This document shows, piece by piece, positions 1-64,000 of a stretch of DNA of 64,000 nt (the stretch's first letter is position 1; each line of letters starts with the position of its first letter). A program made the position numbers and the translations under genes. The DNA lies in contig NZ_CM002917.1 in the NCBI RefSeq assembly GCF_000154705.2, positions 2,250,461 through 2,314,460 of the forward strand, written 5' to 3'. The notes beneath the pieces are model-generated. The model searched no databases, was not told the origin of the DNA, and saw only the letters and a program-made list of their open reading frames with translations. This stretch comes from Hoeflea phototrophica DFL-43. GTDB lineage: Bacteria; Pseudomonadota; Alphaproteobacteria; Rhizobiales; Rhizobiaceae.

Positions 1-236
1 GCACGTACGGTGGTGCCGGAGCCGGCGCGGCGTTCGATCAACCCATCGGCCTCCAATGCCTCCAAGGCCCGTCGAATGGTGATCCGGCTGACGGAGTGAA
101 TTTCCGCCAACTTCTGCTCGCCTGGCAACAGGCTTTTGGCCTGAAAGGTCCCGTTCAGTATCTCGTCGCGCAGCAACAGATACACCCGCCGGGCCTTGCC
201 GCCATCAGGTAATCCCGTGTTTTGCTTCACCGCCAC
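1..236 (-). CDS. GntR-family transcriptional regulator, N-terminal part (cut by window edge)
   Basis: Only the first 78 or so residues are inside the window. They form a winged-helix GntR DNA-binding domain: VYLLLRDEILNGTF, then LLPGEQKLAEIHSVSRITIR, then RALEALEADGLIERRAGSGT. The spacing is typical of GntR proteins, and the HutC/UTRA subgroup is likely from the GSGT wing, but the effector domain is not visible. I chose the GTG start at 234-236 because an AGGAGGT-like site (complement at 243-248) lies 6 nt upstream. The gene is divergent from the catabolic operon that starts at 390, so it probably controls that operon and itself. The inverted repeat at 346-371 is the best candidate operator. 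Confidence 0.85.
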   Translation of the reverse strand, partial: MAVKQNTGLPDGGKARRVYLLLRDEILNGTFQAKSLLPGEQKLAEIHSVSRITIRRALEALEADGLIERRAGSGTTVR

Positions 237-345
237 GCACAGACCTCCAAAGCCCGATTTTGTCGCGCAACCGTAACACCGGATTTCAGAAAATCAACAA
301 ACCTATCCACATAAAGATCAGAAATTTGCGGTTTCCACATACGAA

Positions 346-371
346 AATCTGTACTATCAAACATACAGATT
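346..371. promoter_or_regulatory. Inverted repeat, candidate GntR operator
   Basis: AATCTGTA at 346-353 is matched by its exact complement TACAGATT at 364-371, with a 10-nt spacer. It lies in the 153-nt divergent intergenic region, 19 nt before the GTG start of the first catabolic gene. The position suits an operator for the adjacent GntR regulator. The symmetry is seen directly; the function is inferred. It could instead be a leader hairpin. Confidence 0.5.
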
Positions 372-389
372 ATTCATGGAGGTCGCGCT

Positions 390-968
390 GTGCCTGTCAT
401 CGAAGCCCATTTGCTGGAAGGCTACTCGGAAGACGAGCGGCAGCGCCTTGCACGCGCGCTGACAGACGCCGCCTGCCTGGTGATTCCGGCCAATCCGGAC
501 GCCGTGACGGTGATGATCCGCGAAGTTCCAAAGGCCAACTACATGCGCGGCGGCAAAACCAGGACGCCTGCCCCTGCCCGATCCGATCCCTGCGACCAGA
601 TCCGCGCCTATCTTGCCGCCATGGAAGCACGCAACATCGGCACCGCGCGCTCCATGCTGGCGGAAGGCTTTGTCATGAACTTCCCCGCAGCCCCCGGCCT
701 CAGGACACTTGAAGAGCTGATCGCCTGGGCGAAGCCCCGGTACCGCTTCGTCAAAAAAGCCTACGACAATTTCGAGGCATTCCAGCAAGGCCAGGCCACC
801 ATCATCTATGCAACGGGGACGCTCTATGGCGAGTGGCCTGATGGCACTGCCTTTGAGAACATCCGCTTTATCGACCGTTTCGAAATGAGCGATGGCAAGA
901 TCACCCGGCAGGACGTCTGGAACGATATGGCTGAAACAAAGGCAAACCTGGCAAGAGCGCACAACTGA
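390..968 (+). CDS. Tautomerase (4-OT type) fused to a SnoaL/NTF2-like domain
   Basis: The 192-residue product has two parts. Residues 1-60 look like a 4-oxalocrotonate tautomerase subunit: the N-terminus is M-P-V-I-E, so Pro2 becomes the catalytic N-terminal proline after Met removal, followed by a TDAACLVI helix and a VTVMIREVPKANY strand. Residues 65-190 resemble a SnoaL/NTF2-like cone-shaped domain (DQIRAYLAAMEARNI, FENIRFIDRFEMSDGKI). The start is GTG at 390 with GGAGGTC 7 nt upstream; no ATG would put Pro at position 2. Tautomerases usually stand alone at 60-80 residues, so the fusion is unusual. It is the first gene of a six-gene operon, with one base before the next ATG, and probably isomerises an unsaturated intermediate. 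The substrate is unknown. Confidence 0.75.
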   Translation: MPVIEAHLLEGYSEDERQRLARALTDAACLVIPANPDAVTVMIREVPKANYMRGGKTRTPAPARSDPCDQIRAYLAAMEARNIGTARSMLAEGFVMNFPAAPGLRTLEELIAWAKPRYRFVKKAYDNFEAFQQGQATIIYATGTLYGEWPDGTAFENIRFIDRFEMSDGKITRQDVWNDMAETKANLARAHN

Positions 969-969
969 C

Positions 970-2658
970 ATGAGCATAGACCCGATTACCCTGGCTGTTC
1001 TGGCCGGACGCATGGAACAGATCGCCGACGAGATGGACGCAACTCTGTTCCGTGCGGCGTTCAACCCGATCATCGCCGAAGCCCATGACGCCAGTCACGG
1101 CCTTTACCATGCCGTCACCGGCGACACGCTGGTGCAAGGCAAGTCCGGCCTGCCGATTTTTGTTGGCGTGATGTCCTTTGCGGTCAAGGCGGTGATCGAC
1201 AAAGTGGCCGAAACCGGCGACCTCGCCGACGGCGACATTTTCATCTTCAACGACGCCCATCTGGGTGGCACGCACCTATCCGATATGCGGCTGGTGCGCC
1301 CGTGTTTTCATGACGGAGAGCTGTTTTGCTGGCTGGCCTCGGTCGGCCACTGGCATGATGTGGGTGGCGCAGTACCGGGCAACTACAATCCAGCCGCCAC
1401 TGACGCCTTTGCAGAGGCTTTTGTGCTTCCACCGGTGCGTCTGGCCCGCGCCGGAGAAATCAACCAGGACATCATCGACATCCTGCTGCGCAACACCCGT
1501 CTGCCGCAATCCGCTCAGGGCGATCTGAACGGGCAGCTGGGTGCGCTGGATCTTGGTGTGAAACGGATGGACGAGCTGCTCGCCGAATATGGCCCGGGCA
1601 CCGTGGGATCCGCTCTCGATGCGCTTGGTGACCGTGCCGAAGCACTGATGCGCTGCGAACTAACCGATCTCCCGGATGGCCGCTGGGAAGCCGTCGACTA
1701 TCTCGACAATGATGGCATTGTCGATGAGCCGCTTGCCATCCGGGTTGCACTGACCATCGCGGGAGACCGGATGGAGCTCGATTTCGAAGGCTCGGCGCCG
1801 CGTTGCGCAGGCCCGGTCAACATTGCCCTGCCAACAGCAGTGGCCACCGCCTATGTGGCCATAAAGCATATCTTTCCCGCCCTTCCGGCCAACGCCGGTG
1901 TGATGCGGCCGATCACCGTGAAAATCCCGCAAGGCTCGCTACTTGCCGCAGAGTTCCCTGCCCCCGTCGGCGGCTACACCGAAACCATCCTGCGAATGAT
2001 CGACGCCATTTTCTCGGCCATGGCCCAGGCTGCGCCCGAGCGGGTTGTCGCCAATGCCTATGGCACCATCAATGCCCTTTCGATTGCCGGCAAACGCAAG
2101 AACGGCCAGCCCTGGGTGATGTTCTCCTTCTATGGCGGCGGCCATGGCGGAACACCCGAAGGCGACGGGCTCAATCACGGCAATGCACCGATTTCCACTG
2201 CAACGATCCCGCCTATGGAGATCCTCGAAGCCGCCTATCCGGTGATGTTCAAACAATGGGCCTTGCGGCCTGACAGCGCCGGGGCGGGAGCCCAGCGCGG
2301 CGGCCTGGGCGCGGTCTACGAGATCGAGGTTCTTGAAGACAACGGCGCCGAAGCGTTCCTTTTCGGCGAGCGCGGCCGCTTCGCCCCGCAAGGCGTCGCC
2401 GGCGGCGCTGAGGCCGCAATGAACGTGTTCTCCTACGAGCAGGCCGATGGCTGGCACCATCCGCCGATGGCTTCGAAGATGCGCGGCATTCGCCTCGCAA
2501 AGGGCGAGAGTGTCAGACTGGAAACACCCGGCGGCGGCGGTTACGGGCCCCCGTCAAGCCGCAGCCCGGAAAGGATCGCACGCGATGTGGCCCTGGGACT
2601 GCTGAGTGAAGACGCTGCAACGCAGCAATATGGCAGTGCATGGAAAGAGGGCCGCTGA
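970..2658 (+). CDS. hyuB: Hydantoinase B / oxoprolinase family protein (HyuB)
   Basis: This 562-residue protein matches HyuB, the beta subunit of ATP-dependent N-methylhydantoinase, 5-oxoprolinase and acetophenone-carboxylase type enzymes. Recognisable stretches are DPITLAVLAGRMEQIADEMD at the N-terminus, SGLPIFVGVMSFAVKAV, FNDAHLGGTHLSDM, GGGHGGTPEGDGLNHGN in the middle and ETPGGGGYGPP near the end. Its length is within the family range (about 510-580). The ATG at 970 is chosen because it lies one base after the tautomerase stop and the family motif begins at once. It overlaps hyuA by ATGA. HyuA and HyuB normally form a heteromer that opens a cyclic amide or activates a carbonyl using ATP; the substrate here is not known. 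Confidence 0.9.
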   Translation: MSIDPITLAVLAGRMEQIADEMDATLFRAAFNPIIAEAHDASHGLYHAVTGDTLVQGKSGLPIFVGVMSFAVKAVIDKVAETGDLADGDIFIFNDAHLGGTHLSDMRLVRPCFHDGELFCWLASVGHWHDVGGAVPGNYNPAATDAFAEAFVLPPVRLARAGEINQDIIDILLRNTRLPQSAQGDLNGQLGALDLGVKRMDELLAEYGPGTVGSALDALGDRAEALMRCELTDLPDGRWEAVDYLDNDGIVDEPLAIRVALTIAGDRMELDFEGSAPRCAGPVNIALPTAVATAYVAIKHIFPALPANAGVMRPITVKIPQGSLLAAEFPAPVGGYTETILRMIDAIFSAMAQAAPERVVANAYGTINALSIAGKRKNGQPWVMFSFYGGGHGGTPEGDGLNHGNAPISTATIPPMEILEAAYPVMFKQWALRPDSAGAGAQRGGLGAVYEIEVLEDNGAEAFLFGERGRFAPQGVAGGAEAAMNVFSYEQADGWHHPPMASKMRGIRLAKGESVRLETPGGGGYGPPSSRSPERIARDVALGLLSEDAATQQYGSAWKEGR

Positions 2659-4721
2659 TGTCCAACGGAACAATGATCGGCGTGGACGTCGGCGGCACAT
2701 TCACCGACGTCTTCGTGCTCGATGAACAAAGCGGCGAAGCGCGGGTGGCGAAGGTGCCCACCACAAGGCCAGACCAGTCAGGCGGGTTTCTCGACGGCAT
2801 AAGCCAGCAGGTACCCGATCTTTCGACCGCCGCAGTCGTCGTGCACGGCACCACAGCGGGAACCAACGCCCTGCTTGAACGCAAGGGCGCCAAGATCGGG
2901 GTCATCACCACCCAGGGGCTGCGCGACATTCTCGAAATGCGCCGCCGCGACCGGCCGCGCACCTGGGGATTGCGTGGTGACTTCGAGCCCGTCGTCCCGC
3001 GCGATCTGCGCCTTGAAGTGCCTGAACGCACCCTTGCCGACGGAACCATCCGGACCGGGGTTGATCTTGAAGCCGTCCGCCATGCAGCCCAGACCCTGCT
3101 CGATGAAGGCTGCGTTGCGGTGGCGGTGCTGTTCGCCAATGCTTACGCGAACGCTGAGAACGAAAAACGCGCAGTGGAAGCGGTCCGGGCGATCTGGCCA
3201 AACCCGCATGTATCCGCAAGCCACGAAATCCTGCCCGAGATCCGCGAATATGAGCGCTTTTCCACCACCGCGCTCAACGCCTATCTTCAGCCCGAGGTGT
3301 CAGGGTACCTGGATCGGCTGGAAACCGCGCTGACGGGTGGCGGGTTTGATGGAGAGTTCATGATCGTGCAATCCAATGGTGGCGTGATGGCGGTCGACAC
3401 CGCCTGCCGCCTGCCAGTCCGGACAGCACTGTCAGGCCCGGCAGCAGGCGTCATCGCGGCCGCCTATATTGCACAGACCGCAGGCTTTCCCGACGTCATC
3501 ACCGGCGACATGGGCGGCACCTCTTTCGACGTGTCGTTGATTGCCGGCGGCCAGTCGATGCTCAGTCCGCAAACCTCGATCGACTTCGGTATGGTGGTCC
3601 GCACGCCGATGATCGAGATCACCACCATCGGGGCCGGTGGCGGTTCCATCGCCTGGGTCGACAAGGGCGGTATGCTCAACATCGGCCCCGAAAGCGCTGG
3701 CTCCAACCCGGGCCCTGTCGCTTATGGCCTTGGCAACACACGACCGACGGTGACCGACGCCAATGTGGTGCTTGGCCGGATCGATCCCGACAACCCCATT
3801 GGTGGAAAACTGACACGCCTCGATGTTGAGGCAGCCTCGGCAGCCATTGACGCGCATGTCGGCGAACCGCTCGGACTCTCCACCGTCGAAGCGGCCGATG
3901 CCATCCTGCGGGTCGCAAATTCACGCATGGCCGGCGCCATCCGCCTGGTCAGCATCGAACGCGGATTTGACCCCAAACGCTTTGCCTTCATGCCATTTGG
4001 CGGTGGCGGTGCATTGCACACAGCCGCCATGATCGATGATGTCGGACTGGCGCGCGCCATCGTGCCCCGCTACCCGGGTGTGACCTCGGCCATGGGCTGT
4101 GTCATCGCCGACATGCGCCAGGATTTCGTTCAGACCATTAACGTCCTCTGCGATCATCTCGACGAGGCGGCGTTGGCAGCCTTCCTCGATGACCATGTGA
4201 CCCGTGGCCATGAGCTGCTCAAGGCGGCGAGGACCCGGTTCGAACGCACCGATATTCTGGTCGAACTCGACATGGCCTATCTCGGCCAGACCCATACGGT
4301 TGCGGTTCCCCTGAAGCTTGCCCTGGATGGCAGAAAGCCGATTGCGCCGACGAAGTCTGACATCACCGACGCCTTCGATGAAGCTTACAAGGCAGCCTAT
4401 GGCCGCCTGCTCAAGAACGGGACAAGGCGGGTGATGAACCTGCGCACATCGGTCATCGGGCGACGACCAAAATTCGATCTGTCGACCCTTGCTCCCAGGA
4501 CCGGGAGCGTGCAAGGCGCCCACAAGGCGAACCGGCAGGTGTTCTTTGCAAATGAATGGCGGGATACGATGATCTACGACCGGCTCGCCCTGCCCGTTGG
4601 CGCTGTGATCGAAGGCCCCGCAATTCTGGAACAGCCCGATACCACAGTGCTGGTCGATCCCGGTCTCAAGGCAACAGTTGATGCCTTTGGCAACACGATT
4701 ATTGAACGAGTGGAGGGTTAG
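2658..4721 (+). CDS. hyuA: Hydantoinase A / oxoprolinase family protein (HyuA)
   Basis: This 687-residue protein has the actin-like ATPase fold of HyuA. The N-terminus carries MIGVDVGGTFTDVFVLD, followed by VVHGTTAGTNALLERKGAKI and, in the second half, ITGDMGGTSFDVSLI and FMPFGGGGALH. The length fits the family (about 680-700). The start at 2658 overlaps the HyuB stop (ATGA) and has GAAAGAGG upstream; an in-frame ATG at 2640 is less likely because that ribosome site falls inside it. HyuA supplies the ATP-binding half of the hydantoinase or oxoprolinase complex. The gene is followed after 3 nt by the isochorismatase-fold gene, so the two are surely co-transcribed. Confidence 0.92.
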   Translation: MSNGTMIGVDVGGTFTDVFVLDEQSGEARVAKVPTTRPDQSGGFLDGISQQVPDLSTAAVVVHGTTAGTNALLERKGAKIGVITTQGLRDILEMRRRDRPRTWGLRGDFEPVVPRDLRLEVPERTLADGTIRTGVDLEAVRHAAQTLLDEGCVAVAVLFANAYANAENEKRAVEAVRAIWPNPHVSASHEILPEIREYERFSTTALNAYLQPEVSGYLDRLETALTGGGFDGEFMIVQSNGGVMAVDTACRLPVRTALSGPAAGVIAAAYIAQTAGFPDVITGDMGGTSFDVSLIAGGQSMLSPQTSIDFGMVVRTPMIEITTIGAGGGSIAWVDKGGMLNIGPESAGSNPGPVAYGLGNTRPTVTDANVVLGRIDPDNPIGGKLTRLDVEAASAAIDAHVGEPLGLSTVEAADAILRVANSRMAGAIRLVSIERGFDPKRFAFMPFGGGGALHTAAMIDDVGLARAIVPRYPGVTSAMGCVIADMRQDFVQTINVLCDHLDEAALAAFLDDHVTRGHELLKAARTRFERTDILVELDMAYLGQTHTVAVPLKLALDGRKPIAPTKSDITDAFDEAYKAAYGRLLKNGTRRVMNLRTSVIGRRPKFDLSTLAPRTGSVQGAHKANRQVFFANEWRDTMIYDRLALPVGAVIEGPAILEQPDTTVLVDPGLKATVDAFGNTIIERVEG

Positions 4722-4724
4722 AAC

Positions 4725-5345
4725 ATGGCAGACAGCACCCGTCTGGATCCGGCGCGGACCGCGCTTCTGACGATCGATCTCCAGAACGACTTTCTCCACC
4801 CTGATGGTGCCTATGGCCGCGCCAACCAGACAGCGGAGTCGATCACAGCACTGCCGGAACGCATAGTGCCCTTGCGCAACGCACTAAAAGCAAAGGGCGG
4901 CACCTATTTCAGCGCCCAATTCACCCTGATTCCCGGACCGGATGGCGAACCCCTGATCGCACCGCATCTCAAGCAGTTGCGGCCGTTTCTTGCCAAGGGC
5001 GACTTCGCACCGGGCAATTTTGGCCATGATCTCGTTGATCCGCTGAAGCCGGCGAATTACACGATCGAAAAGGTCGCCTACTCGGCATTTTACCAGACCC
5101 GGCTCGAATACATCATGCGGGCGCTAGGCATCGACACCTTGCTGATCGGTGGCATCGTCACCAATGGCGGCGTTGCCAGCACCCTGCGCGACGCCCATCT
5201 GCGCAACATCGACACCATTCTTTTGACCGACGGATGCGCAGCCTTCAAGGACGCGGTTCATCAGGCCACGCTGCTGTCGCTGTCATCACTTGGCAGCCAG
5301 ATGACCTGTGCGCAGGCCACGGCGCTGGTGGAGTGCGCAGCATGA
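4725..5345 (+). CDS. Isochorismatase-fold hydrolase with Gly in place of the nucleophilic Cys
   Basis: The 206-residue protein has the cysteine-hydrolase/isochorismatase fold. Catalytic Asp18 is in LLTIDLQNDF and Lys116 in YTIEKVAYSAFYQT, both as expected. At the nucleophile elbow, where amidohydrolases read TN-x-C-V, this protein reads T146-N147-G148-G149-V150, so the Cys is Gly; the DNA at 5160-5174 is unambiguous. In true isochorismatases such as PhzD and EntB the same position is also Gly and the enzyme hydrolyses an enol ether through Asp and Lys. The protein may therefore not be an amidase, although the hydantoinase context would suggest one. It overlaps the next gene by ATGA and starts with ATG 3 nt after hyuA. 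Confidence 0.85.
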   Translation: MADSTRLDPARTALLTIDLQNDFLHPDGAYGRANQTAESITALPERIVPLRNALKAKGGTYFSAQFTLIPGPDGEPLIAPHLKQLRPFLAKGDFAPGNFGHDLVDPLKPANYTIEKVAYSAFYQTRLEYIMRALGIDTLLIGGIVTNGGVASTLRDAHLRNIDTILLTDGCAAFKDAVHQATLLSLSSLGSQMTCAQATALVECAA

Positions 5346-6211
5346 GCCTGAAATCACGCCTTGCCGGATCTGATATCCTTGTCGCTCCGGGCGTCTATGA
5401 CGGGCTGACCGCAACCCTTGCCCAGCAAGCGGGCTTTGAAGCCCTTTATCTCTCCGGCGCCGCCGTCGCCTACACACGGCTGGGAAGGCCCGATATCGGC
5501 CTCACCTCCGTCTCCGAGATGACCGACACCATGATGTTGATCCGTGACCGGGTCGACCTGCCGGTGATCATCGATGCCGACACAGGCTTCGGCAACGCGC
5601 TCAACGCGCAGCGCACCATGCGGCTTTATGAGCGGGCGGGCGCCAATGGACTGCAGGTGGAAGACCAGACCTACCCGAAGCGCTGTGGTCATCTGGCGGA
5701 CAAATCACTGATTTCAAAATCCGAAATGGCCAGCAAAATCGCTGCCATGGCCGATGCGCGGTTGAGCAGCGAGACGCTGATCATCGCCCGCACCGATGCA
5801 ATCGCCGTGGAGGGCTTCGACGCAGCCATCGACCGAGCGGAAGCCTATCTGGAAGCAGGCGCCGATGTGCTGTTCATCGAAGCGCCACGCTCAGGCACCG
5901 AATTGAAACGCGTCGCCGAAACCTTTCGCGGCCGCGTACCGCTGCTTGCAAACATGGTTGAAGGCGGCGCAACCCCGATCCGCAATGCAGGCGATCTCGA
6001 GGCGCTTGGCTTCGACATCGTCATCTTCCCGGGCGGCATTGTGCGCGCCTTGGCCCGCGCCGCGCAGGACTACTATGGGTCGCTCAGGACGAACGGATCA
6101 AACAGCCCCTTTGCCGACCGGATGTTCGACTTCGACGGACTGAACGGCGTGATCGGAACTGCCGACATGCTGGCACAAGGCCGCCGTTTTGACGGAAACG
6201 AAGAGCAATGA
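5342..6211 (+). CDS. Isocitrate lyase / PEP mutase superfamily carbon-carbon lyase
   Basis: This 289-residue TIM-barrel protein belongs to the isocitrate lyase/PEP mutase superfamily. Visible motifs are LVAPGVYDGLTA near the N-terminus, the metal site VIIDADTGFGN, QVEDQTYPKRCGH with the lyase-type loop Cys115, and IIARTDA. The KRCGH loop is typical of lyases such as 2-methylisocitrate lyase or 2,3-dimethylmalate lyase; PEP mutases and oxaloacetate hydrolases differ there. It probably cleaves a 2-hydroxy dicarboxylate or tricarboxylate to a 2-oxoacid and a second acid. The ATG at 5342 overlaps the previous stop; the longer frame upstream is not family-like. It overlaps the flavoprotein gene by ATGA. 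The exact substrate cannot be read from the sequence. Confidence 0.85.
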   Translation: MSLKSRLAGSDILVAPGVYDGLTATLAQQAGFEALYLSGAAVAYTRLGRPDIGLTSVSEMTDTMMLIRDRVDLPVIIDADTGFGNALNAQRTMRLYERAGANGLQVEDQTYPKRCGHLADKSLISKSEMASKIAAMADARLSSETLIIARTDAIAVEGFDAAIDRAEAYLEAGADVLFIEAPRSGTELKRVAETFRGRVPLLANMVEGGATPIRNAGDLEALGFDIVIFPGGIVRALARAAQDYYGSLRTNGSNSPFADRMFDFDGLNGVIGTADMLAQGRRFDGNEEQ

Positions 6212-7569
6212 GCGACGTCGGGTCCTTACCGGCCTTCGACTTCGAGGTGCAAACCTTGATCGTCGGCGCCGGGGCCGCGGGCCTGACAGCCGCCCTCGCA
6301 GCGCATGAAGCCGGACAGCAGGTTCTGGTGATAGAGGCCGATGCTGTTCCCTCCGGCTCCACCGCGTTGTCAGCAGGCCTGATACCGGCGGCCGGAACAC
6401 GCTTTCAGCAGGCCGCGGGTATCGATGACACTCCAGCGCTCTTTGCCGCCGACATCCAGCGCAAGGCGAAGCTGGAAAACGATCCCGCACTGGTCGCCGC
6501 AATGGCGCAGAACGCAGCCCCGGTCGTCGAATGGCTGAGTGAAAGCCATGGATTGCCGTTTTCCCTGGTCACCGATTTCGATTATCCCGGTCACGCGCGG
6601 CGGCGCATGCATGGCCTGCCGTCGCGCTCTGGCCGGGAACTGATTGACCGGCTGCGTCAGGCCGCTGAAAATGCCGGGATCGATATCGTGTGCAACCGAA
6701 GGGCCACCGCCGTCCATGCCCAAGCGAACCGTGTCACGGGCCTCACCGTGCAAGCGCCTGACGGCGTGGAAACCATTGCCTGCCAACGGCTGATCCTCGC
6801 CTGCAACGGCTTTGGCGGAAACCGTGAAATGGTTGCACGTTATATGCCGAAGATCGAAAATGCCGTCTGGTTCGGCCATGATGGCAACCGCGGCGAAGCT
6901 GTCGAATGGGCCGAAGCGCTGGGGCTTGAAACCCGCAGCCTCGGAGCATTCCAGGGCCACGGCAATGTCGCCCATCCCCACGGTATCCTGATCACCTGGG
7001 CTGTGATCATGGAAGGCGGCATTCAGGTGAACACAAACGGTCAGCGCTTCTGGAACGAGGCGCAAGGCTATTCCGAAGCCGCGCGCGCTGTTCTGGCGCA
7101 GCCCGGCGGCGTGGCCTGGGCTGTGTTTGACGCCCGCATCGCAGCAATCGCCCGCCAGTTCGAGGACTTCAAACAGGCCGAGGCTTCAGGCGCGGTCCGC
7201 ATGGCCGAAGATGTCGCGGCGCTGGCAGAGGCAACCGGACTGCCGCAAGCCAATCTGTGCGCCACTCTTTCCGAGATCCCGCAAGGACAAACCGACAGGT
7301 ACGGACGCAGATTTGGCGAAACAAGGCTGACGCCGCCCTATGCGGCGGTCAAGGTGACCGGGGCGCTGTTTCACACCCAGGGCGGGATCGCTGTCGATCC
7401 GCCAACGGCGCGTGCCCGCCTTTCCGCGGGCGGCCTGATGGAAAATCTCCACGCAACCGGTGGTGCCGCTTGCGGCGTATCGGGCACGGGCGACAGCGGT
7501 TACCTGTCGGGCAACGGCCTGCTTTCGGCCGTCACCCTTGGTTGGATCGCGGGCTCCCGGTCCGGTTAG
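6208..7569 (+). CDS. FAD-dependent fumarate-reductase/succinate-dehydrogenase-like flavoprotein
   Basis: This 453-residue flavoprotein has an N-terminal dinucleotide fold with LIVGAGAAGLTAALAAHEAG. A further FAD signature, GTGDSGYLSGNGLLSAVTLG, is at the C-terminus and LILACNGFGGNREMVARY is in the middle. No haem motif or signal peptide is seen, so it is a soluble member of the family that includes fumarate reductase flavoproteins and tricarballylate dehydrogenase. It would add or remove hydrogen across a bond next to a carboxylate. It is the last gene of the operon, joined by ATGA to the lyase gene. No clear terminator is visible in the 66 nt before the convergent hmuV. Confidence 0.82.
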   Translation: MSDVGSLPAFDFEVQTLIVGAGAAGLTAALAAHEAGQQVLVIEADAVPSGSTALSAGLIPAAGTRFQQAAGIDDTPALFAADIQRKAKLENDPALVAAMAQNAAPVVEWLSESHGLPFSLVTDFDYPGHARRRMHGLPSRSGRELIDRLRQAAENAGIDIVCNRRATAVHAQANRVTGLTVQAPDGVETIACQRLILACNGFGGNREMVARYMPKIENAVWFGHDGNRGEAVEWAEALGLETRSLGAFQGHGNVAHPHGILITWAVIMEGGIQVNTNGQRFWNEAQGYSEAARAVLAQPGGVAWAVFDARIAAIARQFEDFKQAEASGAVRMAEDVAALAEATGLPQANLCATLSEIPQGQTDRYGRRFGETRLTPPYAAVKVTGALFHTQGGIAVDPPTARARLSAGGLMENLHATGGAACGVSGTGDSGYLSGNGLLSAVTLGWIAGSRSG

Positions 7570-7635
7570 CCAACACCAGCAATGTCAGTAGACACTAACC
7601 AAAACCGTGGCCGTCATCTGCCCCATGCCCGCGGA

Positions 7636-8457
7636 TCAGGAGACTGTGGTGCTTGCGACAATCGAATGGGGCAGAACAAACAAATCGTTGGCGGGCTTGA
7701 TGCCCACACGCAGCCGGCACCCGAAGGTTTCGGAGAGAGCTGCGTCGCTCATGACAGCGTCGGGCGTGCCCGACGCCACGACATTGCCGCTGGCCAGGAG
7801 TGTGACACGATCGGCAAACATGGCGGTCAGATTCAGATCATGCATGACCGCAATGACACCACCGCCACGCCGCGCATAATCGGTTGCCAGTTCCATCACG
7901 CCGATCTGATGCCTGATGTCGAGGCTCGACACAGGCTCGTCTAGAAACAGCCATCGTGGACCATGCACATTCACCGGCTCCCAGATCTGGCAAAGGACGC
8001 GCGCCAATTGCACGCGCTGGCGTTCGCCGCCTGACAGCTCCTGGTAGAACCGCCCGGCAAACCCGGCAAGATCGACGGTTGCCAATGCTTCTGCCACCCG
8101 CCGGTCACGGGAAACGCGGTCGACCGGTGCCCCCGCCTTGGCAGAGAGACCGATGCGCACGACTTCGGCCACCGTGAATGGGAAGCTCAGCGTTGTCTCC
8201 TGAGCAAGAACCCCACGCTTTGCAGCCATCTGATGGGGCTTCAGTCCGCCAATGTCCTCACCGTTCAGCCGGATCGTTCCTTCATAGGTCAGGTCACCGG
8301 ACAACGCCTTCAGGAGCGTCGTCTTTCCCGAGCCGTTCGGCCCCGCGATGACGGTCACGCAGCCAGCCTTCGCCTCGAACGAGATGTCGCGAAGGATCGG
8401 GTTGCGGCCGTATCGAACGGTCAGATTTTCAGCTTCAATCATGGCTGAACCACTCAC
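7636..8457 (-). CDS. hmuV: Haem ABC transporter ATP-binding protein
   Basis: This 273-residue cytoplasmic ATPase energises haem import through HmuU. It shows Walker A GPNGSGKTT, signature LSGGERQRVQLARVL, Walker B WLFLDEPVSSLD and the switch His in VIAVMHDLNLTA. The extra stretch around WEPVNVHGPRWLFLDE is typical of haem (HmuV-type) rather than siderophore ATPases. The GTG at 8457 overlaps the hmuU stop by 4 nt (GTGA); an in-frame ATG at 8442 is a possible shorter start. It is the last gene of hemP-hmuSTUV, so it is probably co-regulated by iron from the promoter near 11830. Confidence 0.93.
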   Translation of the reverse strand: MSGSAMIEAENLTVRYGRNPILRDISFEAKAGCVTVIAGPNGSGKTTLLKALSGDLTYEGTIRLNGEDIGGLKPHQMAAKRGVLAQETTLSFPFTVAEVVRIGLSAKAGAPVDRVSRDRRVAEALATVDLAGFAGRFYQELSGGERQRVQLARVLCQIWEPVNVHGPRWLFLDEPVSSLDIRHQIGVMELATDYARRGGGVIAVMHDLNLTAMFADRVTLLASGNVVASGTPDAVMSDAALSETFGCRLRVGIKPANDLFVLPHSIVASTTVS

Positions 8458-9554
8458 AGGTCAAGTATCCCGCGCCGACGCAGCAGGATCCAAAGGAAGA
8501 ACGGCGCACCGATCGCAGCAGTGACAATGCCGATCGGCAATTCGGCCGGCTGTACAACGGTTCGGCTGATGCAGTCGGCGAGGATCAGAAAAACCGCCCC
8601 GAGCAGCCCCGAAGCCGGTATCAGGTAACGGTGGTCCGGACCAATCGAGAGCCTGAGAACATGCGGGACGATGATCCCGACAAAACCGATCCCGCCCGAA
8701 ACCGCAACGGAAGCTCCCGTGGCAGCTGCAATGGCAAAGATCGCAACGTTCTTCACACGCTGCAGCGGGACACCCATGTGCACAGCCGCAGCTTCCCCGA
8801 GAGCAAGCGCGTTCAGCCCGCGTGCCAGATAGAGCGTAAGCAGAAGCGACGGCAACAGGATCGGGATCACGGAAACCACCTTTTCCCATGTCGCGCCGGC
8901 CAGCGATCCAAGGCCCCAGAAGGAAATTTCCCGCAATTGCAGATCATCAGCCACAAAGATCAACAGACCGGTCATCGCAAGCGCAAACGCCCCCAGGGCG
9001 ATACCGGCGAGGAGCATTGTCGCCACCGAAGTGCGGCGCTGCCGGGTGGCAATGGCATAGAGAATGTAGGTTGAGGCAAGGCCACCCAGAAACGCAGCAA
9101 ACGGCAGAGCGTTGGTGCCCACAAGCTGGGCGTAGGGTGCAAGCACCGTACCGCCCAGCACGATGATTGAGACCGCACCCAGGCTTGCCCCTGCCGACAC
9201 TCCAACGATTCCCGGATCCGCCAGCGGATTCCGGAACAGTCCCTGCATCACCGCGCCTGAAATGGCCAATGCCGCACCGATCAATGCGCCCATGATCACC
9301 CGCGGCAGACGGATATTGGTGATCACCATCTGATCGACCGCTTCCAGCCCCTGGCCGTCATCAAGGCCTGCCCAGATCATCAGAATGCGCAGTGTCGGCG
9401 CGTCAAACGCGCCGAACTGCAGGGCAAACCCCATCGTGACAACCAGCAGGACCAGCAGGCCCGCGAGTGCGACCCTGGCCCGCAGGGACCGGTCACCTTC
9501 GAGAGAGGGCTGACCGCGTGCAGCGGTCTGCTTGTGATTCAACCGCTGAAGCAT
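8454..9554 (-). CDS. hmuU: Haem ABC transporter permease
   Basis: This 366-residue inner-membrane protein is an FecCD/BtuC-type permease with about ten membrane segments. Family marks are IRLPRVIMGALIGAALAISGAVMQGLFRNPLADPG split across the first third, GGIGFVGIIVPHVLRLSIGPDHR in the coupling region, and PAELPIGIVTAAIGAPFFLWIL at the end. It forms the channel through which haem from HmuT crosses the membrane. It starts 2 nt after the hmuT stop and overlaps hmuV by 4 nt, so expression is tightly coupled. Confidence 0.93.
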   Translation of the reverse strand: MLQRLNHKQTAARGQPSLEGDRSLRARVALAGLLVLLVVTMGFALQFGAFDAPTLRILMIWAGLDDGQGLEAVDQMVITNIRLPRVIMGALIGAALAISGAVMQGLFRNPLADPGIVGVSAGASLGAVSIIVLGGTVLAPYAQLVGTNALPFAAFLGGLASTYILYAIATRQRRTSVATMLLAGIALGAFALAMTGLLIFVADDLQLREISFWGLGSLAGATWEKVVSVIPILLPSLLLTLYLARGLNALALGEAAAVHMGVPLQRVKNVAIFAIAAATGASVAVSGGIGFVGIIVPHVLRLSIGPDHRYLIPASGLLGAVFLILADCISRTVVQPAELPIGIVTAAIGAPFFLWILLRRRGILDL

Positions 9555-9556
9555 GG

Positions 9557-10453
9557 TCAGTTGCCCGCAGCAGCAGTGTCGCCGTAGAGGATTTCACTCA
9601 ATTCGTGCGCGGCAGCAGCGGTTCTCGGACCGAAGCCGAGGATGAAAAGACCATCCATTGCCACCACTTTGCCTTCCTTGCCTGCCGGGGTTGCCATGAT
9701 CGCGGGATGCGCAAGCACGTCCGCGTCACTGGATTGATCACCGCCACCGCGCATCCTCAGGATCAGCTCAGGCGCCGCTTCAATGACGGCTTCATTGGAA
9801 ACCGGTTTGTAACCATTGACGTCGGCCATGGCATTGACGCCACCCGCAAGGGAAATGATGCCATCGGCATGGGTGTGGCTGCCACCGGCCATCAAACGGC
9901 CGCCGGCGGCCGAAAGCAGAAACATCACCTTGCGCTTGTCGGTGATTCCCTCGGCCGCAGCCTGTGCCGCAGCCAGTTCGGCAGCCGTTTTCGCAGCAAG
10001 CTCTTCGCCTGCCTCTTCGCGCCCCAAGGCGCTGGCCGTCGCCCGAATCTTCCGGATGATCGAATCATTGTCATAACCATCGGGGATGACCACAACCGGA
10101 ATCCCTGCCTGCTTGATGACGCTGGCCGCCTCCGGCGGACCAAAGCCTTCAAGCGCAATGATCATGTCGGGATTGACCGACAAGACGCCCTCGGGCGAAA
10201 GCTGGCGGATATAGCCAACATCCGGCAGTTCACCCGCAGCGCTCGGAAAGGAACTCGTACTGTCACGCGCAATCAAGCGGTCTTCCTCGCCGAGTGCATA
10301 GACGATTTCGGTCAAGGAACCGCCAATGGTGACGATCCGGTTCGGTTCATCGGCGAAGGCAGGCACGGCGCTCGTTCCCGTACCGGCCAGGGCCGCGATC
10401 AAGCAACCGCCCAAGAGCAAACGGCGGCGGCCCAGCTTCACGGACGCTCTCAT
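9557..10453 (-). CDS. hmuT: Periplasmic haem-binding protein
   Basis: This 298-residue protein has the class III periplasmic binding fold (NRIVTIGGSLTEIVYALGEE, VGYIRQLSPEGVLSVNPDMI). It is the HmuT/ChuT-type receptor that hands haem to HmuUV. The N-terminus, LGRRRLLLGGCLIAALAG then PAFADEP, is an export signal with a run of arginines; this could be a Tat or a Sec signal, and the GGC is not a convincing lipobox. The ATG at 10453 directly abuts the hmuS stop. The Tyr in VGYIRQL is a plausible haem ligand by comparison with HmuT/ShuT proteins. Confidence 0.92.
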   Translation of the reverse strand: MRASVKLGRRRLLLGGCLIAALAGTGTSAVPAFADEPNRIVTIGGSLTEIVYALGEEDRLIARDSTSSFPSAAGELPDVGYIRQLSPEGVLSVNPDMIIALEGFGPPEAASVIKQAGIPVVVIPDGYDNDSIIRKIRATASALGREEAGEELAAKTAAELAAAQAAAEGITDKRKVMFLLSAAGGRLMAGGSHTHADGIISLAGGVNAMADVNGYKPVSNEAVIEAAPELILRMRGGGDQSSDADVLAHPAIMATPAGKEGKVVAMDGLFILGFGPRTAAAAHELSEILYGDTAAAGN

Positions 10454-11503
10454 TTATGCAGCCCTCTCGGTTTGGACGCGGGGCAACTGTTCCATGATCA
10501 TGCGCCATCCATCCCGCTCGTCCTGCCCTTCGACCCGCTTGCCAAAGAACTGAACGATCAGCTCGCCAGCCGCGTCATAGGCTTCAAGCGACGTGACGTG
10601 CCCCTTGTCGGTGGGTTTGCGGACGGCCCAGACCTCTTTCACGTGGTCCTGACGCAAATGCAGGTTGAAGCCGGGATCAAGAACATTGAGCCAAGGTCCC
10701 ATATCCTTGATGGTCTCCACAGGCCCTGAATGGATCTGGATGCAGCCCCGATTGCCAACAAAGCACATGATCGGCAGCTTTTCGTTTGCCGAAAGCCGGA
10801 GCATCGATCCAACAGCAGAAGTATCAATCTGCCAGGCGAACTCCTCACCGACACTGCGGACCGCATCAATGCGGTCAATGCCGAGCTTCTTGAGAATAAA
10901 CACGAACTGGTGGGTGTCCGTCATGCGGCTCCAGCGATCGCGCAATTCGTCGGCTGAGAACTCGGTTTTCGGATCTTTCTCGGAAACCGGCTTGGCTTCG
11001 AGCGCCAGCGAGGCCGACTGGTCCTCATGGGCAAAGACGTTGACCAGGTCGCGCCACGCGCCAAGGTCTGTGCTCGGCCGCGAATGGATCTTGTGAACGG
11101 CCTCCCCATGGGCATCGAAGAACTGCAGGCTGTGCCGCACGTTATCGCCGTCACGCGTTTCCACCGCGAAAGCATGGACCCAGTGCTTGGCAAACATCCG
11201 CATGTCTATGGTTTCACCGAGCATCATGGCCGCATGTTTGCCGGAGTGAAACTTGTCATAAACGCCGATTTTCTCATGCACGGCACTGTCGTTTCGGGTC
11301 AGCGCCATGACTTCGCCCAACCCTTCCAGAGCGGTGAAGATCAGGTCAAAATCAACCCGCAAACGGGTCGTGCCTTCGCCACACCAGGCGGCAACATATT
11401 CCGCCTCGGTAATGCCGAGAGAGGTTGCCAGGTCGCGTGCACGCATTTTCGGGTTGTCGGCCTGCGCCGCACGAATCGCCGCAGGTTCGAGTGTGTTTGC
11501 CAT
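10454..11503 (-). CDS. hmuS: Haem-degrading / haem-trafficking protein
   Basis: This 349-residue cytoplasmic protein belongs to the HemS/ChuS/HmuS family, made of two repeated halves. Each half has the family pattern: VMALTRNDSAVHEKIGVY with HWVHAFAVET in the first, and LPIMCFVGNRGCIQIHSG with LHLRQDHVKEVWAVRKPT in the second. It accepts imported haem and either degrades it or passes it on. The length matches the family (about 340-355). It is the second gene of the haem operon, with hemP just upstream and hmuT abutting downstream. Confidence 0.92.
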   Translation of the reverse strand: MANTLEPAAIRAAQADNPKMRARDLATSLGITEAEYVAAWCGEGTTRLRVDFDLIFTALEGLGEVMALTRNDSAVHEKIGVYDKFHSGKHAAMMLGETIDMRMFAKHWVHAFAVETRDGDNVRHSLQFFDAHGEAVHKIHSRPSTDLGAWRDLVNVFAHEDQSASLALEAKPVSEKDPKTEFSADELRDRWSRMTDTHQFVFILKKLGIDRIDAVRSVGEEFAWQIDTSAVGSMLRLSANEKLPIMCFVGNRGCIQIHSGPVETIKDMGPWLNVLDPGFNLHLRQDHVKEVWAVRKPTDKGHVTSLEAYDAAGELIVQFFGKRVEGQDERDGWRMIMEQLPRVQTERAA

Positions 11504-11515
11504 TGCCGAAGCCTC

Positions 11516-11728
11516 TTACTTGTTGAGAATCAGTTTGCCTTGCCGAGTGATCTTCAGCCGGTAGAACGTCCCCTCATGCACAAGCCCGATCTCGTTCGAC
11601 GTGCCAAACAGCTGCTTGCTGTCGAAGACCGGTGTCTGAGGTGCAATGGAAGCTTCGATCGCATGTGCGGGAACATGCGCCGGAATATCTGCGCGCGCCT
11701 GATCGGGCTGTCTCTTGGTGGTGTTCAT
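11516..11728 (-). CDS. hemP: Haem uptake regulator-like small protein HemP
   Basis: This 70-residue protein ends in the HemP signature LFGTSNEIGLVHEGTFYRLK followed by ITRQGKLILNK. Family members are 40-70 residues, so I use the ATG at 11728 (GAGGGA about 10 nt upstream) and not the longer frame from 11809. HemP, also called HmuP, is the first gene of many haem-uptake loci and in rhizobia acts as a positive factor for haem receptor expression. Here it leads hemP-hmuSTUV, 12 nt before hmuS, behind the iron-regulated promoter region at 11803-11849. Confidence 0.88.
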   Translation of the reverse strand: MNTTKRQPDQARADIPAHVPAHAIEASIAPQTPVFDSKQLFGTSNEIGLVHEGTFYRLKITRQGKLILNK

Positions 11729-11802
11729 GCTGGGATAATCCCTCGTCTCGCTGGGCTGGCGGCATGCTGGCTGGGCGAGGGTTGATGGTCGTTCGTTATA
11801 TC

Positions 11803-11831
11803 TTGACAAGAATTATCATGTTTTATATCGA
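11803..11831 (+). promoter_or_regulatory. Putative promoter of the exbB-exbD-exbD-tonB operon
   Basis: A perfect TTGACA (11803-11808) is followed after 17 nt by TATCGA (11826-11831); a TATATC at 11824-11829 with a 15-nt spacer is an alternative. The -35 box is covered by the IRO box, so the same repressor could control both divergent operons. The first gene on this side starts at 11936. Confidence 0.4.
11804..11818. promoter_or_regulatory. IRO-box-like motif (RirA site)
   Basis: TGA (11804-11806), nine bases, then TCA (11816-11818) matches the rhizobial IRO box TGA-N9-TCA bound by the iron-sulfur repressor RirA. Only six bases are fixed, so chance matches are common. The support is the position: between divergent haem-uptake and TonB operons, over the plus-strand -35 and the expected minus-strand start. 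No rirA or irr gene is in the window. Confidence 0.55.
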
Positions 11832-11849
11832 ACGCAATAGTGGAGTCAA
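11822..11849 (-). promoter_or_regulatory. Putative sigma70-type promoter of hemP-hmuSTUV
   Basis: Read on the minus strand, TTGACT (11849-11844) and TATAAA (11827-11822) are separated by 16 nt. Transcription would begin near 11815, giving a leader of about 87 nt to hemP. The predicted start lies inside the IRO box at 11804-11818, as expected for iron-dependent repression. It is recognised by eye only. Confidence 0.5.
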
Positions 11850-11935
11850 ACTTTCATGAAATTGCGCCCACATCAATAAAGCCAGCAAGCCTCCGGCCAG
11901 CCAGCACTCGACGAATTTTCAGAGAGGATAGGTTT

Positions 11936-12385
11936 ATGGATATGGCGAAGCGGAACGGCCCCCATCTGGCCTCGGCGCTGGCACTGATGTTGGCATTCGT
12001 TTTTCAACCGGCCGCTGCCGAGGAAACCGCCACGTCTCAAGGCCTGTCGCTCGAACTCAACCGCCTTGAGCAAAACGGCGCGGCTTGCCGTGCCACCCTT
12101 GTCGCCAAAAACGGGTTTGAGAACAATCTCGACGAGACCGCCTTCGAACTTGTGATGTTCGACAAGGCTGGTCTGATCAGCCTGATGACCGTGTTTGATT
12201 TCGGCGCTTTGCCTGCCGGCAAGACCCGGGTTCAGCGCTTCGACCTGCCGCAAACATCGTGCCCAGATCTGACGCGCATTCTCATCAATGGCGTATCGCG
12301 CTGCGCCGGCACTGGCATCGATGTTTCGCGATGCGAGATGAACCTTAGCACCAACAACCGTGCCGGAATTGTATTCGGCCGCTGA
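11936..12385 (+). CDS. Secreted protein of unknown function upstream of exbB
   Basis: This 149-residue protein begins with a signal peptide (HLASALALMLAFVF then QPAAAEE, probable cleavage after AAA). The mature part has no domain I recognise. It contains cysteines in AACRATL, SCPDL, SRCAGTG and SRCEMN, which could form two periplasmic disulfides. The ATG at 11936 is preceded by AGAGAGGA; the open frame continues upstream to 11840 but that part has no signal-like start. The gene lies 19 nt before exbB and is surely transcribed with the TonB genes. A periplasmic role in TonB-dependent haem uptake is an inference from context only. Confidence 0.7.
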   Translation: MDMAKRNGPHLASALALMLAFVFQPAAAEETATSQGLSLELNRLEQNGAACRATLVAKNGFENNLDETAFELVMFDKAGLISLMTVFDFGALPAGKTRVQRFDLPQTSCPDLTRILINGVSRCAGTGIDVSRCEMNLSTNNRAGIVFGR

Positions 12386-12404
12386 CCTTTGAAAGGCATT
12401 CCCG

Positions 12405-13100
12405 ATGCCCATTAATAGCAACCTGATTGCGCAGATTGGCGCATTTCTCAGTCTCGGCGGCCCCGTCGTTTCAATCCTTATCGTGGTCTCGATCCTGAGC
12501 CTCGCTGTGATTCTGTTGAAGTTCTTCCAGTTCGCACGCGCAGGCATTGGCGCGCGCAGCCGCTCAGAACGCGCTGTCGCGTTGTTTGTGTCCGGACGTG
12601 TCCGCGAAGCCCATGATTTGGCTGCACTGGGCCGCAATCCGACTGCCGTAATCGTTGCCCAGGCCATCGAACTGGTGATGGCAAAACGGCTGGACAAGCA
12701 GGCCATCGAAGAACGGCTCACCCGCATCGCGACAACACGGCTCCACGAGTTGCAGTCAGGCTTCCGCTTCCTGGATTCGGTTGCCCAGCTTGCGCCGCTC
12801 ATGGGCCTCTTCGGGACCGTGTTGGGCATGATCGAGGCTTTCAAGGATTTGCAATCCGCCGGCGATGCAGTCGATCCGTCGCTGCTGGCCGGAGGCATCT
12901 GGGTCGCGCTGCTGACAACCGCCGTGGGGCTGGCCATCGCAATGCCGGTCTCGCTGATCCTCGCATGGTTCGAAACCCGTGTCGAAAGCGAGCGCGTTGC
13001 CGTTCAAACACTCACCACAGACATCCTGACGGGCGTCAGCCCGGTCGTGTCTGAAGCCCCCTCAAGGGAGACTGTCGGGGAGCCACAGCTTGCAAGTTGA
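12405..13100 (+). CDS. exbB: ExbB, MotA/TolQ/ExbB proton channel subunit
   Basis: This 231-residue inner-membrane protein has three membrane segments: PVVSILIVVSILSLAVILL near the N-terminus, then LAPLMGLFGTVLGMIEAF and GIWVALLTTAVGLAIAMPVS in the C-terminal half. A cytoplasmic helical stretch lies between the first two. This is the ExbB pattern, including the GLFGTVLGM motif. ExbB forms the pentamer around an ExbD dimer that uses the proton gradient to drive TonB. The downstream order exbD-exbD-tonB confirms the role. Its end overlaps the TTG start of the first exbD. Confidence 0.92.
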   Translation: MPINSNLIAQIGAFLSLGGPVVSILIVVSILSLAVILLKFFQFARAGIGARSRSERAVALFVSGRVREAHDLAALGRNPTAVIVAQAIELVMAKRLDKQAIEERLTRIATTRLHELQSGFRFLDSVAQLAPLMGLFGTVLGMIEAFKDLQSAGDAVDPSLLAGGIWVALLTTAVGLAIAMPVSLILAWFETRVESERVAVQTLTTDILTGVSPVVSEAPSRETVGEPQLAS

Positions 13101-13479
13101 CCTCCCAGTCCGGCGCCAATCCAGGCTCTCGCTCACTCCGCTCATCGACGTCATCTTTCTCCTGCTGCTCTTCTTCATGCTGACCTCTACCTTCTCGCGT
13201 TACTCCGAGATCAGCCTGGCAGGCGGCGGCAGCGGAGAGGCAAGCGCGGCGTCACGCCCGGACGTGATCCTCTCTGTGGCTGAAGGCGAACTCAAGCTCA
13301 ACGGCAACCTGGAGCCACTGGCATCGGTCGCTGACCGACTTGGGGAACTGAAGGACGCCGGAGCGGAGCGTCTGTTGATCATCGTCAGCCCCCATGCCGT
13401 GGCTCAGGATTTCGTCTCCGTCATGGCCGAGGTCAATCGCTCAGGAATGCCGGCAACCGTTGCGAGACAACAACGATGA
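13090..13479 (+). CDS. exbD: ExbD, biopolymer transport protein (first copy, Asp present)
   Basis: This 129-residue protein has a short cytoplasmic N-terminus, one membrane helix with LTPLIDVIFLLLLFFMLTST, and a periplasmic ExbD/TolR domain. Asp20 in the helix corresponds to the essential, proton-carrying Asp25 of E. coli ExbD. The start appears to be TTG at 13090, overlapping the exbB stop, with GGGGAG about 9 nt upstream; no ATG or GTG precedes the helix in frame. It overlaps the second exbD by ATGA. It should form the ExbD part of the stator, either as a homodimer or paired with the second copy. Confidence 0.9.
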   Translation: MQVDLPVRRQSRLSLTPLIDVIFLLLLFFMLTSTFSRYSEISLAGGGSGEASAASRPDVILSVAEGELKLNGNLEPLASVADRLGELKDAGAERLLIIVSPHAVAQDFVSVMAEVNRSGMPATVARQQR

Positions 13480-13883
13480 TTCGCATCTCGCCCAAGCGAA
13501 CATCGCGCAAGCCGGAAAACACGATCGCACTGATCAATGTCGTGTTTCTGATGCTGATCTTTTTCCTTGTCGCAGGCACCCTGGCACCATCACCGGACCG
13601 CAATGTGGACTTCATCACGCTCGCCGCGAAAGATCCGGCGGCACCACCGGATATGCTTTACATCCGCGCCGATGGAACCCTGACCTGGCGCGGCAATCAA
13701 CTGCCCATGACAGAACACGTCCAACGCTGGCAAAACCTGCAGAGTACGGAGACGGACCCAGTGCCGTTGCGGATTGCCGCCGACCGCTCCCTGCCCGCGC
13801 TCGATCTTCTCGATACGATTGACGAACTTCGCAAAGCTGGCGTCGACCAACTTACCCTGATAGCGGAACGGCTACCTCAATGA
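13476..13883 (+). CDS. ExbD-like protein (second copy, Asp replaced by Asn)
   Basis: This 135-residue protein has the same plan as ExbD: N-terminal tail, one helix (ENTIALINVVFLMLIFFLVA) and a periplasmic domain ending in LRKAGVDQLTLIAE. At the position of the essential membrane Asp it has Asn21; the codon is AAT at 13536-13538. A sole ExbD with this change would be expected to lose proton coupling, since Asp25 of E. coli ExbD is essential. With the intact copy just upstream, the protein may act as one half of an ExbD heterodimer. It overlaps both neighbours by ATGA, so stoichiometric expression is likely. The frame is intact, with no sign of decay. Confidence 0.85.
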   Translation: MIRISPKRTSRKPENTIALINVVFLMLIFFLVAGTLAPSPDRNVDFITLAAKDPAAPPDMLYIRADGTLTWRGNQLPMTEHVQRWQNLQSTETDPVPLRIAADRSLPALDLLDTIDELRKAGVDQLTLIAERLPQ

Positions 13884-14887
13884 GACTGACCCGTAATCAA
13901 CTCCTGACCACCATCGCGCTCTCGCTGGCAGTCCATGTGGCCGGCGCCGCAGTCTTTATCCCACGCCAGGAACAGATGGCGATTGCCGGCGGTTCGGCGG
14001 CAAGTCAGCTCATAATCGGAACCGCCTTCAATGACAGCGTGATGGCAGGAGAAACCGGCGAGGTCATTGAACCGGTTGACGCAACCGATGACGTTCAACC
14101 CGTTGCGACGCCGGTTGCTGAGACTTCGACCGTCGAACCCGTTGAGACGGTGGAACCGGTCACCCAAACCGACATTGCCCACACCCCATCGGAGGTTCTT
14201 CCGCCAAGTGAGGAAACGCCGGACTTGATGACCACGGCGTCTGCTTTGCAGCCGCTCATGCCTGTGACCGAGGAGCCGGCGCTTGTTGCGTTGCCCCCCG
14301 AACCGGTTGCCAGCGAGGCCCCGGCGGAAATCGCTGCTGTTTCCCCGGTCAACGAAATCAAGCCGGCAGAACCGGATATCCCACAACCTGCCAACGTGCC
14401 GGTGCCGGTTGCGCGCCCGGAACCACCGGAGACCAGGGTAGCGCAGGTCACGCCGCCCAGACCGGCGCCGAAAAAAACCGAGGAAAAACGCGCTACCGCC
14501 AAACCCAAAGCGCGGGGCGACGGCGGCGCGCAGCGGACAACCGCCAGCCGGTCGGCAAGCGGCTCAGCGACAGCCAAACGCAACACCGCCGCCGGCAATG
14601 CCGCTGTTTCCAACTACCCGGGAAAGGTCGCTTCCAAGCTGCGCCGGTCGCTGCGGTATCCACGCGAGGCCAAGCGTGAGCGGATAAGAGGGGAAGTCGT
14701 CGTGTCTTTCTCCGTCTCGGCCAATGGCGGCGTCAGCCGGGTCCGAATCGCACGAAGCTCCGGTCATTCAATTCTCGACAATGCCGCTAGAGAAGCCGTG
14801 CGACGTGCCGCCCCCTTCCCGCGGATCCCCGCCGGTGCCGGCCGTTCGAGCTGGACCTTCTCGGTCCCACTCGGATTCACCCGTTAG
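13880..14887 (+). CDS. tonB: TonB energy transducer
   Basis: This 335-residue protein has the three TonB parts. An N-terminal membrane anchor contains the S-x3-H motif (Ser15, His19 in SLAVHVAGA). A long Pro/Glu/Val-rich periplasmic spacer spans about residues 60-210. The C-terminal domain spans about 245-335 (YPGKVASKLRRSLRYP, VVVSFSVSANGGVSRVRIAR, PRIPAGAGRSSWTFSVPLGF). It links ExbBD to outer-membrane receptors. It ends the operon and is convergent with pbpC. No TonB-dependent receptor is encoded in the window, so the receptor for the haem system must lie elsewhere. Confidence 0.92.
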   Translation: MRLTRNQLLTTIALSLAVHVAGAAVFIPRQEQMAIAGGSAASQLIIGTAFNDSVMAGETGEVIEPVDATDDVQPVATPVAETSTVEPVETVEPVTQTDIAHTPSEVLPPSEETPDLMTTASALQPLMPVTEEPALVALPPEPVASEAPAEIAAVSPVNEIKPAEPDIPQPANVPVPVARPEPPETRVAQVTPPRPAPKKTEEKRATAKPKARGDGGAQRTTASRSASGSATAKRNTAAGNAAVSNYPGKVASKLRRSLRYPREAKRERIRGEVVVSFSVSANGGVSRVRIARSSGHSILDNAAREAVRRAAPFPRIPAGAGRSSWTFSVPLGFTR

Positions 14888-14949
14888 ACTTCGTCCGCTT
14901 GCAGGATCCTGGCCGCGCCTCACACACTTGCCGTTGCGTTGGCGAACCA

Positions 14950-17088
14950 TCATTCGGTGTCGATAAAAACGCTCACACTTGCCGCACGGCCTTCGGCGTC
15001 CATCACGGTCAACGTTGAGGCGCCAGCGCCGTCCGGTGTCCAGTTGATGGTCTTTCGGCTGCTAGGGCGTTGCACCGGCGCACCATTGGCAATCAGACGG
15101 TATGGGCCTTCTCCACCCTGCAGCTTGATCACCAGCGGCGCAAGACGGCCCGAACCGCGCGCGTTCAATGCGACACGGGCGCCTTGCGGCGGATAAACGA
15201 TACGGGGCGGTGGGGAAGCGCCCGCGACGGCCACCCCGGTCTCGCCACCAGAGCCAAATTTTCTCAGCGCGAAAGGCAGATCCCCTCGGCCGCGAACCAC
15301 CAGACCCGGCGGCGGTGACGGGAACGCGACCGGCTTGATCCCGGTGCGCACAAAGGCATCAAACAGAAGTGGTGCCGCTGTGGATATTCCGGACATCCCC
15401 GGCACCGGAGCCGCATCCGCCCGCCCCACCCAGACCCCAAGCACGTGACGTCCGTCGAACCCGATCGCCCAGGCATCGCGATAGCCGTAAGAGGTCCCGG
15501 TCTTGTAGGAGATCGCAAGTCTCGGCGAATTCTGTGGCGCATCCACACCGGCCAGAATATCGGCAACCCGCCAGCTTGCCTGGCGGTCGAGAACCGGGTG
15601 CTCGAGCCGCAGCAACGGTTCGTCACCGTCGCTTCCGGAACCGCCGCTGCCGTCAACAAGGGCCAGCGCTGTACCGCCATTGACGAATGATGTGTAGAGC
15701 TGGACCAGATCGCGCAAGCTCACCCCTGCCCCGCCCAGGCCAATGGCAAGACCCGGCGCGCCTCCCGGCGGCAAATCCAGTTCGATGCCGCCGCGCCTGA
15801 ACCGCGACAGCAGCCGTTGCGGCCCAACCGCTTCAAGCAGCCGGACCGCCGGCACATTGAGCGACATCTGCAATGCCTCAATGAGGCTGACTTCACCCAC
15901 ATAATCGCGGTCGAAATTGCGCGGACGGTAACCGGCAAAATTGGCCGGCGCGTCGTCGATCAAGGTTTGCGGATCGGCAATCGCATCCTCGAACACAAGC
16001 CCGTAGATGAACGGTTTGAGTGTCGATCCCGGCGAGCGCACCGCGCGCGTCATGTCGATCGCGCCTGCGCGTGCGGCATCGAGATGCCAGGTCGAACCGA
16101 CGGAGGCAAGCACCTTTCCGCTTCGCCCATCAGCAAGCACTATGGCAAGCGACAGTTTTGGCCCAAGCCGCGGCGCAGATTCCCGGGCCAGATCCTCCAG
16201 TCGGGCCTGCAACGCCCGGTCAAGTGTAAGCATAACTTTACGACTGTCCGGTTGAGCGCCGAGCGCGCGGTCGGCCAGGTGTGCGGCAAGATCGGGCATC
16301 GCACGGCGCCCGGTTGAGATGGCCGCCGCCGAGGCCCGCATGATCTCGCTGGACGGAATCAGCCCGGCCGTGCTCATCCGCTCCAGCACCCGGTTGCGTG
16401 CCTTTTCGGCAATAGCGCGGTTGCGGTCCGGGCGCCGCGCTTCCGGCGCCTGCGGAAGCGCCACAAGCAAAGCGGATTGCGACAAGGAGAGTTTCTTGGG
16501 TTCACGCCCGAACCAGGCGAGACTTGCAGCACGGACCCCTTCGATATTGCCGCCATAGGGCGCGAGAGTGAGATAGAACTCCAGGATCTCCTCCTTGCCC
16601 AACCGCCGTTCGATCTGGAGCGCACGCGCCATCTGCCGGAGTTTTGCCGGCAGCGACCGCTTGGCACGCGGTTCGATCAGCCGCGCCACCTGCATGGTGA
16701 TCGTCGAGCCGCCAGAGACAATCCGCCCGCCATTGCCAATGAACTGGGCGCCGGCCCGCAGCATTGCCAGCGGATCGACGCCAACATGGCTGAAAAAGCG
16801 CCGGTCCTCATAGGCAATCAGCATCTTGATGTAATCCGGATCGACTTCCTCAAGATCAACCGGCAGCCGCCAATACCCGTCCCGCGTGGTAAAGGCGCGC
16901 AACAACTCGCCGTCCCGGTCCACCACCTCGCGCGACATCTCCCGTGCAGCATCGAGCGGTGGCGGATAGGCCCGATCTGCCTGGTCCAGGCCCCAAAGCG
17001 CCAAACCACACAGCAGCAGCAAGACCGCGCCAGACAATGCGGCCCGTGCCGCAATTCGCTTCACAGCTTTGGCGCGAACGCGGATCAT
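14950..17088 (-). CDS. pbpC: Penicillin-binding protein 1C
   Basis: This 712-residue bifunctional peptidoglycan enzyme starts with a membrane anchor (LSGAVLLLLCGLALWGL). The glycosyltransferase domain has EDRRFFSHVGVD and GGSTITMQVARL. The transpeptidase domain has the active-site SPGSTLKPF (S-T-L-K), SLN and KTGTSYGYRDAW. The end (IVYPPQGARVALNARGSG) is the BiPBP_C domain of PBP1C proteins. It overlaps the alpha-2-macroglobulin gene by 4 nt. The pairing of these two genes is known from E. coli (pbpC-yfhM) and others, where the pair is thought to deal with envelope breaches: the macroglobulin traps invading proteases and PBP1C repairs the wall. Confidence 0.95.
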   Translation of the reverse strand: MIRVRAKAVKRIAARAALSGAVLLLLCGLALWGLDQADRAYPPPLDAAREMSREVVDRDGELLRAFTTRDGYWRLPVDLEEVDPDYIKMLIAYEDRRFFSHVGVDPLAMLRAGAQFIGNGGRIVSGGSTITMQVARLIEPRAKRSLPAKLRQMARALQIERRLGKEEILEFYLTLAPYGGNIEGVRAASLAWFGREPKKLSLSQSALLVALPQAPEARRPDRNRAIAEKARNRVLERMSTAGLIPSSEIMRASAAAISTGRRAMPDLAAHLADRALGAQPDSRKVMLTLDRALQARLEDLARESAPRLGPKLSLAIVLADGRSGKVLASVGSTWHLDAARAGAIDMTRAVRSPGSTLKPFIYGLVFEDAIADPQTLIDDAPANFAGYRPRNFDRDYVGEVSLIEALQMSLNVPAVRLLEAVGPQRLLSRFRRGGIELDLPPGGAPGLAIGLGGAGVSLRDLVQLYTSFVNGGTALALVDGSGGSGSDGDEPLLRLEHPVLDRQASWRVADILAGVDAPQNSPRLAISYKTGTSYGYRDAWAIGFDGRHVLGVWVGRADAAPVPGMSGISTAAPLLFDAFVRTGIKPVAFPSPPPGLVVRGRGDLPFALRKFGSGGETGVAVAGASPPPRIVYPPQGARVALNARGSGRLAPLVIKLQGGEGPYRLIANGAPVQRPSSRKTINWTPDGAGASTLTVMDAEGRAASVSVFIDTE

Positions 17089-20000
17089 GGCGCGCCCAGC
17101 ACCTCCAGCACGCCCGTCGCAGTACGCGCGGCAAGTTCAGGCCGGTACATGTCCTCAACCACGGCTGCCGGTTGGGCATAGATACCGGGCGTGACCGCCC
17201 GCACCACATAGGCCGCGCGGAATGCCCGGTCGGAGGACGCCCGCCGGTCAAAGGCTGCCATGAAGCGGTCGCTTCTAAACTCCGCATGGCTCGCCGAAAC
17301 GCCCCCGAGCCAGGGCAAATTGCCAAGCTCGGCGCTGCCCACAAGCCGCGGATTGTCGATCACGAAGCCGGCTGGCAGAAGGTCCGTGACTACCACCCGC
17401 GATGTCCAGGCATTGATCTCGCGCATATCCAGCACCACGAGATAGCGTTCATTCTGCCGCGCCTGGGCAATAGATGCAGGCTGGCCATCCAGCGTGTAAT
17501 AGCTGCGGTTGATCTCAAACCCGGTGCCTCCGGCGCTCAATGGCTGCGCCGGTGCGGCGATGGTGGTCACCACCGCGTCAACCGGGTCTGCGCCCTGATT
17601 GACGATGGTCAACGGATCGGCGGCGATCTCCTCACCGCTTCTGCGGGCCTCGTAGGCTCCCGCATAGGTCTGGCCGTTGATGTTAACGCTGATAGAGCGA
17701 TTGCCCGCGGCCACGGCACGCGCGGCGAGCACCATCCAGGCGTTTTCCTGAGTGCTGGTGGATTGGCGTCCGGATCGCGCGTCACTGACGAAGCGGATCA
17801 GCTCAGGCACGATCCCGGGCGTGGGAGTGGATTCCGCCGCCAAAGCCAGCATCGCCGCGCCATCACGCAGGTTCGAGCCGTAATCGTCACGCCCGCCCAC
17901 CAGGCCGGCGGTCGAACGGGCGTGCGCGAAGGCTGAGCGAAAACTCTCATTGGCCCTTTGCTGGTCCCCGTAGAGCGAAAGCGCAGCACCGATCTGGGCC
18001 CGTGCCAACGGTTGCGCAAAAGCATCGATCTGACTGTCCGAGTAATAGCGCAAATCAGTGGCGGCCGCCTTGCGGTTGCGTGCCAGCACATAGAGCGCAT
18101 AGGCGATGCCACTGCCCTCAGAACTCACATCCGTGACATAGGAGAGCGTGTTCGACAGATTGTCGAGCGCCAGCCTGCTGGCCACCAGCGGCACCGAAAA
18201 TCCCTTCTCCTGCGCACGCGTCAGAAAGTCGGTGACATAGGCATCAAGCCAGAGATCACCCGACCCCGGCCCCCAGAGGCCGAAACTTCCCGAAGCTGCC
18301 TGATAGCCAACAAGCCTTGCGATCGCGGCGTTGATCCGCTCGCGCATCGCGTCAGCATCATCTGACCGGTCTATCCCGCCCAGATCGCTCAGATACAGAA
18401 GCGGAAGCGCCCGGCTCGCGGTCTGCTCAGCGCAGCCATAGGGGTAACGGTCGAGTTCCATCAGCAGAGAGGCCACATCAAACGCCGCGTTGCGGGTCAG
18501 ACCGACGGTGACCGACGCACCGTCCAGCAGACTCTCGGCAAGCAACTCGCCATCAATGCGCAAGGTTCCGCCATTGGCGGCCAGGCTGATGACGCGCTTG
18601 GTCGTCACCGGCATCGCCGCCGGCCGCACATCAATCTGCTCCTGCCGGTCAAGTTCCAGATCATCCGGCCCCGTGAGCGCGATGGTCAGGCTGTCGGCCC
18701 CGGTTGAAAGCCCTTCAAGCGGCAGCACCAGGCTGGCGCTGGCGCCGGTCAGAAGTTCAACCGAGCGGCGTGTGTCCACCCCGGGGCTGACACGGCCCGA
18801 GGTCGTGAACACCTCAAGCTCGTAGACGCCTGCAGGGCCATCGGTGTTGGCAAGCTCGACAAGCATCTGCGACCGGTCCCCGGGCGCAAGAAACTGCGGC
18901 AGGCTTGCGCTGATCACCACCGGATCGCGCACAATCACATCGCGGCTCGCATGTCCCAGGCCCTTGCGGCTCCAGGCCACCGCATTGACACGCACGGTGC
19001 CGTTGAACTGCGGCATGTCGAAACGCACCGTGGCCGTTCCATCATCACCGACCTCGACAGGCCCTTCGAAGAAGGCCACCAGCTTCTCGCGCGGCGGAGA
19101 CCCTTCAGAGCGCATCATCGGTCCATCGCCACCAGTCCGGATCCTCCCCGTAACGCCGGACGAACCATCAATAAGGCGGCCATAGAGATCGCGGATTTCA
19201 AGCCCCAGCGCGCGCTGGCCAAAATACCAGTCCTCCGGGTCAGTACTTTGGTGTCGGGTCAGGTTGAGGATGCCGACATCCACGGCCGAGACACTGACAA
19301 AGGCTTTTTCACCCGCCGCCAGTCCGGCAATCTGGATCGGAACCTCGAATGTGCCACGTGGGCGGGTCTGTTCGGGCAGATCGAGTGCGACCTGCAATTG
19401 CCGTTCGCCCGGATCAACCGCAAGCCATTTGACCCCGATGGCACGCATCGGCATGCGCGATGATTCCACATCCGAAGGACGGTAGAGTGTCGCGGTCACA
19501 TAGGCGCCCGCTCCCCAATCCTCGGTGATCTCCAGCGGAATGGTGGCGCCGCCCTCACCCACCGTTGCGGTGAGAGTTGTGATCAGGCGTTCCGACCCAA
19601 CCGTGATCAGGACCTCTCCGGAGAACCGCGGTGAAATCCGCAATTGCGCGGTTTCGCCAACGGAATATTTGTCCTTGTCGAGTGCGATTTCGAGCCCGTC
19701 CGGGGTTTCGATCGATTTCGCCTCGACATACCATCCCGCATCAAACAGTACGCTGGTTTCAGCGCCGGCATCGCCAATCAGGTCAAACCGGTAACGGCCC
19801 CAGTCGACCTTCGCAGCGAGTGGGATGGCGTCAGCACGCGACAGATCGATTTCGCCATCAGCGATTTCGGTGGTGAAATCAACAACTTCGTAATTCCAGG
19901 AATCGCCCTGACGGTACCATTGGTAGTTCCGCTCGATCCGCACCAGCGACCATGAGACACCCGCCATGTCGATGCGCGCGCCATCGGCATCGATGGCGAT

Positions 20001-22541
20001 AACACGGAACGCGGCCTCGCTGCCTTCGGCCACCTGGCCGTCGTCAAATTGCGGATCCACACCGATATGCGGCGCCTCAGAGGCGACAGCAAGGTCCACC
20101 GCTCTCTCCACGGCGCGGCCACCACCTTCAGAAGCCCGGACCGTGACCTTTGCGGTCAAAAACTGCGTGGTTGACGGCAGCGCCTCGAGATCCGCCAAAA
20201 CAACAGCTTCGCCTGCCTGGTCAAGCAAGGGCAGATTGTCGAGAGCTATCCGGGTGGACTCGAACTCCTCATCTGCAAGGCCAAACTCATAGCCCGGATA
20301 GGAATCAAGTGTGCGGCTACGGCCGAGTAGAATCTCACCTTCAGTTCTGAGCCCGCCCGCGGGTGCTCCGTAGAGATAGCGGCCGGTAACGGCAATTTCA
20401 GCGGCCTCGCCGGGAGACACCACACCCTCACTCGCATCAAGTTCGATTTCGATCCGGTCCGGCTGGAAATCTTCGACCAGGAATGTCACCTCGGCGATTG
20501 CAGGCCGCTTGGGATCCATGTGCAAGGCCGCACGCCATCCGCCCTGCATTGCGTTTTCCGGCAGGTCAATTGCAAGCGCATGGCCGCCAAGCGCAGCGCC
20601 GTCCGAGACTATGCGCCGGTCTTCAAAACCGTCGGGACGCTGAAGAATGACGGTCAGCGGCAGATCAGCCAATGCTTCCGTGCGGCCATCGCGCGCAAGC
20701 GCATTGAGGAAAACGGTCTCACCGCCGCGGTAAATCCCGCGCTCGGTCCAGGCCATGACATCCACTCCGCCCGGAGACGTACGCCCGGTTACGCCACGAT
20801 CGGACAGGTCGAACCCGCCGCGCGTGAGATCGAGAAACACGAAATCTCCCTCGGCTCCCTTGGCAAGCAGCGCTGCCGGTGCAAGACCCGCCAACCCGCG
20901 GATCAGACCGGGTTGGAACACCGCACGGCCATTGGAATCGGTGATGGCTTCGCCCAGGATTTCATTGTTGCGGGCAAGCAGCGTGAGCGACACATCACCC
21001 AGCGGCTTGGCCGAGGCTAGCGAGCGCAAAAACACCGAAAGCCCGTCTTCACCCGCGAACGTGCTCATCCCGATGTCGGAGACCACGAACCATTGCGTGG
21101 CACGCGGACCCCAATCCTCGCTCTTGTCCCCCAGCGGCTGCGCGGTAATGACATAGACCCCGGATTGACGCTCGGGCAGTATCGTGTCGACAGGAATGCT
21201 GGTCACCACCTCACGGTTTTGTTCCATGGCGATGTCAACCGATCCCTCCCAGACCGGTTCGCCGACATCCTGTTTGATCGTCTCGATCGAATAAGTGTTG
21301 AGATCGCGCAAGAAGTCGGACCCGGTGAGAACCTGGGCCAAGGCGCGCTCACCCACACGGTAGAGCTTCAGAACAGCAGAAGGCGCGTTGATGCTGACCA
21401 GCGGGATGCCCTGCCTCGACTTTGCCGGCAGCACGAAGTTGGACCCCGTAAAGCGGGCGGAAGGCGATCGATCGCGCACATAAAGCGACAGCTCGACAGG
21501 CGCTTCAAGGGACTCGTCAACCGAAGACGGCAGTCCCTGACGCAGCACCACACGGTAACGCTGGCCATGGCTGAGGCCATTGGCGCAAATCTGGCGGGCC
21601 TCAGTTTCAATCGCCACGTCATCGGAAGCATCGATGCTGATGAAATCCGAATAATCCTGGCCTCTCACCAGGTCCTCGGAAAACTGGACGCAGACACGCG
21701 GCGTCTGGCTTTCGGCGTCAATCGAGGTGTTGATCACCCGAAATCCCTGCCGGGACCGAAGATCGGCATAGGTTGCGCGCAGCGCGGGGATCTCGCGCAA
21801 CTCAAGGCTGGCGCTATAGGCGGAAAGCGCCGGACGCCAGATCTGTAACCCCTCGAGCGCCATGCCCATAACGGCAAGCGCATCCGCGCGCGTATTTGTT
21901 GACCTGGACGTTTGATAGGCATTGATCGCCGCCGACACCGCCGTTGAGCGCATCTGACGCGCCAGATTGGCGTCAGCCGGCTGATACCCTGTCATCACGC
22001 GCGCGAGCTCAGCCCAGGTGGCGCTGCGATCAGGATCGGCGGCAGCAGCGATGGCGAAATTGCCGATGGAAACGTCAACGTCACCTGTGGCAATCGTTGC
22101 CTCAGCCAGCCGCAAAAGTGCGTTGGCGCCCTGCGCACTGGCCCCGGCGTGGCGCGCAATGATGCGCTCCCGGTAAGCGCGCGCCTGATCAAGCATCGAA
22201 GCAGAAAGGAAACTCAGAACCGGTGCAGCTCCGATATCCGGTTCACCGCCCGAAACCACCCGGCCTGCGACAGCACCGGCAAACGGATTGAGGGTGCTGT
22301 AGTCGGATTTGAGGAAACACCAGCCGGCACTTGTGTTGTAGGTAAACGCCCTGCACTGGCTGTCGGCGACACATGCGACCTTGCACTGATCAAGGGAAAC
22401 ATCGCGTTCGGTTCGCAAATCGAAACCGTAATAGTCCGCGTCTTGGGTTATCTCAATCCGTCGCTGGTTGTCCTGGGCAATCGCGTGGCCTGCAAAACCA
22501 AGAGCGCAAACAGCGAAAATAACTAAGCGAAACAAGGACAT
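17085..22541 (-). CDS. Bacterial alpha-2-macroglobulin with N-terminal PAN domain
   Basis: This 1818-residue secreted protein begins with a signal peptide (VIFAVCALGFAGHAIAQ). A PAN/Apple-type cysteine domain follows at about residues 30-95 (DYYGFDLRTERDVSLDQC, CRAFTYNTSAGWCFLK). Then come macroglobulin domains, the bait region and the thioester motif G-C-A-E-Q with Cys1370 and Gln1373 (codons at 18423-18434). The thioester would trap attacking proteases in the periplasm. The E. coli homologue is a lipoprotein; here I see an ordinary signal peptide without a lipobox, so the PAN domain may help retain it. It is transcribed with pbpC. Confidence 0.93.
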   Translation of the reverse strand: MSLFRLVIFAVCALGFAGHAIAQDNQRRIEITQDADYYGFDLRTERDVSLDQCKVACVADSQCRAFTYNTSAGWCFLKSDYSTLNPFAGAVAGRVVSGGEPDIGAAPVLSFLSASMLDQARAYRERIIARHAGASAQGANALLRLAEATIATGDVDVSIGNFAIAAAADPDRSATWAELARVMTGYQPADANLARQMRSTAVSAAINAYQTSRSTNTRADALAVMGMALEGLQIWRPALSAYSASLELREIPALRATYADLRSRQGFRVINTSIDAESQTPRVCVQFSEDLVRGQDYSDFISIDASDDVAIETEARQICANGLSHGQRYRVVLRQGLPSSVDESLEAPVELSLYVRDRSPSARFTGSNFVLPAKSRQGIPLVSINAPSAVLKLYRVGERALAQVLTGSDFLRDLNTYSIETIKQDVGEPVWEGSVDIAMEQNREVVTSIPVDTILPERQSGVYVITAQPLGDKSEDWGPRATQWFVVSDIGMSTFAGEDGLSVFLRSLASAKPLGDVSLTLLARNNEILGEAITDSNGRAVFQPGLIRGLAGLAPAALLAKGAEGDFVFLDLTRGGFDLSDRGVTGRTSPGGVDVMAWTERGIYRGGETVFLNALARDGRTEALADLPLTVILQRPDGFEDRRIVSDGAALGGHALAIDLPENAMQGGWRAALHMDPKRPAIAEVTFLVEDFQPDRIEIELDASEGVVSPGEAAEIAVTGRYLYGAPAGGLRTEGEILLGRSRTLDSYPGYEFGLADEEFESTRIALDNLPLLDQAGEAVVLADLEALPSTTQFLTAKVTVRASEGGGRAVERAVDLAVASEAPHIGVDPQFDDGQVAEGSEAAFRVIAIDADGARIDMAGVSWSLVRIERNYQWYRQGDSWNYEVVDFTTEIADGEIDLSRADAIPLAAKVDWGRYRFDLIGDAGAETSVLFDAGWYVEAKSIETPDGLEIALDKDKYSVGETAQLRISPRFSGEVLITVGSERLITTLTATVGEGGATIPLEITEDWGAGAYVTATLYRPSDVESSRMPMRAIGVKWLAVDPGERQLQVALDLPEQTRPRGTFEVPIQIAGLAAGEKAFVSVSAVDVGILNLTRHQSTDPEDWYFGQRALGLEIRDLYGRLIDGSSGVTGRIRTGGDGPMMRSEGSPPREKLVAFFEGPVEVGDDGTATVRFDMPQFNGTVRVNAVAWSRKGLGHASRDVIVRDPVVISASLPQFLAPGDRSQMLVELANTDGPAGVYELEVFTTSGRVSPGVDTRRSVELLTGASASLVLPLEGLSTGADSLTIALTGPDDLELDRQEQIDVRPAAMPVTTKRVISLAANGGTLRIDGELLAESLLDGASVTVGLTRNAAFDVASLLMELDRYPYGCAEQTASRALPLLYLSDLGGIDRSDDADAMRERINAAIARLVGYQAASGSFGLWGPGSGDLWLDAYVTDFLTRAQEKGFSVPLVASRLALDNLSNTLSYVTDVSSEGSGIAYALYVLARNRKAAATDLRYYSDSQIDAFAQPLARAQIGAALSLYGDQQRANESFRSAFAHARSTAGLVGGRDDYGSNLRDGAAMLALAAESTPTPGIVPELIRFVSDARSGRQSTSTQENAWMVLAARAVAAGNRSISVNINGQTYAGAYEARRSGEEIAADPLTIVNQGADPVDAVVTTIAAPAQPLSAGGTGFEINRSYYTLDGQPASIAQARQNERYLVVLDMREINAWTSRVVVTDLLPAGFVIDNPRLVGSAELGNLPWLGGVSASHAEFRSDRFMAAFDRRASSDRAFRAAYVVRAVTPGIYAQPAAVVEDMYRPELAARTATGVLEVLGAP

Positions 22542-22901
22542 GAAATACCTCCTTCACCCGAGCCGTCAGGTGCAACCAAAACAGATCCGCGCCTCCCAAC
22601 ACCAAACCGGAACCAGATGGTGGATGACCAGTTCACCCCAAGAGTAGGACTGGATTGTGGCCCCGGGCAAGGAAATAGTCGTGAAGCAGCCAACCTGCCG
22701 ATGAGATCAAACACGCACCATCATATTGCATCGCACAAGTGAAATGAGCTAAAAGAAATCTCAATGGACTGCGCTGCTCGGCCTCGTCCTTCACGACCAG
22801 TCAGAAAATTGCTACAAAACGATACTTGGTTGGGATGCGAGTCTGCCTGTTTTGCCTTCGCGCGCTATAACCACGATAATCTAGACGAGTGAACGATAAT
22901 C
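22542..22901. other. 360-nt divergent intergenic region
   Basis: This region separates the alpha-2-macroglobulin gene (leftward) from the ArsR gene (rightward). The first half has no convincing open frame or structure. The last 50 nt hold a likely promoter and a 9-nt direct repeat, both listed separately. I saw no RNA gene or terminator here. Confidence 0.6.
22852..22901 (+). promoter_or_regulatory. Putative promoter and direct repeats in front of the ArsR gene
   Basis: TTGCCT (22852-22857) and GATAAT (22875-22880) are 17 nt apart, a good sigma70-type pair. ACGATAATC occurs at 22873-22881 and again at 22893-22901, exactly 20 nt apart, so the two copies flank the expected start site and the second touches the ATG. 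This suggests autoregulation by the ArsR protein, though these regulators more often bind inverted repeats. Confidence 0.4.
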
Positions 22902-23255
22902 ATGACGCTCCCCAAAATTAATCCAGACATGAATGAAGAGGAATTCAACGTTCTTCTCGGCCAGGCCCGCAAGGCCAGCGAGTTGCTCAAGGCGTTGAGC
23001 CATGAAACCCGTTTGATGATCCTCTGCATCCTTTCAGAGGGTGAGAAGTCGGTCTCCGAACTCGAGGATATCCTGTCGATGCCGCAAGCGGCGGTATCAC
23101 AGCAGCTGGCCCGTCTGCGCCTTGACGGTCTGGTCGACACCCGCCGTGAAGGCCGGATGATCTATTATTCGATCATGAATGCGGAAGTCTCTTCCGTGAT
23201 TGGCACGCTCTATACGTTGTTCTGCGCCCCGGTGCGCAATCCCTCAAGCGACTGA
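22902..23255 (+). CDS. ArsR-family regulator of the SqrR/BigR (persulfide-sensing) type
   Basis: This 117-residue winged-helix protein has LLKALSHETRLMILCILSEG, the recognition region MPQAAVSQQLARLRLDGLVD, and RREGRMIYYS. Two cysteines, Cys42 in the second helix and Cys108 in the last helix, are 66 residues apart. SqrR of Rhodobacter has its sensing pair at Cys41 and Cys107, with the same spacing. No metal-site CxC of classical ArsR proteins is present. It therefore probably senses sulfane sulfur and releases DNA when the cysteines are bridged. No sulfide oxidation gene lies next to it, so the targets are unclear. Met10 (22929) is a possible alternative start; neither has a strong ribosome site. 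Confidence 0.82.
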   Translation: MTLPKINPDMNEEEFNVLLGQARKASELLKALSHETRLMILCILSEGEKSVSELEDILSMPQAAVSQQLARLRLDGLVDTRREGRMIYYSIMNAEVSSVIGTLYTLFCAPVRNPSSD

Positions 23256-23260
23256 CTGAA

Positions 23261-23280
23261 GCAGCCGAAGTCCCGGCTGC
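23261..23280. terminator. Hairpin after the ArsR gene
   Basis: GCAGCCG (23261-23267) pairs exactly with CGGCTGC (23274-23280) around a 6-nt loop, 5 nt past the stop. No T-run follows, so termination is uncertain. Confidence 0.3.
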
Positions 23281-23331
23281 GATGCCCGTCTGCGCAAACA
23301 GTATCCAAAGCTCAACATAACAAGCCGTTCA

Positions 23332-23349
23332 AGCCTGCTGAAGCAGGCT
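23332..23349. terminator. Hairpin between the ArsR gene and hemA
   Basis: AGCCTGCT (23332-23339) and AGCAGGCT (23342-23349) form a perfect 8-bp inverted repeat with only 2 nt between the arms. It sits 37 nt past the convergent hemA stop and 77 nt past the ArsR stop. No T-run follows on either strand. Confidence 0.3.
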
Positions 23350-23386
23350 CGAGGACGCATCGTCCAAATTCAGGCCATCGGGATTG

Positions 23387-24604
23387 TCAGGCGACCGCCC
23401 GTGCCAGCGCACATTGCGACCACAGCTCATTGAGCGCACCTGCCAGATGCTGGATATCGGCATCACTGTGCATCGGGGTCGGCGTGATTCTCAGACGTTC
23501 GGTTTTCACCGGAACGGTCGGATAGTTGATTGGCTGAACATAGATGCCGTGATTGTCCATCAGCACATCCGATATCCACTTGCACTTGGCCGCATTGCCA
23601 ACCATCACCGGAACAATATGGCTCGGATTGGGCATGTGCGGAATGCCGCGCGCATCAAGCGCGGCACGCACCTTCGCAACCGCATCCTGATGACGCCGGC
23701 GCTCAAGCTGACTGGCCTTGAGATGCCGGATCGAGGCGGCCGCACCTGCTGCCAGCGCCGGCGGAAGAGCCGTTGTGAAGATGAAACCCGAGGCAAAGCT
23801 GCGCACAAAATCGCAAAGCGCACGCGAGCCGGTGATGTAACCGCCCATCACGCCAAACGCCTTGCCAAGCGTGCCCTCGACCACCGTCAGACGGTTCATG
23901 ATGCCTTCGCGTTCGGCGATTCCGCCACCGCGCGCACCATACATTCCTACCGCATGAACTTCATCCAGGTAGGTCATGGCGCCAAATTCGTCCGCAACAT
24001 CGCAAAGAGCTGCGATCGGGGCCACATCGCCATCCATGGAATAGACGCTCTCGAACGCCACCATCTTTGGCGCTGACGGATCATCCAGCGCCATGAGACG
24101 GCGCAAATCTTCAGGATCATTGTGCTTGAAGACACGCTTTTCGCAGCGCGAGTGTCTGATTCCCTCGATCATCGAGGCATGATTGAGCGCATCGGAATAG
24201 ACGATCATTCCGGGGATCTTGCCCGCCAGCGTGCCAAGCGCGGCCCAATTCGACACGTATCCGGATGTGAAGATCAGCGCGTCTTCCTTGCCGTGAAGAT
24301 CCGCAAGCTCCCGTTCGAGCAGCACATGGTAGTGATTGGTGCCGGAAATATTCCGGGTCCCGCCTGCGCCTGCGCCGCAGCGCTCGATGGCTTCCTTCAT
24401 TGCACCGGTCACCAGCGGATTCTGGCCCATTCCAAGGTAATCGTTTGAGCACCAGACCGTAACGTCCTGAGTGGAACCATCAGGCCGATACCGCGTGGCC
24501 CGTGGGAATCCCCCAGCATGCCGTTCAATATCGGCAAACACACGATAGTTTCCCGCCTCGTGAAGGCCGCCAAGCTTGTCCTCGAAGAACGCCTCAAAAT
24601 TCAT
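23387..24604 (-). CDS. hemA: 5-aminolevulinate synthase
   Basis: This 405-residue PLP enzyme condenses glycine with succinyl-CoA to give 5-aminolevulinate, the first step of haem synthesis in Alphaproteobacteria. The N-terminus [52 protein letters not shown] and [16 protein letters not shown] (PLP lysine in the TLGKAFG segment) are all family marks. The length equals that of rhizobial ALAS proteins. I use the ATG at 24604 (AGGG about 8 nt upstream) because the family starts there; the open frame continues 25 codons upstream. It is transcribed alone or after the glutamine-synthetase-like gene, 201 nt away. Confidence 0.96.
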
Positions 24605-24805
24605 AGCAAATACCCTATGTGTCCCCAGCAACATGCGAAACATCAAAGCTCGCGTCAACCCGAAAAAACGGATTCTCAAGCCTCACAGGCTCAATCGCAT
24701 GACTATAGACCCTGTATCCTTGTTCTAGATCAATTCGCTGAACGACTATTTAAACTATACGACCGGGATTCCAACCGTTCAACGAACCGTCAGGCTGCGA
24801 CAAAT

Positions 24806-26194
24806 TCACAGATAGGTGGAACGCTCCAGCGGCGTGATTTCATTGTCGAAAGCTTTCAACTCCTCGCGCTTGATCTCGGCAAAGATGCGCCGCAGTTCAG
24901 GGCCGAACAGCCGCCGGATAAAATCCGAACGTTCGAAATCCTCGATCGCATCATCCATGTCGTCCGAGAGTTGAGGCAGCGGCACATTGTAGGCGTTGCC
25001 TTCCACCGGCGGCGGTGGCGCCATCGCCGCCTCCATTCCCTCGAGCATGCCCCCCAGAACACCCGCAAGCACGAAATAGGGGTTGGCATCAGCACCCGAC
25101 ATGCGATGTTCCAGACGCCTTGCCTTCTCGTCAGAGGCAGGCACCCGGACCACGACCGAACGGTTGTTGCGTCCCCACGCAATCCGTGTCGGCGCATAGG
25201 AACCTGCCTGCAGGCGCCGGTAGCCGTTAAATCCTGGAATATAGAGAAGCAGTGTGTCCTTGAGCGTTGCCAGCAGCCCTGCAGCCGAATGTTGCAGCCG
25301 CTGGTCACCATCTTCGCCCGCGAAGATATTGTCGCCATTGGCGTCAATGATGCTTGCATGCACATGCATTCCATTGCCCGGCCATTCCAGGAAGGGCTTA
25401 GCCATGAAGGTGGCGCGCAGTCCGTGCTTGTGCGCGCATTCGGCGATCAGGCGCCGCAACAGCACAGTGTCATCTGCAGCCGCCATGGCATCATCGCGGT
25501 GTTTGAGATTGACCTCGAACTGGCCCGGCGCAGCCTCCTTGATGATGGTATCAATCGGCAGGCCCTGATCAATCGCTGCGGAACGGATCTCGGCAAACAG
25601 GTCGCTCTGGCCTCGCAGTTCCGAGAGCGAATACATCTGTTGCTGGTCCGGGCCAGGGCCCTGATCCTTGCCCATCCGGCCGGAGCGCTGAAACACCGCC
25701 GGGTCGACAAGGTAGAATTCAAGTTCAAACGCGGTAACCGGCCTCAATCCCTTTGCGGTAAACCGGTCGACCACACGCTGCAACGCATTGCGCGGATCGA
25801 TTTCGCAGGGTTCACCCGTTTCGGTGTACATCGACATCAGCACCTGCGCCGAAGGACGGGGCGACCAGGGCGCGCGGTTGATGCGGCCCGGGATCGCGCG
25901 GCAATAGCCGTCGGTATCGCCGGTCTCGATATGAATGCCGGTGGATTCGACCTCCCTGCCCCAGATGTCGAGCCCGAAGATCGACAACGGCATATTGATC
26001 CCCGGATAGGCGATTTTTGCCAGCGCTTCCGTCGGACCCCATTTGCCACGCATGACACCATTGATGTCCGGGATCAGAAACTCTACCGATTCGAGTTCCG
26101 GGTTTCCGGCCAGAAACTGTTCTGCCTCTTCGTTGGTTGGAAGTTCGGGTTTAATGCTCTCGTTCGTGGCGCTCTCGCGCATCGTATCACCCAT
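24806..26194 (-). CDS. Glutamine-synthetase family protein, probable gamma-glutamylpolyamine synthetase
   Basis: This 462-residue protein has the glutamine synthetase fold: VEFLIPDINGVMRGKW near the N-terminus, VTAFELEFYLVDP in the metal site, FMAKPFLEWPGNGMHVHASI and the end GGMLEGMEAAMAPPPPVEGN. It is closer to the PuuA/GlnA-like group than to housekeeping GlnA: the N-terminus differs and the neighbour is a class III aminotransferase. PuuA joins glutamate to putrescine using ATP. The start is ATG at 26194 or 26182; the second has GGTGAT close upstream and is possible. It is divergent from the aminotransferase gene, 137 nt away. Substrate specificity is inferred from context. Confidence 0.82.
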   Translation of the reverse strand: MGDTMRESATNESIKPELPTNEEAEQFLAGNPELESVEFLIPDINGVMRGKWGPTEALAKIAYPGINMPLSIFGLDIWGREVESTGIHIETGDTDGYCRAIPGRINRAPWSPRPSAQVLMSMYTETGEPCEIDPRNALQRVVDRFTAKGLRPVTAFELEFYLVDPAVFQRSGRMGKDQGPGPDQQQMYSLSELRGQSDLFAEIRSAAIDQGLPIDTIIKEAAPGQFEVNLKHRDDAMAAADDTVLLRRLIAECAHKHGLRATFMAKPFLEWPGNGMHVHASIIDANGDNIFAGEDGDQRLQHSAAGLLATLKDTLLLYIPGFNGYRRLQAGSYAPTRIAWGRNNRSVVVRVPASDEKARRLEHRMSGADANPYFVLAGVLGGMLEGMEAAMAPPPPVEGNAYNVPLPQLSDDMDDAIEDFERSDFIRRLFGPELRRIFAEIKREELKAFDNEITPLERSTYL

Positions 26195-26257
26195 GTCCCT
26201 TCAGGACTCTCAATTGCCTCTGGGGCATCGCTTGCTGCGCTTGTCCGCGCGTTAAAT

Positions 26258-26269
26258 CTGTGCACACAG
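26258..26269. promoter_or_regulatory. Short inverted repeat between the polyamine genes
   Basis: CTGTG and CACAG are arranged around a central CA in the divergent gap between the glutamine-synthetase-like and aminotransferase genes. A dimeric regulator could bind here. The arms are only 5 bp, so chance is a real possibility. Confidence 0.25.
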
Positions 26270-26331
26270 TCATTTCAGGGTCAAACACATTTGCGACTGA
26301 CCCTGCCAACAAACCAATCAGGAAAAAACCA

Positions 26332-27720
26332 ATGCGCGTCAATGTGTCATCTCATGATCTCAAGGTTTTGGATCACAAGCACCACCTCCATCCCTTCACG
26401 GATCATGGTGCGTTGGGCGTTGATGAAAGACGGGTTATCACACGCGCGGACGGAGTCTGGCTTTGGGATTCCGATGGCAATCGTCTCCTCGACGGGATGG
26501 CGGGGCTATGGTGCGTCAATGTCGGCCATGGCCGACAGGAGATCGGCGAAGCAGTCCGCGCCCAGATGAGCGAACTCTCCTACTACAACACCTTTTTCAA
26601 GACGACCCACCCGCCGGTGATCGAACTTTCTGAAATGATTGCGGATCTGGCACCCGATCACATGAACATGGTGTTTTACGGCGGCTCGGGATCCGATGCC
26701 AACGACACCATTTTCCGCCTGGTTCGATACTACTGGGATCTGATGGGCAAGCCTGAAAAGAAGACCATCATAGCCCGCAAGAACGCCTATCACGGCTCCA
26801 CGGTCGCCGGCGCGTCGCTGGGCGGCATGGGCGGGATGCATGAGCAGGGTGATCTTCCAATTTCCGGCATCCATCACATCGCCCAGCCCTACTGGTTCGG
26901 GGAAGGCATGCAGTCTGGCATGAGCGAAGATGAATTCGGGATCTGGGCCGCACGCGAACTTGCGCGCGCCATTGACGAGATCGGCGAAGACAAGATCGGC
27001 GCCTTCATTGCCGAGCCGATCCAGGGGGCCGGCGGCGTCATCATTCCGCCCACGACCTATTGGCCGGAAGTCAGCCGGATCCTGGAGGAACGCGACATCT
27101 TGTTTGTTTCCGACGAAGTCATTTGCGGTTTCGGCCGCACCGGCGAGTGGTTCGGTGCCGACACCTACGGCACCAAACCCGACCTGATGGCAATCGCCAA
27201 GGGCATGACGTCAGGCTATCTGCCGATGGGCGGGGTGATCGTGTCTGACCGGGTGGCCGATGTGCTGCACGAAAAGGGCGGAGAATTTTACCACGGCTAC
27301 ACCTATTCCGGTCATCCCGCAGCCTGTGCGGCAGCGATCGCCAATCTCACCATCATGAAACGCGAGAAACTGGTGGACAGCGTCCGTGATCAGATCGGCC
27401 CCTATTTCCGCGAGCGTTGGCTTGGCCTTGGCGATCATCCGATGGTCGGCGAAGCACGGATGAAGGGCCTGGTTGGTGCACTTGAACTGATCCCCGACAA
27501 GAAAGACCTGATGAAGCGTTTCGGCGATGTCGGCAAGGTCGGCACCATTGCCCGCGATCATTCCTTTGCCAACGGCCTCGTCATGCGCGCAGTGCGCGAC
27601 AGCCTGATCATCTCGCCACCTCTTACCATCACAGAGGAAGAAACTGACGAGCTGATCGCCCGCGCCCACAAGACCCTTGATGACGCGTGGAGCACCGTTC
27701 GCAAGCACGGCCTCGCCTGA
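26332..27720 (+). CDS. Class III aminotransferase, probable putrescine/omega-amino acid:pyruvate aminotransferase
   Basis: This 462-residue PLP enzyme shows GVWLWDSDGNRLLDGMAGLW near the N-terminus, NMVFYGGSGSDANDT, RKNAYHGSTVAGASLGGM, FVSDEVICGFGRTGEWFG and the PLP-lysine region LMAIAKGMTSGYLPMGG. It is like the SpuC group, which moves the amino group of putrescine or similar omega-amines to pyruvate. I use the ATG at 26332 (AGGAAAA upstream) because the family begins with the DHKHHLHPFTDH segment. It is divergent from the glutamylpolyamine-synthetase-like gene, so the two probably share control. The exact amine is not known. Confidence 0.88.
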   Translation: MRVNVSSHDLKVLDHKHHLHPFTDHGALGVDERRVITRADGVWLWDSDGNRLLDGMAGLWCVNVGHGRQEIGEAVRAQMSELSYYNTFFKTTHPPVIELSEMIADLAPDHMNMVFYGGSGSDANDTIFRLVRYYWDLMGKPEKKTIIARKNAYHGSTVAGASLGGMGGMHEQGDLPISGIHHIAQPYWFGEGMQSGMSEDEFGIWAARELARAIDEIGEDKIGAFIAEPIQGAGGVIIPPTTYWPEVSRILEERDILFVSDEVICGFGRTGEWFGADTYGTKPDLMAIAKGMTSGYLPMGGVIVSDRVADVLHEKGGEFYHGYTYSGHPAACAAAIANLTIMKREKLVDSVRDQIGPYFRERWLGLGDHPMVGEARMKGLVGALELIPDKKDLMKRFGDVGKVGTIARDHSFANGLVMRAVRDSLIISPPLTITEEETDELIARAHKTLDDAWSTVRKHGLA

Positions 27721-27824
27721 AAGCACCCCAGGATTTAACCTTTACACTTAAGCTTAACGCCGGGTTATCAAGCCCGGCATTTCCATTTCCGCTATACATC
27801 ACTGGTCTCGAAAAGGAGATCAGC

Positions 27825-28940
27825 ATGCGAAACCCGACTTCAAACGACAAGCAGGGCCTGTCTGGCGATCGCAACGGTCTGCTTGACCTGTTGCGCTTTG
27901 GCGCAGCCCTGATGCTGGTTCTCTATCATTTTCTTTACCGCGGCGCTGCCGAGGGCGGATACCTCATCGAAGGGTATGGTGCTGCCGGTGATGCCATTTC
28001 ACTTGGGTATCTCGGGGTCAATCTGTTCTTCATGATCTCCGGCTACGTGATCATATGGTCGGCCTCGGGCCGCGACTGGTACGGCTTCGCAGTCGGCCGC
28101 GTAGCGCGGCTCTACCCCGCGCATCTGGTTGCCATGACCATCACCGCGCTTGCGACGGCATGGTGGGCACAGGCGCCGATGACGACGGACTTGGGTCACT
28201 GGATCGCCAATCTTACCATGCTTGCACCAATGTTCGGCCAGCCCTTCATGGATGGCGCCTATTGGTCGATCGTAATCGAGATAATCTTCTATGGATGGGT
28301 CATGATCGGGCTGTTCACCGGTGTATTGCCGCGCCACACAGATCTGGCGGTGGCCGCCTGGCTTGCCCTGATCTGCCTCAACAACCTGCTGATCGGCTCG
28401 CGCCCGGCGGAACTTCTGTTTCTCACCGAATACGGTGCCTACTTCGCCCTGGGTGCGATGGCCTGGCGCCTTACTGGCGAGGGAGTGAGCGCTTTGCGGC
28501 TGACACTGGCGGCGGTCGCCTTGGCCATGACCTTTCAAGCCGCCGAAGTGCAGCGGCTTGATCTGCTGGTCCGCATTGGCGAGGCCGGCTCGGCAGCCCA
28601 ACTGGCGCTTGGCAATCTGGCCATTGTCGCAGTGTTTCTCGGCGCCGTGCTGTTTGGCCGCTTCGTGTCGCCAAAACCATGGGGTCTGGCCTTGGGCGGT
28701 ATCAGCTATCCGCTTTATCTGATCCACCAGAACGCCGGTTACATCCTGATCAATGTGGCCACGCCGGGTGTCGGAAAGTGGATTGCAGTCGCACTCGCGA
28801 CCGTTGTCTCACTTGGCGTAAGTTGGTGGATCTACAGTTTTGTCGAACCCCGCGGCCGCAGCATTGTCCGCAGCCTCTTCCACCCGGCTGCACGCTTTCT
28901 GCCTCGCACCGGCAGATCCGAGATAGTTCCGGCGGAATAA
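27825..28940 (+). CDS. Acyltransferase 3 family membrane protein
   Basis: This 371-residue integral membrane protein has about ten hydrophobic segments and the acyltransferase-3 marks: LLDLLRFGAALMLVLYHFLY with the catalytic-type His near the N-terminus, FFMISGYVI, RVARLYPAHL and ISYPLYLIHQNAGYIL. Members O-acetylate or O-acylate surface polysaccharides or lipids (OafA/NolL type). The ATG at 27825 has a strong AAAAGGAGA site. It lies alone, 104 nt after the aminotransferase gene, and no polysaccharide cluster is near, so the acceptor is unknown. Confidence 0.88.
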   Translation: MRNPTSNDKQGLSGDRNGLLDLLRFGAALMLVLYHFLYRGAAEGGYLIEGYGAAGDAISLGYLGVNLFFMISGYVIIWSASGRDWYGFAVGRVARLYPAHLVAMTITALATAWWAQAPMTTDLGHWIANLTMLAPMFGQPFMDGAYWSIVIEIIFYGWVMIGLFTGVLPRHTDLAVAAWLALICLNNLLIGSRPAELLFLTEYGAYFALGAMAWRLTGEGVSALRLTLAAVALAMTFQAAEVQRLDLLVRIGEAGSAAQLALGNLAIVAVFLGAVLFGRFVSPKPWGLALGGISYPLYLIHQNAGYILINVATPGVGKWIAVALATVVSLGVSWWIYSFVEPRGRSIVRSLFHPAARFLPRTGRSEIVPAE

Positions 28941-28965
28941 CACCAAAAACGGGCCGGAACGAGAG

Positions 28966-28990
28966 GGGGGCGGTCCTTGCGGCCGCCCCC
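28966..28990. terminator. GC-rich hairpin between convergent genes
   Basis: GGGGGCGG (28966-28973) pairs exactly with CCGCCCCC (28983-28990) around a 9-nt loop. It lies between the ends of the acyltransferase gene (+) and the BMP-protein gene (-). There is no clear T-run on either side, so it may terminate weakly or protect the mRNA end. Confidence 0.4.
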
Positions 28991-29026
28991 GATCCTTCAA
29001 ATCAATGCTGGACTTGCCTGCCCAGA

Positions 29027-30106
29027 TTACTGCGGCAACTGATCGTCGATGCCCTTGACGTAGAAATTGAGGCCGGCGAGCACGCCATCGTCAGCAACAA
29101 CGCCGTCAGCCAACCACTCGGATCCGTCCTGCTTCATGATCGGCCCGGTGAAGGGATGAAACTCGCCGGAGGTGATTTTGGCTTCGGTTTCCTCGGCCAT
29201 GGCTTTCACATCGTCTGGCATGTTGGTGTAAGGCGCCATCACCACATGGCCATTGGCCATATCACCCCAGGTTGCTGCCTGCTCCCATGTGCCTTCGAGC
29301 ACGGCTTCGACCCGCTCAAGGTAATACGGGCCCCAATCGTCGATGATCGACGTCAGCTGGGTTTCCGGACCGAATGCAATCATGTCTGAAGCCTGACCGA
29401 AGGCCATGGCACCGCGCTCCGCAGCCACCTGCATGGGGGCCGTGGAATCGGTGTGCTGGGTGAGAATGTCCGCGCCCTGATCAAGCAGTGCCTTGGCAGC
29501 GTCGGCTTCCTTGCCCGGGTCAAACCAGGTGTTGACCCACACAACCTTCATCTTGAAATCTGGATTGATCGACTGCGCGCCGAGCATGAAGGAGTTGATG
29601 CCCTGCACAACTTCCGGGATCGGGAACGATGCGATGTAGCCGGCGGTGCCGGTCTTCGACATCTTGCCTGCGATCTGACCGATCACATACCGGCCCTGGA
29701 AGAACTTGGAATCGTAAGTTGCGACATTGGGGTGCTCGCGCTTGTAGCCCGTGGCGTGCTCGAACTTCACATCCGGAAAATCCTTGGCAATCTTGTTGGT
29801 CGGGTCCATGTAGCCAAAGGAGGTGGTGAAGATGATGTTGCAGCCCGAACGCGCGAAACGTTCGATCGCACGCTCAGCATCAGCGCCTTCAGGCACACTC
29901 TCGAGATAGGCGGTTTCCACCTTGTCGCCGAGCTTTTCTTCCACATAAAGGCGCCCCTGGTCGTGCTGGTAGGACCAGCCGAAATCACCAATGGGTCCGA
30001 CATAGACGAAACAGGCCTTGACCTTGTCCATGCCTGCAGCGCTGGCCGGCACGGCAAAGCCAGCAAGCACGGTGGCCGCAGCGAGGGAAAGAAGAATTTT
30101 GTTCAT
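29027..30106 (-). CDS. BMP-family periplasmic binding protein of a nucleoside/purine ABC importer
   Basis: This 359-residue protein starts with a Sec signal (ILLSLAAATVLAGFAVPASAAG). It has the BMP/PnrA fold: KVKACFVYVGPIGDFGWSYQ, ERFARSGCNIIFTTSFGYMD, VKFEHATGYK and KFFQGRYVIGQIAGKMSKTG. BMP proteins bind nucleosides or related purines. The ATG at 30106 is fixed by the signal peptide. It is the last gene of an operon with an ATPase and two permeases of the same system, 53 nt after the second permease, so it is the receptor of that importer. The precise ligand is not known. Confidence 0.9.
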   Translation of the reverse strand: MNKILLSLAAATVLAGFAVPASAAGMDKVKACFVYVGPIGDFGWSYQHDQGRLYVEEKLGDKVETAYLESVPEGADAERAIERFARSGCNIIFTTSFGYMDPTNKIAKDFPDVKFEHATGYKREHPNVATYDSKFFQGRYVIGQIAGKMSKTGTAGYIASFPIPEVVQGINSFMLGAQSINPDFKMKVVWVNTWFDPGKEADAAKALLDQGADILTQHTDSTAPMQVAAERGAMAFGQASDMIAFGPETQLTSIIDDWGPYYLERVEAVLEGTWEQAATWGDMANGHVVMAPYTNMPDDVKAMAEETEAKITSGEFHPFTGPIMKQDGSEWLADGVVADDGVLAGLNFYVKGIDDQLPQ

Positions 30107-30159
30107 GAGTTGCACCCTGTCTGGTTGGTTGTTGACATTCTGTCCGGCGGTTTTCTTCG

Positions 30160-31080
30160 CTACCGCTCCGGGACAAAGGATTTGCCGAGGGAAGCCGGCG
30201 TGTTGATCAGCGTCATCCTGCGATTCAGCGATATGATTATCAGTACCGCAATCGTGGCGAGATAGGGAAGAGCTGAAAGGAACTGCGAGGGTATTCCAAG
30301 CCCAAGCGCCTGGGCGTGAAGCTGCCCGATGGAGACCGCCCCGAACAGATAGGCCCCCGCCAGAACCCGGGTTGGCCGCCATGAGGCAAACACCACCAAC
30401 GCCAGCGCGATCCAGCCGCGCCCGGCAGTCATGTTCTCCACCCATTGCGGCGTGTAAACCAGCGATAGATGCGCCCCGGCCAGCCCCGCACAGGCACCGC
30501 CGAACATCACCGCAAGATAACGCGTGCGCACCACCTTCACGCCCAATGCATGGGCCGAGGAATGATTATCGCCAATGGCGCGGAGCCGCAGACCCGCGCG
30601 GCTCTTGAACAGGAACCAGTTCACTCCGATGACCGCCAGGATCGAGACATAGAAAATCGGATCTTGTTTGAACAGGATCGGTCCGATGAACGGGATCTGC
30701 GAGAGAGCTGGGATTTCGATCGCCGCAAGCTTCAGACCGGGAAGCCCGATAAAGGCCTCGCCGATCATGCCGGAGAGACCAAGCCCGAGGATTGTCAGGG
30801 CAAGCCCGGTGGCGACCTGGTTGGCCACCAGTGTCAGTGTAAGGAAACCGAACAGAAGCGAAAACAGCAATCCGGCGATCAAACCGCTGATTGCGCCGAG
30901 CCCTGCCGATCCGGTGATCTGCGCCACGGCAAAGGCTGCAACAGCCCCCATGATCATCATGCCTTCGACGCCGAGATTGAGCACGCCCGAGCGTTCCACA
31001 ACCAATTCGCCGATGGCTGCCAGGAGCAATGGCGTCGCAGCGGTCATGATGGTGAGGATAATGGCCTGGGTCATATCCAT
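30160..31080 (-). CDS. ABC importer permease (second subunit, BMP system)
   Basis: This 306-residue membrane protein has eight or nine hydrophobic segments and the BPD_transp_2 family pattern: AAIGELVVERSGVLNLGVEG at the start, LRAIGDNHSSAHALGVKVVR in the cytoplasmic coupling loop, and GRGWIALALVVFASWRPT. The ATG at 31080 shares its A with the previous stop (TGATG), and a second ATG lies two codons later. It forms the membrane channel with the preceding permease and sits between that gene and the binding protein. Confidence 0.9.
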   Translation of the reverse strand: MDMTQAIILTIMTAATPLLLAAIGELVVERSGVLNLGVEGMMIMGAVAAFAVAQITGSAGLGAISGLIAGLLFSLLFGFLTLTLVANQVATGLALTILGLGLSGMIGEAFIGLPGLKLAAIEIPALSQIPFIGPILFKQDPIFYVSILAVIGVNWFLFKSRAGLRLRAIGDNHSSAHALGVKVVRTRYLAVMFGGACAGLAGAHLSLVYTPQWVENMTAGRGWIALALVVFASWRPTRVLAGAYLFGAVSIGQLHAQALGLGIPSQFLSALPYLATIAVLIIISLNRRMTLINTPASLGKSFVPER

Positions 31081-32165
31081 CACGCGGCACTTCCTTTTTG
31101 CGCCGCGCCGGTAATGAACCGGATGCGGTAGTGAATCAGCGTGTCGCAACCCAACACGAAGAACAAAAGCAGCCCCTGGAACAGGCGCGTCACCTTGTCG
31201 GTGATGCCGATGGAAATCTGCGCCGCCTCGCCGCCAAGATAGGTCAGCGCCAGGATGAGACCGGCGGCGACAATGCCCAGCGGATTGAGGCGCCCAAGAA
31301 ACGCCACGATAATCGCCGTGAAGCCGTAACCCGGCGAAATTGTCGGGCGCAATTGCCCGATTGCACCGGAAACCTCCGAAATGCCAGCAAGACCTGCAAG
31401 CGCGCCGGAGACGATGAAGGCGAAATAGACCATCTTCTTGTCGGAAAAACCGGCAAACCGCCCTGCCCGCGCAGATTCGCCCAGCACGCTGATCTCGAAA
31501 CCCTTCAGCGTCCGCCGCATGATAAACCACAACACCACAGCCGCAATCAGCGCGAAGGCGAAGCCCCAATGGGTCTTGCCTGTCTCTATGATCCGAGGCA
31601 GCACCGCATAATCATGAAAATTCCGGGTTTCGGGAAAATTGAAGCCTTCGGGGTTGCGCCATGGTCCGCGCACTGTCCAGTCGAGCAGCAATTGCGCCAC
31701 GTATACCAGCATCAGGCTGGTGAGGATCTCGTTGGTGTTGAGCCGGGCCTTCAAGAACGCCGGGATTGCCGCATAGGCCGCACCACCAATCATGCCGAAA
31801 ACCAGCATCAGCGGCAAAACAAGCGGCGATTGCCAGCCGTGGAACACCACCGGCACAATCGAGCCGGCCATGGCGCCGATGATGAACTGACCCTCAGCAC
31901 CGATGTTCCAGTTGTTCGATCGGTAGCAGACCGAAAGCCCGACCGCGATCAGGATCAGCGGTGCGGCCTTGATCGCAAGTTCATGCAGTGACCAGACTTC
32001 GGTCAGCGGTTCGATAAAGAAGCTGTAGAGCGCCTTGACCGGGTCCTTGCCCAACACCAGAAACAGGATGACACCGGCAATCAGTGTCAGTCCGAGCGCA
32101 ATGAATGGCGACAGGATTGAGAACAGCGCCGACAGGCCTTCGCGCTTCTTCAGTTCAATGCGCAT
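31080..32165 (-). CDS. ABC importer permease (first subunit, BMP system)
   Basis: This 361-residue membrane protein belongs to the same permease family, with about ten hydrophobic segments. Marks include SVCYRSNNWNIGAEGQFIIG, RLNTNEILTSLMLVYVAQLL and GFTAIIVAFLGRLNPLGIVA. The ATG at 32165 has GGAGG six bases upstream and overlaps the ATPase gene by 11 nt; upstream in-frame ATG codons have no such site. It pairs with the next permease in the BMP-type nucleoside importer. Confidence 0.9.
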   Translation of the reverse strand: MRIELKKREGLSALFSILSPFIALGLTLIAGVILFLVLGKDPVKALYSFFIEPLTEVWSLHELAIKAAPLILIAVGLSVCYRSNNWNIGAEGQFIIGAMAGSIVPVVFHGWQSPLVLPLMLVFGMIGGAAYAAIPAFLKARLNTNEILTSLMLVYVAQLLLDWTVRGPWRNPEGFNFPETRNFHDYAVLPRIIETGKTHWGFAFALIAAVVLWFIMRRTLKGFEISVLGESARAGRFAGFSDKKMVYFAFIVSGALAGLAGISEVSGAIGQLRPTISPGYGFTAIIVAFLGRLNPLGIVAAGLILALTYLGGEAAQISIGITDKVTRLFQGLLLFFVLGCDTLIHYRIRFITGAAQKGSAA

Positions 32166-33747
32166 GGCTGGCCTCCGCATGGGCCTGGCCCTTACCATCA
32201 TGGAACCCGCCCATCAGCAATCCGATGCGTTCGCGGGTCATGGTTCCGGCCGGTTCCGGTGCCGAAAGCTGCCCCTCATTGATCACAGCGATGCGGCTTG
32301 CAATCTCGAAGACCTCGTCGAGATCCTGACTGATCACCACAACCGCAGAGCCACTCTTGGCAAGATCGATCAGGGCCTGGCGGATCCGGCTCGCAGCTCC
32401 GGCATCAACGCCCCATGTCGGCTGGTTGACCACCAGCACCACCGGTTGCCGGTCAAGTTCGCGTCCGACGATGAACTTCTGCAGATTCCCGCCCGACAGC
32501 GAACCGGCGGCCGGATCGTCGCCGGACTTGCGCACATCCATGTCTTCACAGATGCGTTTCGTCGCCTTGGCCACTGAAGCCGTGTTGATCAACCCCAACG
32601 GGCCGCCCGAAAGGAACGCGCGGCGGTCTGATGTGTGGCGCGACAGCACCAGATTGCCCGTCAGGGGCAGGTTGGTGACAGCCGCATGGCCATGCCGTTC
32701 CTCAGGCACAAATCCACAGCCCATCAGCCGGCGCTCGGTGATCCCTTTGCGGCCAACAGCTTCTCCCCGGATCCTGATCGCATTGGCATCATCCACGCGC
32801 TCTTCACCCGAAAGCACGTCGAACAATTCGCTCTGCCCATTTCCGGCAACTCCGGCGATGGCCACCACTTCGCCGGCGGACACCGACAGGTCTATGTCCT
32901 TGAGCGCCACCGCGAAGGGCGAGCGCGCCAGTGCACTCAGCTTGTTGATTTCAATCAGAAGATCACCCGGTTCACCCAGACCTGCGCCGGAAATCTCTGC
33001 CACTTCGCCACCGACCATCATCCGCGCCAGCGACGACGGTGTCTCCTGGCGTGGATCGCAGGCGCCGGTGACCTTGCCGTGGCGCAGAACCGTGGCCCGG
33101 TCGCAGATGCGTTGCACCTCCTCGAGACGATGGCTGATATAGAGAACCGACCGGCCTTCCGCCTTGAGTTTGGCCAGCGTTTCAAACAGCTTGTCGGCTT
33201 CCTGCGGCGTCAGCACCGAGGTCGGCTCGTCAAGAATGATCAATTCAGGATTCTGCAGCAGTGCGCGGACGATTTCGATGCGCTGGCGTTCGCCAACCGA
33301 CAGATCCGCCACATGGGCGGATGGATCCAGCGGCAATCCATATTCGATCGACAGCCGCCGCGCTTCCTCCGAGATCCGGTCAATCGGCACATTGCCATCA
33401 AGCGCGAGCGCGATGTTTTCCGCGACGGTGAGCGCTTCAAACAGCGAAAAATGCTGAAACACCATGCCCACGCCCGTGGCACGCGCTTGGCCCGGACTGC
33501 CGATCTTCACCGGCTTGCCCTTCCACAAGATGTCCCCGCCACTGGGGTCAAGAACGCCAAACAGCATCTTGACCAGCGTCGATTTCCCGGCGCCGTTTTC
33601 GCCCAGAAGCGCATGAACCTCGCCCGGTGCGATCGCCAGATCGATCGCGTCGCACGCGCGCAGGCTTCCAAAGACCTTGGTCAGCCCCCTTGTTTCAAGC
33701 AATGGGCCATCGAGCACAGGCGTTTGCGGCGGCGCCCCGTCGGTCAT
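32155..33747 (-). CDS. ABC importer ATPase with two nucleotide-binding domains (BMP system)
   Basis: This 530-residue cytoplasmic protein holds two ABC domains. The first has an intact Walker A GENGAGKST, signature LSVGERQRIEIVRAL and Walker B LIILDEPTSVLTP. The second has the altered Walker A VAGVAGNGQSEL usual for sugar/nucleoside importers of this type, then SLSGGNLQKFIVGRELDRQP. It powers the two-permease nucleoside importer encoded just downstream. I use the ATG at 33747, because the upstream frame is not family-like. It is the first gene of its operon. Confidence 0.9.
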   Translation of the reverse strand: MTDGAPPQTPVLDGPLLETRGLTKVFGSLRACDAIDLAIAPGEVHALLGENGAGKSTLVKMLFGVLDPSGGDILWKGKPVKIGSPGQARATGVGMVFQHFSLFEALTVAENIALALDGNVPIDRISEEARRLSIEYGLPLDPSAHVADLSVGERQRIEIVRALLQNPELIILDEPTSVLTPQEADKLFETLAKLKAEGRSVLYISHRLEEVQRICDRATVLRHGKVTGACDPRQETPSSLARMMVGGEVAEISGAGLGEPGDLLIEINKLSALARSPFAVALKDIDLSVSAGEVVAIAGVAGNGQSELFDVLSGEERVDDANAIRIRGEAVGRKGITERRLMGCGFVPEERHGHAAVTNLPLTGNLVLSRHTSDRRAFLSGGPLGLINTASVAKATKRICEDMDVRKSGDDPAAGSLSGGNLQKFIVGRELDRQPVVLVVNQPTWGVDAGAASRIRQALIDLAKSGSAVVVISQDLDEVFEIASRIAVINEGQLSAPEPAGTMTRERIGLLMGGFHDGKGQAHAEASHAH

Positions 33748-34064
33748 TTGATTTTCCACGTCACCCCCATGAAGCAAGCCCATTTGCAGCAATGCACAAA
33801 CATTCGGCTTTCCCGCAGCTTGCTCACAAAACAAGCTTCACCATATCAACTCGAAATTCAAGCGACTTGGCCCGGACCCGGCGGCGGCGGCGGATGTTAT
33901 CAACGTCAATTATTGTGCATTGCACCCAGTGCATCCTGGCCGGAATTCTCCAGCAATATCAAGAAAGCACAATGCTCATCTTCCGCACAAACCAACGAAA
34001 GCGATAGCTTTTCAATATTTTCCAGAGACTGTTTCAAACCCTGCCACAGTCCATGCGTCGTTGC
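33748..34064. other. 317-nt intergenic region upstream of the BMP importer
   Basis: The region lies between the 3' end of the quinone oxidoreductase gene and the start of the ABC ATPase gene, both leftward. It must carry the importer promoter, but I cannot pick one convincing -35/-10 pair. It contains a perfect 11-nt palindrome, GTGCA-T-TGCAC (33915-33925), with a related CAGTGCATC just after it, which might be an operator. No gene is supported. Confidence 0.5.
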
Positions 34065-35039
34065 TCAGGGCAACAGAACCGTGGTGCCGGAGGTTTTTCG
34101 CCCCTCAAGATCGCTGTGCGCACGTGCCGCCTCGGCCAGCGGGTAACGCTGATTGATCTCGATCTTCACATCACCTTTTGCCACCACGTCAAACAGCGCG
34201 CCCGCAGACGCTTCGAGTTCGGCACGGCTGGCGATGTAGGTGAAAAGCGTTGGCCGCGTTGCGTACAGCGAGCCCTTCTGGGAAAGAAGTCCGATGTTGA
34301 ACGGCTCGATCGGTCCGGATGATTGGCCAAAGCTCGCCCACATGCCGCGCGGCCTTATGCAATCGAGCGAACCGGGAAACGTGTCCTTGCCCACCGAATC
34401 ATAGACAACGTCGACACCCTTGCTGCCGGTGATGTCCTTGACCCGCGCGACAAAATCGTCCTCACGGTAATTGATCACATGATCATAGCCGTTGGCGCTT
34501 GCGAGTTTGGCCTTTTCAGCCGAGCCAACCGTTCCAATGACGGTGGCGCCAAGAGCCTTGGCCCATTGTCCGGCAATCAGGCCAACGCCACCCGCGGCAG
34601 CGTGAAACAGGATCGTATCACCTGGCTTCACCTCGAATGTGCGCCTGAGCAGATATTCGGCGGTCATCCCCTTGAGCATCATGCTCGCAGCAACGTCCAG
34701 CGCGATTTCGTCAGGCACCTTGACCAGTCGGTCCGCGGCGATCACGCGCTGTTGCGCATAGGCGCCGATCGGCCCGGCATAGGCAACCCGGTCGCCGATC
34801 TTAAGCGTGGTCACACCCTCGCCGATCGCTTCAACCACGCCGGCCCCTTCATTTCCCGGCACCAGAGGCATGCCGTTGGGCGCCGGATAGAGCCCGGTCC
34901 GAAAATAGACATCGATGAAATTGAGCCCGACAGCCTCCTGACGGATCAGCACTTCGCCGGGGCCGGGCGCACCGGTTGCATGGTCGCGCCATTCAAGAAC
35001 TTCGGGTCCGCCATGAGTGGAAACAACGATCGCCTTCAT
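34065..35039 (-). CDS. NADPH:quinone oxidoreductase, zeta-crystallin type
   Basis: This 324-residue protein is a medium-chain dehydrogenase/reductase of the quinone oxidoreductase group. It has GPGEVLIRQEAVGLNFIDVY, the entry VPGNEGAGVVEAIGEGV, and the nucleotide fold DTILFHAAAGGVGLIAGQWA. The catalytic zinc cysteines of alcohol dehydrogenases are absent, as expected. It transfers electrons from NADPH to quinones. The ATG at 35039 follows the pcs stop by 21 nt, so the two could share a transcript. Confidence 0.9.
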   Translation of the reverse strand: MKAIVVSTHGGPEVLEWRDHATGAPGPGEVLIRQEAVGLNFIDVYFRTGLYPAPNGMPLVPGNEGAGVVEAIGEGVTTLKIGDRVAYAGPIGAYAQQRVIAADRLVKVPDEIALDVAASMMLKGMTAEYLLRRTFEVKPGDTILFHAAAGGVGLIAGQWAKALGATVIGTVGSAEKAKLASANGYDHVINYREDDFVARVKDITGSKGVDVVYDSVGKDTFPGSLDCIRPRGMWASFGQSSGPIEPFNIGLLSQKGSLYATRPTLFTYIASRAELEASAGALFDVVAKGDVKIEINQRYPLAEAARAHSDLEGRKTSGTTVLLP

Positions 35040-35060
35040 GTTCCAAACCTTTCTCTGAAA

Positions 35061-35813
35061 TCACTGTATTTGTTGATCAACCGATGATCGCCGACCCAGA
35101 TTTGGGAACATCTGCATGATCCCCCCAATCACAAACAAATAGGCTCCCGTCAACATCACCGACCACATAAGCCAGTCCGGACTGTCGAAGTGCAGCAGCA
35201 GGGCGTAGCCCGAAAGCACCGACCAGATTCCGAACACGGTCAGATTGAGCGGCCGCAACCGTGCCACACGGACCGGGTGGAGGAAATTGATGGGCAGGAA
35301 TGTCATGACCACGGCAACCAGAACGATGCCGAAAGCAACCAATTCCGAGGCCTTGATCACGAACAGCGTAAACACCAGCATGTTCCACACCACCGGAAAC
35401 CCGGAGAAGAAGTTCTCTTCAACCTTCATGCCAGTGTCGGCATAGTAGATTGCACTCGAAACCACGATCAGACCCGCCGCAACAAACGACAATGTCTCCC
35501 CGATCATTCCGCTCTGATACAGCGCGAACGCAGGAATCAGCACATAAGTGACGTAATCGATCACATTGTCGAGCATGACGCCCGACCAGTTCGGCAGGAC
35601 TTCCTTGACATTGAGCTTGCGTGCGATCGGCCCGTCTATGCCGTCGATCAGCAGCGCCAGCCCCAGCCACCACCAAAGATCGACAAACCTGCCCTCAGCC
35701 GCCGCAACAAGCGCCAGAAACGCCATGAACGACCCACTGGCCGTGAGTATGTGGACCGAAAACGCCCGTATCTCCGCATAAGGCACGCGGCGGTACTTGA
35801 ATGGAAGCTTCAT
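35061..35813 (-). CDS. pcs: Phosphatidylcholine synthase
   Basis: This 250-residue membrane enzyme condenses CDP-diacylglycerol with choline to make phosphatidylcholine in one step, a trait of rhizobia, Brucella and relatives. The CDP-alcohol phosphotransferase motif is visible as IDGIDGPIARK followed by SGVMLDNVIDYVTYVLIP, with the metal-binding Asp residues. About seven hydrophobic segments are present, and the length fits Pcs (about 240). The ATG at 35813 is the only good start. It is downstream of the DUF1326 gene after 55 nt. Confidence 0.92.
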   Translation of the reverse strand: MKLPFKYRRVPYAEIRAFSVHILTASGSFMAFLALVAAAEGRFVDLWWWLGLALLIDGIDGPIARKLNVKEVLPNWSGVMLDNVIDYVTYVLIPAFALYQSGMIGETLSFVAAGLIVVSSAIYYADTGMKVEENFFSGFPVVWNMLVFTLFVIKASELVAFGIVLVAVVMTFLPINFLHPVRVARLRPLNLTVFGIWSVLSGYALLLHFDSPDWLMWSVMLTGAYLFVIGGIMQMFPNLGRRSSVDQQIQ

Positions 35814-35868
35814 GCCGCCAATGCCCTCCTTGGAAAGTTAAATGGCTTTTTTACCGGAACGGCCTGTT

Positions 35869-36486
35869 TCAGTTCGGTCCGCTCCAGTCGAGCGCGCAGA
35901 TTTCAGCCGAGCGGCCGGCAAAATTCCAGTTTCGGCCAAAAGCCCGCAATTTGGAACGCTCGGATTTGGCAACGATGATTTCGGGCGCAATCCAGTACTC
36001 TGAATTCGAGATCACGGTGTCCTCACCGTTTTTCTTGCCTGGAATCGGTGCGACGATCCCGTCGATGATCTTGGGGATCTTGACGATCCGCTTGTTGCCC
36101 TCAACCTCATAGCTGATCGGCTCCTGCTGAACACCGAGAAAATTCCCGACCAGGATAGAAAGCAATGAGGTGGTGCCACCGGCCTTGCCGGTGAATATCT
36201 TGGTGAAGGCCTTGGTGGCATAGATCGAGGCGCGCTTGTCGACAAACAGGCCGGCAGTCCAGTTTCCGCGGCTCATATATCCCGGGATCTCCATGATCAG
36301 GCCCAGATTCAGCCCCGACAGATCGGTGTCGCCATAAAAGCCATTGTCAATCCGGAAACCCGCCCAGGTCTGGCAATAGCCCTCGGTCGGCGGATGCTGG
36401 CCAAGCGAAAGCACGCAAGGGCAAAAGACGGTGCAATTGCATGACAGCACCAGTTCGCCCTTCAAAGCCCATTCAACATCAGCCAT
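35869..36486 (-). CDS. DUF1326 cysteine-rich protein
   Basis: This 205-residue soluble protein carries a dense cysteine cluster near its N-terminus: Cys16, Cys18, Cys22, Cys24 (SCNCTVFCPC) and Cys38 (GYCQTW), plus one Cys near the C-terminus (EICALDW). There is no signal peptide. This is the DUF1326 pattern, a family of unknown function that often travels with DUF2182 membrane proteins, as here with 15 nt between the genes. The cysteine spacing suggests a bound metal, perhaps copper or zinc, but that is an inference. It is a hypothetical protein with a real conserved family. Confidence 0.82.
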   Translation of the reverse strand: MADVEWALKGELVLSCNCTVFCPCVLSLGQHPPTEGYCQTWAGFRIDNGFYGDTDLSGLNLGLIMEIPGYMSRGNWTAGLFVDKRASIYATKAFTKIFTGKAGGTTSLLSILVGNFLGVQQEPISYEVEGNKRIVKIPKIIDGIVAPIPGKKNGEDTVISNSEYWIAPEIIVAKSERSKLRAFGRNWNFAGRSAEICALDWSGPN

Positions 36487-36501
36487 TCAAATCTCCCGTT
36501 A

Positions 36502-37446
36502 TCAGACCGCTGAACTGAAAATCAGCGCCACTCCCCAAAGCCCCACTATTGCGCCCACGAGGCGACTTGTCACGCGGCCGCTGCCGGTTTTTTCAAGAAA
36601 CGTAAGCAGCGTCAGCGCCGCCATCCAGATCACATTCATGCTGCCCACTGCAAGCATGATCAGCATCAGTGCCCAGCAACACCCGAGACACCAGAGACCC
36701 TGCTCCATCCCCAGTTTGAATACGCCCGAAACGCGCGTCTGCCAACGGGCAAAGAGGGTTGTGAAGGGATTGCGGCACTTGGTCAGACACGCCTCCTTGA
36801 GCGCTGAAAACTGGTAGGCACCGGCCAAAATCAAGATCAGCCCCGCAACCATACCCTGAGCCGGACCTGCTGCCCCTGCACCACTGAGCGCGCCGACCAG
36901 CAACTGAACCGCCGCAAAAGCCAGTGCCGCCAATGCCCAGACCGCAAGATAACCCCCAGTCAACACCAGCGGGTGCACAACGGGATCGCCGCGGGCAGCC
37001 GCGGTGTCGGCAATCTCGGCATAGGTGCGAATCATCGGCGCCGCTGTCGGAAGCATCATCGCCGCCGCCATCGCCAGCCACATGATCAACAATGCTGCAA
37101 AAAGCCCCAAACCCGGACTGCCAAGCAACAAGGCGCCGGAGTCAACTGAAAGACACAGATCGGCAATCCTGGCGGCAAAAGAACCGGCATCGACAGGCAG
37201 GAACTGAGCAATCAGCGCCATCCCTGGGCCCAACGGCCTTGCCGACCCGGACAATTCAGCCACCGCGCCAGCCATCGAGAACAGGAACCACCAGGCAATA
37301 CCGGTGGTGACCGCCACCATCGCGAAGACCGGCCAGACAGGGCGGCGCGCCAGCTGAGCCACGGCGCGGCCGGACCGGTCAAGATGATCGAACCGGCCGT
37401 CGAGCGGGTCATTGCTGCTGCGTGGCGTTAACATGCGCCAATTCAT
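36502..37446 (-). CDS. DUF2182 membrane protein
   Basis: This protein of about 314 residues has seven or eight hydrophobic segments (WPVFAMVAVTTGIAWWFLF is the first). It shows two cysteine motifs: KEACLTKCRNPF and GLWCLGCCWALM, both on or near the membrane. They are the conserved marks of DUF2182 and suggest metal or redox chemistry at the membrane. The start is uncertain: ATG at 37446 or at 37434, and neither has a strong ribosome site. It is the first gene of a pair with DUF1326 and is divergent from the UbiH-like gene. The function is unknown. Confidence 0.8.
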   Translation of the reverse strand: MNWRMLTPRSSNDPLDGRFDHLDRSGRAVAQLARRPVWPVFAMVAVTTGIAWWFLFSMAGAVAELSGSARPLGPGMALIAQFLPVDAGSFAARIADLCLSVDSGALLLGSPGLGLFAALLIMWLAMAAAMMLPTAAPMIRTYAEIADTAAARGDPVVHPLVLTGGYLAVWALAALAFAAVQLLVGALSGAGAAGPAQGMVAGLILILAGAYQFSALKEACLTKCRNPFTTLFARWQTRVSGVFKLGMEQGLWCLGCCWALMLIMLAVGSMNVIWMAALTLLTFLEKTGSGRVTSRLVGAIVGLWGVALIFSSAV

Positions 37447-37529
37447 CCCATGGAGTTGGTAGCAATGGCGATGTAAAGGAGGTTGTGGCGGCGTGGCAAT
37501 CGCCAATCATGATTTGAAGGGTGAAACAG

Positions 37530-38711
37530 ATGCAGGCTCATTACGACATCGCCGTGGTTGGCGGCGGTCTCGCCGGCACGGTCGCAGCACTTGCGGCAGC
37601 CGCTGAAGGCTGGCGGGTCGCATTCATCGCACCCAAGCCGCCTCGCCAGGATGGCCGCACCACGGCATTGCTGTCGGAATCGCTCGATCTGCTCTCCAGC
37701 CTCGGCGTCTGGGATATGGTTCGTCCGTCATCTGCGCCGTTGCGCACCATGCGCATTCTCGATGGCACCAGCCGTCTGTTTCGCGCACCCCCGGTATCGT
37801 TTCATTCCTCCGAAATCGACCTCGACGCATTCGGATACAACATCCCCAACCAGCCGCTGTTTGACACGCTCCATGCCGCAGCCGCCTCGGAAAGCAGGAT
37901 CGGCCGTTTCGAAGCATCTCTCACCACCGCCGAAAAGATCGAAGATGAGATTTTGCTGTATCTCGACGATGGAACCGAGATCCGCGCCGCCGCCGCACTG
38001 GCCGCCGATGGCCGCAACTCGACCCTGCGCGAAGCGATGGGAATTAGGGTCAAGACATGGTCCTATCCGCAATCGGCGCTTGTGATGAATTTCAGCCATC
38101 GTTTTGGCCACGGAGATGTTTCGACCGAGTTTCACACCGAACAAGGCCCATTCACCCAAGTGCCCCTGCCCGGCAACCGCTCGAGCCTGGTCTGGGCCGT
38201 CAAGCCTGATCAGGTCGATGACATTCTGGCGCTCCCGCGCAAGCAACTCAACGCGGAAGTCGAACGCCGGATGCAGTCCATCCTCGGCGCGGTCGAGGTT
38301 GAAAATGAACCTCAGGCCTGGCCGCTTTCAAGCCTGATTGCCACCCGCTTTGGCGCGGGCCGCACCATGCTGGTCGGCGAGACCGGGCATGCCTTCCCGC
38401 CCATCGGCGCACAGGGCCTCAATCTTGGGCTTCGCGATATCCGGCAGGCCATCGACGCACTGCGGGAAGCCGGCGGCCCTGAACAGGCACCGCGCGCAGT
38501 GGAAAGCTACAACCGCAAGCGTCGCATTGATGTGACCAGCCGCACTGCAGGCGTCGATCTGCTCAACAGGGCACTGCTGAGTTCGTTTCTGCCGATGCAG
38601 GCATTGCGTGCCGGCGGCCTTGTGGCCCTGTCATCGATTCCACCGCTCAGGCTTCTTGCGATGCGCGAAGGCATGACACCGGGATGGCGCAAGAGCGGCC
38701 TAAACCAATAG
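37530..38711 (+). CDS. UbiH/UbiF-family FAD-dependent hydroxylase
   Basis: This 393-residue flavoprotein shows the FAD-binding YDIAVVGGGLAGTVAALAAA at the N-terminus and MLVGETGHAFPPIGAQGLNL in the C-terminal half, the second FAD site of the UbiH/COQ6 class (Glu in place of the usual Asp). The group hydroxylates ubiquinone precursors. I use the ATG at 37530, with AGGGTGA upstream; a GTG at 37521 in the same frame is possible. The gene stands alone and is divergent from the DUF2182 gene. Which ring position it hydroxylates cannot be told. Confidence 0.87.
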   Translation: MQAHYDIAVVGGGLAGTVAALAAAAEGWRVAFIAPKPPRQDGRTTALLSESLDLLSSLGVWDMVRPSSAPLRTMRILDGTSRLFRAPPVSFHSSEIDLDAFGYNIPNQPLFDTLHAAAASESRIGRFEASLTTAEKIEDEILLYLDDGTEIRAAAALAADGRNSTLREAMGIRVKTWSYPQSALVMNFSHRFGHGDVSTEFHTEQGPFTQVPLPGNRSSLVWAVKPDQVDDILALPRKQLNAEVERRMQSILGAVEVENEPQAWPLSSLIATRFGAGRTMLVGETGHAFPPIGAQGLNLGLRDIRQAIDALREAGGPEQAPRAVESYNRKRRIDVTSRTAGVDLLNRALLSSFLPMQALRAGGLVALSSIPPLRLLAMREGMTPGWRKSGLNQ

Positions 38712-38734
38712 ACAACCCTGAAATCACCGGGGGT

Positions 38735-39700
38735 TCAGCTTGGAAACAGGTCCGGTGGCAAGGTGCCGCTCGTGATCAGCCACAAAAGAGCTGATACGCT
38801 TGCAACACTGCTGACGGTTGTCACCAGTACCGTCGCCGATGCCCGCTCGACCCAGGTCGAATATTGCTGGGCGATCACAAACACATTTGTGGCGGTGGGC
38901 AATGAAGCCAGAAGCACTGCCGTATAGACCCAGACCGGGTCAAAATCACCGATCAGGCTCAGGCCGAGATACATCAGCACCGGATGGGCGATCAGCTTCA
39001 TCGGAACAATAAAACCAAGCTCGACCGGCACCCGTTTGAGTGGCCGGAGCGCCAGCGTCACCCCCATGGCAAACAAGGCACACGGCGCTGCGGCCTGCGC
39101 CAGATAGTCAATCAGGCGCCCGACCGGAACCGGCGGCTCAAACTGGATCGCGGCGGCTGCCACCCCCACGGCCGTGGCGATGATGAATGGGTGAAAGGCG
39201 ATCTTGCGCACCACGCTGAGCGCCAACGCGCCCGCGCCGCGGTTGTCACCGCCCGCAAGCGCCATCATCATGGGTGCGATGGTGAAATGCATGATGTTTT
39301 CAAAACAGAAGATCAGCGCCACCGGCACCGCTGCCGGTTCGCCAAATGCCAGGATGGCGATCCCCGGTCCCATATAGCCGATATTGCCATAGGCTCCCGC
39401 CAGTCCCTGGATCGTCGCGTCGCCGATGCTCGCGCGCCGGATCAGGATGGCAATGGCAAACACCAGCGCAAACACGGTGTAGGTCACCACCATGCTGGTC
39501 AGAACATAGTCCCAGCGCGCCAGCTGTTCGATCGGCGTCTGCGACAGCAATTTGAAAAACAGGGCCGGCAGCGACACATATATGATGAAGGTGTTGAGCC
39601 AGCCCATCGCTTCATGCGGCTGCCTGGTGATCCGCGCAGCGATGTAGCCGAGCAGGATCAGACCAAAAAAAGGTAACACCAAACCTGCGATTTCAGCCAT
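38735..39700 (-). CDS. AEC-family (auxin efflux carrier type) transporter
   Basis: This 321-residue membrane protein has about ten hydrophobic segments arranged as two inverted halves. Marks of the AEC family are LVLPFFGLILLGYIAARI at the N-terminus, the GLAGAYGNIGYMGPGIAILAF segment split by a Gly-rich break, and LASLPTATNVFVIAQQY. AEC carriers move organic acids or similar solutes; the substrate is unknown here. It is convergent with the UbiH-like gene, 23 nt away. Confidence 0.88.
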   Translation of the reverse strand: MAEIAGLVLPFFGLILLGYIAARITRQPHEAMGWLNTFIIYVSLPALFFKLLSQTPIEQLARWDYVLTSMVVTYTVFALVFAIAILIRRASIGDATIQGLAGAYGNIGYMGPGIAILAFGEPAAVPVALIFCFENIMHFTIAPMMMALAGGDNRGAGALALSVVRKIAFHPFIIATAVGVAAAAIQFEPPVPVGRLIDYLAQAAAPCALFAMGVTLALRPLKRVPVELGFIVPMKLIAHPVLMYLGLSLIGDFDPVWVYTAVLLASLPTATNVFVIAQQYSTWVERASATVLVTTVSSVASVSALLWLITSGTLPPDLFPS

Positions 39701-39848
39701 AATCGAAGCCCATTGGAACGTATCTGCCTCGCCATGGATCCCAACCCGCAGATCTGTTCGGGCTATGTTTGTTCAAGGCCTCCGTCAAGCCCGGACGGTT
39801 GAACTTTCCCCGCGGCAACCCACTTTTAGGGTCAAAGGATGAAATGAC

Positions 39849-40178
39849 ATGTCGCTAAAAGTTGCCAAGTTCACCATCGGTCAGGTCGTCAAACACCGGA
39901 TTTTCCCCTTCCGGGGTGTCATCTTTGATGTTGACCCGGTCTACGCCAACACCGAGGAGTGGTGGAACGCCATTCCCGAGAATGTGCGCCCGCGCAAGGA
40001 TCAACCCTTCTATCATCTGCTCGCGGAAAATGATGACACCGAATATGTGGCCTATGTGTCGGAGCAGAACCTGTTGATCGACGACAGCGAAAATCCGATC
40101 CGCCACCCGCAATTGGCCGAGTTCTTCGAAACCCAGATCGACGGCGTCTACATGCCAAAAGAGCGGATCAGTCACTGA
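39849..40178 (+). CDS. hspQ: Heat shock protein HspQ
   Basis: This 109-residue protein matches HspQ (YccV-like): KFTIGQVVKHRIFPFRGVIF, DVDPVYANTEEWW, PFYHLLAEND and YVSEQNLLIDD. In E. coli HspQ is a heat-shock protein that binds hemimethylated DNA and stimulates Lon protease. It stands alone, with 148 nt of upstream sequence and a strong bidirectional terminator after it. A heat-shock type promoter is expected but I could not identify one with confidence. Confidence 0.92.
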   Translation: MSLKVAKFTIGQVVKHRIFPFRGVIFDVDPVYANTEEWWNAIPENVRPRKDQPFYHLLAENDDTEYVAYVSEQNLLIDDSENPIRHPQLAEFFETQIDGVYMPKERISH

Positions 40179-40224
40179 GCCTTTGCCGCATCGGTCTTTC
40201 AAGCTGACTGGATACTGGAAAAAG

Positions 40225-40256
40225 AAAACCCGGAAGCGTTGCCGCCCCCGGGTTTT
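40225..40256. terminator. Bidirectional rho-independent terminator
   Basis: AAAACCCGG (40225-40233) pairs with CCGGGTTTT (40248-40256), giving a 9-bp stem followed by TT on the plus strand. On the minus strand the other arm gives the matching T-run. It lies between the convergent hspQ and IalB-like genes and serves both. Confidence 0.85.
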
Positions 40257-40282
40257 TTAATATGTTCGCCTGATGCTCTCGA

Positions 40283-40891
40283 TCAGTTCTTCTTGGCAGC
40301 TGCCTGCGCTTCTTCAAGCTTCTTGCGCGCTTCCTCGGCCTTCTTGGCCATTTCTTCCTGAAGCAGACGCTGGCGTTCCTGGAGCTCGGACTGGGCAATC
40401 GGCTCGCCGTCCCAAGCCTGGGTGAAGCCTTCAAGCGAGATCTTCAGCGGGTTCGGCGTGCGCTGGTAGTTGACCGATGTCAGCACCATCTCGCCACCCT
40501 TCTTGAAGGAATTGACCATTGCATCGGTGAGCGCTGATTCCGCCACGCAGGTTTCGGGCATGCAGATCTGATACTCGACGCGCTGAGCCTGTCCGCCATC
40601 AACCTGCAGATTGATGCCCGGCTGGATCAGCCGCGCGGTCGGCACGGTTACCTGAAGCAGCATGCGGTTGACCTTGCCGGTGATGCTGATCAGGCCGATA
40701 GCGGTCAGCAGCTGACCCGTGGGCGCGGTGATGATGTTCTGAACGATGCACACATCATTGTCTTCCTGCTTGGTGCAGGTCTTGTACCAGCCCTGATTGG
40801 CACCCTGTGCCGACGCGGTTGCCGGCATGAACGCAGCAGCGAGGCCAGCTGACATGATGGTTGCGAAAACGGTCTTGATGGTTGCGTTCAT
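40283..40891 (-). CDS. Invasion-associated locus B (IalB) family protein
   Basis: This 202-residue exported protein has a signal peptide (TIMSAGLAAAFMPATASAQG), then an IalB-type domain with WYKTCTKQEDNDVCIVQN, LLQVTVPTARLIQPGI and QICMPETCVAES; its four cysteines probably form two disulfides. The last 45 residues are a charged Ala/Glu/Lys-rich helix (LQEEMAKKAEEARKKLEEAQ), not part of the usual domain and likely a coiled coil. IalB was named in Bartonella for its role in erythrocyte entry, but free-living Alphaproteobacteria have homologues of unknown role. Confidence 0.87.
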   Translation of the reverse strand: MNATIKTVFATIMSAGLAAAFMPATASAQGANQGWYKTCTKQEDNDVCIVQNIITAPTGQLLTAIGLISITGKVNRMLLQVTVPTARLIQPGINLQVDGGQAQRVEYQICMPETCVAESALTDAMVNSFKKGGEMVLTSVNYQRTPNPLKISLEGFTQAWDGEPIAQSELQERQRLLQEEMAKKAEEARKKLEEAQAAAKKN

Positions 40892-41176
40892 TGGATATCA
40901 ACTCTCCTGAAGTGCGCGTCTGGCGCCAAACGGTTCGCGCGGAATTCGCGTCCTTTACCCATAGCTGCGCCTTCTTCACGGAAATTGCGGCGACAGCAAG
41001 GCTTACTCCGCTCCCTGTTAACGCGGGATGTTCGCAATATCCAGTCCGGGAATGGCTCGCGCAGCAAAAAAACCGCCCGAATGGTTCTGCAATATGGCCG
41101 TATGAGGTCTCCACCTATATCTTCTCACAAGGGAATCGACCCATTCCCCCACCAAGCCGGGCCCGAAGGAACAAAG

Positions 41177-43000
41177 ATGCGACAAAAACTGGTGATGTTG
41201 TTTTCACTTTTGGCAAGCCTGCTGGGCGCTGTGGCGGTGGCCCAGGCGGAACCCGTGCACGCAATTGCCATGCATGGCGAACCGGCACTGCCCGCGGATT
41301 TCACCCATCTTCCCTACGTCAATCCCGACGCCCCCAAGGGCGGGAAGATCACCTATGGCGTGGTCGGAACATTCGACAGCGTTCGCCCGTTCATCGTAAG
41401 GAGCATGCGCACCCATGCCCGCGGTATTGTCGACCCGGAATACGGCAACCTGATATACGAGACATTGATGATGCGCTCGCAGGACGAGCCGTTCACGCTT
41501 TACGGATTGCTCGCCGAGAGCGTGGAATGGGATGAGGACCGCAGTTTCATCCAATACAATCTCAATCCGGCTGCGCGCTGGTCGGATGGCAAGCCGGTCA
41601 CAGCCGACGATATCATCTTCACCATGGAATTGCTCAGGGACAAGGGACGCCCGCCCTTCTCCACCCGTCTCAACCGCGTCGAAAAGATGGAGAAAGTCTC
41701 CGATCTTTCGGTGCGCTTCACGTTCAACGAGACATCGAACCGGGAATATCCCTTGATCCTGTCTCTGTCGCCGGTGCTGCCGAAACACGCGACCGACGCC
41801 GAGACGTTCGATCAGTCGACACTTGAACCGGGGGTCGGCTCGGGCCCCTATCTGATCAGCGAGATCAAGCCCGGAGAACGGATCACCTACACGCGGCGCG
41901 ACGATTACTGGGCGAAGGACCTGCCGATCAAGCGCGGCATCGACAATTATGATGAAATCTCGGTCGAGTACTTCCTGTCGGAAACCGCTCAATTCGAAGC
42001 CTTCAAAAAGGGTGTTTTCGACGTCTATCCGGATGGCAGTGCCACCAACTGGGCGCGGGGCTATGATTTTCCAGCTGTCGAGAATGGCGAGATCGTTCGC
42101 AAGGAATACGACCGGAAAACCCCTTCCGGCATGTACGGCTTTGTCTTCAACACCCGAAGCCCTTTGTTCGAAGATGTCAGGGTCCGCAAGGCGCTTACGC
42201 TTCTTTTCGATTTTGAATGGGCAAACCGCAGCCTCTACGACAATGCGTACACCCGCACCCGTTCCTTCTGGGACGGCTCGGAGCTTTCCAGTTACGGCAA
42301 ACCGGCCGATGCGCGCGAACGCGAAATCCTGACCCCGTTTCCGGACGCCGTTCCTGCCGGCATCATGGAGGGAACCTGGACATTGCCTGTGAGCGACGGA
42401 TCCGGCCGGGACCGGAAGATCCAGCGCGCGGCGTACACCCTTCTCCAGGAGGCCGGTTACCGGATTGCCGAAGGGCAGCTGGTCGATGCGGATGGAAAGC
42501 CCTTCACCTTCGGGCTTATGACTCAGAACGAGGGTCAGGAAAAACTCGCCGTCGCCTATCAGCGTTCGCTCGCAGCTCTCGGCATCGATATGTCGATCCG
42601 GACGGTCGACGATGCTCAGTACCAGCAGCGCTCACAGACCTTCGACTACAACATGATCATGAAATCATTCCCGTCGTCTCTGTCGCCTGGTGCCGAGCAA
42701 ATCAACCGCTGGGGATCCGCGTCGCGGGACCGCCAGGGCTCTTTCAATTTCGCCGGCGCAGCCAGCCCGGCCATTGACGCGGCAATCGATGCGCTTCTCA
42801 ATGCACGCACGGCGGACGATTTCCGCTCCGCAGTGCGCGCCTATGACCGGGTGCTGCTGGCAGGCTATTATGTCGTGCCAGCATTTCATCTGGGCAAATC
42901 CTGGGTGGCTCACCGCAGCCGCATCGCGGAGCCGGAAGGCGATGCACCGCTCTATGGCTATTATCTTCCCGCCTGGTGGGACACCACAGCCGCACGCTGA
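41177..43000 (+). CDS. Extracellular solute-binding protein family 5 (YejA-like peptide-binding)
   Basis: This 607-residue periplasmic protein starts with a signal peptide (LFSLLASLLGAVAVAQAE). It has the family 5 pattern: PKGGKITYGVVGTFDSVRPF, WSDGKPVTADDIIFTMELL, GVGSGPYLISEIKPGERI and VRKALTLLFDFEWANRSLY. Its size and the Met-His-Gly-Glu-Pro start of the mature part match YejA-type proteins, which serve ABC importers for peptides and microcin C. No permease or ATPase gene is adjacent. The ATG at 41177 follows GAAGGA; the upstream open frame is not family-like. Confidence 0.88.
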   Translation: MRQKLVMLFSLLASLLGAVAVAQAEPVHAIAMHGEPALPADFTHLPYVNPDAPKGGKITYGVVGTFDSVRPFIVRSMRTHARGIVDPEYGNLIYETLMMRSQDEPFTLYGLLAESVEWDEDRSFIQYNLNPAARWSDGKPVTADDIIFTMELLRDKGRPPFSTRLNRVEKMEKVSDLSVRFTFNETSNREYPLILSLSPVLPKHATDAETFDQSTLEPGVGSGPYLISEIKPGERITYTRRDDYWAKDLPIKRGIDNYDEISVEYFLSETAQFEAFKKGVFDVYPDGSATNWARGYDFPAVENGEIVRKEYDRKTPSGMYGFVFNTRSPLFEDVRVRKALTLLFDFEWANRSLYDNAYTRTRSFWDGSELSSYGKPADAREREILTPFPDAVPAGIMEGTWTLPVSDGSGRDRKIQRAAYTLLQEAGYRIAEGQLVDADGKPFTFGLMTQNEGQEKLAVAYQRSLAALGIDMSIRTVDDAQYQQRSQTFDYNMIMKSFPSSLSPGAEQINRWGSASRDRQGSFNFAGAASPAIDAAIDALLNARTADDFRSAVRAYDRVLLAGYYVVPAFHLGKSWVAHRSRIAEPEGDAPLYGYYLPAWWDTTAAR

Positions 43001-43051
43001 CCACAGGCACCAATACACAAACCGTCCGATCGTGGCGTGAAAGGCAATCCA

Positions 43052-43768
43052 ATGACCTCCACACCGACCCTCACCACAGCACCTGCCCTGACGATCGACG
43101 TTGTCTCGGATGTGATGTGCCCATGGTGCTACATCGGCAAGCGCCGGCTTGAAGCAGCACTTGCCGATGTCCGCAAGGAAATGGATGTCGAGGTGCGCTG
43201 GCGCCCCTATCAACTTGATTCAACGCTGCCCAAGCAGGGCAAGGACCGGAAGCAGTATCTCGAGGACAAGTTCGGTGGTCCCGAGGGCGCCGAAAAAGCC
43301 TATGCCCCGGTTCATGCCGCCGGCGTGGAAGAAAACATCCCTTTTGCCCTCAACGATATCCCGGCGTCCGCCAATACGCTTGATGCCCACCGGGTCATCC
43401 GCTGGGCCGGCTCGGAAGGTCTCGTCGCCCAGGACGCGACCGTCGAAGCATTGTTCAAGGCCTATTTCGAAGACGGCAAAAACATTGGTGACGACGAGGT
43501 CCTCATCGAAGCCGCAACCGAAGCCGGGCTCGATCGGGAAATTGTGGCGCGGCTGCTTGCAGGCGAAGCCGACAAGGACACCGTCAGCGCCGAAATCGAT
43601 CAGGCAAGACAGATGGGTGTAACCGGCGTGCCCTGTTTCATCATCGATATGAAATATGCCGTCGTCGGCGCTCAGCCCGCGGAAGCGCTCGCCGACGCCA
43701 TGCGCAAGGTAGCTCAGGAAAAGCTCAACAACCCCGAAGCTGCGCCGGAGGCAGACAACGACGCCTGA
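43052..43768 (+). CDS. FrnE-type DsbA-family oxidoreductase
   Basis: This 238-residue protein has a thioredoxin fold with a CPWC active site (Cys23-Pro-Trp-Cys26) in DVVSDVMCPWCYIGKRRLE, a helical insert, and the cis-Pro region GVTGVPCFIIDMKYAVVGAQ. There is no signal peptide, so it acts in the cytoplasm like FrnE proteins, which help in oxidative stress. I use the ATG at 43052 with AAGG upstream; a GTG at 43037 is in frame. It lies 51 nt after the YejA-like gene and before a terminator shared with mfd. Confidence 0.9.
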   Translation: MTSTPTLTTAPALTIDVVSDVMCPWCYIGKRRLEAALADVRKEMDVEVRWRPYQLDSTLPKQGKDRKQYLEDKFGGPEGAEKAYAPVHAAGVEENIPFALNDIPASANTLDAHRVIRWAGSEGLVAQDATVEALFKAYFEDGKNIGDDEVLIEAATEAGLDREIVARLLAGEADKDTVSAEIDQARQMGVTGVPCFIIDMKYAVVGAQPAEALADAMRKVAQEKLNNPEAAPEADNDA

Positions 43769-43841
43769 GCGTCGTTCGGCAGCCGTTCTGCCACTCTGAG
43801 CACCTGCATTTCACGAACCTCACGTCCGGTTCCCAGAACAA

Positions 43842-43865
43842 AGCCCCGCTCTTGCGAACGGGGCT
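43842..43865. terminator. Rho-independent terminator, mainly for mfd
   Basis: AGCCCCG (43842-43848) pairs with CGGGGCT (43859-43865) around a 10-nt loop. On the minus strand the stem is followed by TTTGTTCT, a fair U-tract for mfd. On the plus strand ATTCCTTT follows, which may serve the FrnE-type gene. Confidence 0.7.
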
Positions 43866-43896
43866 ATTCCTTTCGGATCGTGCATTGTCTGACGGA

Positions 43897-46800
43897 TCAG
43901 CCGACCAGTTCGGCCAGCTGCGTCATCACCACTGCGGCACCGGTCAACCGTTTCTCCGGCGTCGGCAGGTCTCGGATGAACACAACGCTCTGATCGGGTC
44001 GGATCTTGGCCATATTGCCCTGGCGGGAGATATGCCCGACCAATGCCGCCGGATCGGGGAACTCCTTGTTGCGGAAATTGACGACCACGCCCTTTGGTCC
44101 GGCATCGAGCTTCTCGACATTGGCCTTGCGGCACAGTGCCTTGATGAAGACGATCTTCAACAGGTGCTGAACCTCGATCGGCAACGGCCCGAAGCGGTCG
44201 ATCATCTCGGCCCCGAACCCGTCAATATCTGTAACATCGGTGATTTCGCCAAGCCTCCGGTAAAGCCCCAGCCTGAGATGCAGATCCGGCACATAGTCCT
44301 CGGGGATCATCACCGGCGTGCCGACGGTGATCTGCGGCGACCAGCCGGTGTCGACATGGGCATCTTCGCCGCGCACCTCGGCAACTGCTTCCTCGAGCAT
44401 GTGCTGGTAGAGCTCAAAGCCGACTTCCTTGATGTGGCCCGACTGTTCCTCGCCGAGCAGGTTTCCCGCGCCGCGAATATCCAGATCATGGCTGGCGAGC
44501 TGGAAGCCCGCGCCAAGCGTGTCGAGTGACTGCAGCACCTTGAGGCGCTTGTCCGCCGTTGCGGTCAGCGTCTTGTTGACCGGCAGCGTGAACAACGCGA
44601 AAGCACGCACCTTGGAACGGCCGACTCGGCCGCGCAGCTGATAGAGCTGGGCCAGGCCAAACATGTCCGCCCGGTGCACGATCAGTGTGTTGGCGGTGGG
44701 CACGTCAAGGCCTGACTCCACGATGGTGGTCGACAGCAGCACATCATACTGCCCGTCATAGAACGCGTTCATGATGTCATCGAGCTCGCCCGCCCCCATC
44801 TGCCCATGGGCGATGGCAAACTTGAGCTCGGGCACATCAGACCGCAAAAACGCAGCAACCTCATCAAGATCAGAAACCCGCGGGCAGACATAGAAGCTCT
44901 GGCCGCCACGATAATGTTCGCGCATCAGCGTTTCGCGCACTGTGACCGGGTCAAATGGCGAGATGAAGGTCCGCACGGCCATACGGTCGACCGGCGCCGT
45001 TGTGATCAGCGAGAGTTCACGCACGCCGGTCATGGCCAGTTGCAGCGTCCGCGGAATCGGCGTCGCCGAGAGCGTGAGCACATGCACGTCGCTCTTCAGT
45101 TCCTTCAGCCGTTCCTTGTGCTTGACCCCGAAATGCTGTTCCTCATCGATGATCAGCAGCCCGAGATTTGCAAACTGGATCGACGAGCCAAGCAGCGCAT
45201 GGGTGCCGACGACAATGTCGGTCTTGCCCGAAGCAAGTTCGGCCTTGGTCAGCGCCAGCTCCTTCGCACCCACCAGGCGGGAGGCTTGCGCGATGCGCAC
45301 CGGGTAGCCGCGCAGCCGCTCCGTAAACGTCTTGAAGTGCTGCCGCGCCAGCAATGTTGTCGGAACCACCACCGCCACCTGCACGCCGTTCATGGCGGCG
45401 ATGAATGCCGCACGCAGTGCCACTTCGGTCTTGCCGAACCCAACATCTCCGCATACCAGCCGGTCCATCGGCCGCCCTTCGGCCAGATCACCGCGCACCC
45501 GTTCGATCGCAGCCATCTGGTCTTCGGTCTCGTCATAGGGAAAACGCGCCGAAAACTCGTCATAGAGCCCTTCCGGCGCCCCCAGCACGGGGGCCGCGCG
45601 CATGTGCCGTTCAGCGGCGATCCGGATCAACCCCTCGGCCATATCCAGCAGCCGCTTCTTGAGCTTTGCCTTGCGCGATTGCCAGGCCACGCCGCCCAGC
45701 CGGTCAAGCTGCACTTCGGCGCTGTCCGAACCATAGCGGGTCAGAAGTTCGATGTTTTCCACCGGCAGGAACAGTTTGGCGTCACCTGCATAATGCAATT
45801 CAAGACAGGCATGCGGCGCGCCCGCGGCCTCGATGGTACGAAGGCCGATAAACTGGCCGATGCCGTGTTCGGCATGAACCACGTAGCTGCCTTCATCGAG
45901 CCCCGAAACTTCCGAGATGTAGTCGGCGCCGCGGCGCTTGCGCTTGGCGCGGCGCACCAGACGGTCACCCAGAACATCCTGTTCGCCGATAACGACCAGA
46001 TCCCCAATTTCGAAACCGCCTTCAATGGCCAGCACAGCCGCAGCAGCCTCGCCTGGCTTGAGGGTTTCAAGTTCGGCATGGCTGTTGATCCGGCGCACCC
46101 TGGCAAGCCCGTGCTCCTCGGTGACCTGGAGCAACCGGTCGAGCGAGCCTTCGGTCCAGGCCGTCACCAGCACCTTGCGGCCAGCGTTGCGCTTGGTTCC
46201 GACATGGGCCACCAGCTTGTCGAACAGATTGACCCGCGCACCTTCGGCAGAAGTATCGGCTTCCGCATCCGCGGCCCAGCGCGGGCCGGTGGCTGTGGGC
46301 AGATCGATGACCCGCCGGGCGGAATTCTCAGGTTCGTGAAAGGGCGTCAGCCGGATCGCATTGCGCTGGTCAAGTGATGCCTGCAGCTCCGGTGTGTCGA
46401 GATAGAGCCGATCCGGCTGGATTGCCTTGTAAGGCGTTGTCTGTACGCCCTTGCCCTTCTCGATGCTTTGGGCTGTCTGCCGGGCCTCGAAATGATCGAG
46501 GATCTGCGCCCGGCGCTCGCCTGCCGCTTCCATGAGCATATGATCCCCGGACACACGAAAACCCGCGAGATAATCGAACACCGTTGCCATCTCGTCGTGA
46601 AACAGCGGCAACCAGTGTTCCATCCCCGGATAACGACGCCCCTCGCTGATCGCGACATAGAGCGCGTCATCACGGGTCGCAGCACCAAAAGTTTCAAGAT
46701 AATTGCGGCGAAACCGACTGATGGTCTCCGGCTCGAGCGTCACTTCGCTCATGGCGTTGAGCGAGAATTCCTTCGAAGGTGTCGTGCTGCGCTGTGTTGC

Positions 46801-47403
46801 CGGATCAAAATTGCGTATGCTTTCAAGCGTGTCGCCAAAGAAATCAAGGCGCACCGGCTCTTCCGCACCCGGCACGAACACATCGAGTATGCCGCCACGC
46901 ACAGCAAATTCGCCAACTTCACGTACCGTTTCGACGCGCTCGAAGCCCTGCTGCGCCAGCCGCCCCGACAGAGATTCCATCTTCAGCCGGTTGCCCGCCC
47001 GCGCCGAAAACCCGAGATCCGACACCACCGCCTTGGGCGGAACCCGCTGCAGCATCGCATTGACCGTTACCAGCACGATCGCCGGATGCGGATTGTCGGC
47101 AAAATCTGCAAGTGCGGACAGCGCCGACAGGCGGCGTGCCGAAACATCTGCGCCCGGGGACACCCGGTCGTAGGGCAGGCAATCCCAGCCCGGCAATGTC
47201 AGAACCGGAATATCGGGCGCATAGAACGCAAGGTTCTGCTCCAGATCCGCCATCCGCTGCCCGTCGGAAATGATATGGGCCAGCGGGCCGGAGCCGCGGG
47301 CAATCTCGGCAAGCGCGAGAGCTTCCATCCCCTGAGGAACGCCAGCAAGTGTCACTGGCGTGTGAGCGCCAGTCACCTGCGAAACCGGAACGACAGTCTT
47401 CAT
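43897..47403 (-). CDS. mfd: Transcription-repair coupling factor
   Basis: This 1168-residue protein removes RNA polymerase stalled at DNA damage and recruits UvrA. It has the UvrB-like N-terminal module (VTLAGVPQGMEALALAEIAR), the polymerase-interaction domain (EGSYVVHAEHGIGQFIGLRT), the RecG-like helicase with Walker A GDVGFGKTEVALRA and box II LLIIDEEQHFGVKHKE, and a C-terminal TRCF domain (IDGFGAEMIDRFGPLP). The length is normal for the family. It overlaps the sdhE stop by 4 nt, so the two are co-transcribed. Confidence 0.97.
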   Translation of the reverse strand: MKTVVPVSQVTGAHTPVTLAGVPQGMEALALAEIARGSGPLAHIISDGQRMADLEQNLAFYAPDIPVLTLPGWDCLPYDRVSPGADVSARRLSALSALADFADNPHPAIVLVTVNAMLQRVPPKAVVSDLGFSARAGNRLKMESLSGRLAQQGFERVETVREVGEFAVRGGILDVFVPGAEEPVRLDFFGDTLESIRNFDPATQRSTTPSKEFSLNAMSEVTLEPETISRFRRNYLETFGAATRDDALYVAISEGRRYPGMEHWLPLFHDEMATVFDYLAGFRVSGDHMLMEAAGERRAQILDHFEARQTAQSIEKGKGVQTTPYKAIQPDRLYLDTPELQASLDQRNAIRLTPFHEPENSARRVIDLPTATGPRWAADAEADTSAEGARVNLFDKLVAHVGTKRNAGRKVLVTAWTEGSLDRLLQVTEEHGLARVRRINSHAELETLKPGEAAAAVLAIEGGFEIGDLVVIGEQDVLGDRLVRRAKRKRRGADYISEVSGLDEGSYVVHAEHGIGQFIGLRTIEAAGAPHACLELHYAGDAKLFLPVENIELLTRYGSDSAEVQLDRLGGVAWQSRKAKLKKRLLDMAEGLIRIAAERHMRAAPVLGAPEGLYDEFSARFPYDETEDQMAAIERVRGDLAEGRPMDRLVCGDVGFGKTEVALRAAFIAAMNGVQVAVVVPTTLLARQHFKTFTERLRGYPVRIAQASRLVGAKELALTKAELASGKTDIVVGTHALLGSSIQFANLGLLIIDEEQHFGVKHKERLKELKSDVHVLTLSATPIPRTLQLAMTGVRELSLITTAPVDRMAVRTFISPFDPVTVRETLMREHYRGGQSFYVCPRVSDLDEVAAFLRSDVPELKFAIAHGQMGAGELDDIMNAFYDGQYDVLLSTTIVESGLDVPTANTLIVHRADMFGLAQLYQLRGRVGRSKVRAFALFTLPVNKTLTATADKRLKVLQSLDTLGAGFQLASHDLDIRGAGNLLGEEQSGHIKEVGFELYQHMLEEAVAEVRGEDAHVDTGWSPQITVGTPVMIPEDYVPDLHLRLGLYRRLGEITDVTDIDGFGAEMIDRFGPLPIEVQHLLKIVFIKALCRKANVEKLDAGPKGVVVNFRNKEFPDPAALVGHISRQGNMAKIRPDQSVVFIRDLPTPEKRLTGAAVVMTQLAELVG

Positions 47404-47723
47404 GATTTCGGTGCCTGTCCCTTGTCACCGGGTTGATCGGGCTCGAAATCCGGCACATAGGCACGCATCCGCTCAAACACGGCCGTGCGGAAACGCTCGG
47501 GCGTTTCCGCTTCCCCCGTTACCCATTTGAGGATGTCTCCGTCATCCTCATCCATCAGAGCTTCGAGCTGATCGAGTTCAGCTTCATCAAGCGTGCCGAT
47601 CTCAGCGTCTGCAAAGCCACCGATCACCAGATCCATTTCGCGGATACCCCGCCGCCAGGCGCGCACCAGAATGCGGCGGCGTCTGGGGTCAAGGTCTGCA
47701 CTCGAACGTGTTGTTCCGGTCAT
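47400..47723 (-). CDS. sdhE: Succinate dehydrogenase flavinylation factor SdhE
   Basis: This 107-residue protein has the SdhE/SDHAF2 fold: RRRRILVRAWRRGIREMDLV with the conserved RGxxE motif (Arg-Gly-Ile-Arg-Glu), then LDEAELDQLEALMDEDDGDI and LKWVTGE. SdhE promotes covalent FAD attachment to succinate dehydrogenase. The C-terminal tail (PDQPGDKGQAPKS) is longer than in E. coli. It overlaps mfd by ATGA and is divergent from recG, an arrangement also seen in other rhizobia. Confidence 0.93.
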   Translation of the reverse strand: MTGTTRSSADLDPRRRRILVRAWRRGIREMDLVIGGFADAEIGTLDEAELDQLEALMDEDDGDILKWVTGEAETPERFRTAVFERMRAYVPDFEPDQPGDKGQAPKS

Positions 47724-47816
47724 GAAAATCCCTTGTCTGTTGGTGCCACTGCATATCCTGCAATTGAGGAATTGTCAGCCTTGCCATCACAGCAAAATTG
47801 CCGTTCAACAGAACCA

Positions 47817-49934
47817 ATGCGCCCGCTCGAACTCGATCCGCTGTTTGTCCCTGTCGAAAGCCTGCCCGGCATCGGCCCGAAATCGGCCGAAGCGCTGGCC
47901 CGTGTTACCGGCCGGGACGGGCCGGAAGACACCCGTGCACTCGATTTGCTGCTGTTGCCACCGCATTCGATGATCGACCGCACCATGCGCGCAGGCATCA
48001 CCGAAGCGCCCGAGGGCACGATTGCGACGCTGAAGGTCCGGGTGGACCGCCATCAGCCGTCTCCGCCGGGGCGCAGATCCGTGCCCTACCGGGTCTATGT
48101 GCATGACGACACGGGCGAAATGGCCCTCACCTTCTTTCATTCCAAACAGGCCTGGCTCGAAAAGATCCTGCCGGTGGGCGAGACGGTCCTGGTCAGCGGC
48201 AAGGTCGAATGGTTCAACGGCCGTCCCTCGATGGTCCATCCCGATCACATCGTCGCCGAGGCAGACGCACACACTCTGCCGCTGATCGAGCCGGTCTATC
48301 CTCTGACGGCGGGTCTTTCACCGAAACTTCTCAGGCGATCCATCGAGGCAGCAATCGAATTGATGCCGGTTTTGCCGGAATGGGCAGATCCGCATCTGGT
48401 TGCACAAAACGGCTTTCCCGATGTCGCCGACGCGATCCGGCAACTGCATCACCCTGAAAGCGCCATGGATCTGGAGCCACAGACCCCGGCGCGGCGCAGG
48501 CTTGCCTATGATGAACTTCTGGCGGGCCAGCTCTCGCTGGCGCTGGTGCGCCAGACCCTGCGCAAACTGCCGGGCTATCCGGTCAATGCCGAGGGACGGG
48601 TGCGAAAGGCCGTGCTCGACGCCCTGCCCTTTTCACTAACCGGCAGCCAGACAACAGCCGTGGATGAAATTCTCGCCGACATGGCCGGCTCGGACCGGAT
48701 GCTCCGGCTGCTTCAGGGCGATGTCGGTTCTGGGAAAACCGCAGTCGCGATGCTGGCCATGGCCGACGCCGTCGAAGCCGGCGGCCAGGCGGTGCTGATG
48801 GCGCCAACCGAAATCCTCGCCCGCCAGCATTTTGCCACCATCGAGAAGATGGCCGCAGCAGCAGGCATCGAGGTTGTCGTGCTAACCGCGCGTGCAAAGG
48901 GCCGCGAGCGCACTGAACTGCTCGAGCGCATTGCCAGCGGCGAGGCCCAGATCATCGTGGGAACCCATGCGCTGTTTCAGGACTCGGTTGTCTACAACAA
49001 CCTCACCCTGGCCGTGGTCGACGAGCAGCACCGTTTCGGCGTGCATCAGCGTTTGCGACTGACCGCCAAGGGAACCGCGCCGCACATGCTGGTGATGACC
49101 GCGACACCGATCCCGCGAACCCTCGTTCTGGCCGCGTTTGGCGACATGGACGTCTCCAAGCTCACGGAAAAACCCGTAGGCCGGCAACCGATAACAACCG
49201 TCACCATTCCCGACGAGCGCCTCGGCGACATCATCGAGCGGCTCCGTGCCGCCTTGCGCGACGGCAAGAAGGCTTACTGGATCTGTCCGCTGGTCGAGGA
49301 TTCCGACGAGAGCGACCTGATGTCGGTGGAAAGCCGCCATGCAAGCCTTGTCGAGGCCTTTGGCCGGGAGTTCGCGGACCAGATTGCGCTCGTCCATGGC
49401 CGGATGAGTTCGGATGACAAGGATCACGCCATGAGCGCCTTCAAGTCCGGCCAGACCCGGCTCCTGGTCGCCACCACCGTGATCGAGGTCGGCGTCGATG
49501 TGCCGGACGCCACCATCATGGTGATCGAACATGCCGAGCGGTTCGGGCTGGCACAGCTGCACCAGCTGCGCGGCCGCGTCGGCCGTGGCGAAGGCGCTTC
49601 AAGCTGCATCCTGCTCTATCACGGCCCGCTGGGCGAGACCGCCGGCGCGCGCCTGTCGGTGCTGCGCGAAACCGAGGACGGTTTCCGCATCGCCGAGGAA
49701 GACCTCAAACTGCGTGGAGAAGGCGAAGTCCTGGGCACCCGTCAATCAGGCATGCCGGGCTTCAGGCTCGCCAATTTGTCGGCCCATGCCGATCTGCTGG
49801 AGATCGCCCGTTCCGATGCCCGCAATGTTCTCGAAAGCGATCCCGGGCTCGCCACTCCGCGGGGTGCCGCACTCAGGATGCTGCTCTATCTCATGCGCAG
49901 GGACGAGGCGATCCGGTTCCTGCGTGCAGGCTGA
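47817..49934 (+). CDS. recG: ATP-dependent DNA helicase RecG
   Basis: This 705-residue helicase rescues stalled forks and processes branched DNA. The N-terminal wedge domain includes PVESLPGIGPKSAEALARV and an OB fold (RVYVHDDTGEMALTFFHSK). The helicase has Walker A LQGDVGSGKTAVA, box II VVDEQHRFGVHQR and ATPIPRTLVLAAFGDMDVS; motif VI is HQLRGRVGRGE. The ATG at 47817 gives the usual RecG length and places LDPLFVPV at the start as in relatives; the ribosome site is weak, and a longer open frame upstream overlaps sdhE. Confidence 0.96.
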   Translation: MRPLELDPLFVPVESLPGIGPKSAEALARVTGRDGPEDTRALDLLLLPPHSMIDRTMRAGITEAPEGTIATLKVRVDRHQPSPPGRRSVPYRVYVHDDTGEMALTFFHSKQAWLEKILPVGETVLVSGKVEWFNGRPSMVHPDHIVAEADAHTLPLIEPVYPLTAGLSPKLLRRSIEAAIELMPVLPEWADPHLVAQNGFPDVADAIRQLHHPESAMDLEPQTPARRRLAYDELLAGQLSLALVRQTLRKLPGYPVNAEGRVRKAVLDALPFSLTGSQTTAVDEILADMAGSDRMLRLLQGDVGSGKTAVAMLAMADAVEAGGQAVLMAPTEILARQHFATIEKMAAAAGIEVVVLTARAKGRERTELLERIASGEAQIIVGTHALFQDSVVYNNLTLAVVDEQHRFGVHQRLRLTAKGTAPHMLVMTATPIPRTLVLAAFGDMDVSKLTEKPVGRQPITTVTIPDERLGDIIERLRAALRDGKKAYWICPLVEDSDESDLMSVESRHASLVEAFGREFADQIALVHGRMSSDDKDHAMSAFKSGQTRLLVATTVIEVGVDVPDATIMVIEHAERFGLAQLHQLRGRVGRGEGASSCILLYHGPLGETAGARLSVLRETEDGFRIAEEDLKLRGEGEVLGTRQSGMPGFRLANLSAHADLLEIARSDARNVLESDPGLATPRGAALRMLLYLMRRDEAIRFLRAG

Positions 49935-49946
49935 CCGCGAAAGGCT

Positions 49947-50633
49947 TCACGCGGGCTCCGTCTTGGACTTGGTTCCCGGCTTCACCGGGAGCTTCTTGGG
50001 ATAGTCCGGCGAGACCAGACCTGCCGAAATCACCATCTTGGCCGCTTCTTCGACACTCATGTCGAGGATGATGACATCCTTGCGCGGCACGAAAAGCAGG
50101 AATCCAGAGGTCGGGTTGGGCGTGGTCGGCAGAAACACCGAAATCGATTCCTCCTCCGGCAAGCGGCTGTCGACTTCACCCTTGGTGTCAGTGGCAATGA
50201 AGACGATCGACCACAATCCGACCCGGGGGTACTGGATCAGACCGGCCTGCTTGAAGGAGCTGCTCTGCTCGGCGAGCACCGTCTGGAAGATCTGCTTGAG
50301 GCCCTTGTACAGGCTTCGCACCAGAGGCATCCGGTCCAGCAGCGATTCCCCGAATGCGATGATCGACCGGCCGACCAGATTGGCTGTCAGGAATCCGATC
50401 ATGGTGATCAGGAACAGAGCGGTCAGAAGCCCGAAGCCCGGCACGGCAAACGGAAGATATGTCTCCGGATTGTAGGCTGCGGGGATGTAGGGCTTCACCC
50501 AACCGTCAACCCAGCCGATAAAGGTCCAGGTGAGGTATGCCGTGATGGCCAGAGGCGCCACGATGATAAGCCCGGTCAGGAAATAGTTCCGTAAACGCCG
50601 GCCTCCACCATGCCCCTTGTGCTTGTCGCTCAT
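49947..50633 (-). CDS. DUF502 membrane protein
   Basis: This 228-residue protein has two N-terminal membrane helices (YFLTGLIIVAPLAITAYLTW and VPGFGLLTALFLITMIGFLT), then a soluble domain with DRMPLVRSLYKGLKQIFQTV and SGFLLFVPRKDVIILDMSVE. This is the DUF502 family, of unknown function, found in many Alphaproteobacteria next to recG and glmS. The last residues (KLPVKPGTKSKTE) are basic. It is convergent with recG, 12 nt away, and follows glmS on the same strand after 120 nt. Confidence 0.88.
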   Translation of the reverse strand: MSDKHKGHGGGRRLRNYFLTGLIIVAPLAITAYLTWTFIGWVDGWVKPYIPAAYNPETYLPFAVPGFGLLTALFLITMIGFLTANLVGRSIIAFGESLLDRMPLVRSLYKGLKQIFQTVLAEQSSSFKQAGLIQYPRVGLWSIVFIATDTKGEVDSRLPEEESISVFLPTTPNPTSGFLLFVPRKDVIILDMSVEEAAKMVISAGLVSPDYPKKLPVKPGTKSKTEPA

Positions 50634-50753
50634 CGTCTACCTCGTTCCTGGCGGCCTTGCGAAATGATGCACCGCAACACCAATATAGGAACGGCCTCGC
50701 CGCCAAGGCAAGCACAGCCGGGAAAGAACAACCAAGGTGCCGCGAGAAACTGG

Positions 50754-52580
50754 CTATTCCACGGTCACGGATTTGGCGAGATTGCGCGGCTGGTCCACAT
50801 CAGTCCCCATGAAAACAGCCGTGTGATAGGCAACCAGCTGAACCGGCAACGCGTGCAGGATTGGTGCCACGATCTCATGAACGACCGGCAGGGTGATCGT
50901 AGCCATCGTTTCAAGCGGCGCCGCTTCTGCGCCCTTCTCGTCGGTGATAAGGATGATCTGACCGCCGCGCGCAGCGACTTCCTGCATGTTTGACATGGTT
51001 TTTTCAAAGTGGCGGTCATGCGGAGCGATCACGATCACCGGCATGTTCTCGTCGATCAGCGCGATCGGGCCATGCTTGAGCTCACCCGCCGCATAGCCTT
51101 CAGCGTGAATATAGGAGATTTCCTTGAGCTTGAGCGCACCTTCGAGCGCCAGCGGGAAATTGGTTCCGCGGCCGAGATAGAGCACGTCCTTGAACCGTGC
51201 CAGCTCCCGCGACAGCGTTTCGATCTGCGGCTCGATATCGCGGATGACTTCATTGAACAGCCGTGGCGCTTCCACCAGCGCCTGGACCATCACCGACTCA
51301 TCTTCAGGCGACAATGTTCCCCGCTCGCGCCCGGCAATCATCGACAGTGCGGCAAGCACGGACAGCTGGCAGGTGAACGCCTTGGTCGAGGCAACACCGA
51401 TTTCAGGCCCGGCAAGGGTCGGAAACACAGCATCGGATTCCCGCGCTATCGTCGATTCACGCACATTGACCACGGCACCGATCGGAAGCGAATGATCACG
51501 GCAGTAGCGCAGTGAAGCCAGCGTATCGGCAGTTTCACCGGATTGGGAAATGAACATCGCCGCCATGCGCCCGGTCAACGGCATTTCGCGATAGCGGAAC
51601 TCCGAGGCCACATCGATTTCAACCGGAAGCCTGGCAAAGCGCTCGAACCAATATTTGCCAATCAGGCCCGCATAATAGGCCGTGCCGCAAGCCGACATCG
51701 CCAACCGGTCAAGATTGGCAAAATCCAACTGCCCCGTGTCAAGCCTAACCTTGCCTTCCGCAAAATCGATGTAGTTGCTGAGCGTGTGCGACACCACCTC
51801 CGCCTGTTCATGGATTTCCTTTTCCATGAAATGGCGGTGGTTTCCCTTGTCGACCACATAGGCCGTCCCGCGCGATATCTGGCTTTGCCGTTCCACCAGC
51901 GCACCCGAATGATCATAGATCTCCAGGCTTTCACGCGTCACCACCGCCCAGTCGCCATCATCGAGATAGGTGATCTTGTCGGTGAAGGGGGCCAGCGCAA
52001 TGGCGTCTGAGCCCAGGAACATTTCGCCTTCGCCGTGTCCGACGGCCAGCGGCGGACCGGATCGCGCTCCCAGGATCATATCCGGCTGATCTTCAAACAG
52101 CACGGCGAGCGCATAGGCACCTTCAAGCCGCGACAGTGCCTTGTGCATGGCTTCGCGCGCCGCCAGACCTTCGCTGCGATAGGCGGCAAGCAGCTGGGCG
52201 ACCACTTCGGTGTCGGTCTGGCTGTGAAACTCCGCGCCTTTGGCTGTCAGTTCGGCCCGCAGCACCGCAAAATTCTCGATGATGCCGTTGTGAACGACTG
52301 CCACGCCATGGCAAAAATGCGGGTGCGCATTGCGCTCGGTCGGGGCGCCATGGGTCGCCCAGCGGGTGTGGCCGATGCCAACCGTGCCAGCCAGCGGTTC
52401 GTCAGCCAATCGGGTCTCCAGATTGACCAGCTTGCCTTCAGCCCGGCGCCGGCCGAGTTCGCCATTGTTAATGGTAGCAATGCCTGCAGAATCATAGCCG
52501 CGATACTCAAGCCGCTTGAGTGCGTCCACCAGCAGCGTACCCACCTCACGCTTACCAACTATCCCGACGATTCCGCACAT
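50754..52580 (-). CDS. glmS: Glutamine:fructose-6-phosphate aminotransferase
   Basis: This 608-residue enzyme makes glucosamine-6-phosphate for cell wall synthesis. The N-terminus M-C-G-I-V-G-I-V places the nucleophilic Cys2 of the glutaminase domain; HTRWATHGAPTERNAHPH follows. Two SIS domains carry SACGTAYYAGLIGKYWF and SQSGETADTLASLRY, and the C-terminus ends in QPRNLAKSVTVE. The length equals E. coli GlmS (609). No glmS ribozyme is seen in the 122-nt gap after glmU. glmU lies just upstream on the same strand, so the two may form an operon for UDP-GlcNAc. Confidence 0.97.
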   Translation of the reverse strand: MCGIVGIVGKREVGTLLVDALKRLEYRGYDSAGIATINNGELGRRRAEGKLVNLETRLADEPLAGTVGIGHTRWATHGAPTERNAHPHFCHGVAVVHNGIIENFAVLRAELTAKGAEFHSQTDTEVVAQLLAAYRSEGLAAREAMHKALSRLEGAYALAVLFEDQPDMILGARSGPPLAVGHGEGEMFLGSDAIALAPFTDKITYLDDGDWAVVTRESLEIYDHSGALVERQSQISRGTAYVVDKGNHRHFMEKEIHEQAEVVSHTLSNYIDFAEGKVRLDTGQLDFANLDRLAMSACGTAYYAGLIGKYWFERFARLPVEIDVASEFRYREMPLTGRMAAMFISQSGETADTLASLRYCRDHSLPIGAVVNVRESTIARESDAVFPTLAGPEIGVASTKAFTCQLSVLAALSMIAGRERGTLSPEDESVMVQALVEAPRLFNEVIRDIEPQIETLSRELARFKDVLYLGRGTNFPLALEGALKLKEISYIHAEGYAAGELKHGPIALIDENMPVIVIAPHDRHFEKTMSNMQEVAARGGQIILITDEKGAEAAPLETMATITLPVVHEIVAPILHALPVQLVAYHTAVFMGTDVDQPRNLAKSVTVE

Positions 52581-52702
52581 ATGTTTCTCCAGCCTGTTTT
52601 GCTAACGACGCTCTTACGCAGCATTTTCGCCACGCGCCAGTGCAACCGCCAATGCCAACACTCAAATTTCATGACACCGCGTTACCGATCCGATCAGGTT
52701 TT

Positions 52703-54070
52703 TCAGGATCCGGACTTCATCTTGAGCGCCTTGATCGCCAAAATCTTCTCCCGAAGCCGCTTGGCCCGGCCCGGTTTTGTCTCCTGCCGCGCCCTGGCGA
52801 CAGCAAGCGCATCCTCCGGCACATCCATGGTCACCACGCTGCCCGATCCGACATAGGCCCCATCCCCGATCTTGACCGGGGCGACCAGCGACGAGTTTGA
52901 TCCGATGAAGGCTCCCGCCCCGATCTCGGTCAGATGCTTGTTCTGGCCATCGTAGTTGCAGGTAATGGTCCCCGCACCGATGTTCGCGCCAGCTCCGATC
53001 ACCGCATCTCCGATATAGCTGAGGTGATTGACCTTGGCACCTTCGCCGATCCTGGCCTTCTTGACCTCGCAAAAATTGCCGACCTTGACCTTCTCCGCCA
53101 GATCCGCACCGGGCCTGAGCCGCGCAAAGGGCCCGATCTGGGCGTGTGCGCCAACGACCGTTCCCTCAAGGTGGCTGAAGGCATGAATGACAGCGCTCTG
53201 GCCAACCCGCACCCCGGGTCCAAACCAGACATTGGGTTCGATCACAACATCATTGCCAAGTTCGGTATCAAAAGAGAGATAGACCGTGGCTGGATCGATC
53301 ATGGTCACACCGGACAGCATGGCCCGGTGGCGGGCGCGCTGCTGCCAAACGACCTCGATTTCGGCAAGTTCAGCACGGGTGTTGCACCCCATCATGTCTT
53401 CTTCGGAAGCTTCAATGGCGACGCATTTCAGGCCCCGCTCGCGCGCAATTTCAACGATATCGGTCAGATAATACTCACCCTTGGCATTATCATTGCCGAT
53501 TGCCTCGAGAAGGCTGATCGCCTGCGCACCGGAAAAGGTGATGATCCCGCCATTGCAGAAATCAATCTCGAGCTCTTCGGCAGTTGCCTCCTTTTGTTCA
53601 CGGATCGCCACCAGCTCACCATCGCGTTCGATCAAACGGCCATAGCCGGTTGGGTCTGCCGCACGGAAACCCAGGACGACCACATCCGCACCCGCACTGC
53701 GTTCAGTGACTGCGGCCCTGAGGCTCTCGGGATCGATCATCGGCGCATCGCCATAAAGCACAACGACATCATCATAGCCTTCGGCAATGATGTCCTTGGC
53801 CATCAGCACGGCATGCCCGGTGCCCTTGCGCTCGGTCTGCATCACCGGTGCAATCGGGACATCGTGGCCGGAGCGTGCAGCCATCGCCACGGCATCGGCA
53901 TCGCGCCCCACCACCAGTGCAATCTTGCGCACACCGGCAGCGGCTGCAGAACCGGTGACATGGGCGATCAGGGGAAGATTGCCGACAGTATGAAGCACCT
54001 TGGATTTAGATGATTTCATCCGTGTGGCATCACCTGCAGCAAGCACGACTGCGAGACATGTTCGCGCCAT
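52703..54070 (-). CDS. glmU: Bifunctional GlmU (GlcN-1-P acetyltransferase / GlcNAc-1-P uridyltransferase)
   Basis: This 455-residue enzyme makes UDP-N-acetylglucosamine in two steps. The N-terminal uridyltransferase has [20 protein letters not shown] and [16 protein letters not shown]. The C-terminal left-handed beta-helix has [40 protein letters not shown] and [12 protein letters not shown]. The ATG at 54070 has AAAGGAAC about 6 nt upstream and gives the usual length; the longer open frame is not family-like. It precedes glmS, the preceding step of the pathway, in the same direction. Confidence 0.97.
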
Positions 54071-54208
54071 TGAAGTTCCTTTCCCGATTCTCAAACCCGC
54101 ACTGGCGGCTGCTATAGCACTCAAGCCGGTTGCCACCAAAGCTCTCAATCAGCACAAGTCAGACCAAAAAAGGGCTTTCCCGCTCAAGCAGTCCTGTTAT
54201 GGAGAGCG

Positions 54209-55153
54209 ATGACCAATGCTTCCCTGTTTGCCGGATCATCAGGTGCGTCGCGGTTTGTCCCGCTCGTCGTGATGATTCTCACCCCGCTGTTCTTCTCCAC
54301 GAACCTGATTTTCGGGCGCACGACCATTCCGGAAGTCGCGCCGTTCACACTCGCCTTTCTGCGCTGGACCGCCGCCAGCCTGGCGCTTGCGCCCTTCGTC
54401 TGGGTGGCGCGCCATCATGTTCGCGCCTATCTCACCAGCTCGCCTCGGCATTGGCTGCTGTTGGGATTCCTCGGCATGTGGATCTGCGGCGCGGGCGTCT
54501 ATTATGCTTTGCAGTTCACCACCGCAACCAATGCGACGCTGATCTACACGACCTCACCGCTGATGGTCATCCTGCTCGAAAGACTGTTTTTCGCCCGTGC
54601 CACCGGCTGGCGTGAACTGGCCGGTATCGCGATAGGCTTTTTCGGCGTCGCCATCATTGTGCTCCAGGGCGATCTGGACCGCCTGGCCGGGCTTGATCTC
54701 AACCGCGGTGACCTGATGTTCATTGCCGCTGCATTGTCCTGGGCGGTCTATTCCGTGTTGCTCAAAGGGCCGCGAACATCAGCCATGCCGGTGTCGGCGC
54801 TGTTTGGCGCGATCACGATCGCCGGTGCATTGCTGCTCGCCCCGTTTGCCCTCTGGGAGTGGATGTCAGGTGCGCGCATGCCCTCGACAGTGTCAGCCTG
54901 GGGCGGGATTGCCGGGATTGTGGTGTTTTCGTCGCTCTTGGCCTTCGGCGGATATCAGTACGGCGTCGCCCGGCTCGGTGCCTCGACAACCAGCATCTTC
55001 ATGTATCTGCTGCCGGTCTACGGTGTGGGTCTTGCGGTGCTCGTCCTGGGCGAACCGTTTCATGCCCACCACATGGTCGGCATCCTCACCGTGCTGGGTG
55101 GCCTTGTGCTGGCGACAGCTCCAATCGGCCGCCCCCCCAAAACCCGGCCCTAA
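54209..55153 (+). CDS. DMT-superfamily (EamA) transporter
   Basis: This 314-residue membrane protein has ten hydrophobic segments in two EamA repeats: FVPLVVMILTPLFFSTNLIF and PFTLAFLRWTAASLALAPFV in the first, and DLMFIAAALSWAVYSVLLKG and TSIFMYLLPVYGVGLAVLVL in the second. Members export metabolites or amino acids; the substrate is unknown. The ATG at 54209 has TGGAGAG upstream. The stop overlaps the convergent ccdA stop by 4 nt, so the genes end tail to tail with no terminator space. Confidence 0.88.
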   Translation: MTNASLFAGSSGASRFVPLVVMILTPLFFSTNLIFGRTTIPEVAPFTLAFLRWTAASLALAPFVWVARHHVRAYLTSSPRHWLLLGFLGMWICGAGVYYALQFTTATNATLIYTTSPLMVILLERLFFARATGWRELAGIAIGFFGVAIIVLQGDLDRLAGLDLNRGDLMFIAAALSWAVYSVLLKGPRTSAMPVSALFGAITIAGALLLAPFALWEWMSGARMPSTVSAWGGIAGIVVFSSLLAFGGYQYGVARLGASTTSIFMYLLPVYGVGLAVLVLGEPFHAHHMVGILTVLGGLVLATAPIGRPPKTRP

Positions 55154-55899
55154 CCGATCTTGCCGAGCGCTGGAAAGGTCTCGAGCAGCCAGAACGCCAT
55201 TGTGGCCATGCCGCCGGTCAGGAACAGAATGCCGGTGAGCACCAGAAGCGCCCCGGTGATCTTCTCGACGGTGCCAAGATGCTTGCGGAACCTTTGGGTA
55301 AACCGCATGAACCGCTCGGAAAACAACGCCGCAATCCAGAATGGAACCGCCAGCCCCAGAGAATAGGCCGCAAGCAGCAACGCGCCCGACGTCACGGTCT
55401 CATGCGACGCGGCCACACCGAGCACAGCCCCCAGAACCGGCCCGATACACGGGGTCCAGCCGAAGGCAAAGGCAAGCCCCATGACATAGGCGCCCGAAAA
55501 CGTCGCCGGTTTGCCGCCGCCCGAAAACCGGGCTTCACGTGCCAGCACGCCGATGCGGAAAACCCCCAGGAAATGCAGCCCCATCAGGATGATCACCAGT
55601 CCACCCACCTTGGCCAGCAGATCCATATGCTGCCTGAGTGCCGTCCCGATGGATGAGGCCCCCGCGCCCAGGGCCACAAACACGGTGGCAAAGCCCAGCG
55701 TGAAGAACAGCGACGCGAAAAACACCGCCCGCCGGGTTTCCCGGCTGCGCTCAGCCGCACCAGATCCGCGGAAATCCTCCACAGAAACCCCAGCCATGTA
55801 GCACAGATAGGGTGGAACCAGCGGCAACACGCAGGGCGACAGAAAGGACAACGCCCCGGCAAGTAGGACTGTCAGCAGCGGAATGTCGGCGATTGTCAA
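55150..55899 (-). CDS. ccdA: CcdA-type cytochrome c biogenesis / thiol-disulfide membrane protein
   Basis: This 249-residue membrane protein has six helices. The two redox cysteines lie in LSFLSPCVLPLVPPYLCYMA and FAFGWTPCIGPVLGAVLG. It carries electrons from cytoplasmic thioredoxin to the periplasm for haem attachment to cytochrome c. I chose a TTG start at 55899 (LTIADIPLLTVLLAG), with GGAA about 8 nt upstream; a longer frame to 55995 runs through a 16-bp tandem repeat and would add an unusual N-terminus. The length then matches CcdA (about 240). Confidence 0.88.
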   Translation of the reverse strand: MTIADIPLLTVLLAGALSFLSPCVLPLVPPYLCYMAGVSVEDFRGSGAAERSRETRRAVFFASLFFTLGFATVFVALGAGASSIGTALRQHMDLLAKVGGLVIILMGLHFLGVFRIGVLAREARFSGGGKPATFSGAYVMGLAFAFGWTPCIGPVLGAVLGVAASHETVTSGALLLAAYSLGLAVPFWIAALFSERFMRFTQRFRKHLGTVEKITGALLVLTGILFLTGGMATMAFWLLETFPALGKIG

Positions 55900-55929
55900 A
55901 ATTGCTGTTCCAGTTTGGTGCCGTCGGCC

Positions 55930-55961
55930 GTTCGGTAGACTGTTTGTTCGGTAGACTGTTT
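55930..55961. repeat. Perfect 16-bp tandem duplication
   Basis: GTTCGGTAGACTGTTT occurs twice in direct contact (55930-55945 and 55946-55961). It lies 31-62 nt upstream of the ccdA TTG start, in its leader or promoter. Such a duplication can vary in copy number between strains. Confidence 0.9.
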
Positions 55962-56191
55962 GGTTGGACCGGAAGAAAGCCTCTCCGGACGGCAAATCGC
56001 AATCTGTCTAAACGCCGCACCGCAAATAGGCCAGTCACGTTTTGGAATGCCAGTCGTGATTTGCCCGGCGCAAGCGGCCTCTGGCACTGTTAACGCGCTT
56101 TCAATGCTCGCGCACCAAACGCCAGGAACTCCGGATCAAGCGGCCTGAAAAACACCACCGCAAGGTCCGATCATGTGCTCGCAAGCGCATT

Positions 56192-56223
56192 GCAAAAAAC
56201 CTTTCTGCCTGTGCGTTTTTTGC
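56192..56223. repeat. Perfect 9-bp inverted repeat upstream of the tRNA-Lys promoter
   Basis: GCAAAAAAC (56192-56200) and GTTTTTTGC (56215-56223) are exact complements, 14 nt apart. The second arm ends 3 nt before the -35 box of the tRNA. It could be a protein-binding site or an A/T-rich promoter enhancer. The arms end in GC, so it does not look like a normal terminator. Confidence 0.6.
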
Positions 56224-56225
56224 GG

Positions 56226-56254
56226 TTGACCATGGCCACCGGCCTGCCTATGTT
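56226..56254 (+). promoter_or_regulatory. Putative sigma70-type promoter of tRNA-Lys
   Basis: TTGACC (56226-56231) is followed after exactly 17 nt by TATGTT (56249-56254). Transcription would start near 56261, about 29 nt before the mature tRNA. Confidence 0.55.
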
Positions 56255-56289
56255 CCGCGCCAATCAAGCGGTGCTTCGGTGCCGCCGGC

Positions 56290-56365
56290 GAGAGCGTAGC
56301 TCAGTTGGTAGAGCAACTGACTTTTAATCAGTAGGTCCAGGGTTCGAACCCCTGCGCTCTCACCA
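56290..56365 (+). tRNA. tRNA-Lys (anticodon UUU)
   Basis: The cloverleaf is complete. The acceptor stem GAGAGCG (56290-56296) pairs with CGCTCTC (56355-56361). The D arm has GCTC and GAGC. The anticodon stem ACTGA/TCAGT encloses the loop CTTTTAA with anticodon TTT. The T arm is CAGGG-TTCGAAC-CCCTG, followed by discriminator A and an encoded CCA (56363-56365). It reads AAA and AAG. No integrase or attachment-site repeat is visible beside it. Confidence 0.97.
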
Positions 56366-56424
56366 CTTTCCTGAAAATCGTCCTGCCCTGAATTCAATCC
56401 CGTTTGCTGGATCGCCAGGCGTTC

Positions 56425-57471
56425 CTAACGCTGCTCCATGGCGTTTTCCCATTCCGCCAGGAATGCCCGCCGGTTCAGCGGATCGAGGTAGACCATCAAG
56501 CCCGGCCCAAGGCGGATCGGGCCGAAGCCCATGGCTTCGCCCTTTTCGGTCTGGCTCAGCGATGGCAAAGGCCAGTCACCGGGCAAGTCGCGCAGACCCA
56601 GCCGGGCCAGCATGTCGATCATCGCGCCAGCAGCTTCGATCTCCTGGGATTCGGTCAGGATAAAGACGGTGCGCAACATCACATTGGTGAAATCCTGCAT
56701 CCTGAGGATCTGCATGCGGCCGCTCTGGTCCTTGGCCAACTGGTCAGCCGCATAGCTGCCCAGCACATTGTAGGCCAGCGCCAGGCGGCCTTCCGCAACA
56801 TCCTCGATCATCTGCGAGGAACAGCAATAGAGCCGTGGGCCCAGCCTGCCCATCACCTCGTTCAGCCGCCAGTAGGCGTCGGTCGACCGGTCCTCCTGGG
56901 TGGCAAACAAGAACCCCAGGCCGCTTTCGCGCACATCATAGGTCCCGACCGCGCCGACAAAACGCTCCGGATTGTCGCGCAGGATCGCGATCAGTTCCTG
57001 CCGGGTCGCAGGCAGCTCAAGACCGGCAAGCCGTTCGCTGTTGATCACCACCACTGCAGGCTCGGCCGTGAAGGCAAAGATCATGTCACGCCAACGGGCC
57101 CATTCCGGCAGCGCACCGGTTGCACCGGAACGATAGCGCTGGGCGAAACCGTCATTGGCCAGCTGAAACTGCAGATCCATCGCGGATGAGACAACCAGAT
57201 CGAACTTGACACCATCGCGGATCGCCCGGTGCAGATCGCTTGAGGAAAGCACCGTGTAATCCACTGCGATTTCCGGCCAGTTCTTCTGAAACGCTAAAAT
57301 GTAGGGTTCGAACACGGCCAGATCCGTTGTCGACACAACCCGCAGCACGCGCTCACCCGTTCCCGGGAACAACCGGTGATCTTCGACGTCCAGGGCCTGA
57401 ACGGCGGTTGCGATCATCAGTGGACTGACAGCCCAGAGGATCAGCCCAAGGGCAAAACAAGGGAAACGCAT
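56425..57471 (-). CDS. Periplasmic binding protein encoded with the TctDE two-component system
   Basis: This 348-residue protein starts with a signal peptide (CFALGLILWAVSPLMIATAV then QALDVED). The mature part has a two-lobed binding-protein fold of the iron/AfuA-like type: LRVVSTTDLAVFEPYILAFQ, IAVDYTVLSSSDLHRAIRDG and LVVSSAMDLQFQLA. A Cys-Cys pair occurs in LYCCSSQM. The gene overlaps the 3' end of the kinase gene by 31 nt, so the two are translated together. No ABC permease is adjacent. A role as a ligand-presenting partner of the kinase is an inference; it could also serve an unlinked transporter. Confidence 0.8.
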   Translation of the reverse strand: MRFPCFALGLILWAVSPLMIATAVQALDVEDHRLFPGTGERVLRVVSTTDLAVFEPYILAFQKNWPEIAVDYTVLSSSDLHRAIRDGVKFDLVVSSAMDLQFQLANDGFAQRYRSGATGALPEWARWRDMIFAFTAEPAVVVINSERLAGLELPATRQELIAILRDNPERFVGAVGTYDVRESGLGFLFATQEDRSTDAYWRLNEVMGRLGPRLYCCSSQMIEDVAEGRLALAYNVLGSYAADQLAKDQSGRMQILRMQDFTNVMLRTVFILTESQEIEAAGAMIDMLARLGLRDLPGDWPLPSLSQTEKGEAMGFGPIRLGPGLMVYLDPLNRRAFLAEWENAMEQR

Positions 57472-58811
57472 GCTCCTCCACTCCCGTTTCTTGCGCTCGC
57501 AAGCTCCAGCCGCCCGCCATGGGCGCGCAGAACATCCGCGGCGATGGTCAGGCCCAGGCCCGAACCGACAATGCTGGCGGTATTGTTGCCGCGCCGGAAG
57601 CGCTCGGTGAGCGCCGCTACCGGTTCGTCTCCAAGACCCGGGCCCTGATCATTGACGCTCAGATGCGCCTCATTGCCGGAAACCGCGATCCGCAGCGAGA
57701 CCGTAGTATCCTCGGGCGAATATTTGATCGCATTGTCGAGAACATTCCGGATCGCATTTTCAAGCAGCACCGCATCTCCCGAAATCTGAGCCGGTGTCGT
57801 CTCCAGGTTCAGCCGGATATCGCGCATCGACGCGGTCGGTTCCATCGCTGCGACCGTCTGCGCCGTCAGATCGGCCAGATCCAGCGGATCTTGCGCAAGG
57901 TCTTCGGTGCGGTAGGCCACGGTGGCATGGTCCAGCAATTGCCCTGCGGAACGCGAACTCTCGTCAACCGCGCGAATGATCCGGCGCAGACGCTCCTTGT
58001 CGGAGTCCCCCTCAACGGTCCTGAGCGCGATCTCGGCCTGGGCGCGGACCGTGGCCAAAGGCGTGCGAACCCGGTGCGCCGCTTCTGTGATGAAATCCTC
58101 CGAGCGGCGGATAGATTGCCGCAAACGGTCCATGAGCCTGTTGAGCGCGGACAACAGCGGCGCAAGTTCTGATGGCGCCGCGCGCACAAGCGGACGCAGA
58201 TCCGACGGACCGCGCCGCGAGACCGCGGCTGCGATCTCGTTGAGTGGCCGCAACGAGGTTTGTGCAACGAAGGCAGAGAGTGCGACAGCAATCAGAAAGA
58301 AGGCCACCGACAGGATTCCGGCAAACCGTGACAACTCTGCCGCAATCGCGCCTGCGCCATCCCGCGTCTGAGCCACCGTAACCGTCACAAGGACCGGTCC
58401 GTCACCGGCCAGAACCGGCCGGGAAATCGAGGCTGTTCTGATCGCTGCACCGCTGTACTCGGTGGTCTCAAAGACCACCTGCCCCTGTCTGCCGGCGTCA
58501 GGCGAAGGCAGATCATCATAGCCGGTCAGGGTCTTTTCATCAGCCCTTACGCGATAGAACACCCGGTCCTCGCTGATCGCGCCAAGCATGGCAAAGGCTG
58601 CGTAAGGCAGCTCGAGGCGCACCTCGCCCTGTTCACTGCGCAGGGTTTCGGCAATCGCGGTGGCCGAGGCCGCAAGCACATTGTCCTGGGTCCGCTGGGT
58701 CGCTTCCCGGGCAAGCCCGGTCACCATCCCCCAGCTAAGCAAGGACAGCAGCGCCGCAACACCGGCCAGCAGCAGGGTCAGCCGTTTCCCGATCGATGTT
58801 GTTTCGGTCAT
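57441..58811 (-). CDS. tctE: TctE-type sensor histidine kinase
   Basis: This 456-residue membrane kinase has a first helix (LTLLLAGVAALLSLLSWGM), a periplasmic sensor domain of about 130 residues (VFYRVRADEKTLTGYDDLPS), a second helix (ILSVAFFLIAVALSAFVA) and a HAMP-like region. The phospho-acceptor His246 is in EAAHRVRTPLATV. ATP-binding boxes are ENAIRNVLDNAIKYSP, NDQGPGLGDEP and GSGLGLTIAADVLRAHGG. The sensor domain is the 2CSK_N type of TctE proteins. It overlaps the regulator gene by 4 nt and the next gene by 31 nt. It probably senses tricarboxylates, either directly or through a binding protein. Confidence 0.88.
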   Translation of the reverse strand: MTETTSIGKRLTLLLAGVAALLSLLSWGMVTGLAREATQRTQDNVLAASATAIAETLRSEQGEVRLELPYAAFAMLGAISEDRVFYRVRADEKTLTGYDDLPSPDAGRQGQVVFETTEYSGAAIRTASISRPVLAGDGPVLVTVTVAQTRDGAGAIAAELSRFAGILSVAFFLIAVALSAFVAQTSLRPLNEIAAAVSRRGPSDLRPLVRAAPSELAPLLSALNRLMDRLRQSIRRSEDFITEAAHRVRTPLATVRAQAEIALRTVEGDSDKERLRRIIRAVDESSRSAGQLLDHATVAYRTEDLAQDPLDLADLTAQTVAAMEPTASMRDIRLNLETTPAQISGDAVLLENAIRNVLDNAIKYSPEDTTVSLRIAVSGNEAHLSVNDQGPGLGDEPVAALTERFRRGNNTASIVGSGLGLTIAADVLRAHGGRLELASARNGSGGACVSLVLPLG

Positions 58812-59476
58812 GTGGCGTCGATCTCGAGCCGGTATCCAAGGCCGCGCACGGTTTCGATCCGCAAGCCCACCGCCTCGATCCGGCGGCGCAGGCGGCCGAC
58901 ATAGACCTCTATGGCATTTTCACTCACCGTGGCGTCATAGGAAAACAGCCGGTCCATGAGCAGCGATTTCGACTTGATCTGGCCCGGGTGGCGGGCAAAG
59001 ATTTCGAGCAGCCGGATCTCGCGGCTGCGCAGTTCCAGCGTGTCATTTCCGCTTCGCAAGACCCCGGAAAGAAGGTCAAATGTCACCGCACCAAGCGCGA
59101 TTTCATTGCGCGCCGCACCGCCCCGGCGCCGCAACACTGCCCTGCAACGCGCTTCCAGCTCGGAGAAGTCGAAGGGTTTGGTAATGTAGTCATCTGCCCC
59201 CTGATCCAGCGCCCCGACACGATCCGACACCTGACTGCGCGCCGTGAGCACGATCACAGGCGTTTCAAGATGCACCCGGCTGCGCGCCAGAAATTCGCGA
59301 CCATCGCCATCGGGCAACATCACATCGAGAAGAATGAGATCGTAGCTGGCAGCAGCGAGATAATCCTCGGCTTCCCCCAGGTTCGTGGCGTGGTCCACGG
59401 CGTGACCATCCAGCGCCAAGCGCTTGACGACGGCTTCAGAAAGCTCGGCATTGTCCTCGACCAAAAGATACCGCAC
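58808..59476 (-). CDS. tctD: TctD-type response regulator (OmpR/PhoB class)
   Basis: This 222-residue protein has a receiver domain (MRYLLVEDNAELSEAVV) with acidic Glu7/Asp8, phosphorylation site Asp51 in LILLDVMLPDGDG and the conserved Lys in DDYITKPFDF. The OmpR-type winged helix contains LELRSREIRLLEIFARHPGQ and ENAIEVYVGRLRRRIEAVGL. It is the first gene of the tctDE operon, divergent from tctCBA. The direct repeats CTGTCAG-N4-CTGTCAG at 59535-59552 fit binding by this class of regulator. Confidence 0.9.
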   Translation of the reverse strand: MRYLLVEDNAELSEAVVKRLALDGHAVDHATNLGEAEDYLAAASYDLILLDVMLPDGDGREFLARSRVHLETPVIVLTARSQVSDRVGALDQGADDYITKPFDFSELEARCRAVLRRRGGAARNEIALGAVTFDLLSGVLRSGNDTLELRSREIRLLEIFARHPGQIKSKSLLMDRLFSYDATVSENAIEVYVGRLRRRIEAVGLRIETVRGLGYRLEIDAT

Positions 59477-59502
59477 TGATGTCTCCCCTCAACAGCACCC
59501 CG

Positions 59503-59552
59503 TCAGACTGGCCTCCTCAGACTGCCTCCTCACTCTGTCAGGCTTCTGTCAG
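59503..59552. promoter_or_regulatory. Two sets of direct repeats between tctD and tctC, candidate TctD sites
   Basis: CTGTCAG occurs at 59535-59541 and 59546-59552 with 4 nt between, an 11-nt period, which is the PhoB-box type layout of OmpR/PhoB regulators. TCAGACTG occurs at 59503-59510 and 59517-59524, a 14-nt period. Both sets lie in the 139-nt divergent region upstream of tctC and tctD. Confidence 0.55.
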
Positions 59553-59615
59553 CTTAGTGTGGTTGATGCCAGATATGGGCGGTGGAGGATCGCCTGTCAA
59601 ATCGGAGGATTTCCT

Positions 59616-60602
59616 ATGAAGACTATTGAGTGGACACGCCGCACGCTTATCGCTGCGGCCACCGCAACCGTTGCTTTTTCAGGCTTTGCCATGGCTGGCA
59701 GCCACAAGGTGATGGATTCGGTTCACTTCCTGATTCCCGGCGGCGCCGGTGGCGGCTGGGACGGCACGGCACGCGGAACCGGTGAGGCGCTGATGAATTC
59801 CGGCCTCGTCGGCACAGCGACTTTCGAAAACATGTCCGGCGGTGGCGGCGGCGTAGCCATCGGCAATCTGATCGAAAATGCGGCCAGCAGCCACGGCACC
59901 TTGATGGTCAACTCAACCCCGATCGTGATCCGCGCACTGACCGGTGAAATTTCGCAGAACTTCCGTGACCTCACCCTGGTCGCTGGCACCGTGGGCGACT
60001 ATGCGGCCATCGTCGTGAGAGCCGACAGCCCCCTCACCTCGATGGAAGACGCACTGAAGATCTACCGCGAAACGCCTGAAGAGTTCGCAATCGGCGGCGG
60101 TTCGGTTCCCGGCGGTATGGACCATCTGGTTGCAGCCATCGTGATGCAGGGCGCGGGCGAAGACCCCACCGCCTTCAACTACATCGGCTATGATGCCGGC
60201 GGCGATGCCATGGCCGGCCTCCTCTCCGGTGAAATCGACGCGCTGTCGACCGGCTTCTCCGAAGCCGTGGCACTTGCTGGTCAGGGCGAGGTTCGCATCC
60301 TTGGCGTCACAGCACCCGAACGCGTGCCTGCCTTTGATGCGGCACCGACATTTGCCGAACAGGGCATCGATGCCGAGTTCGTCAACTGGCGCGGATTCTT
60401 CGCGGCCCCAGATCTTCCGGCAGACAAGCTCGCCGCCTATCAGGACATGCTGGCCGCGATGATGGAAACGCCAGAGTGGGAAACCGTCCGTGCACGCATG
60501 GGTCTGGTCAACATCTTCCGTCCGGGCGACGAATTCCGCACCTTCCTCGAAGGTCAGGAAAAGCAGATTGGCGATCTGATGCGGGAACTCGGATTCCTGT
60601 AA
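59616..60602 (+). CDS. tctC: Tripartite tricarboxylate transporter binding protein TctC
   Basis: This 328-residue periplasmic protein has a signal peptide (RRTLIAAATATVAFSGFAMA, with twin arginines before the hydrophobic run). The TctC/BUG fold shows VHFLIPGGAGGGWDGTARGT, FENMSGGGGGVAIGNLI and GLLSGEIDALSTGFSEAVAL. It captures citrate or a related carboxylate and passes it to TctAB. The ATG at 59616 has GGAGGA about 7 nt upstream. tctB follows after 112 nt that include a strong hairpin. The exact ligand is not readable. Confidence 0.93.
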   Translation: MKTIEWTRRTLIAAATATVAFSGFAMAGSHKVMDSVHFLIPGGAGGGWDGTARGTGEALMNSGLVGTATFENMSGGGGGVAIGNLIENAASSHGTLMVNSTPIVIRALTGEISQNFRDLTLVAGTVGDYAAIVVRADSPLTSMEDALKIYRETPEEFAIGGGSVPGGMDHLVAAIVMQGAGEDPTAFNYIGYDAGGDAMAGLLSGEIDALSTGFSEAVALAGQGEVRILGVTAPERVPAFDAAPTFAEQGIDAEFVNWRGFFAAPDLPADKLAAYQDMLAAMMETPEWETVRARMGLVNIFRPGDEFRTFLEGQEKQIGDLMRELGFL

Positions 60603-60631
60603 TCCGGGCAGATTGCTTGCTCTAGTAAAGA

Positions 60632-60670
60632 CAGATGTCCCGGCAGCTCTTGGCGGAGCCGGGGCATCTG
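60632..60670 (+). terminator. Strong intercistronic hairpin between tctC and tctB
   Basis: CAGATGTCCCGGC (60632-60644) pairs with GCCGGGGCATCTG (60658-60670): 13 bp with one G-U pair and a 13-nt loop. No U-tract follows, so it is more likely an mRNA stabiliser or partial terminator that keeps tctC more abundant than tctBA, as known for malE-type operons. Confidence 0.65.
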
Positions 60671-60714
60671 CAAAGCCGCAATACCCATGAAAACCTTGCC
60701 GGGAGGGATGAGAT

Positions 60715-61206
60715 ATGGCGCTTGACCGCTGGATCGCGCTGGCCTTTGTCGCGTTGTGTTGCGTCTATGGCTATGCCGCATTTTTCACCATGGACGATCA
60801 GTTGCCGCGGATCTTGCAGCGCAATCCCGTTTGGCCCTCGACATTCCCCAAGATGCTGACCTTTCTTGGTCTGGTCGTCGGACTGATTGTTCTGTTTACG
60901 CCAAAACCGAATGCGGAGGGCAAGCCTGCCAAGGACGGGGCGATCGACCTCACCCGGCTGGGTGACTATCATATCGGCCAGGCCATTGGGCTTCTTGTGC
61001 TGATGGTGGCCTATGCGCTGACCCTTCGCCCGCTGGGCTTCCTGGGCTCAACAGTGGGCTTTCTTGTTCTTGGCGCGGCGCTGCTGGGCGAACGCCGGTT
61101 TCACATCCTCATCCCCGTCGCACTGATCGCCACCGGGTCAATCTGGTATCTGGTCCAGGAGGTGCTCGGAATCTTCCTTCGCCCCTGGCCCGGCATATTC
61201 ATGTAG
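60715..61206 (+). CDS. tctB: Tripartite tricarboxylate transporter small membrane subunit TctB
   Basis: This 163-residue protein has four hydrophobic segments (WIALAFVALCCVYGYAAFFT, MLTFLGLVVGLIVLF, IGLLVLMVAYALTLRPL and ILIPVALIATGSIWYLVQEV) with the family pattern RPLGFLGSTVGFLVLGAALL in the third-to-fourth region. It supports the large permease TctA. The ATG at 60715 has GGGAGGG upstream. tctA follows after 11 nt. Confidence 0.92.
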   Translation: MALDRWIALAFVALCCVYGYAAFFTMDDQLPRILQRNPVWPSTFPKMLTFLGLVVGLIVLFTPKPNAEGKPAKDGAIDLTRLGDYHIGQAIGLLVLMVAYALTLRPLGFLGSTVGFLVLGAALLGERRFHILIPVALIATGSIWYLVQEVLGIFLRPWPGIFM

Positions 61207-61217
61207 GGGGCACGGAC

Positions 61218-62732
61218 ATGTTGGAAGGAATTCTCATAGGCCTGACAGCGGCGCTGACGCCATTCAATCTTATGATGGTGATCATGGGCTGTGTCGTGGG
61301 CACGTTCATCGGCATGTTGCCGGGACTTGGGCCGATGTCGATCATTGCGATCATGATCCCGGTGGCCATCGGGATCGGCGATCCCACCGCCGCTCTGATC
61401 CTGCTGTCAGGCGTTTACTACGGTGCAATCTTCGGCGGATCGACATCCTCGATCCTGCTCAACGCGCCGGGGGTCGCCGGAACGGTCGCCACCAGCTTCG
61501 ACGGCTACCCGATGGCGCGCAAGGGGCAAGCCGGAAAGGCCCTGACGATCGCCGCCATATCCAGCTTTGCCGGAGGCACCATCGGCGCCATCCTGTTGAT
61601 GATTTTCGCGCCGGCACTCTCCACCGTGGCCCTGCTATTCCACTCGGCTGAATACTTCGCCCTGATGGTTGTGGGCCTGTCGGCGATTGCTGCCTTTGCA
61701 GGCACGGGACAGGTCGCCAAGGCCCTGATGATGACGCTGCTCGGGCTGATGCTCGGCACCGTGGGCGAAGGTGCCTTGTCAAACACGCCGCGCTTCACCT
61801 TCGGAATGATGGAACTGCAAACCGGCTTTTCCTTCATCACCCTCGCCATGGCGATGTTCGCACTGCCCGAGGCGCTGTTCCTGGTCATGAATCCCGCCCG
61901 CGCAGCCACCGGTGAGAGCGGCAAGATCACCGGTCTGCGCATCACCGGCGCCGAAGCGCGCAAGATCGCTCCGGTGATCGGACGCCAATCGGTGCAGGGC
62001 TTCTTCATCGGCGTTCTGCCGGGCGCGGGTGCGACAATCGCCTCGTTCCTGGGCTATGCGGTTGAACGCAACATCGCCAAGGGCGCGGAGCAGGAAGAAT
62101 TCGGCAAGGGCTCGATCAAGGGGCTCGCAGCGCCGGAGACCGCCAACAACGCGGCCTGCACAGGATCCTTTGTGCCATTGCTGACGCTTGGCATCCCCGG
62201 TTCCGGCACCACCGCGATCCTGCTCGGAGCACTCTTGGCACTCAACGTGACCCCTGGTCCGCGGCTGATGACCGACACGCCCGAGGTGTTCTGGGCCGTC
62301 ATTATCTCCATGTATCTCGGCAATCTGGTGCTGTTGATCCTGAACCTGCCTCTGATCCCCTACATCGCGAAGATCCTGACCATCCCGCGCACCTTCTTGA
62401 TCCCGTTCATTCTGTTCTTTACCCTGATGGGCAGCTATCTGGGGCAGAACAATTCGACCGAGTTGCTGATCCTGGTCGGCTTCGGCGTGGTCGCGACAAT
62501 CCTGCGCTTTGCGGACTTCCCGTTGGCGCCCCTGCTGATCGGATTCATCCTCGGCACCATGCTCGAAAACAACTTCGCCCGGGCGATGCAGCTCTATGGC
62601 GGATTTGATTTCATTCTTGAACGCCCGATGACCATGGCTCTTCTGGTCGTGGCACTCATTCTGGTCGTACTGCCGAGTTACCGTGGCTATCGCGCCCGCA
62701 AACGCGCGGAAGGTGTGGCAGACGGCGATTGA
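61218..62732 (+). CDS. tctA: Tripartite tricarboxylate transporter large permease TctA
   Basis: This 504-residue membrane protein has about twelve hydrophobic segments and the TctA signature regions: GTFIGMLPGLGPMSIIAIMI, YYGAIFGGSTSSILLNAPG and, in the second half, FFIGVLPGAGATIASFLGYA with ETANNAACTGSFVPLLTLGI. It is the sodium- or proton-driven channel for citrate or related carboxylates delivered by TctC. The length is normal. It is the last gene of tctCBA and is convergent with doeB, 80 nt away. Confidence 0.94.
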   Translation: MLEGILIGLTAALTPFNLMMVIMGCVVGTFIGMLPGLGPMSIIAIMIPVAIGIGDPTAALILLSGVYYGAIFGGSTSSILLNAPGVAGTVATSFDGYPMARKGQAGKALTIAAISSFAGGTIGAILLMIFAPALSTVALLFHSAEYFALMVVGLSAIAAFAGTGQVAKALMMTLLGLMLGTVGEGALSNTPRFTFGMMELQTGFSFITLAMAMFALPEALFLVMNPARAATGESGKITGLRITGAEARKIAPVIGRQSVQGFFIGVLPGAGATIASFLGYAVERNIAKGAEQEEFGKGSIKGLAAPETANNAACTGSFVPLLTLGIPGSGTTAILLGALLALNVTPGPRLMTDTPEVFWAVIISMYLGNLVLLILNLPLIPYIAKILTIPRTFLIPFILFFTLMGSYLGQNNSTELLILVGFGVVATILRFADFPLAPLLIGFILGTMLENNFARAMQLYGGFDFILERPMTMALLVVALILVVLPSYRGYRARKRAEGVADGD

Positions 62733-62812
62733 TGCAGGCGACTGAGAACAACCAGCACAAACCGTGACCGATTTAAAAGACACAGAAGGGCGGACCCCGC
62801 CCTTCTCTCACC

Positions 62813-63802
62813 TCACACCTCGACGCCCACCACCGCCAGACAGTCGCCGGACTTAATCAGCCCCGGAAAATGCCGCGACACCAGCAGGCCCGAGCGCCGG
62901 GCACGATACTCGATCGGCAGACGGCCAGTGCGGTCAACGGGCCAGACACGGGCCACGACCTCACCATTCTCGACCGGATCACCCAGGTTCTTCATCGCCT
63001 CGAACATGCCGTCATCCTGGCAGAAGACGAAACAGTCCCCGTCCGGCATATCGAGCATTGTCGACGGCCCAATCTCCAGCTCACCCTTCATGATGCCGGT
63101 GTGCTTGAGCACGTTGCGCACGCCCTTTTTGGCGATCGCGTTCGATGTCGCGGTTGAGGATCCGCCGCCGCCGAGCTCGGTTGTCACGAAAATCTTGCCC
63201 TGATCCTCGACCGTTGTGTCGTACATGCCGACATTGTCGATCTCGAGCAGCATCATCGAGTAAGGCGCGTTGAAGGCTTCAACTGCAGCAACACAGGCCG
63301 CCTGCTGGTCCTCATTCTCAAGCACATGGGCCGAGGCGAAGGGAATAAAATCCAGTGTCTTGCCGCCGGAGTGAAAATCCAGAACGACATTGGCTTCCGG
63401 CAGCAAGACGTTGGTGAAGTAATCGGCGATCTTCTCCGTGACCGTCCCGCTGGGCGAACCCGGAAACGAGCGGTTCATGTTGCCCCTGTCGATTGGTGAA
63501 GTGCGTGTGCCCGCCCGGAACGCCGGGTAGTTCATCGCCGGAACAATGATCACCCGGCCCTCGATCTCACCTGCCTTCAGGCTCAGCGCCAGCTCCATCA
63601 AAGCGATCGGCCCTTCATACTCGTCACCGTGATTGGCGCCGGTCAGCAGCGCGCTCGGGCCAACGCCGTTCTTGATCACCGTAATCGGGATCATCACAGA
63701 TCCCCAGGCCGAATCGTCGCGGCTGTAGGGCAACCGCAAGAAGCCATGATGTTCGCCATCTTCGTCGAGCGGGATTGTGGGCGTGATGGGATTGGCGCTC
63801 AT
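62813..63802 (-). CDS. doeB: N-alpha-acetyl-L-2,4-diaminobutyrate deacetylase
   Basis: This 329-residue zinc enzyme of the AstE/AspA family acts in ectoine degradation, releasing acetate and 2,4-diaminobutyrate from the product of DoeA. Zinc ligands are in LLTGANHGDEYEGP (H-x2-E) and VVLDFHSGG (His). The FVTTELGGGGSSTA and RAGTRTSPIDRGNMNRSFPG segments are typical of DoeB. The start at 63802 lies 6 nt after the doeA stop. The neighbour being a doeA-like M24 peptidase supports the assignment. Confidence 0.87.
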   Translation of the reverse strand: MSANPITPTIPLDEDGEHHGFLRLPYSRDDSAWGSVMIPITVIKNGVGPSALLTGANHGDEYEGPIALMELALSLKAGEIEGRVIIVPAMNYPAFRAGTRTSPIDRGNMNRSFPGSPSGTVTEKIADYFTNVLLPEANVVLDFHSGGKTLDFIPFASAHVLENEDQQAACVAAVEAFNAPYSMMLLEIDNVGMYDTTVEDQGKIFVTTELGGGGSSTATSNAIAKKGVRNVLKHTGIMKGELEIGPSTMLDMPDGDCFVFCQDDGMFEAMKNLGDPVENGEVVARVWPVDRTGRLPIEYRARRSGLLVSRHFPGLIKSGDCLAVVGVEV

Positions 63803-63808
63803 GACATG

Positions 63809-64000
63809 TCAGTCCTTCACATAAAGCCGGCGCGGCACATCCGCGAGACATTCAGCCCCAGCGGCTCCGATGACGATGCTTTCGGTGATCTCGAAGCCCC
63901 AGTCGTCCATCCACAACCCGGTCATGAAATGAAAGGTCATGTTTTCTTCAAGCACGGTCTTGTCGCCGGGCCGCAGCGACATGGTGCGCTCGCCCCAATC
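63809..64000 (-). CDS. doeA: Ectoine hydrolase DoeA, C-terminal part (cut by window edge)
   Basis: Only the last 63 residues are present. They show the M24 (aminopeptidase P-like) C-terminus with metal-ligand glutamates in KTVLEENMTFHFMTGLW and FEITESIVIG. DoeA opens the ectoine ring to N-acetyl-diaminobutyrate. The pair doeA-doeB with 6 nt between them matches ectoine-degradation operons, which supports the name. The rest lies beyond the window. Confidence 0.75.
   Translation of the reverse strand, partial: DWGERTMSLRPGDKTVLEENMTFHFMTGLWMDDWGFEITESIVIGAAGAECLADVPRRLYVKD

Follow-up and report, generated by a model that had tools for sequence, protein, structure and literature searches.

Two-ExbD Ton operons of many alphaproteobacteria encode a second ExbD that nearly always has asparagine in place of the essential membrane aspartate

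INTRODUCTION

How does a Ton motor use the proton flow when one of the two ExbD proteins encoded in its operon lacks the essential membrane aspartate? The question touches how proton flow becomes force in ExbBD, TolQR, and MotAB. Current models place an essential Asp on each of two identical axle chains. According to the accessible parts of four papers on E. coli-type motors, one Asp faces an ExbB threonine and the other faces the pore interface or cavity, and the modeled motor turns 36 degrees per proton (PMC12215075, PMC9022066, PMC12905483, PMC9008036). The residue is termed strictly conserved in the accessible text of PMC9008036.

An earlier note on the DNA analyzed here described a tandem pair of exbD genes in which the second copy has Asn at the aligned position, and proposed either a built-in heterodimer with one active Asp or a purely structural ExbD. 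Such an Asp/Asn pair is a natural test of one versus two proton carriers per motor. Here, we set the pair in the context of its operon, its genome, and its relatives in other bacteria.

RESULTS

Within the window (the whole stretch of 64,000 nucleotides that was analyzed), positions 12405-14887 of the + strand encode exbB-exbD1-exbD2-tonB and adjoin a haem-uptake cluster on the - strand. The features of this region are as follows.

7636..8457, - strand: ABC ATPase, hmuV-like (Pfam ABC_tran, 94.4 bits; hmuV name from context)
8454..9554, - strand: permease ORF, taken from context to be hmuU-like
9557..10453, - strand: periplasmic binding protein, hmuT-like (Pfam Peripla_BP_2, 129.3 bits; hmuT name from context)
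10454..11503, - strand: hemS/hmuS, haem-degrading protein of the divergent operon (Pfam HemS, 289.5 bits)
11516..11809, - strand: hemP, haemin uptake protein (Pfam hemP, 53.0 bits; start approximate)
11936..12385, + strand: small protein of 149 aa upstream of exbB, without a Pfam or NCBIfam match
12405..13100, + strand: exbB, 231 aa (Pfam MotA_ExbB, 99.9 bits)
13090..13479, + strand: exbD1, 129 aa, TTG start (Pfam ExbD, PF02472, 54.4 bits; Asp20 kept)
13476..13883, + strand: exbD2, 135 aa (Pfam ExbD, PF02472, 49.4 bits; Asn21 replaces the essential Asp)
13536..13538, + strand: codon AAT of Asn21 in exbD2, read from the sequence
13880..14887, + strand: tonB, 335 aa (Pfam TonB_C, 66.5 bits; ATGA overlap with exbD2)

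The ends of exbB, exbD1, exbD2, and tonB overlap gene to gene: the exbD1 start overlaps the end of exbB by 11 nt, and the exbD1/exbD2 junction is an ATGA overlap. The host genome is Hoeflea-like, in one contig (G000) of 4.47 Mb with a completeness of 99.99, and the closest named relatives are Hoeflea and Pseudohoeflea, with ExbD2 identities of 73-77 % (L034-L038). Hoeflea belongs to the Rhizobiaceae within the Alphaproteobacteria.

On re-reading of the sequence, the residues and coordinates of the earlier note proved exact: ExbD1 has Asp20 within SLTPLIDVIF, and ExbD2 has Asn21 (AAT, 13536-13538) within TIALINVVF. A profile of 41 ExbD2 proteins aligned Asn21 with Asp25 of E. coli ExbD (6tyi_Y, E 1.4e-16) and with the Asp of Serratia ExbD (7ajq, E 2.1e-18). 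Both ExbD proteins of the window score above the PF02472 cut-off of 25.4 bits. The NCBIfam equivalog cut-offs were missed by ExbB (63 versus 206.2) and ExbD2 (26.4 versus 152.95), and ExbD1 matched only tolR among these equivalogs (27.6 versus a cut-off of 127.3). AlphaFold models, both built from alignments of 41 sequences, gave ExbD1 (mean pLDDT 84.2) and ExbD2 (83.4) an ExbD-like periplasmic domain and a transmembrane (TM) helix that holds the site, at residues 16-38 and 16-35, respectively. The best Foldseek match of both was 8vgc, ExbD with a TonB D-box peptide (E 2.8e-05 for ExbD2 and 1.4e-03 for ExbD1). For ExbD2, the first seven matches were all ExbD/TolR, five of them with E <= 0.001; for ExbD1, no match reached E 0.001, and mostly unrelated proteins were returned from rank 5 on. 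By profile and fold, ExbD2 is thus an ExbD/TolR protein, but because its TM helix has Asn21 where ExbD1 retains the Asp, we regard it as a homologue and not as a canonical ExbD.

A search of the genome for further Ton parts detected three proteins with PF02472, namely ExbD1, ExbD2, and one TolR (136.5 versus an equivalog cut-off of 127.3). There was one TonB_C match, the tonB of the window, and one PF00593 match, a TonB-dependent haem receptor (TIGR01785, 417.5 bits versus a cut-off of 316.85). PF01618 matched four proteins: the window ExbB, TolQ, MotA, and a weak 356-aa protein that was borderline for this family (24.1 bits in one search, 22.5 versus a cut-off of 22.9 in another). TolQ (288.2 bits versus 221) and MotA (360.5 versus 303.8) each exceed their own equivalog cut-offs and were rejected as a second Ton stator. 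The PF02472 and TonB_C profile searches thus revealed neither a further Ton-type ExbD nor a further TonB in the genome. With one TonB, one receptor, and no second Ton stator found, the operon is the only detectable Ton motor of the genome; exbB, exbD, and tonB are linked, and a TonB-dependent receptor is present, as expected of a Ton energizer.

In E. coli ExbB, Thr148 and Thr181 lie near the ExbD carboxylate, and the window ExbB keeps both. Across 170 distinct ExbB proteins of loci with the Asp/Asn (D/N) pair, T148 and T181 (E. coli numbering) are invariant (170/170), the equivalent of Pro190 is present in 170/170, and that of Pro141 in 169, with one gap. Position 176, Glu in E. coli, is Val in 118/170, including the window ExbB, and Glu in 34/170. 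Loss of Glu176 was rejected as a linked change, since Glu is also absent in 8/9 Asp/Asp loci and 10/13 single-ExbD loci. Judged from the genome search and the two conserved threonines, the operon probably makes a working motor.

To survey ExbD1/ExbD2 pairs, we drew on a family sample of 151 genomes, class samples of 385 and 289 genomes, a phylum sample of 398 genomes, two overlapping samples of a second class (229 and 56 genomes), fetched regions, and 80 named loci, the best 80 of 418 confirmed matches from a scan of a genome collection. These sources overlap, and the counts cover the loci read, which are fewer than all sample matches: 278 loci gave 204 distinct pairs after removal of duplicates by sequence core. 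The residues at the site in ExbD1/ExbD2 were D/N in 200 pairs, D/S in 2 (L137 and L308), and D/D in 2 (L153 and L206). ExbD1 had Asp in all 204, and the reversed assignment was never seen. The site is the second most conserved column of ExbD2, and its codons across the 204 pairs were AAC (123), AAT (77), AGC (1), AGT (1), GAT (1), and GAC (1); AAC and AAT are one transition from the Asp codons. Asn at the ExbD2 site is not a product of chance, nor is it absolutely required, because two ExbD2 proteins have Asp and two have Ser. The observation made in the window reaches well beyond it, into two proteobacterial classes. The earlier note looked for a clade whose second copies all carry Asn or another neutral residue at this position; the survey comes close to this, with a neutral residue in 202/204 ExbD2 proteins.

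Several sources of error were considered. One scan pattern spanned the Asn; when pairs with one of the 80 scan loci as their representative were set aside, the tally was D/N 135, D/S 2, and D/D 2, which argues against pattern bias. Circular sorting by profiles that hold the Asn was likewise rejected: with profiles of the periplasmic domain only, 5/408 proteins switched class (L171_1, L198_1, L228_1, L227_1, and L227_2), while in 199/200 cases the Asn still fell to ExbD2. Outside the pairs, 65 distinct ExbD/TolR proteins comprised 61 with Asp, 2 without a visible site, and 2 unpaired Asn-ExbD2 copies, one an apparent fusion and one at a contig edge. Divergent ExbD2 copies with scores of 65-83 bits (L282-L287) kept the Asn. 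Nor is Asn a general by-product of tandem exbD genes, as both copies have Asp in seven tandem loci of a different type, which contain two ExbB-like ORFs (L202, L203, L217, L218, and L224-L226); these copies fall outside the ExbD1 and ExbD2 clades described below. A natural ExbD1-ExbD2 fusion was considered at G274 (L120 and L184, the same place), where both domains lie in one stop-free frame. Because the ExbD1 tail there is unlike that of its relatives and the assembly is in ~410 pieces, the locus was read as a probable frameshift and left out.

The Asn type was found in named Hoeflea, Mesorhizobium, Nitratireductor, Chelativorans, Roseibium, Ruegeria, Phaeobacter, Leisingera, Roseovarius, and others. 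In the second proteobacterial class (that of G540), which we take to be Gammaproteobacteria from its very large family count, 32/229 genomes had a match at E <= 1e-24, and the 28 loci newly read from the two samples of this class (L292-L319) comprised 15 Asn pairs, 1 Ser pair, and 12 single Asp-ExbD. Plasmid relatives, known as tblastn matches alone, came from 28 records with ten genus names, mostly Phaeobacter.

Pairing of the two genes was tight. A search with the ExbD1 profile at E <= 1e-18 identified 43 loci in 41 of the 151 genomes of the family sample, and ExbD2 lay in the same locus at 43/43, all 43 with Asn. The system is patchy: the majority of the family genomes lacked an ExbD1 match at this cut-off, among them G046, a genome of the same genus. 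Of 188 distinct pairs, 187 had exbD1 upstream of and co-oriented with exbD2; in one family locus, L275 of G102, exbD1 and exbD2 are on opposite strands. The earlier note had called the second copy co-translated, which fits the possible 4-base stop/start overlap in 80/187 co-oriented distinct pairs, the window pair among them. No more than two ExbD-type ORFs were present in any of the 335 loci read. Partial correlations of distance matrices (184 loci) were 0.47 for ExbD1-ExbD2 given ExbB, 0.40 for ExbD1-ExbB, and 0.41 for ExbD2-ExbB; the two ExbD-ExbB values come so close to the first that this measure was dropped as evidence for a heterodimer.

Trees built with the site column removed recovered the second copies as a clade, with one stray protein in each tree. 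In the FastTree analysis (229 proteins, 136 columns), the ExbD2 clade (SH-like support 0.855) held all 97 Asn-ExbD2 proteins, one Ser copy, two Asp copies, and a single intruder, L227_1, and the ExbD1 clade (0.952) held 96/97 plus the partners of the exceptional copies. ExbD1 and ExbD2 formed a joint group apart from other ExbD/TolR proteins (0.864). The three exceptions then known were nested inside the Asn clade, and Asn thus looks ancestral to ExbD2, with the rare Asp copies secondary. In the IQ-TREE analysis (110 proteins), the ExbD2 clade (41/42, ultrafast bootstrap 98) left L196_2 outside and all four exceptions inside, and the ExbD1 clade comprised 42/42 (ultrafast bootstrap 85). There, the joint group also held E. 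coli ExbD, three like relatives, and the single ExbD loci L304 and L309-L311. With E. coli-type and single ExbD proteins inside this group, one shared duplication is a weaker claim than two distinct lineages.

The earlier note described the second copy as intact, and both its open frame and its mode of selection fit. For seven Hoeflea-type loci, six of them distinct (L005 and L035 are the same stretch), 20 usable pairs gave a median dN/dS of 0.148 (0.104-0.27) for ExbD2 and 0.259 (0.123-0.405) for ExbD1; the ranges overlap, and the ratios are rough because synonymous differences are high (median per site, 0.54 for ExbD2 and 0.48 for ExbD1). ExbD2 is under purifying selection. Across 170 pairs, mean column entropy in the TM helix was 0.84 bits for ExbD2 and 0.72 bits for ExbD1, and that in the periplasmic part was 2.60 and 2.73 bits, respectively.

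The surroundings of the site differ between the two proteins. The earlier note had allowed for another Asp on the same helix face of the second copy; inside the membrane there is none, as D or E is absent from positions -5..+13 around the site in 204/204 distinct ExbD2 proteins. An acid at -7/-8, where the helix meets the cytoplasm, is conserved in ExbD2 (191/204) but rare in ExbD1 (4/204). Net charge at -12..-5 averaged +3.0 in ExbD1 and +0.6 in ExbD2 (185 pairs).

DISCUSSION

Many alphaproteobacteria and some related bacteria encode a two-ExbD Ton motor whose second ExbD nearly always has Asn at the site of the essential Asp. For this widespread group of Ton operons, the description of the Asp as strictly conserved is wrong. 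The motor of E. coli and Serratia, ExbB5-ExbD2, resembles the one encoded here in its ExbB ring residues, ExbD fold, and TonB linkage (6tyi, 7ajq, 8vgc); however, its axle consists of two identical ExbD chains, both with Asp25, whereas here two diverged ExbD proteins are encoded, one with Asn. Duplicate exbD genes as such are already known. The haem operon of Ruegeria sp. TM1040, whose gene set is very similar to that of the window, is described in the accessible text of PMC5225302 as exbB, exbD1, exbD1a, tonB, and hmuRSTUV, with an exbD1 duplicate and a hypothetical gene; that text makes no mention of an Asp/Asn difference. Four named Ruegeria loci other than TM1040 (L091, L093, L096, and L106) have Asn. 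Sphingobium SYK-6 likewise carries tandem exbD genes in one operon, tonB1-exbB1-exbD1-exbD2, neither of which could be disrupted, but with Asp25 in both copies, according to the accessible part of PMC8599685. The earlier note's statement that no stator of this type has been described thus holds for the accessible open-access literature, the field of our search, in which we found no mention of an ExbD with natural Asn, but not for tandem exbD itself, which is in print (PMC5225302, PMC8599685).

We favor, at a probability of about 0.6, a heterodimeric axle in which ExbD1 supplies the only carboxylate and its partner ExbD2 is always neutral. In such a motor, the ExbB ring (a pentamer by homology) would hold one ExbD1 helix and one ExbD2 helix, with the ExbD1 Asp as the single proton-binding site and the ExbD2 Asn at the same height. 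Proton uptake and release by the Asp would occur against the conserved ExbB threonines. An Asn side chain resembles a protonated Asp in shape but cannot release a proton. The ExbD2 Asn would mimic a permanently protonated Asp, and because of this mimicry could occupy the hydrophobic pore, or move through it, with no proton bound. One proton would be spent per two 36-degree steps (5, not 10, per turn), or the stroke would be one-sided, and the motor would power TonB and thereby the single haem receptor of the genome. A salt bridge between the basic N terminus of ExbD1 and the -7/-8 acid of ExbD2 could favor the mixed pair. That Asn is near-invariant though one base change restores Asp argues that a neutral side chain is wanted.

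Counted toward the heterodimer at this level of confidence are the fixed pairing, the fixed roles, the held Asn, the separate clades, the purifying selection, the differing N termini, the invariant ExbB threonines, and the sole detected Ton system. Counted against it are the distance correlations, which hardly set the ExbD1-ExbD2 pair apart, the two Asp and two Ser exceptions, and the limitation of the possible stop/start overlap to 80/187 co-oriented pairs; the joint occurrence and the order of the genes would also suit two separate homodimers. From the supporting features we infer the heterodimer, its 1:1 stoichiometry, the Asn as a dummy site, and the proton count. The E. coli D25N variant was reportedly tested as the only ExbD present. 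An Asn chain might block the normal cycle, since one published model has protonation exchanged between the two Asp (PMC12905483), and the D25N form of E. coli ExbD lacks activity and does not crosslink (PMC11658791), according to the accessible parts of these papers.

Under a different division of labor, ExbD1 homodimers would form the motor and ExbD2 would be a scaffold, in the same or other rings, that for example holds TonB or peptidoglycan in the periplasm or stabilizes ExbB. The best matches of the ExbD2 model include ExbD periplasmic domains bound to TonB D-box peptide or TonB (8vgc, 8p9r), ExbD2 has an invariant Asp103 with no matching invariant Asp in ExbD1, and ExbD1, whose model shares the best match 8vgc, could form the usual two-Asp axle. 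However, a scaffold would need neither a tightly held membrane helix (0.84 versus 2.60 bits for the periplasmic part of ExbD2) nor a near-invariant Asn, and we consider this reading unlikely. Somewhat less credible is a mixture of axles (ExbD1-ExbD1, ExbD1-ExbD2, and ExbD2-ExbD2) in which the ExbD2 level would slow the motor or let it idle. Expression of exbD1 and exbD2 from one operon would allow such mixing, and a D-to-N chain could be dominant-negative, as suggested by the inactive D25N of E. coli (accessible text of PMC11658791). Against this stand the gene order fixed in 187/188 pairs, the limit of two ExbD-type ORFs in 335 loci, and the differing N-terminal charges, which together indicate a fixed ExbD1:ExbD2 ratio.

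Could the carboxylate have moved, so that proton release in ExbD2 falls to the -7/-8 acid, which lies roughly two helical turns below the Asn? The prevalence of this acid in ExbD2 and its rarity in ExbD1 (191/204 versus 4/204) would fit, but E. coli ExbD Asp17 and TolR Glu15 are acids at -8 beside a working Asp, and the E. coli structure, in the accessible part of PMC12215075, puts the N-terminal stretch in the cytoplasmic cavity; we hold this to be very improbable. A decaying duplicate or a sequencing artefact would explain the loss of a key residue and nothing further. Open frames, purifying selection, and Asn in 200/204 pairs over two classes refute it, leaving a negligible chance.

If ExbD1 and ExbD2 do pair as a heterodimer, these operons would supply natural working mixed Asp/Asn axles, and the need for two carboxylates, the number of protons per turn, and the choice between a rotary and a one-sided mechanism would become testable by point changes. 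Were the axle to work with a single carboxylate, the two-carboxylate alternation assumed for 5:2 motors would be unnecessary. A broader proposal is that these operons represent an ancient lineage of Ton motors driven by one carboxylate, whose axle always pairs ExbD1(Asp) with a permanently neutral ExbD2(Asn) and which use one proton per 72 degrees or a one-sided stroke; it is tentative, and we put it somewhat short of an even chance. The Myxococcus AglRQS gliding motor similarly has one ring protein and two distinct MotB-like proteins, and the accessible text of PMC9389320 describes as unknown whether AglQ and AglS pair with themselves or with each other.

The small protein encoded directly before the operon (11936-12385) had no family match at E <= 0.001 in Pfam and NCBIfam. 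Its N terminus, judged by eye, resembles a signal peptide. Among the 80 scan loci, the best of 418 confirmed matches, 78 contain a relative, and in 66 of those 78 the gene lies directly upstream of exbB on the same strand. The small protein is a conserved companion of exbB-exbD1-exbD2 loci.

Small protein encoded upstream of exbB

The gene preceding exbB encodes a small protein with a signal-peptide-like N-terminus:

11936-12385 of the window, + strand, 149-aa protein

Pfam and NCBIfam searches assigned it no family. Among the 80 named loci of the genome-collection scan (the best 80 of 418 confirmed matches), relatives were detected at 78 and lay directly upstream of exbB at 66. Given this recurrence beside exbB, the protein may be an unrecognised accessory component of this Ton system.

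Variation among ExbD pairs

Exceptions to Asn in ExbD2 next to a normal ExbD1 were rare: two surveyed loci carried Asp (L153 in genome G749 and L206 in G260) and two carried Ser (L137 and L308). These four loci are helpful natural controls. Asn was retained in the ExbD2 of the divergent pairs L200-L201, L204-L205, and L207, although the helix there shows ILFV or VLAF in place of the usual pattern. The genomes with L204 and L205 each encode a standard pair as well.

At L275 (G102:C62), the sole split arrangement among the loci surveyed, ExbD1 and the Asn-bearing ExbD2 lie on opposite strands, with ExbB close by. One stop-free frame spans ExbD1 and ExbD2 at L120/L184 (one place in G274, whose assembly is fragmented); this probably reflects a frameshift rather than a true fusion. 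Four loci (L304, L309, L310, and L311) have one ExbD each, with the motif IAPLID/MAPLID, and an ExbB scoring near the Asp/Asn type. They may resemble the pre-duplication state.

Other genes of the H. phototrophica genome

Two further matches were found in the same genome:

G000:C1:3557306-3558643, TonB-dependent receptor, haem type, the sole match of its kind
G000:C1:3822204-3822431, 356-aa protein (L342), borderline MotA/ExbB-family match

The receptor gene lies ∼1.3 Mb from the Ton operon and haem ABC cluster. The 356-aa protein received no name from NCBIfam and might be distantly related to proton channels.
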